From NCBI GenBank assembly GCA_002690445.1, contig NZER01000037.1, positions 1 through 8,959 on the forward strand: DNA of 8,959 nt, read 5' to 3'. Both the position numbers and the translations under genes were made by a program. The stretch is from Candidatus Pacearchaeota archaeon. Lineage in GTDB: Archaea; Nanoarchaeota; Nanoarchaeia; Pacearchaeales; GW2011-AR1. The notes beneath the pieces were generated by a model, which saw only the letters and a list, made by a program, of their open reading frames with translations, searched no databases and was not told where the DNA came from. The stretch's first letter is position 1. Each line of letters opens with the position of its first letter. Below are positions 1-8,959 of the stretch, in pieces.

Positions 1-9
1 GTTGCCTCT

Positions 10-165
10 TCAGTCTTGACCATCGCTCTCCTTCTCTAGCAGTGACATTTCCCTACACCTAGAGCATCTACCTACCCAAGTACCATCAGGATACAGCCAC
101 TCAGTATTCTCCATTGGCCTCCGAAAGCAACAAGCCGTAAGCAAGTAGTTATCTACCGCCATCAT
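10..165 (-). CDS. Small cysteine-containing protein, 51 aa
   Basis: Unrecognised small phage-type protein. The start chosen is ATG at 165-163, because it overlaps the TGA of the preceding gene as ATGA and follows a GAAGGGAGA ribosome binding site. A GTG 27 nt further upstream keeps the frame open but would give a longer overlap. The product has a Cys-Cys pair near residues 12-13 and a CSRC (CxxC) knuckle near residues 34-37, so a single zinc site is plausible; that is inference. The C-terminus is charged (EKESDGQD). It is the last gene in the window and is translationally coupled to the 162-644 gene, whose product also carries CxxC-type cysteines. Function unknown. Confidence 0.6.
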   Translation of the reverse strand: MMAVDNYLLTACCFRRPMENTEWLYPDGTWVGRCSRCREMSLLEKESDGQD

Positions 166-644
166 TCTCCCTTCTCCACAGCCTTGTCCCACGCCTGCCA
201 GAGGGCATCCTGGCAGTTGGGGCTGTGTGTGTACCCTTTGTTAATACCCTGCTCTAGTAAATCATCTACTTCGCCGAGGTGATAACCATTGGGCGTAACA
301 GTCACCTCGTATTGTTCATTTTCATAGCTAACGACAAGATGATGTCCAATAGTAAACAGCATCTCCAACGCCAACCCCTCCGTTGCCTCACGGGGGACGT
401 AGCCAGTACACGTCACCGTAGTTCCTCGTTGATAGTGTCTAGTCACGCTGGAGTGTAATTCCTTGCACTTCTCCACCAACTGCCACCACTTGCGTCCTGT
501 GACGTAGCAGGTTTTACAAGGCCCGCTCAAGATAGGTCGATACTCTCTGGAATATCCATTGATGCAGCCATACTCTTCTCCGTCCTCGATGGCATCGGGG
601 CATAGCTCCCCCGCCCTACGGTTCACAATCTCTTGTGCAGTCAT
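162..644 (-). CDS. Cysteine-containing hypothetical protein, two-part
   Basis: Unrecognised protein of about 160 aa. The favoured start is ATG at 644, preceded by AAAGGGG. An in-frame GTG at 683 would give 173 aa but shows no convincing ribosome binding site. The N-terminal part carries C15, C27, C43 and C46 (ELCP, YGCING, PCKTC), followed by a Trp-rich RKWWQLVEKC stretch, as in small phage zinc-ribbon proteins. The C-terminal half, from about residue 75, is a mixed beta/alpha segment. It has a GEVDDLLEQGINKG motif and a helical, basic tail, and could be a second small domain fused to the first. It lies directly downstream of the tRNA-like RNA at 700-830 and ends in an ATGA overlap with the next gene. 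Zinc binding is inferred; function unknown. Confidence 0.65.
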   Translation of the reverse strand: MTAQEIVNRRAGELCPDAIEDGEEYGCINGYSREYRPILSGPCKTCYVTGRKWWQLVEKCKELHSSVTRHYQRGTTVTCTGYVPREATEGLALEMLFTIGHHLVVSYENEQYEVTVTPNGYHLGEVDDLLEQGINKGYTHSPNCQDALWQAWDKAVEKGE

Positions 645-699
645 ATCCCCTTTCACGGCTTCTCTAGCCTTACCCCAATCCACCTGCCAACACTTCTTG

Positions 700-830
700 T
701 GCTGCGCCCAGGATTTGCACCTGGGAATTGTGCCTCGCTCAATAGATTCCTAGGGCGTATTAAAGTGCCTGCACTCAACACCTATAACTTTCTCTTGAGC
801 AATAGCGGCTACCTATTTCGCCACGCAACA
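700..830 (-). ncRNA. tRNA-like structured RNA with an oversized anticodon arm
   Basis: This element fills the gap between two coding regions (stop codon at 837-839, next start at 683 or 644). Read 830 to 700 it folds by eye into a cloverleaf. The acceptor-like stem is TGTTGCGT (830-823) with GCGCAGCA (707-700), 8 pairs with two G-U. A D-arm (GCG 821-819 with CGC 807-805) has a loop with AGGTA. The T-arm is CCCAGG (725-720), loop TGCAAAT (719-713), CCTGGG (712-707); G707 can close either this stem or the acceptor stem. Positions 824-805 closely match the start and D-arm of bacterial tRNA-Leu(CAA), from memory of the E. coli gene. In place of a normal anticodon arm there is a long one: TTGCTCAA (802-795) with TTGAGCGA (742-735), enclosing 52 nt with further small hairpins. 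No CCA is encoded and T55 of the T-loop is G. It could be a tRNA with an insertion, a degenerate tRNA, or a Y-RNA-like or other tRNA mimic. Confidence 0.55.
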
Positions 831-836
831 CCTTAC

Positions 837-1370
837 TTAACTACCCTGCCAGTCGGCCTCTGACTTATGCTCCCTCACCACATTCCTCGCAGGAAACCCA
901 TCTCGCTCAGGCTGCAACCCTACAACCGCCACAAACGTTGCCCCCCTGATAGCATCCGCCGCCCCCTGCGCCACCTCTGCCTTAGTCCCGCTCGCAGTGA
1001 AATCCTCCCCTGAAATCCGCCTGATAACCCCCCTTGCAGTACCCATCATTCGCTTGGTATCAGTCGCCAGCTTCTCAGGGGTCTTCAACCGCCCATCCCT
1101 ATCCAGCGTGTTAGCAAACAGGATAATCCTGTCCTTCGGCAGCTTGAACCCCCGAATCTCCATGTCCTTCCCGTCTACCGTGGGGTCGTCATTCCCCGAC
1201 TCCACCAACTGAGGAGTGTACTCCACGTAGGGCAGGCCCGACTGACTCACCACCACCGTAGCGTTCAGCGCCCTTGCTAGGTACGCCTCCGAGTTAACCT
1301 TCGGATACCCCTCCTCAATCTCCTCCACATCACCAAAACTAATAATCTCTTCTCTCGTAGCTGTTGCCAC
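837..1370 (-). CDS. Probable ssDNA-binding protein (OB-fold, DUF669-like)
   Basis: Protein of 177 aa starting at GTG 1370, with AGGAGG ten bases upstream. That ribosome binding site overlaps the TAG of the preceding ATPase gene (14 nt gap). No single motif proves the function. Three features fit a phage single-strand-binding protein: its position directly after a Sak4-like ATPase, its size, and a final beta-rich segment ending in a GFPARNVVRE motif near residues 158-167. The N-terminal half has a KVNSEAYLARALNATVVVS segment and acidic loops (GNDDPTVDGKD). In phage recombination cassettes the annealase or RecA-like ATPase is commonly paired with such an SSB, and the two act together on ssDNA. 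It could instead be an unrelated partner of the ATPase. The tRNA-like RNA begins 7 nt after the stop. Confidence 0.5.
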   Translation of the reverse strand: MATATREEIISFGDVEEIEEGYPKVNSEAYLARALNATVVVSQSGLPYVEYTPQLVESGNDDPTVDGKDMEIRGFKLPKDRIILFANTLDRDGRLKTPEKLATDTKRMMGTARGVIRRISGEDFTASGTKAEVAQGAADAIRGATFVAVVGLQPERDGFPARNVVREHKSEADWQGS

Positions 1371-1384
1371 TTACTTCCAACCTC

Positions 1385-2152
1385 CTATTGTATATACGCC
1401 AAAATGTCATCAAATGCCAACGGTTCGTCCGCTGTGCTGTCCAGGTATGCGGGCAAGAGCTTGCGATGCTCTAGTATGTTCTTTGTAACAAAATCCCCGT
1501 TGTCCTGGAAATGATACCTGTGTACTACCTGCGCATTATCACCCCTTCCTATTCTCTTCTTCTCCACATACACCACAAAGTCGAAATACTTCCCAATCCT
1601 CTTCGCAATCTGCCCTTGTAATGCGGGTCTTTTAACAGGGTCAGGGTTCCTTTCCCTTTCACTATTATCCTGCGCAAAGGCGGTTACGATTAGGTTTGCT
1701 TGGGTGTACGTCGGGTGCATATAACCAATATCATACGCCAACCTGTCCCCAAGGATGCCCCATCCTCTAGGAGACAGTACCTCGTCATCCTCCTTCGAGT
1801 TCTCCTGGTACATCTCAGTCGCCATCCCTAGCCGCAATAAGAACTGCGTTTCCGTTAAGCTGTCTAACCCTATCACTTCATGTGGGTTACCTCCCGCGTC
1901 TATAGACCTACGGTAATCCCTCAGCCATTTTCTAACGTTGTTAATCAGCTTTTCAGGATTACCGTAGGGAGGACGCATCGATACCACCATATCTTGCGGT
2001 ATGGGTAGGTGCCCTAGCCTGCCTTCCGTATCCAGTATAACCCCTCGCCTCTTCACATCCCCTGTCGACACATCTACAAAGGCGGACGCCAGGATGAAAG
2101 ACTTACCAACCCCTTCCTCACCGTGAAATAACCAAGCATACTTACTCTCCAT
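1385..2152 (-). CDS. Sak4-like RecA-fold ATPase (AAA_24 type)
   Basis: A 255-aa P-loop ATPase. Walker A is GEEGVGKS at residues 11-18, very close to the N-terminus as in phage Sak4 proteins. DTEGR at 41-45 fits the catalytic-acid strand. Walker B is EVIGLDSLT at 92-100, followed by a helix. The LIVTAFAQ strand (154-161) and the KYFDFVVYVE segment (188-197) complete a RecA-like core; the C-terminal tail is acidic. Known members of this family anneal or exchange single strands during phage recombination, usually with an SSB encoded alongside, which matches the next gene here. Start ATG 2152 overlaps the end of the 69-aa gene by 11 nt, and stop TAG 1387-1385 lies inside the next ribosome binding site. 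Family call good; exact subgroup (Sak4 versus another AAA_24 ATPase) uncertain. Confidence 0.82.
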   Translation of the reverse strand: MESKYAWLFHGEEGVGKSFILASAFVDVSTGDVKRRGVILDTEGRLGHLPIPQDMVVSMRPPYGNPEKLINNVRKWLRDYRRSIDAGGNPHEVIGLDSLTETQFLLRLGMATEMYQENSKEDDEVLSPRGWGILGDRLAYDIGYMHPTYTQANLIVTAFAQDNSERERNPDPVKRPALQGQIAKRIGKYFDFVVYVEKKRIGRGDNAQVVHRYHFQDNGDFVTKNILEHRKLLPAYLDSTADEPLAFDDILAYIQ

Positions 2153-2351
2153 CCGCTTCTAACAACCCCCTTTCCTTGATAATAGCAAGAAGCTCCTTAC
2201 AAAACTCAGGAGGGGCCTGCCCAAGCAACCACATGAGGAAGTCCTGTATCTGTTTGGTAAACAGCTCCCTATATGGCGGGGAGAAAATCACGTCAGTGAA
2301 AACCCCTTCCCATCCACTCTCACCCATTGGCAACTCTAACGTCTCACCCAA
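2142..2351 (-). CDS. Hypothetical 69-aa protein, TTG start
   Basis: Unrecognised small protein, first in the operon driven by the promoter at 2379-2407. TTG at 2351 is chosen because GGGAGG stands seven bases upstream; the first in-frame ATG (2327) lacks a comparable site. The N-terminus (MGETLELPMGES) is followed by an aromatic-rich middle (VIFSPPYRELF). Two helical segments, roughly 32-46 and 48-63, end in an acidic tail. The gene overlaps the Sak4-like ATPase start by 11 nt, so the two are probably translationally coupled, and a recombination-related accessory role is a fair guess. Nothing in the residues names a function. Confidence 0.6.
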   Translation of the reverse strand: MGETLELPMGESGWEGVFTDVIFSPPYRELFTKQIQDFLMWLLGQAPPEFCKELLAIIKERGLLEADGE

Positions 2352-2378
2352 AACCAGCCTCCCAAAATCTATGAAGTA

Positions 2379-2407
2379 ATTTTACCACACTTGGAAAAGT
2401 TTGTCAA
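2379..2407 (-). promoter_or_regulatory. Promoter upstream of the recombination operon
   Basis: TTGACA (2407-2402), 17-nt spacer, then TAAAAT (2384-2379), with TGTGG directly before the -10 (extended -10). The -35 hexamer contains the TGA stop of the preceding gene. The expected transcript start is near 2372, about 20 nt before the TTG start at 2351, which leaves room for its GGGAGG ribosome binding site. It should drive the 69-aa gene, the Sak4-like ATPase, the SSB-like gene and perhaps the tRNA-like RNA. Confidence 0.85.
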
Positions 2408-2616
2408 GTGGTTTTTCCAATCTCTACCTCAATCGGGAACACCTGAACATCATGTAAGCCGTTCCACTCTGGTCTACCCCACATGGTAGCCTCATTACTT
2501 CCGTGCCCGTCCCTCGCCTCAAGTGCCTCTTCAACAGAGTTGTACACCCCCACAGGCTGTGAAGGTTCCCCGCACTCAAGGCAACCGATATCAAACACCA
2601 AATAAACTACACTCAC
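2404..2616 (-). CDS. Small zinc-knuckle protein, 70 aa
   Basis: Start GTG 2616 overlaps the TGA of the preceding gene (GTGA) and has GGGAGG five bases upstream. The frame is open further upstream, but that extension duplicates the coding region of the membrane protein. The product begins with a hydrophobic strand (VVYLVFDI), then CLEC (residues 12-15) and a GVYNSVEEALEARDGHG segment, ending in a beta-rich, acidic tail. Only one CxxC pair is present, so any zinc site would need other ligands such as the His residues at 38 and 55. Small phage proteins of this layout are common but uncharacterised. Its TGA lies inside the -35 of the next promoter, which closes this operon. Confidence 0.65.
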   Translation of the reverse strand: MSVVYLVFDIGCLECGEPSQPVGVYNSVEEALEARDGHGSNEATMWGRPEWNGLHDVQVFPIEVEIGKTT

Positions 2617-2918
2617 TTCGACCTCCCATTCGGAGCAGTCAACTCCACATCTCTCAAGTCCGACCCCACAGGCACCACCTCCAACCCATACCCACAAAAC
2701 GCCCTCTCTCCAAACCTCCTCCACCCTGCCACGTTCTCCTCATTGGCCCCTGCCACTGGCACAAACAACACCTCGCCACTGATATACACTACTTCCTTGC
2801 GACACTCCCAACTAGCGGGTTCTTCGCACTGAGCTATAAGTGACCACGCCATAGTCCCCAGCAAAAACATCAACGCCCCTATCAGAAGAGCATACACCCA
2901 ATCAGCCACGGTACTCAT
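2613..2918 (-). CDS. Single-pass membrane protein, 101 aa
   Basis: Start ATG 2918 lies inside the end of the nuclease gene (17-nt overlap) with an AAGGAAG-type site upstream. An in-frame TTG at 2945 is less likely. Residues about 7-28 (from DWVYALLIGALMFLLG onward) form one clear hydrophobic helix, which could be a membrane anchor or uncleaved signal. The rest is a soluble domain with three cysteines (CEEP, WECRKE, AFCGYG) and beta-rich stretches such as VVYISGEVLFVPVAG. Topology with the C-terminal domain outside the membrane is possible, because cysteines there could form disulfides, but this is inference. No lysis-protein signature (holin pair or spanin lipobox) is seen. Function unknown. 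Confidence 0.65.
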   Translation of the reverse strand: MSTVADWVYALLIGALMFLLGTMAWSLIAQCEEPASWECRKEVVYISGEVLFVPVAGANEENVAGWRRFGERAFCGYGLEVVPVGSDLRDVELTAPNGRSK

Positions 2919-3711
2919 CTCTGTATTCTTCCTTCGCTTCCACAAGGTTGCCTCCTTCTGCCATTATGTCGTGCAGGTTCTTGTAGTCACACCCAAAGCA
3001 ATGTGGCCCTGGCCTCGCAACCCACTTCTCCTTACCCACCTGCTCGAACATCCGCCTCAACTCCACTGTGGTAAACTCGTGCTCCCTATCGGTGTAGAGA
3101 AACGGCCCCTCCCGTTGCGCCTGCTTCGGCGTCAATGCATTAAGATACAACTCCACCGTCCTAACCCCATACACCTCCTTCAACGCCCACGCCTCCAACC
3201 GCAACTGCTGGTGGTAGTGGGTGAGTATGTGCGTCATTGGCAAACTACTCAGACGGGTCTTATGAGACAATATAACCCCAGTACGCCCCTTATTAACCAG
3301 CGCAAATGCATCAGGGATACAGTAGTACGTCTTAAACTCCCCGTCCCAAGGCACTGGAGCCTCAATTACGGTTTCCGTTATCATCCCGTCGAAATCCGTA
3401 TCCCTACCCCAAGTCCTCGAAATCGTGTTAGCCATACCTACCAACTGCTGCCACCGCATCTTGGGGTTCTCCCACTCATCCAACTCCAGCAGGTTAAATG
3501 CCTCCTCAGTAGCCTTCTCCAACAACGGTGCTCCCCTGTCCTTCGCTGCCGCAGAGTAGTGCCTCTGCAACATATGGTGCGCTGCCTTACCCATCTGCTG
3601 CTCGATAGTACCCGCCCCCTGGGGCCTCAACCCCTCGCCATACTTCCACTGCCACTGTAGCTGGCAATTCAACCAGGTGGATACCTCCGACCAACTAAGA
3701 TACGTTCGCAT
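2902..3711 (-). CDS. PD-(D/E)XK nuclease, Cas4/RecB-like, possibly inactive
   Basis: Protein of 269 aa. The start ATG directly follows the TAG of the preceding gene, with GAGGGG upstream. The N-terminal YLSWSEVSTWLNCQLQW (C16) and GKAAHHMLQRHY (H45/H46) match the start and motif I of RecB/Cas4-type exonucleases. IPDAF supplies the motif II Asp (D134). HYHQQLRLEAWAL (165-177) fits the QxxxY helix. The family's (D/E)xK motif reads L-S149-H-K151-T, so Ser replaces the catalytic acid. C238 and C241 (CFGC) resemble the Fe-S cysteines that pair with C16, but the position of the usual fourth Cys appears to be H247. Known relatives are 5'-3' exonucleases or resectases in phage recombination. The fold call is firm; activity is doubtful unless another acid substitutes. 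Confidence 0.75.
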   Translation of the reverse strand: MRTYLSWSEVSTWLNCQLQWQWKYGEGLRPQGAGTIEQQMGKAAHHMLQRHYSAAAKDRGAPLLEKATEEAFNLLELDEWENPKMRWQQLVGMANTISRTWGRDTDFDGMITETVIEAPVPWDGEFKTYYCIPDAFALVNKGRTGVILSHKTRLSSLPMTHILTHYHQQLRLEAWALKEVYGVRTVELYLNALTPKQAQREGPFLYTDREHEFTTVELRRMFEQVGKEKWVARPGPHCFGCDYKNLHDIMAEGGNLVEAKEEYRDEYRG

Positions 3712-3903
3712 CTAGGCTCTACCCCTCACACCAGGGTACTTAACCATCAATTCCTCGTAATGAGTTAAGACAGCTATATAAGTGTCCCTGTCCAATCCTG
3801 TCCTGAGACGTGCGGTCGGGCCGTACATATTATACTGACCTAATTGTCTTACCTCCTCGTACAATCTAAAATCGTCTTCAGTTAGCTCGTCGATGCTCTT
3901 CAT
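3712..3903 (-). CDS. Small phage protein, 63 aa
   Basis: Start ATG 3903 has AAAGGAG six bases upstream. The product is largely helical and ends in a basic tail. Its central motif, YNMYGPTARLRTGLDRDTY, followed by HYEELMVKYP, is a pattern I associate with short early proteins of many phages that have no known function. The stop TAG abuts the ATG of the nuclease gene, so the two are probably translated together. No zinc, nucleotide-binding or membrane motif is visible. A regulatory or host-interaction role would be pure guesswork. Confidence 0.7.
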   Translation of the reverse strand: MKSIDELTEDDFRLYEEVRQLGQYNMYGPTARLRTGLDRDTYIAVLTHYEELMVKYPGVRGRA

Positions 3904-3931
3904 AATCTACTCCTTTCTAACACCTTGTTCA

Positions 3932-4138
3932 TTACATCGCCTTGTAATCAAGCGACACATCCACCCCATCATGCTCAAACCCTGCATCCCCTATTGACGC
4001 CATCACAAGACGCCTAAAACTATCTACAAGGCAGTCCCATTCCCATTCCAGCCCTAGTTCACCTGTTATGCTCAAAGGGGCAGACGGCAAGTCGTTAACA
4101 AAATCCAGCAACGCCTGCGCTTCCCTGAACGTCATCAT
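3932..4138 (-). CDS. Hypothetical helical protein, 68 aa
   Basis: Start ATG 4138 is favoured because AAGGAGG stands nine bases upstream; the ATG at 4147 immediately abuts that site. It overlaps the end of the preceding zinc-knuckle gene by 44 nt. The N-terminus (TFREAQALLDFVNDLP) is an amphipathic helix. A Trp-containing acidic middle (LEWEWDCLVDSFRRLV) and a short beta-type end (GVDVSLDYKAM) follow. Not recognised. Its reading frame and its own ribosome binding site support it as real. The unusually long overlap is typical of the compressed gene packing here. Confidence 0.6.
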   Translation of the reverse strand: MMTFREAQALLDFVNDLPSAPLSITGELGLEWEWDCLVDSFRRLVMASIGDAGFEHDGVDVSLDYKAM

Positions 4139-4304
4139 AATACCCATCCTCCTTCCAATCTATACTCTCCAACAACCTCTTGGCATCCGTCTCCCACCTC
4201 ACCCAACACTGAGGACAACCCTCTTCGTGTATGATATCCGCTGCATCTTGGTTAGCAGCCCCCACCACATGCCACCCCCACTTACAAAACACCATCACAT
4301 CCAT
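4095..4304 (-). CDS. Zinc-knuckle protein, 69 aa
   Basis: Start ATG 4304 has GGAGGG eight bases upstream. The product opens with VFCKWGWHVVGAA (C7, H12), then HEEGCPQC (H27, C31, C34) and WVRWETDAKRLLESIDW. Cys/His spacing of this kind suggests one zinc site made from C7 or H12 with C31 and C34, in a small alpha/beta fold; this is inference from spacing only. The C-terminal 15 residues are encoded in the overlap with the next gene and are Gly/Ala-rich, possibly under little constraint. Function unknown. The 68 nt between this start and the upstream gene's stop hold no promoter or further convincing gene. Confidence 0.65.
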   Translation of the reverse strand: MDVMVFCKWGWHVVGAANQDAADIIHEEGCPQCWVRWETDAKRLLESIDWKEDGYYDDVQGSAGVAGFC

Positions 4305-4372
4305 TGTTGTCGCCCTCCGAGGTGGTATGTCGGCGTAGTATCCATCGTCCCCATCCCATAAGTCCGTGGTAA

Positions 4373-4723
4373 TCAGTTTGGTAACTCGTGACTAAGCGAC
4401 GAGGGTTTGAACCACCAACCATGCCCCCCTTTAACCTTATCACTCAAACTTTGACCATTCGAAGAGTACCTGGCAAACTCCACACCCACACTACCATACC
4501 CCACTGCAACTACCTTCCCGTACTCCCCCTTCCGTTCTTTGTATTCGCCTCTCACTACCTTGACGAAATCCCCCACCCTGAAGAGGTGCTTGTTGGGTTC
4601 GTCTGTCTCCTCCTTGGGCACCCACGTCGCACCATCAACCTCTATCGTAAGGACTCCTGAGATATTGGTTGTGATAATAACTACTGGATGCCCTACGTTG
4701 ACGAAAACCGCACCTGTCGGCAT
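4373..4723 (-). CDS. SH3/KOW-like beta-barrel protein, 116 aa
   Basis: Start ATG 4723 has AGGAGG six bases upstream; that site includes the TAG of the ERCC4 nuclease gene. The C-terminal half carries LFRVGDFVKVVRG (47-59), EYGKVVAVGYGSVGVEF (67-83) and GGHGWWFKPSSL (99-110). That order of GD-V-x-V, G-x-V and W-F-x-P strands is seen in SH3-like/KOW barrels that read out substrate length, RNA or peptides. Residues 1-35 form a separate beta-rich segment (VFVNVGHPVVIITTN). A DNA- or RNA-associated role beside the nuclease is inference. The fold guess is moderate; no enzymatic motif is present. Confidence 0.6.
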   Translation of the reverse strand: MPTGAVFVNVGHPVVIITTNISGVLTIEVDGATWVPKEETDEPNKHLFRVGDFVKVVRGEYKERKGEYGKVVAVGYGSVGVEFARYSSNGQSLSDKVKGGHGWWFKPSSLSHELPN

Positions 4724-4726
4724 AAC

Positions 4727-5200
4727 CTACCTCCTATAATGCCTATAAATCCCCCTCACTGCCCTCGCCACCTCCACTTCCCCCTCTGCACATTGGTACA
4801 CCTTCAACCCCCTCGTCTCCTGCCATCCCAAAATAGTCCCCCACACCTGGTCGTACCACACCTTCCTCAACCCCCTCCTCGGTATCCTCAACCTCCCCGT
4901 CTCCTCGTCGTGGTCGAGAATTCCCTCCACCAGCAACACAATCTCGTCCGCCCCTCCATCCCTACACTTAGTCAACTGCATTGCCAGCCTTCTCGGCCAT
5001 TGAGAAGCCAAGTCATTATGCTTCCTCTCCACCACCACCAGCCTCCCATCACGACCCCTTATCCAGTAGTCCCCAAATGGCAGCGGATATTTTTTTCCTG
5101 CTCCCAGACCCCACTCCTGAAGGTGGTCAAAGACACCCGCGGGTTCGTATGTATCCACAACCACCTTGGTGGGAAGGAACGGCACATCCTCTGCCTTCAT
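4727..5200 (-). CDS. ERCC4-type (XPF/Hef-like) DNA nuclease
   Basis: A 157-aa protein. ATG 5200 is chosen because it forms an ATGA overlap with the preceding 33-aa gene; a GTG two codons upstream is also in frame. VVVDTYE (13-19) gives the first acidic pair. GDYWIRG (43-49) and VVVERKHND (55-63) give the hallmark GDx(n)ERKxxxD of XPF/Mus81/Hef nucleases. LAMQLTKCRDGGADEIVLLVEG (72-93, read as two parts, LAMQLTKCRDGG and ADEIVLLVEG) follows as expected for the helix and strand after the active site. All key acidic and basic residues are present, so activity is likely. Members cut branched DNA such as forks, flaps or Holliday-like junctions in a metal-dependent way. No HhH domain follows, so it is a stand-alone catalytic domain. 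Its neighbours are a replicative helicase upstream and recombination genes downstream. Confidence 0.85.
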   Translation of the reverse strand: MKAEDVPFLPTKVVVDTYEPAGVFDHLQEWGLGAGKKYPLPFGDYWIRGRDGRLVVVERKHNDLASQWPRRLAMQLTKCRDGGADEIVLLVEGILDHDEETGRLRIPRRGLRKVWYDQVWGTILGWQETRGLKVYQCAEGEVEVARAVRGIYRHYRR

Positions 5201-5298
5201 CCCCACCGCACCGTTGCACTTATCTTATCATCCCCCGCCGCCAAAGGCTCCTGCCAAATCACCCCACATTGCACACACTGATGTTCTGGGTCTCGCAT
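5197..5298 (-). CDS. Tiny CxxC protein, 33 aa
   Basis: A very small gene between two firm ones. ATG 5298 forms a TAATG overlap with the preceding stop and has GAGGAGGAC just upstream. Its TGA forms an ATGA overlap with the ERCC4 nuclease start. The product begins MRDPEHQCVQCGVIW, a CxxC knuckle with a neighbouring His. It continues with QEPLAAGDDKISATVRWG. Coupling at both ends and a good ribosome binding site argue that it is translated. It may bind zinc alone or as a dimer, or may serve mainly to couple translation. Function unknown. Confidence 0.65.
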   Translation of the reverse strand: MRDPEHQCVQCGVIWQEPLAAGDDKISATVRWG

Positions 5299-5468
5299 TA
5301 GTCCTCCTCTACATCCCATGTAACTTCAACATTGGACACCTCTTCAATGTCGTAGAGTAAGTCTTCCCCCCTCATATCTTCCACCAACTGCCAAGCTTCA
5401 TCTTCGTTCTCCGCCTCTACCACAGTCTCACCTTCCACCGTCGCTGTCCAGTACACTCTATACTCCAT
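5298..5468 (-). CDS. Small acidic DpnD/PcfM-like protein, 56 aa
   Basis: ATG 5468 has GAAGGAGGGG four bases upstream; stop TAA 5300-5298. The product starts with a beta hairpin (YRVYWTATVEGETVVEAE), then a helix (EDEAWQLVEDMRG), then more strands (VSNVEVTWDVEED). This strand-helix-strand layout with an 'EA...eeA...v' pattern resembles short DpnD/PcfM-type phage proteins; the resemblance is weak. The frame runs uninterrupted upstream for ten codons to an in-frame TAG at 5501-5499. Beyond it lies the 19-codon zinc-ribbon reading frame. Read-through would therefore fuse that knuckle to this protein, giving about 86 residues. Confidence 0.7.
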   Translation of the reverse strand: MEYRVYWTATVEGETVVEAENEDEAWQLVEDMRGEDLLYDIEEVSNVEVTWDVEED

Positions 5469-5498
5469 CACCCCTCCTTCTGTTACTTTGTTGCACTC

Positions 5499-5558
5499 CT
5501 AGCAAAAACTAGAGTAAAAATTATCTACCCCATGCGGACACGTTCCTTCACCGCTCAT
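5499..5558 (-). CDS. 19-codon zinc-ribbon peptide ended by in-frame TAG
   Basis: ATG 5558 makes an ATGA overlap with the upstream TGA, and GAGGAGG stands ten bases before it. The codons give MSGEGTCPHGVDNFYSSFC, then TAG (5501-5499), then in the same frame ECNKVTEGGV directly into the 56-aa gene. CPHG...FC-x-EC is a typical short zinc-ribbon pattern of phage small proteins, so the TAG sits exactly inside the second CxxC. Either the peptide is a nonsense-truncated remnant, or the amber is read through to give a fused protein, or the 19-aa peptide acts as a leader for the downstream gene. TAG ends several other genes here, so a changed genetic code is unlikely. Confidence 0.5.
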   Translation of the reverse strand: MSGEGTCPHGVDNFYSSFC

Positions 5559-5710
5559 ACGCCGTTCGCCTCCTCTTCATCCCAATCGTCGTCAAAATCT
5601 CCAGCAAGAACCACGTCGAAATACTCTGCCCATTCCTCCAGAGCATCGTCGAAGGCAATCACGTCTTGCTCTCTACCTACAATCACGAACCATTTGTAAA
5701 GCCTTCTGAT
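5555..5710 (-). CDS. Small acidic protein with unclear start (about 51 aa)
   Basis: The frame is open from 5806 to the TGA at 5557-5555, but its upstream half overlaps the helicase winged helix and looks like an artefact (Arg/Trp/Gly-rich). The plausible protein part is RRLYKWFVIVGREQDVIAFD followed by an acidic tail (DDDWDEEEANGV). A perfect AAGGAGG lies five bases before ATC at 5710-5708. That makes a non-standard ATC start, or a +1 slip at the helicase stop (GGG TGA A), the two ways to reach this frame with a good ribosome binding site. A GTG at 5686 is the nearest ordinary start but has no spaced site. Two predicted strands flank a helix. It is coupled by ATGA to the next peptide. Function unknown. 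Confidence 0.45.
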   Translation of the reverse strand: MRRLYKWFVIVGREQDVIAFDDALEEWAEYFDVVLAGDFDDDWDEEEANGV

Positions 5711-5711
5711 T

Positions 5712-6698
5712 TCACCCTCCTTGATACCTATATTTCCTCGGCCTACCGTCCCCCTCTTCCAACCACCCCCTATCCACCAACTCTTCCACCGCCTTCTGCA
5801 CCGCACTCACACTCTTACCCAAAACCGTTTTCAAATCCTCCTTAGTATACCACAAACCTGAAACTTTTGTCAAGAGTCGAATTGTGGCTCCCACACTAGT
5901 CAACCCATCCTCCATCAACTCAAACCCCAACGGCCTTGGTTCCACCATTGTCAGCACCAGTGGATTATCCTCTATCAACGTCGGCCTTCTAGGTTTCCAG
6001 CACACCAGCTTATACCCCTTATCTCTCCCCCCAATCCTCCCAAACTGGAACCCATAACTCGCCCACGCCTTCCAGAACGCACTCCCATAAATCTTCTCCC
6101 CAGGTTCCGTATCCACCTTAGCCCCTGTCAACCCATCCCGTGTTGGCCTGCTTTGGTGATGTAGCACAATCGCTGCACTCTTAAACTCGTGTATCACCAA
6201 GTCCACATTATCCGTCCACTCCCCTACCACCTCATCATCCTTCATACTCCCTCTAATAGTCTTGTACACAGGGTCAACTATCAACACTCCCCCATCCAAC
6301 CCTGCCTCCTCACACATCTCCCTCAACGCCTGAAACCCCGCCTTGGTGTTAATCTTTTTCCGCAGGAGAAAATCCACAGTCAACATCCCCTCCGCTGGCC
6401 TCGGCAACCACAGGTGCATATCATGCCCCCGTTGGGCTGTATCCCCCAAGTTCCCCTCACACTGCAAGTACAGTACCTTACGTGGCCTATCCACCTCATA
6501 CCCCACAAACGGTGTCCCCGTAGTCAACGCCAACGCCATCTGCAACGCCAGCATACTCTTCCCGCTACCCTCTGGCCCTTCCACCACGATACTCCCGTTC
6601 TCTGGTAGTATCTGGTCTATGTACCAAGGTGGCGCACGGTAGTCACTGCTCAGTAAGTTGAGCCAGTCCCATGATTCTCCCACATTCCTGCTAATCAC
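5712..6698 (-). CDS. RepA-like RecA-fold helicase ATPase with C-terminal winged helix
   Basis: About 328 aa from GTG 6698, which has GAGGG at a spacing of about eleven. GTG 6683 and GTG 6725 are alternatives. Residues 41-48 GPEGSGKS are Walker A. VLYLQCEGN (75-83) carries the catalytic Glu. GVLIVDPVYK (137-146) is Walker B. IVLHHQSRP (177-185) is the sensor motif typical of RSF1010 RepA/AAA_25 ATPases. GSAFWKAWASYGFQF (205-219) is the expected following helix. A winged helix occupies about 271-326 (LWYTKEDLK, SAVQKAVEELVDRGWLEE). The family comprises hexameric replicative helicases or primase-helicase partners; the winged helix suggests DNA binding at an origin. It overlaps the coiled-coil gene by 8 nt, and a promoter-like element lies inside its 3' part. 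Confidence 0.82.
   Translation of the reverse strand: MISRNVGESWDWLNLLSSDYRAPPWYIDQILPENGSIVVEGPEGSGKSMLALQMALALTTGTPFVGYEVDRPRKVLYLQCEGNLGDTAQRGHDMHLWLPRPAEGMLTVDFLLRKKINTKAGFQALREMCEEAGLDGGVLIVDPVYKTIRGSMKDDEVVGEWTDNVDLVIHEFKSAAIVLHHQSRPTRDGLTGAKVDTEPGEKIYGSAFWKAWASYGFQFGRIGGRDKGYKLVCWKPRRPTLIEDNPLVLTMVEPRPLGFELMEDGLTSVGATIRLLTKVSGLWYTKEDLKTVLGKSVSAVQKAVEELVDRGWLEEGDGRPRKYRYQGG
5844..5873 (-). promoter_or_regulatory. Promoter-like element inside the helicase gene
   Basis: TTGACA (5873-5868), 18-nt spacer, TATACT (5849-5844), with TGTGG before the -10, matching the other promoters of the window. AAGGAGG (5843-5837) follows at once and precedes an in-frame TTG (5834-5832). Transcription would start about at that TTG. 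It could drive the tiny genes downstream (5710 onward to the ERCC4 nuclease), or make a short winged-helix product from helicase codons. Because it lies in coding sequence, chance is not excluded. Confidence 0.55.
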
Positions 6699-6855
6699 CA
6701 GCAGCGATACCCTCAGTACCAACACTGTCCAGGTCGTGTAGCAAGTCCTCCAGGCGTCGCCTCAACAGACGGATTTCAGTGTCTGCAACTGACTCCAACT
6801 CATCCACCGCCTCCACCATGTCCTCCACCATGTCCAACAACTCGTCCATGTTCAT
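6691..6855 (-). CDS. Small acidic coiled-coil protein, 54 aa
   Basis: ATG 6855 is chosen because GAGAGGAG stands six bases upstream. Earlier in-frame starts (ATG 6861, TTG 6879) sit on or before that site. Almost the whole product is one heptad-like helix (MDELLDMVEDMVEAVDELES...RLLRRRLEDLLHDLDSV), strongly acidic first and then with an Arg cluster. It is a likely dimer or a helical partner of another protein. It directly precedes, and overlaps by 8 nt, the RepA-like helicase, so a helicase-associated or regulatory role is possible. That is inferred from position alone. Confidence 0.65.
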   Translation of the reverse strand: MNMDELLDMVEDMVEAVDELESVADTEIRLLRRRLEDLLHDLDSVGTEGIAAGD

Positions 6856-6884
6856 TGCCATCTCCTCTCTAAAAACCAAATGTT

Positions 6885-6913
6885 TTTTACTATATATATA
6901 TACGTACAGTCAA
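6885..6913 (-). promoter_or_regulatory. AT-rich tract, candidate promoter of the helicase operon
   Basis: A gene-free gap lies between 6856 and 6986. It contains a T-run ending in TTGACT (6913-6908), then an alternating TA tract (6891-6902) and GTAAAAAAC. With a 17-nt spacer the -10 would be GTAAAA, which is poor; shorter spacings give TATAGT or TAGTAA. A promoter for the coiled-coil and helicase genes is expected here, but which bases form it is unclear. The tract could equally be an easily melted origin segment. Confidence 0.4.
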
Positions 6914-6965
6914 AAAAACATTCAAATCACCTACCAACCCAACGGCCTTAAGTATTTGGACGTCT

Positions 6966-6975
6966 TCCGTACGGA
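6966..6975. other. 10-bp perfect palindrome TCCGTACGGA
   Basis: A perfect inverted repeat in the gap between the 75-aa gene stop (6987) and the AT-rich tract. No T-run follows directly, so it is not a standard terminator. It could be a repressor or replication-protein site. Chance is possible at this length. Confidence 0.3.
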
Positions 6976-6986
6976 CTTGGAATACC

Positions 6987-7214
6987 CTAACCAGCCCATA
7001 CCAGCACCACCTCACCTGTCTCCTCCACCACCACTCCCCGCGCCTCATACAACCTCTTCACAGGTTCAACGATTGCACGCATCTTTGACCATTGGCTGGT
7101 GCGTTCATTCCAAAATACGTCCCCTACATCTGATAGAAAATACTCTCCAGGGTAGGGCCGTCTGTAGCACCCCTTGAACACATACCTCTTGCCCCCGAAC
7201 TCAAACTCTACCAC
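6987..7214 (-). CDS. Hypothetical 75-aa protein with own promoter
   Basis: GTG 7214 has TAGGAGG four bases upstream and follows the promoter at 7244-7272. The product begins with strands (VEFEFGGKRYVFKG), then CYRRPYPGEYFLSDVGDVFW. It continues with a basic middle (ERTSQWSKMRAIVEPVKRLYEARG) and ends with a hydrophobic strand (VVEETGEVVLVWAG). The P-x-P-GEYFLS segment recurs in small phage proteins I cannot assign to a function. No metal- or nucleotide-binding motif is seen. It is monocistronic by layout: a promoter before it and a 131-nt gene-free gap after it. Confidence 0.7.
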   Translation of the reverse strand: MVEFEFGGKRYVFKGCYRRPYPGEYFLSDVGDVFWNERTSQWSKMRAIVEPVKRLYEARGVVVEETGEVVLVWAG

Positions 7215-7243
7215 GTCGCCTCCTAAAAGTAATCTTCAACACA

Positions 7244-7272
7244 AGTCTATCACAACCTGGAAAATTTGCCAA
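7244..7272 (-). promoter_or_regulatory. Promoter of the 75-aa gene
   Basis: TTGGCA (7272-7267), 17-nt spacer, TAGACT (7249-7244), with TGTGA before the -10. It lies within the tail of the decayed paralogue, about 30 nt upstream of GTG 7214. Its spacer shares an AA-TTT pattern and the TGTG element with the promoter at 2379-2407. Confidence 0.65.
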
Positions 7273-7302
7273 CTCTCACATCCACAAGCATCCGAGTACC
7301 AC

Positions 7303-7343
7303 ATGGGACACATCACAGAACCAATGTTCCATTCCTCCCACAC
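7303..7343. repeat. Diverged direct repeat, copy 1 (of 7863-7903)
   Basis: 41 bp with 7 differences, by eye, from the copy 560 bp away. It encodes the VWEEWNIGS part of the decayed paralogue. Both copies are followed downstream by a TTGxCA extended -10 promoter, so gene end and promoter may have been duplicated together. Confidence 0.65.
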
Positions 7344-7434
7344 CACACCCCGTGTAGGTGCGTGGGGCAATAGCGCATCTCGTATGTCATGGTTCCTCCC
7401 TCGTGATGTATCGCGACTTATTTAGGTGGACTGA

Positions 7435-7782
7435 CTAGCAGTTACAATCTAGAACTTGCAATCCTTCCTGTTCAGCGCACTCCTCGCATAGTACATCACC
7501 ACCGTCTAGGCAGACGTAGGCGAATGGCAGGCCGACACACTCTACCATTTCACCAGTCACATCCTCTATTTCGGCACAGACACAAGCGGGGTGGTCAAGT
7601 GTGCACTCAAGGTGGAGGTCAGAGAACCCACTATCCGTGCATGGTATACAATCGCAATCTCCGCACTCGTCGCAACTGGGGCCAGCGTCCATGTATCCCC
7701 TTGTGTCATTCACCCCCCAGGCTACAGCATCCCCTGGTACTGGATGATAGGTGCCTACAACTGTCTGGTGTACCCTAATCAT
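7435..7782 (-). CDS. Very cysteine-rich probable zinc protein, 115 aa
   Basis: ATG 7782 is chosen because GGAGGG lies four bases upstream; a TTG at 7794 would overlap that site. The product has 14 cysteines. A dense cluster CDECGDCDCIPC spans residues 37-48. HLEC and HPACVCA (57-70), ECVG (81-84), CLDGGDVLCEECA (91-103) and a terminal DCNC follow. With two His, this could hold two to three zinc ions; CLDGGDVLCEECA looks like a zinc-ribbon knuckle. The first 35 residues are cysteine-free and beta-rich (VVGTYHPVPGDAVAWGV). It has its own strong promoter (7810-7838), so it is probably expressed highly and early. An iron-sulfur or metallothionein-like role is an alternative. Function unknown. Confidence 0.75.
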   Translation of the reverse strand: MIRVHQTVVGTYHPVPGDAVAWGVNDTRGYMDAGPSCDECGDCDCIPCTDSGFSDLHLECTLDHPACVCAEIEDVTGEMVECVGLPFAYVCLDGGDVLCEECAEQEGLQVLDCNC

Positions 7783-7809
7783 GTTTCCCTCCAAAATACC
7801 CGTAACTAA

Positions 7810-7838
7810 ATTCTACCACAAAACCCCAAACTTGTCAA
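7810..7838 (-). promoter_or_regulatory. Promoter of the cysteine-rich gene
   Basis: TTGACA (7838-7833), 17-nt spacer, TAGAAT (7815-7810), with TGTGG before the -10. The -35 contains the TGA stop (7837-7835) of the upstream gene. The expected transcript start near 7803 leaves a short leader that holds the GGAGGG ribosome binding site for ATG 7782. Confidence 0.85.
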
Positions 7839-8182
7839 CAGTCGCAAGCTTGCGAGTGCATCGTGGGATACATCATCGACCCAATATTCCAATCCTCCCA
7901 CACATCTCCAGGCCGTTTCACCCTCCCCGCAGTCCTAATTACGGCTTCCGTCGGCAAGGCGTCGAAAAACGTACCATGCACATGCCAACATGCAGACACC
8001 AACCGCCGCCCACTTGCGGAGCGCCTAGCCCCTGACCCCTTACTATCCCTCACCCTCAGTGTCACACGGAACCTGCGACCCTCACTTTCAACCCTGTTCC
8101 ATATCACATTCCCCTCAAACTCAGTGTTGGTCTGGTAGAGGGCGCTCTCCAACTCAGACATCGTTACGTTGCCGATAATCAC
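7835..8182 (-). CDS. Phage ACWHVHG/DWNIGS small protein, 115 aa
   Basis: GTG 8182 has AGGAGG five bases upstream. An N-terminal helix and strands (SELESALYQT, VTLRVRDSKG) lead into a basic GARRSASGRRLVSACWHVHG segment (residues 51-70), then FFDALP. The C-terminus VWEDWNIGSMMYP...SQACDC has two terminal-region cysteines. I associate this combination (GARRS.SGRR, ACWH.HG.FFDAL, W.DWNIGS, ACxC) with an uncharacterised protein common in phage and plasmid accessory regions. The Cys/His content suggests metal binding but the ligands are unproven. A decayed second copy lies at 7236-7390. Its stop codon is part of the next -35. Confidence 0.7.
   Translation of the reverse strand: MIIGNVTMSELESALYQTNTEFEGNVIWNRVESEGRRFRVTLRVRDSKGSGARRSASGRRLVSACWHVHGTFFDALPTEAVIRTAGRVKRPGDVWEDWNIGSMMYPTMHSQACDC
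7842..7855. promoter_or_regulatory. 14-bp perfect palindrome, candidate operator
   Basis: TCGCAAGCTTGCGA is a perfect inverted repeat three bases upstream of the TTGACA of the 7810-7838 promoter, where a repressor or activator could bind. It also encodes the last codons of the upstream gene. The matching place before the 7244-7272 promoter is no longer palindromic. No T-run follows, so it is not a terminator. Confidence 0.45.
7863..7903. repeat. Diverged direct repeat, copy 2 (of 7303-7343)
   Basis: The partner of the 41-bp segment in the decayed paralogue. This copy is in an intact frame and encodes the VWEDWNIGS motif, so it is probably closer to the functional version. Confidence 0.65.
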
Positions 8183-8202
8183 TGTTACCTCCTGTGTTCT
8201 AC

Positions 8203-8550
8203 TTAGGCGTACACCACTTCCCCTAACACTGCCACTTGCAATATCAAGTCGGAAGTGCAGATATCGGGGTCATGGATGAGGTGACATCCCCCACAGTGGG
8301 TAATCCCTTGAGCGTCCAGGATATAGTAGGCATCAAGCATTGTACGGGCTGACACCTGACTGATAATTACCCCGTCCTCGTCCTGAGGGTCTTCCACGAC
8401 CACCCGTAGTATCCCAGGATTGGCATCACCCCCCACCAAATACTCAAATCCCTGCCACCACGAGTAGTCTGGTAACCCTCCCCACACCGCCTGCCACACC
8501 AAAGTCTTCATCTGCTGTTGTGCCTCGCCAATTGTCATCTTCGTCGTCAT
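8203..8550 (-). CDS. Small phage CGGC/LILQ protein, 115 aa
   Basis: ATG 8550 has AGGAGG five bases upstream; stop TAA 8205-8203. The N-terminal helix (TIGEAQQQMKTLVWQAV) is followed by a Trp-rich stretch (DYSWWQGFEYLVGG), beta strands (ILRVVVEDPQDEDGVII) and a helix (ARTMLDAYYILDAQG). The end is THCGGCHLIHDPDICTSD followed by LILQVAVLGEVVYA. The closing CGGC-H...D..C-x-x-D-x-x-L-Q pattern is one I associate with an uncharacterised but widespread small phage protein. Three cysteines and two His near the end might bind metal. It sits between two other accessory proteins, each with its own ribosome binding site, and has no visible promoter. Confidence 0.7.
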   Translation of the reverse strand: MTTKMTIGEAQQQMKTLVWQAVWGGLPDYSWWQGFEYLVGGDANPGILRVVVEDPQDEDGVIISQVSARTMLDAYYILDAQGITHCGGCHLIHDPDICTSDLILQVAVLGEVVYA

Positions 8551-8580
8551 GGTTTCCTCCTATGTTGATTTGGCTATTGC

Positions 8581-8955
8581 CTATACGACTGACCAGAGTA
8601 CGTTCCCGTCCATGTCAAACACGGTGACATTCCCGTGGTCGTTGACCTCCACCAGCACGCTAGAGTCTGGGAGGTATTTGGTATCGTCGTCGTCTGTATC
8701 TTCGGCATACCTCATCTCTTCCTCCAGTGCGTCCCAGTCGGGCCAGAAACCAAAATCCGCACCGTCGCCTGGGTGAGCGCCAAAGTAGACGAAGGGCGGG
8801 CAGTATTCCTGGAGCGCTTCTACCAATTCGCTGACTAGCCCTTGTTCTATCAGCCATCGCTTGTACACTCGTTGGGAGATAATTGCAGCACCAGAGTTTC
8901 CTATCGCGCTGGCGTCCTCCTCGCTCTCGTCGTCCATGTCGTCAGCCTCTAGCAT
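8581..8955 (-). CDS. Acidic NDHGN-type small phage protein, 124 aa or longer
   Basis: The first gene in the direction of transcription. ATG 8955 is four bases from the window edge, so its ribosome binding site cannot be seen and the true start may lie outside. The N-terminus is very acidic (DDMDDESEEDAS). ISQRVYKRWLIEQGLVSELVEALQ (27-50, in two parts: ISQRVYKRWLIEQGL and VSELVEALQ) is helical. FVYFGAHPGDGADFGFWPDW and an acidic helix follow, ending in VEVNDHGNVTVFDMDG and a hydrophobic tail. The 'FGFWP.W..LEEE' plus 'V.VNDHGN.T' pattern is familiar from uncharacterised phage and plasmid proteins. High negative charge could point to DNA mimicry, which is speculation. Confidence 0.65.
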   Translation of the reverse strand: MLEADDMDDESEEDASAIGNSGAAIISQRVYKRWLIEQGLVSELVEALQEYCPPFVYFGAHPGDGADFGFWPDWDALEEEMRYAEDTDDDDTKYLPDSSVLVEVNDHGNVTVFDMDGNVLWSVV

Positions 8956-8959
8956 TTCG

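Follow-up and report, generated by a model that had tools for sequence, protein, structure and literature searches.

The described systems closest to the RNA reported here are class II tRNAs and several RNAs that resemble tRNA in part. Class II tRNAs such as tRNA-Leu (RF00005) share with it an acceptor stem, a D arm with G18 and G19, a T arm, and T8, A14, A15 and U48, whereas the family described below lacks an anticodon arm, has a 6-bp T stem and G55, and does not encode CCA. The bacterial Y RNA YrlA is, in the available part of its description, a tRNA mimic of similar length with D and T arms, whose 5′ and 3′ ends form a basal stem and which is a substrate of TruB (PMC8394870). In contrast, the modelled ends of the family RNA form a covarying acceptor stem rather than a basal one, U55 (the target of TruB) is replaced, and Ro60 was not found in most of the carriers tested. 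tmRNA (RF00023) also has a tRNA-like end without a normal anticodon arm, but the family RNA is far shorter, carries a D arm of tRNA-Leu type and gave no tmRNA match at the gathering score in 17 loci. The tRNA-like structures of plant viruses such as TYMV, as far as the available part of PMC4810234 describes them, combine elbow mimicry with pseudoknotting elsewhere; they are parts of RNA virus genomes, whereas the family RNA is an intergenic element of DNA phages. Finally, the stable RNAs C and D of phage T4 (139 and 119 nt) are likewise unexplained RNAs beside phage tRNAs. They were considered as relatives and rejected, as the T4 stretch gave no match to the family model at E values up to 1 and the T loop of RNA C is the usual TTC one.

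A tRNA-like RNA between two phage genes

The window, that is, the whole stretch of 8,959 nt that was analysed, comes from a contig assigned to Candidatus Pacearchaeota archaeon and is part of an 11.4-kb virus record. A sequence-only reading had placed a structured tRNA-like non-coding RNA between two phage genes in it, with a closing stem, a D arm and a T arm with a TGCAAAT loop in tRNA order, G at T-loop position 55, and a long arm closed by an 8-bp stem in place of the anticodon arm. All of these parts are present in a 131-nt RNA on the minus strand (read from 830 to 700), on which the neighbouring genes also lie. With the window excluded, a covariance model of 40 phage RNAs independently recovered it as the single match in the window at E values up to 10. 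The features are as follows.

700 to 830, minus: whole tRNA-like RNA (covariance model without the window, 62.7 bits, E 1.1e-14, model positions 1-118 of 118; fold)
824 to 830, minus: acceptor stem, 5′ strand, TGTTGCG (fold and model; covaries in relatives)
805 to 823, minus: T8, G9 and D arm of class II tRNA type, GCG-AAATAGGTAGC-CGC (sequence and model); the D arm of the window RNA reads GTGGCGAAATAGGTAGCCGC
726 to 804, minus: 79-nt middle in place of the anticodon and variable arms (fold and model)
795 to 802, minus: 8-bp helix, 5′ strand, TTGCTCAA, at the start of helix A in the pseudoknot proposed for the family (fold and helix test)
735 to 742, minus: 8-bp helix, 3′ strand, TTGAGCGA (fold and helix test)
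707 to 725, minus: T arm with 6-bp stem, loop TGCAAAT and G at position 55, CCCAGG-TGCAAAT-CCTGGG, preceded by T48 at 726 (fold and model; stem covaries in relatives)
700 to 706, minus: acceptor stem, 3′ strand, CGCAGCA (fold and model; covaries in relatives)
837 to 1370, minus: upstream co-directional ORF without a family match (ORF list and family search)
162 to 683, minus: downstream co-directional ORF without a family match (ORF list and family search)
1385 to 2152, minus: Sak4-like annealing protein gene, context (phrog_124, 4.6e-13)
2902 to 3711, minus: PD-(D/E)XK nuclease gene (family search)
5712 to 6725, minus: AAA_25 ATPase gene (family search)

The RNA begins 6 nt past the stop codon of the upstream ORF and ends 16 nt before the start of the downstream one. 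No minus-strand ORF of at least 50 aa covers 700-830, and two plus-strand ORFs (559-753 and 633-863) overlap the RNA in antisense. The minus-strand fold of 700-830 reaches -46.1 kcal/mol (z -2.26, with 2 of 200 shuffles as good) and that of the plus strand is ordinary (z -0.79); by itself, folding energy is only modest evidence for the RNA. The earlier labels for the neighbourhood, Sak4 and SSB, held in part: the Sak4 assignment was recovered, whereas no family support was found for an SSB at 837-1370.

Standard tools do not see this element. With default scores, ARAGORN called neither the window RNA, with or without introns, nor a tmRNA in the window. When its score limit was lowered to 30%, it gave 23 candidates in the window, none of which was this fold, one being a tRNA-Val with a 2.5-kb intron that ends at 699. 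Permissive scans of the window with Rfam 15 gave no match over the RNA, the one weak snoRNA match lying outside it at 857-877, and no tmRNA match at the gathering score fell on the window copy. BLAST of the window stretch against phages returned only matches of 20-23 nt at E 4, one of which, a statistically weak 20-nt exact match of the D arm, falls inside a tRNA-Ser annotated in a phage.

A large family in phages

The Sak4-like protein and both flanking ORFs retrieved no relatives from viral contigs when used as bait, and homologues were therefore sought by DNA patterns. A starting pattern composed of the D arm, a gap and TGCAAATCC found 12 viral contigs, in all of which the six T pairs are kept, and in 11 of which at least six consecutive acceptor pairs occur with different letters, the twelfth being cut by the contig end. 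A looser pattern, and patterns with longer and with shorter gaps, each gave at least 120 matches. The matches listed number 437 and fall in 429 loci, of which 366 are viral, 57 genomic and 6 phage records; by their middle, 305 of the matches are non-redundant. The 57 stretches from prokaryotic genomes are by title largely from Firmicutes, together with a Bacteroidales, an Alphaproteobacteria and a Methanoperedens MAG, which may be phage contigs or binning errors.

In 21 loci scored with the covariance model, full-length members reached 53-84 bits, a truncated copy in Enterococcus phage phiFL2A 27.9 bits and other matches 33 bits at most, three of which fall on annotated tRNA-Ser or tRNA-Leu. 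Of the loci found with the longer-gap or shorter-gap patterns, 60 were searched with the model as a check, and all 60 matched, at 55.7-85.6 bits. Non-family matches rose to 38.9 bits in eight genomes (about 80-85 nt, taken as tRNAs by their length), and a degenerate copy in Listeria phage P100 (42.2 bits) lies between these and the family, most of which scores at least 53 bits. This copy is located in the P100 tRNA cluster (L236:12404-12544, P100 126403-126543), on the minus strand, with the tRNAs annotated on the plus strand, and its D loop has no GG. Named phages with copies of at least 53 bits are SPP1, the Listeria phage PSA, B054, Enterococcus EFDG1, Leuconostoc vL_291, Weissella PWc, Lacticaseibacillus R24.2, Bacillus KLEB27-1, Grass and Brochothrix BtpYZU01. 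BLAST with the T arm or the D arm gave short, for the most part putative, matches in 43 and 89 phage records, respectively.

In genome surveys at E values of 1e-9 or below, at least 5 of the 200 genomes examined from the class to which a Listeria belongs carried a copy, as did at least 1 of 142 from that of the Alphaproteobacteria MAG and at least 1 of 148 from that of an Oscillospiraceae genome, with the centre genome counted in each case; these counts are lower bounds because 18-25 candidates were scored per genome. The copies of SPP1 and of Grass, a member of Herelleviridae, are 84% similar. A fetched stretch around the SPP1-like scaffold gene of Bacillus phages 000TH010, 279BB001, Ray17 and 049ML001 holds no copy, which together with the SPP1/Grass similarity suggests an accessory and mobile gene. 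Judged by the records in which it occurs, the family is distributed as a mobile element and not as a core bacterial gene. In two contigs tandem copies lie 6 and 11 nt apart (L258:11363-11624 and L268:2385-2686, by the model), and a pair of copies found by pattern occurs at L407:7608-7800.

The family appears to have gone unannotated. At the gathering score, Rfam 15 gave no match over the RNA in 17 loci, and none was obtained in a permissive scan of L038. The Rfam tRNA model (RF00005) covers the SPP1 copy across its whole length at 21.6 bits, which is below its cut-off of 29; that scan left undisplayed one further match, of lower score, from the tRNA/tmRNA clan. ARAGORN, including introns, called none of the 305 non-redundant copies. 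In the annotated stretches examined, no RNA feature was drawn over family copies, and hypothetical proteins were drawn over parts of a few. Within a largely open-access set of journal papers, no description of such an RNA turned up.

Covariation and conserved positions of the tRNA-like core

Covariation was evaluated in 40 sequences without the window, comprising 640 cells, of which 98.8% are paired, with compensatory changes at 10 of the 16 pairs. The covariation score was 0.684, compared to 0.162 for shuffled alignments and at most 0.144 when the pairing was slid. In the 7-bp acceptor stem, six of the seven positions show at least four pair types, and the 6-bp T stem covaries at four of its six positions. 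The D stem is invariant because the search patterns fixed it, and hence contributes no evidence of covariation. Homologues devoid of covarying pairs had been proposed as the outcome that would speak against the RNA; the acceptor and T stems gave the opposite.

All seven acceptor pairs are present in 249 of the 305 copies. Several positions that the patterns left free are also conserved: the sixth T pair in 301 copies, U48 in 303 and A47 in 278. CCA stands exactly at the expected place in a single copy of the 305, and near the end in 4 of 176 copies, compared with 140 of 247 ARAGORN tRNAs of the same loci, which were judged with a wider end window. It is known that CCA can be added after transcription.

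The T loop of the family is UGCRAAU, with U48 before the T arm and G in place of U at position 55, and the UGCAA of this loop agrees with U-[U/G]-N-R-A, the general motif of T loops. Of 151 non-redundant copies, 145 have G at position 55, most of the patterns having fixed that G. A fairer comparison keeps to one narrow D arm and gap, for which at least 109 of 128 loci selected for TGC stand against 10 contigs with another base, six of which score 72-79 bits and look like members. The elbow contacts U8-A14, A15-U48, G19-C56 and U54-A58 are all possible on the conserved bases. Over 19-20 nt, the D arm of the family matches annotated phage tRNA-Leu (E 1-4), and a tRNA-Leu ancestor is likely. At the level of sequence comparison, these data demonstrate that the tRNA elbow and acceptor are conserved without the decoding parts.

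A variable middle and a probable pseudoknot

The middle that replaces the anticodon arm is 37-122 nt long in the 305 copies, within the gap limits set by the patterns, and total length extends from 89 nt in PSA to 204 nt in EFDG1. In the phiFL2A copy (L204:2479-2529, 51 nt, delimited by eye), there is almost no middle and the D arm is shortened, with the TGC loop kept, indicating that the middle is not always needed.

Two helices were evaluated in this region. Helix P, which ends directly before the AT of U48 and most often starts 10-11 nt past the D stem, is significant at p<=0.05 in 118 of 305 copies, with an overall p of 5e-38. Helix A is significant at the same level in 16 of 147 (overall p 3e-4). 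Given P, it is so in 8 of 159, which is about chance, with a significant mean excess (p 5e-4); with shuffled linkers as the control, subsets gave p values of 0.01, 0.002 and 0.01, and one subset gave 0.08 when the targets were shuffled instead. Within subfamilies, double changes in helix A keep pairing in seven cases and break it in none, and single changes keep it in five and break it in 20; slid controls had 0-2 and 0-4 double changes. A joint test of P and A was significant in 49 of 119 sequences (p 2e-21), a result driven mostly by P and biased in favour of the pseudoknot by the omission of 26 of 145 sequences that had no joint solution. Taken together, helix A from the linker and helix P form a probable H-type pseudoknot, for which these pairing statistics give moderate and mixed support. 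The window copy is an outlier of the family in that CAT before the T arm is absent and a clear partner helix is lacking; its 8-bp stem sits where the second helix (helix A) begins and is among the two best-scoring cases of the helix-A test.

Genomic context and neighbouring mini elements

The RNA is mostly located between genes of the same direction. The nearest ORF of at least 100 aa within 1.5 kb is co-directional in 105 of 120 cases upstream and in 91 of 114 downstream, and no conserved promoter or terminator signal shows in a base profile that covers 45 nt on the upstream side and some 40 nt on the downstream side. Neighbour clusters in 147 loci were named solely by reading their representatives. 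They include a terminase large subunit (15 loci, 14 of them downstream of the RNA), an HNH protein (12 of 12 downstream), a terminase small subunit (6 of 6 downstream), an ArpU-like regulator (11 of 11 upstream) and an integrase (8 loci, on both sides); the records' own annotation of phiFL2A and BtpYZU01 gives the same gene order. The SPP1 copy (109 nt, X89721 3423-3531) separates head genes 9 and 11, and some copies, such as that of Grass, are found inside tRNA clusters.

When 7.7 million bases of both strands were scanned for elements 36-61 nt long whose acceptor and T stems are both perfect, 26 distinct anticodon-less mini elements were detected. Of these, 25 lie within 800 nt of the RNA and on its strand, one at 940 nt and none on the opposite strand only, in loci that were chosen for holding the RNA and whose sequence is for the most part farther away. 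A single-base shuffle gave one such element. Their T loops are normal (TTC), as in L023:4118-4176 and L206:2743-2799. Thirteen of them derive from a single sequence as variants, and another three from a second one, which brings the number of independent elements nearer a dozen.

In the four Bacillus phages that lack the RNA at the scaffold gene, pieces with a normal T arm were recognized by eye in the gap before that gene. The strict mini-element scan did not recover the T-arm pieces of scaffold-gene gaps, and the fold of the SPP1 piece is not distinguished from that of shuffled sequences (z -0.62, 45 of 200). SPP1 L202:3104-3190 and the scaffold-gene gaps of L238, L240, L241 and L242 show, besides a T arm of normal type, the conserved hairpin TTTTACC...GGTAAAA. 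The copies of Listeria phage PSA (L203) and B054 (L205) are flanked by similar repeats, with a hairpin-like stretch GGAGACGCATC upstream and GATAYGTTCTGATRGGA downstream.

Possible roles of the RNA

The elbow of tRNA is read by RNase P, RNase Z and the CCA-adding enzyme, according to the available part of PMC4810234. We tentatively favour, at somewhat less than even confidence, the reading that the window RNA is a copy of a large phage family of tRNA-elbow mimics that RNase P and RNase Z would release and that would act in trans as elbow decoys. The RNA would be transcribed within a phage operon and excised by these elbow-reading host enzymes, which would explain its place between co-directional genes without a promoter or terminator in the near flanks. 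Once freed, it might serve as a stable decoy for an elbow-recognising host enzyme or a defence effector. The lack of an anticodon and of an encoded CCA, the free acceptor letters, G55 and the 13-bp acceptor-T stack would keep it out of translation, and the variable middle may adjust how stable the RNA is or which target it chooses. The acceptor-T stack, along which RNase P measures from the elbow (PMC4919913, available part), has 13 bp here and might therefore shift or blunt cutting. The conserved G55 is not obviously needed by a pure decoy, and up to ten contigs have another base there. A wider proposal, which we hold more tentatively still, is that the G55 family and its smaller partners form arrays of anticodon-less mimics that serve phages, those of Firmicutes above all, as accessory trans decoys whose target is set by the pseudoknotted domain.

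The main rival, on the unlikely side in our estimate, is a cis-acting RNA-processing site, at which cutting by RNase P and RNase Z would split the phage operon mRNA in the manner of tRNA punctuation and leave an inert excised RNA. The position between co-directional genes with no conserved signal in the near flanks agrees with it, and the T-arm pieces before the scaffold gene of the four Bacillus phages suit a cis role, as do the mini elements that adjoin the RNA on the same strand and the 51-nt phiFL2A copy, which retains just the acceptor, a short D region and the T arm. However, copies in tRNA clusters have no evident mRNA to split, the D loop, G55 and a structured middle are conserved beyond what RNase P seems to need, and several elements in one gap, or tandem copies of the RNA as in two contigs, would be redundant for cutting. 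The recurrent order of terminase genes, HNH and ArpU-like neighbours around the RNA could instead point to an element that regulates the late operon of temperate phages or serves in packaging. This is improbable, considering that most of the 147 loci have none of these neighbours in the fetched stretch and that copies also occur in head operons, among the replication genes of the window and in tRNA clusters.

The remaining readings concern the identity of the RNA. A tRNA with an insertion, as the sequence-only reading had suggested as one option, or more generally a degenerate or intron-containing phage tRNA-Leu, would account for the D arm and for the subthreshold score of the SPP1 copy with the Rfam tRNA model, but is quite improbable: ARAGORN with introns recovered no copy, the common anticodon arm and an encoded CCA are absent, the acceptor letters vary freely, G55 is nearly uniform, the T stem has 6 bp, and the strong covariation indicates selection rather than decay. 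Slightly less probable again, and disfavoured, is a bacterial Y RNA of the YrlA kind, which links Ro60/Rsr to PNPase. YrlA resembles the family RNA in length and in mimicking tRNA, and in the available part of a paper on a P100-like Listeria phage, an Rsr-like protein is suspected, as are abundant ncRNAs in the vicinity of tRNA genes (PMC12282133). A TROVE/Ro60 gene was found in 1 of 20 and in 0 of 49 carrier records (the two lists share four, many viral records are fragments, and 7 phage records were searched whole). The one positive record is a Bacteroidales MAG contig (L228/L229, G012:C127), in which RNA and gene share a strand and lie about 1.8 kb apart. Since TROVE was found in so few carriers, the Y RNA reading is not supported, and the ends that form an acceptor stem and the replaced U55 also speak against it. 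Chance resemblance, with which the folding energy of the window alone (z -2.26) might have been reconciled, is refuted by the match to the independent model and the covariation in relatives.

A common structured phage RNA, present in the textbook phage SPP1 and bearing no RNA annotation in the records examined, is directly testable, and a covariance model of the family would improve phage annotation under either the decoy or the cis reading. Were the decoy reading true, viral tRNA mimicry would have a counterpart among DNA phages, and the family could help to find defences able to sense the shape of tRNA; were the cis reading true, it would represent tRNA punctuation in phage operons.

Other structured RNAs near family copies

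Two loci also carry a ROOL RNA. In L026, the ROOL RNA at 667-1248 ends 13 nt before the tRNA-like RNA. In L049, it occupies 599-1208, 2.4 kb from the tRNA-like RNA, and the same locus has 19 tRNA matches and a tmRNA match.
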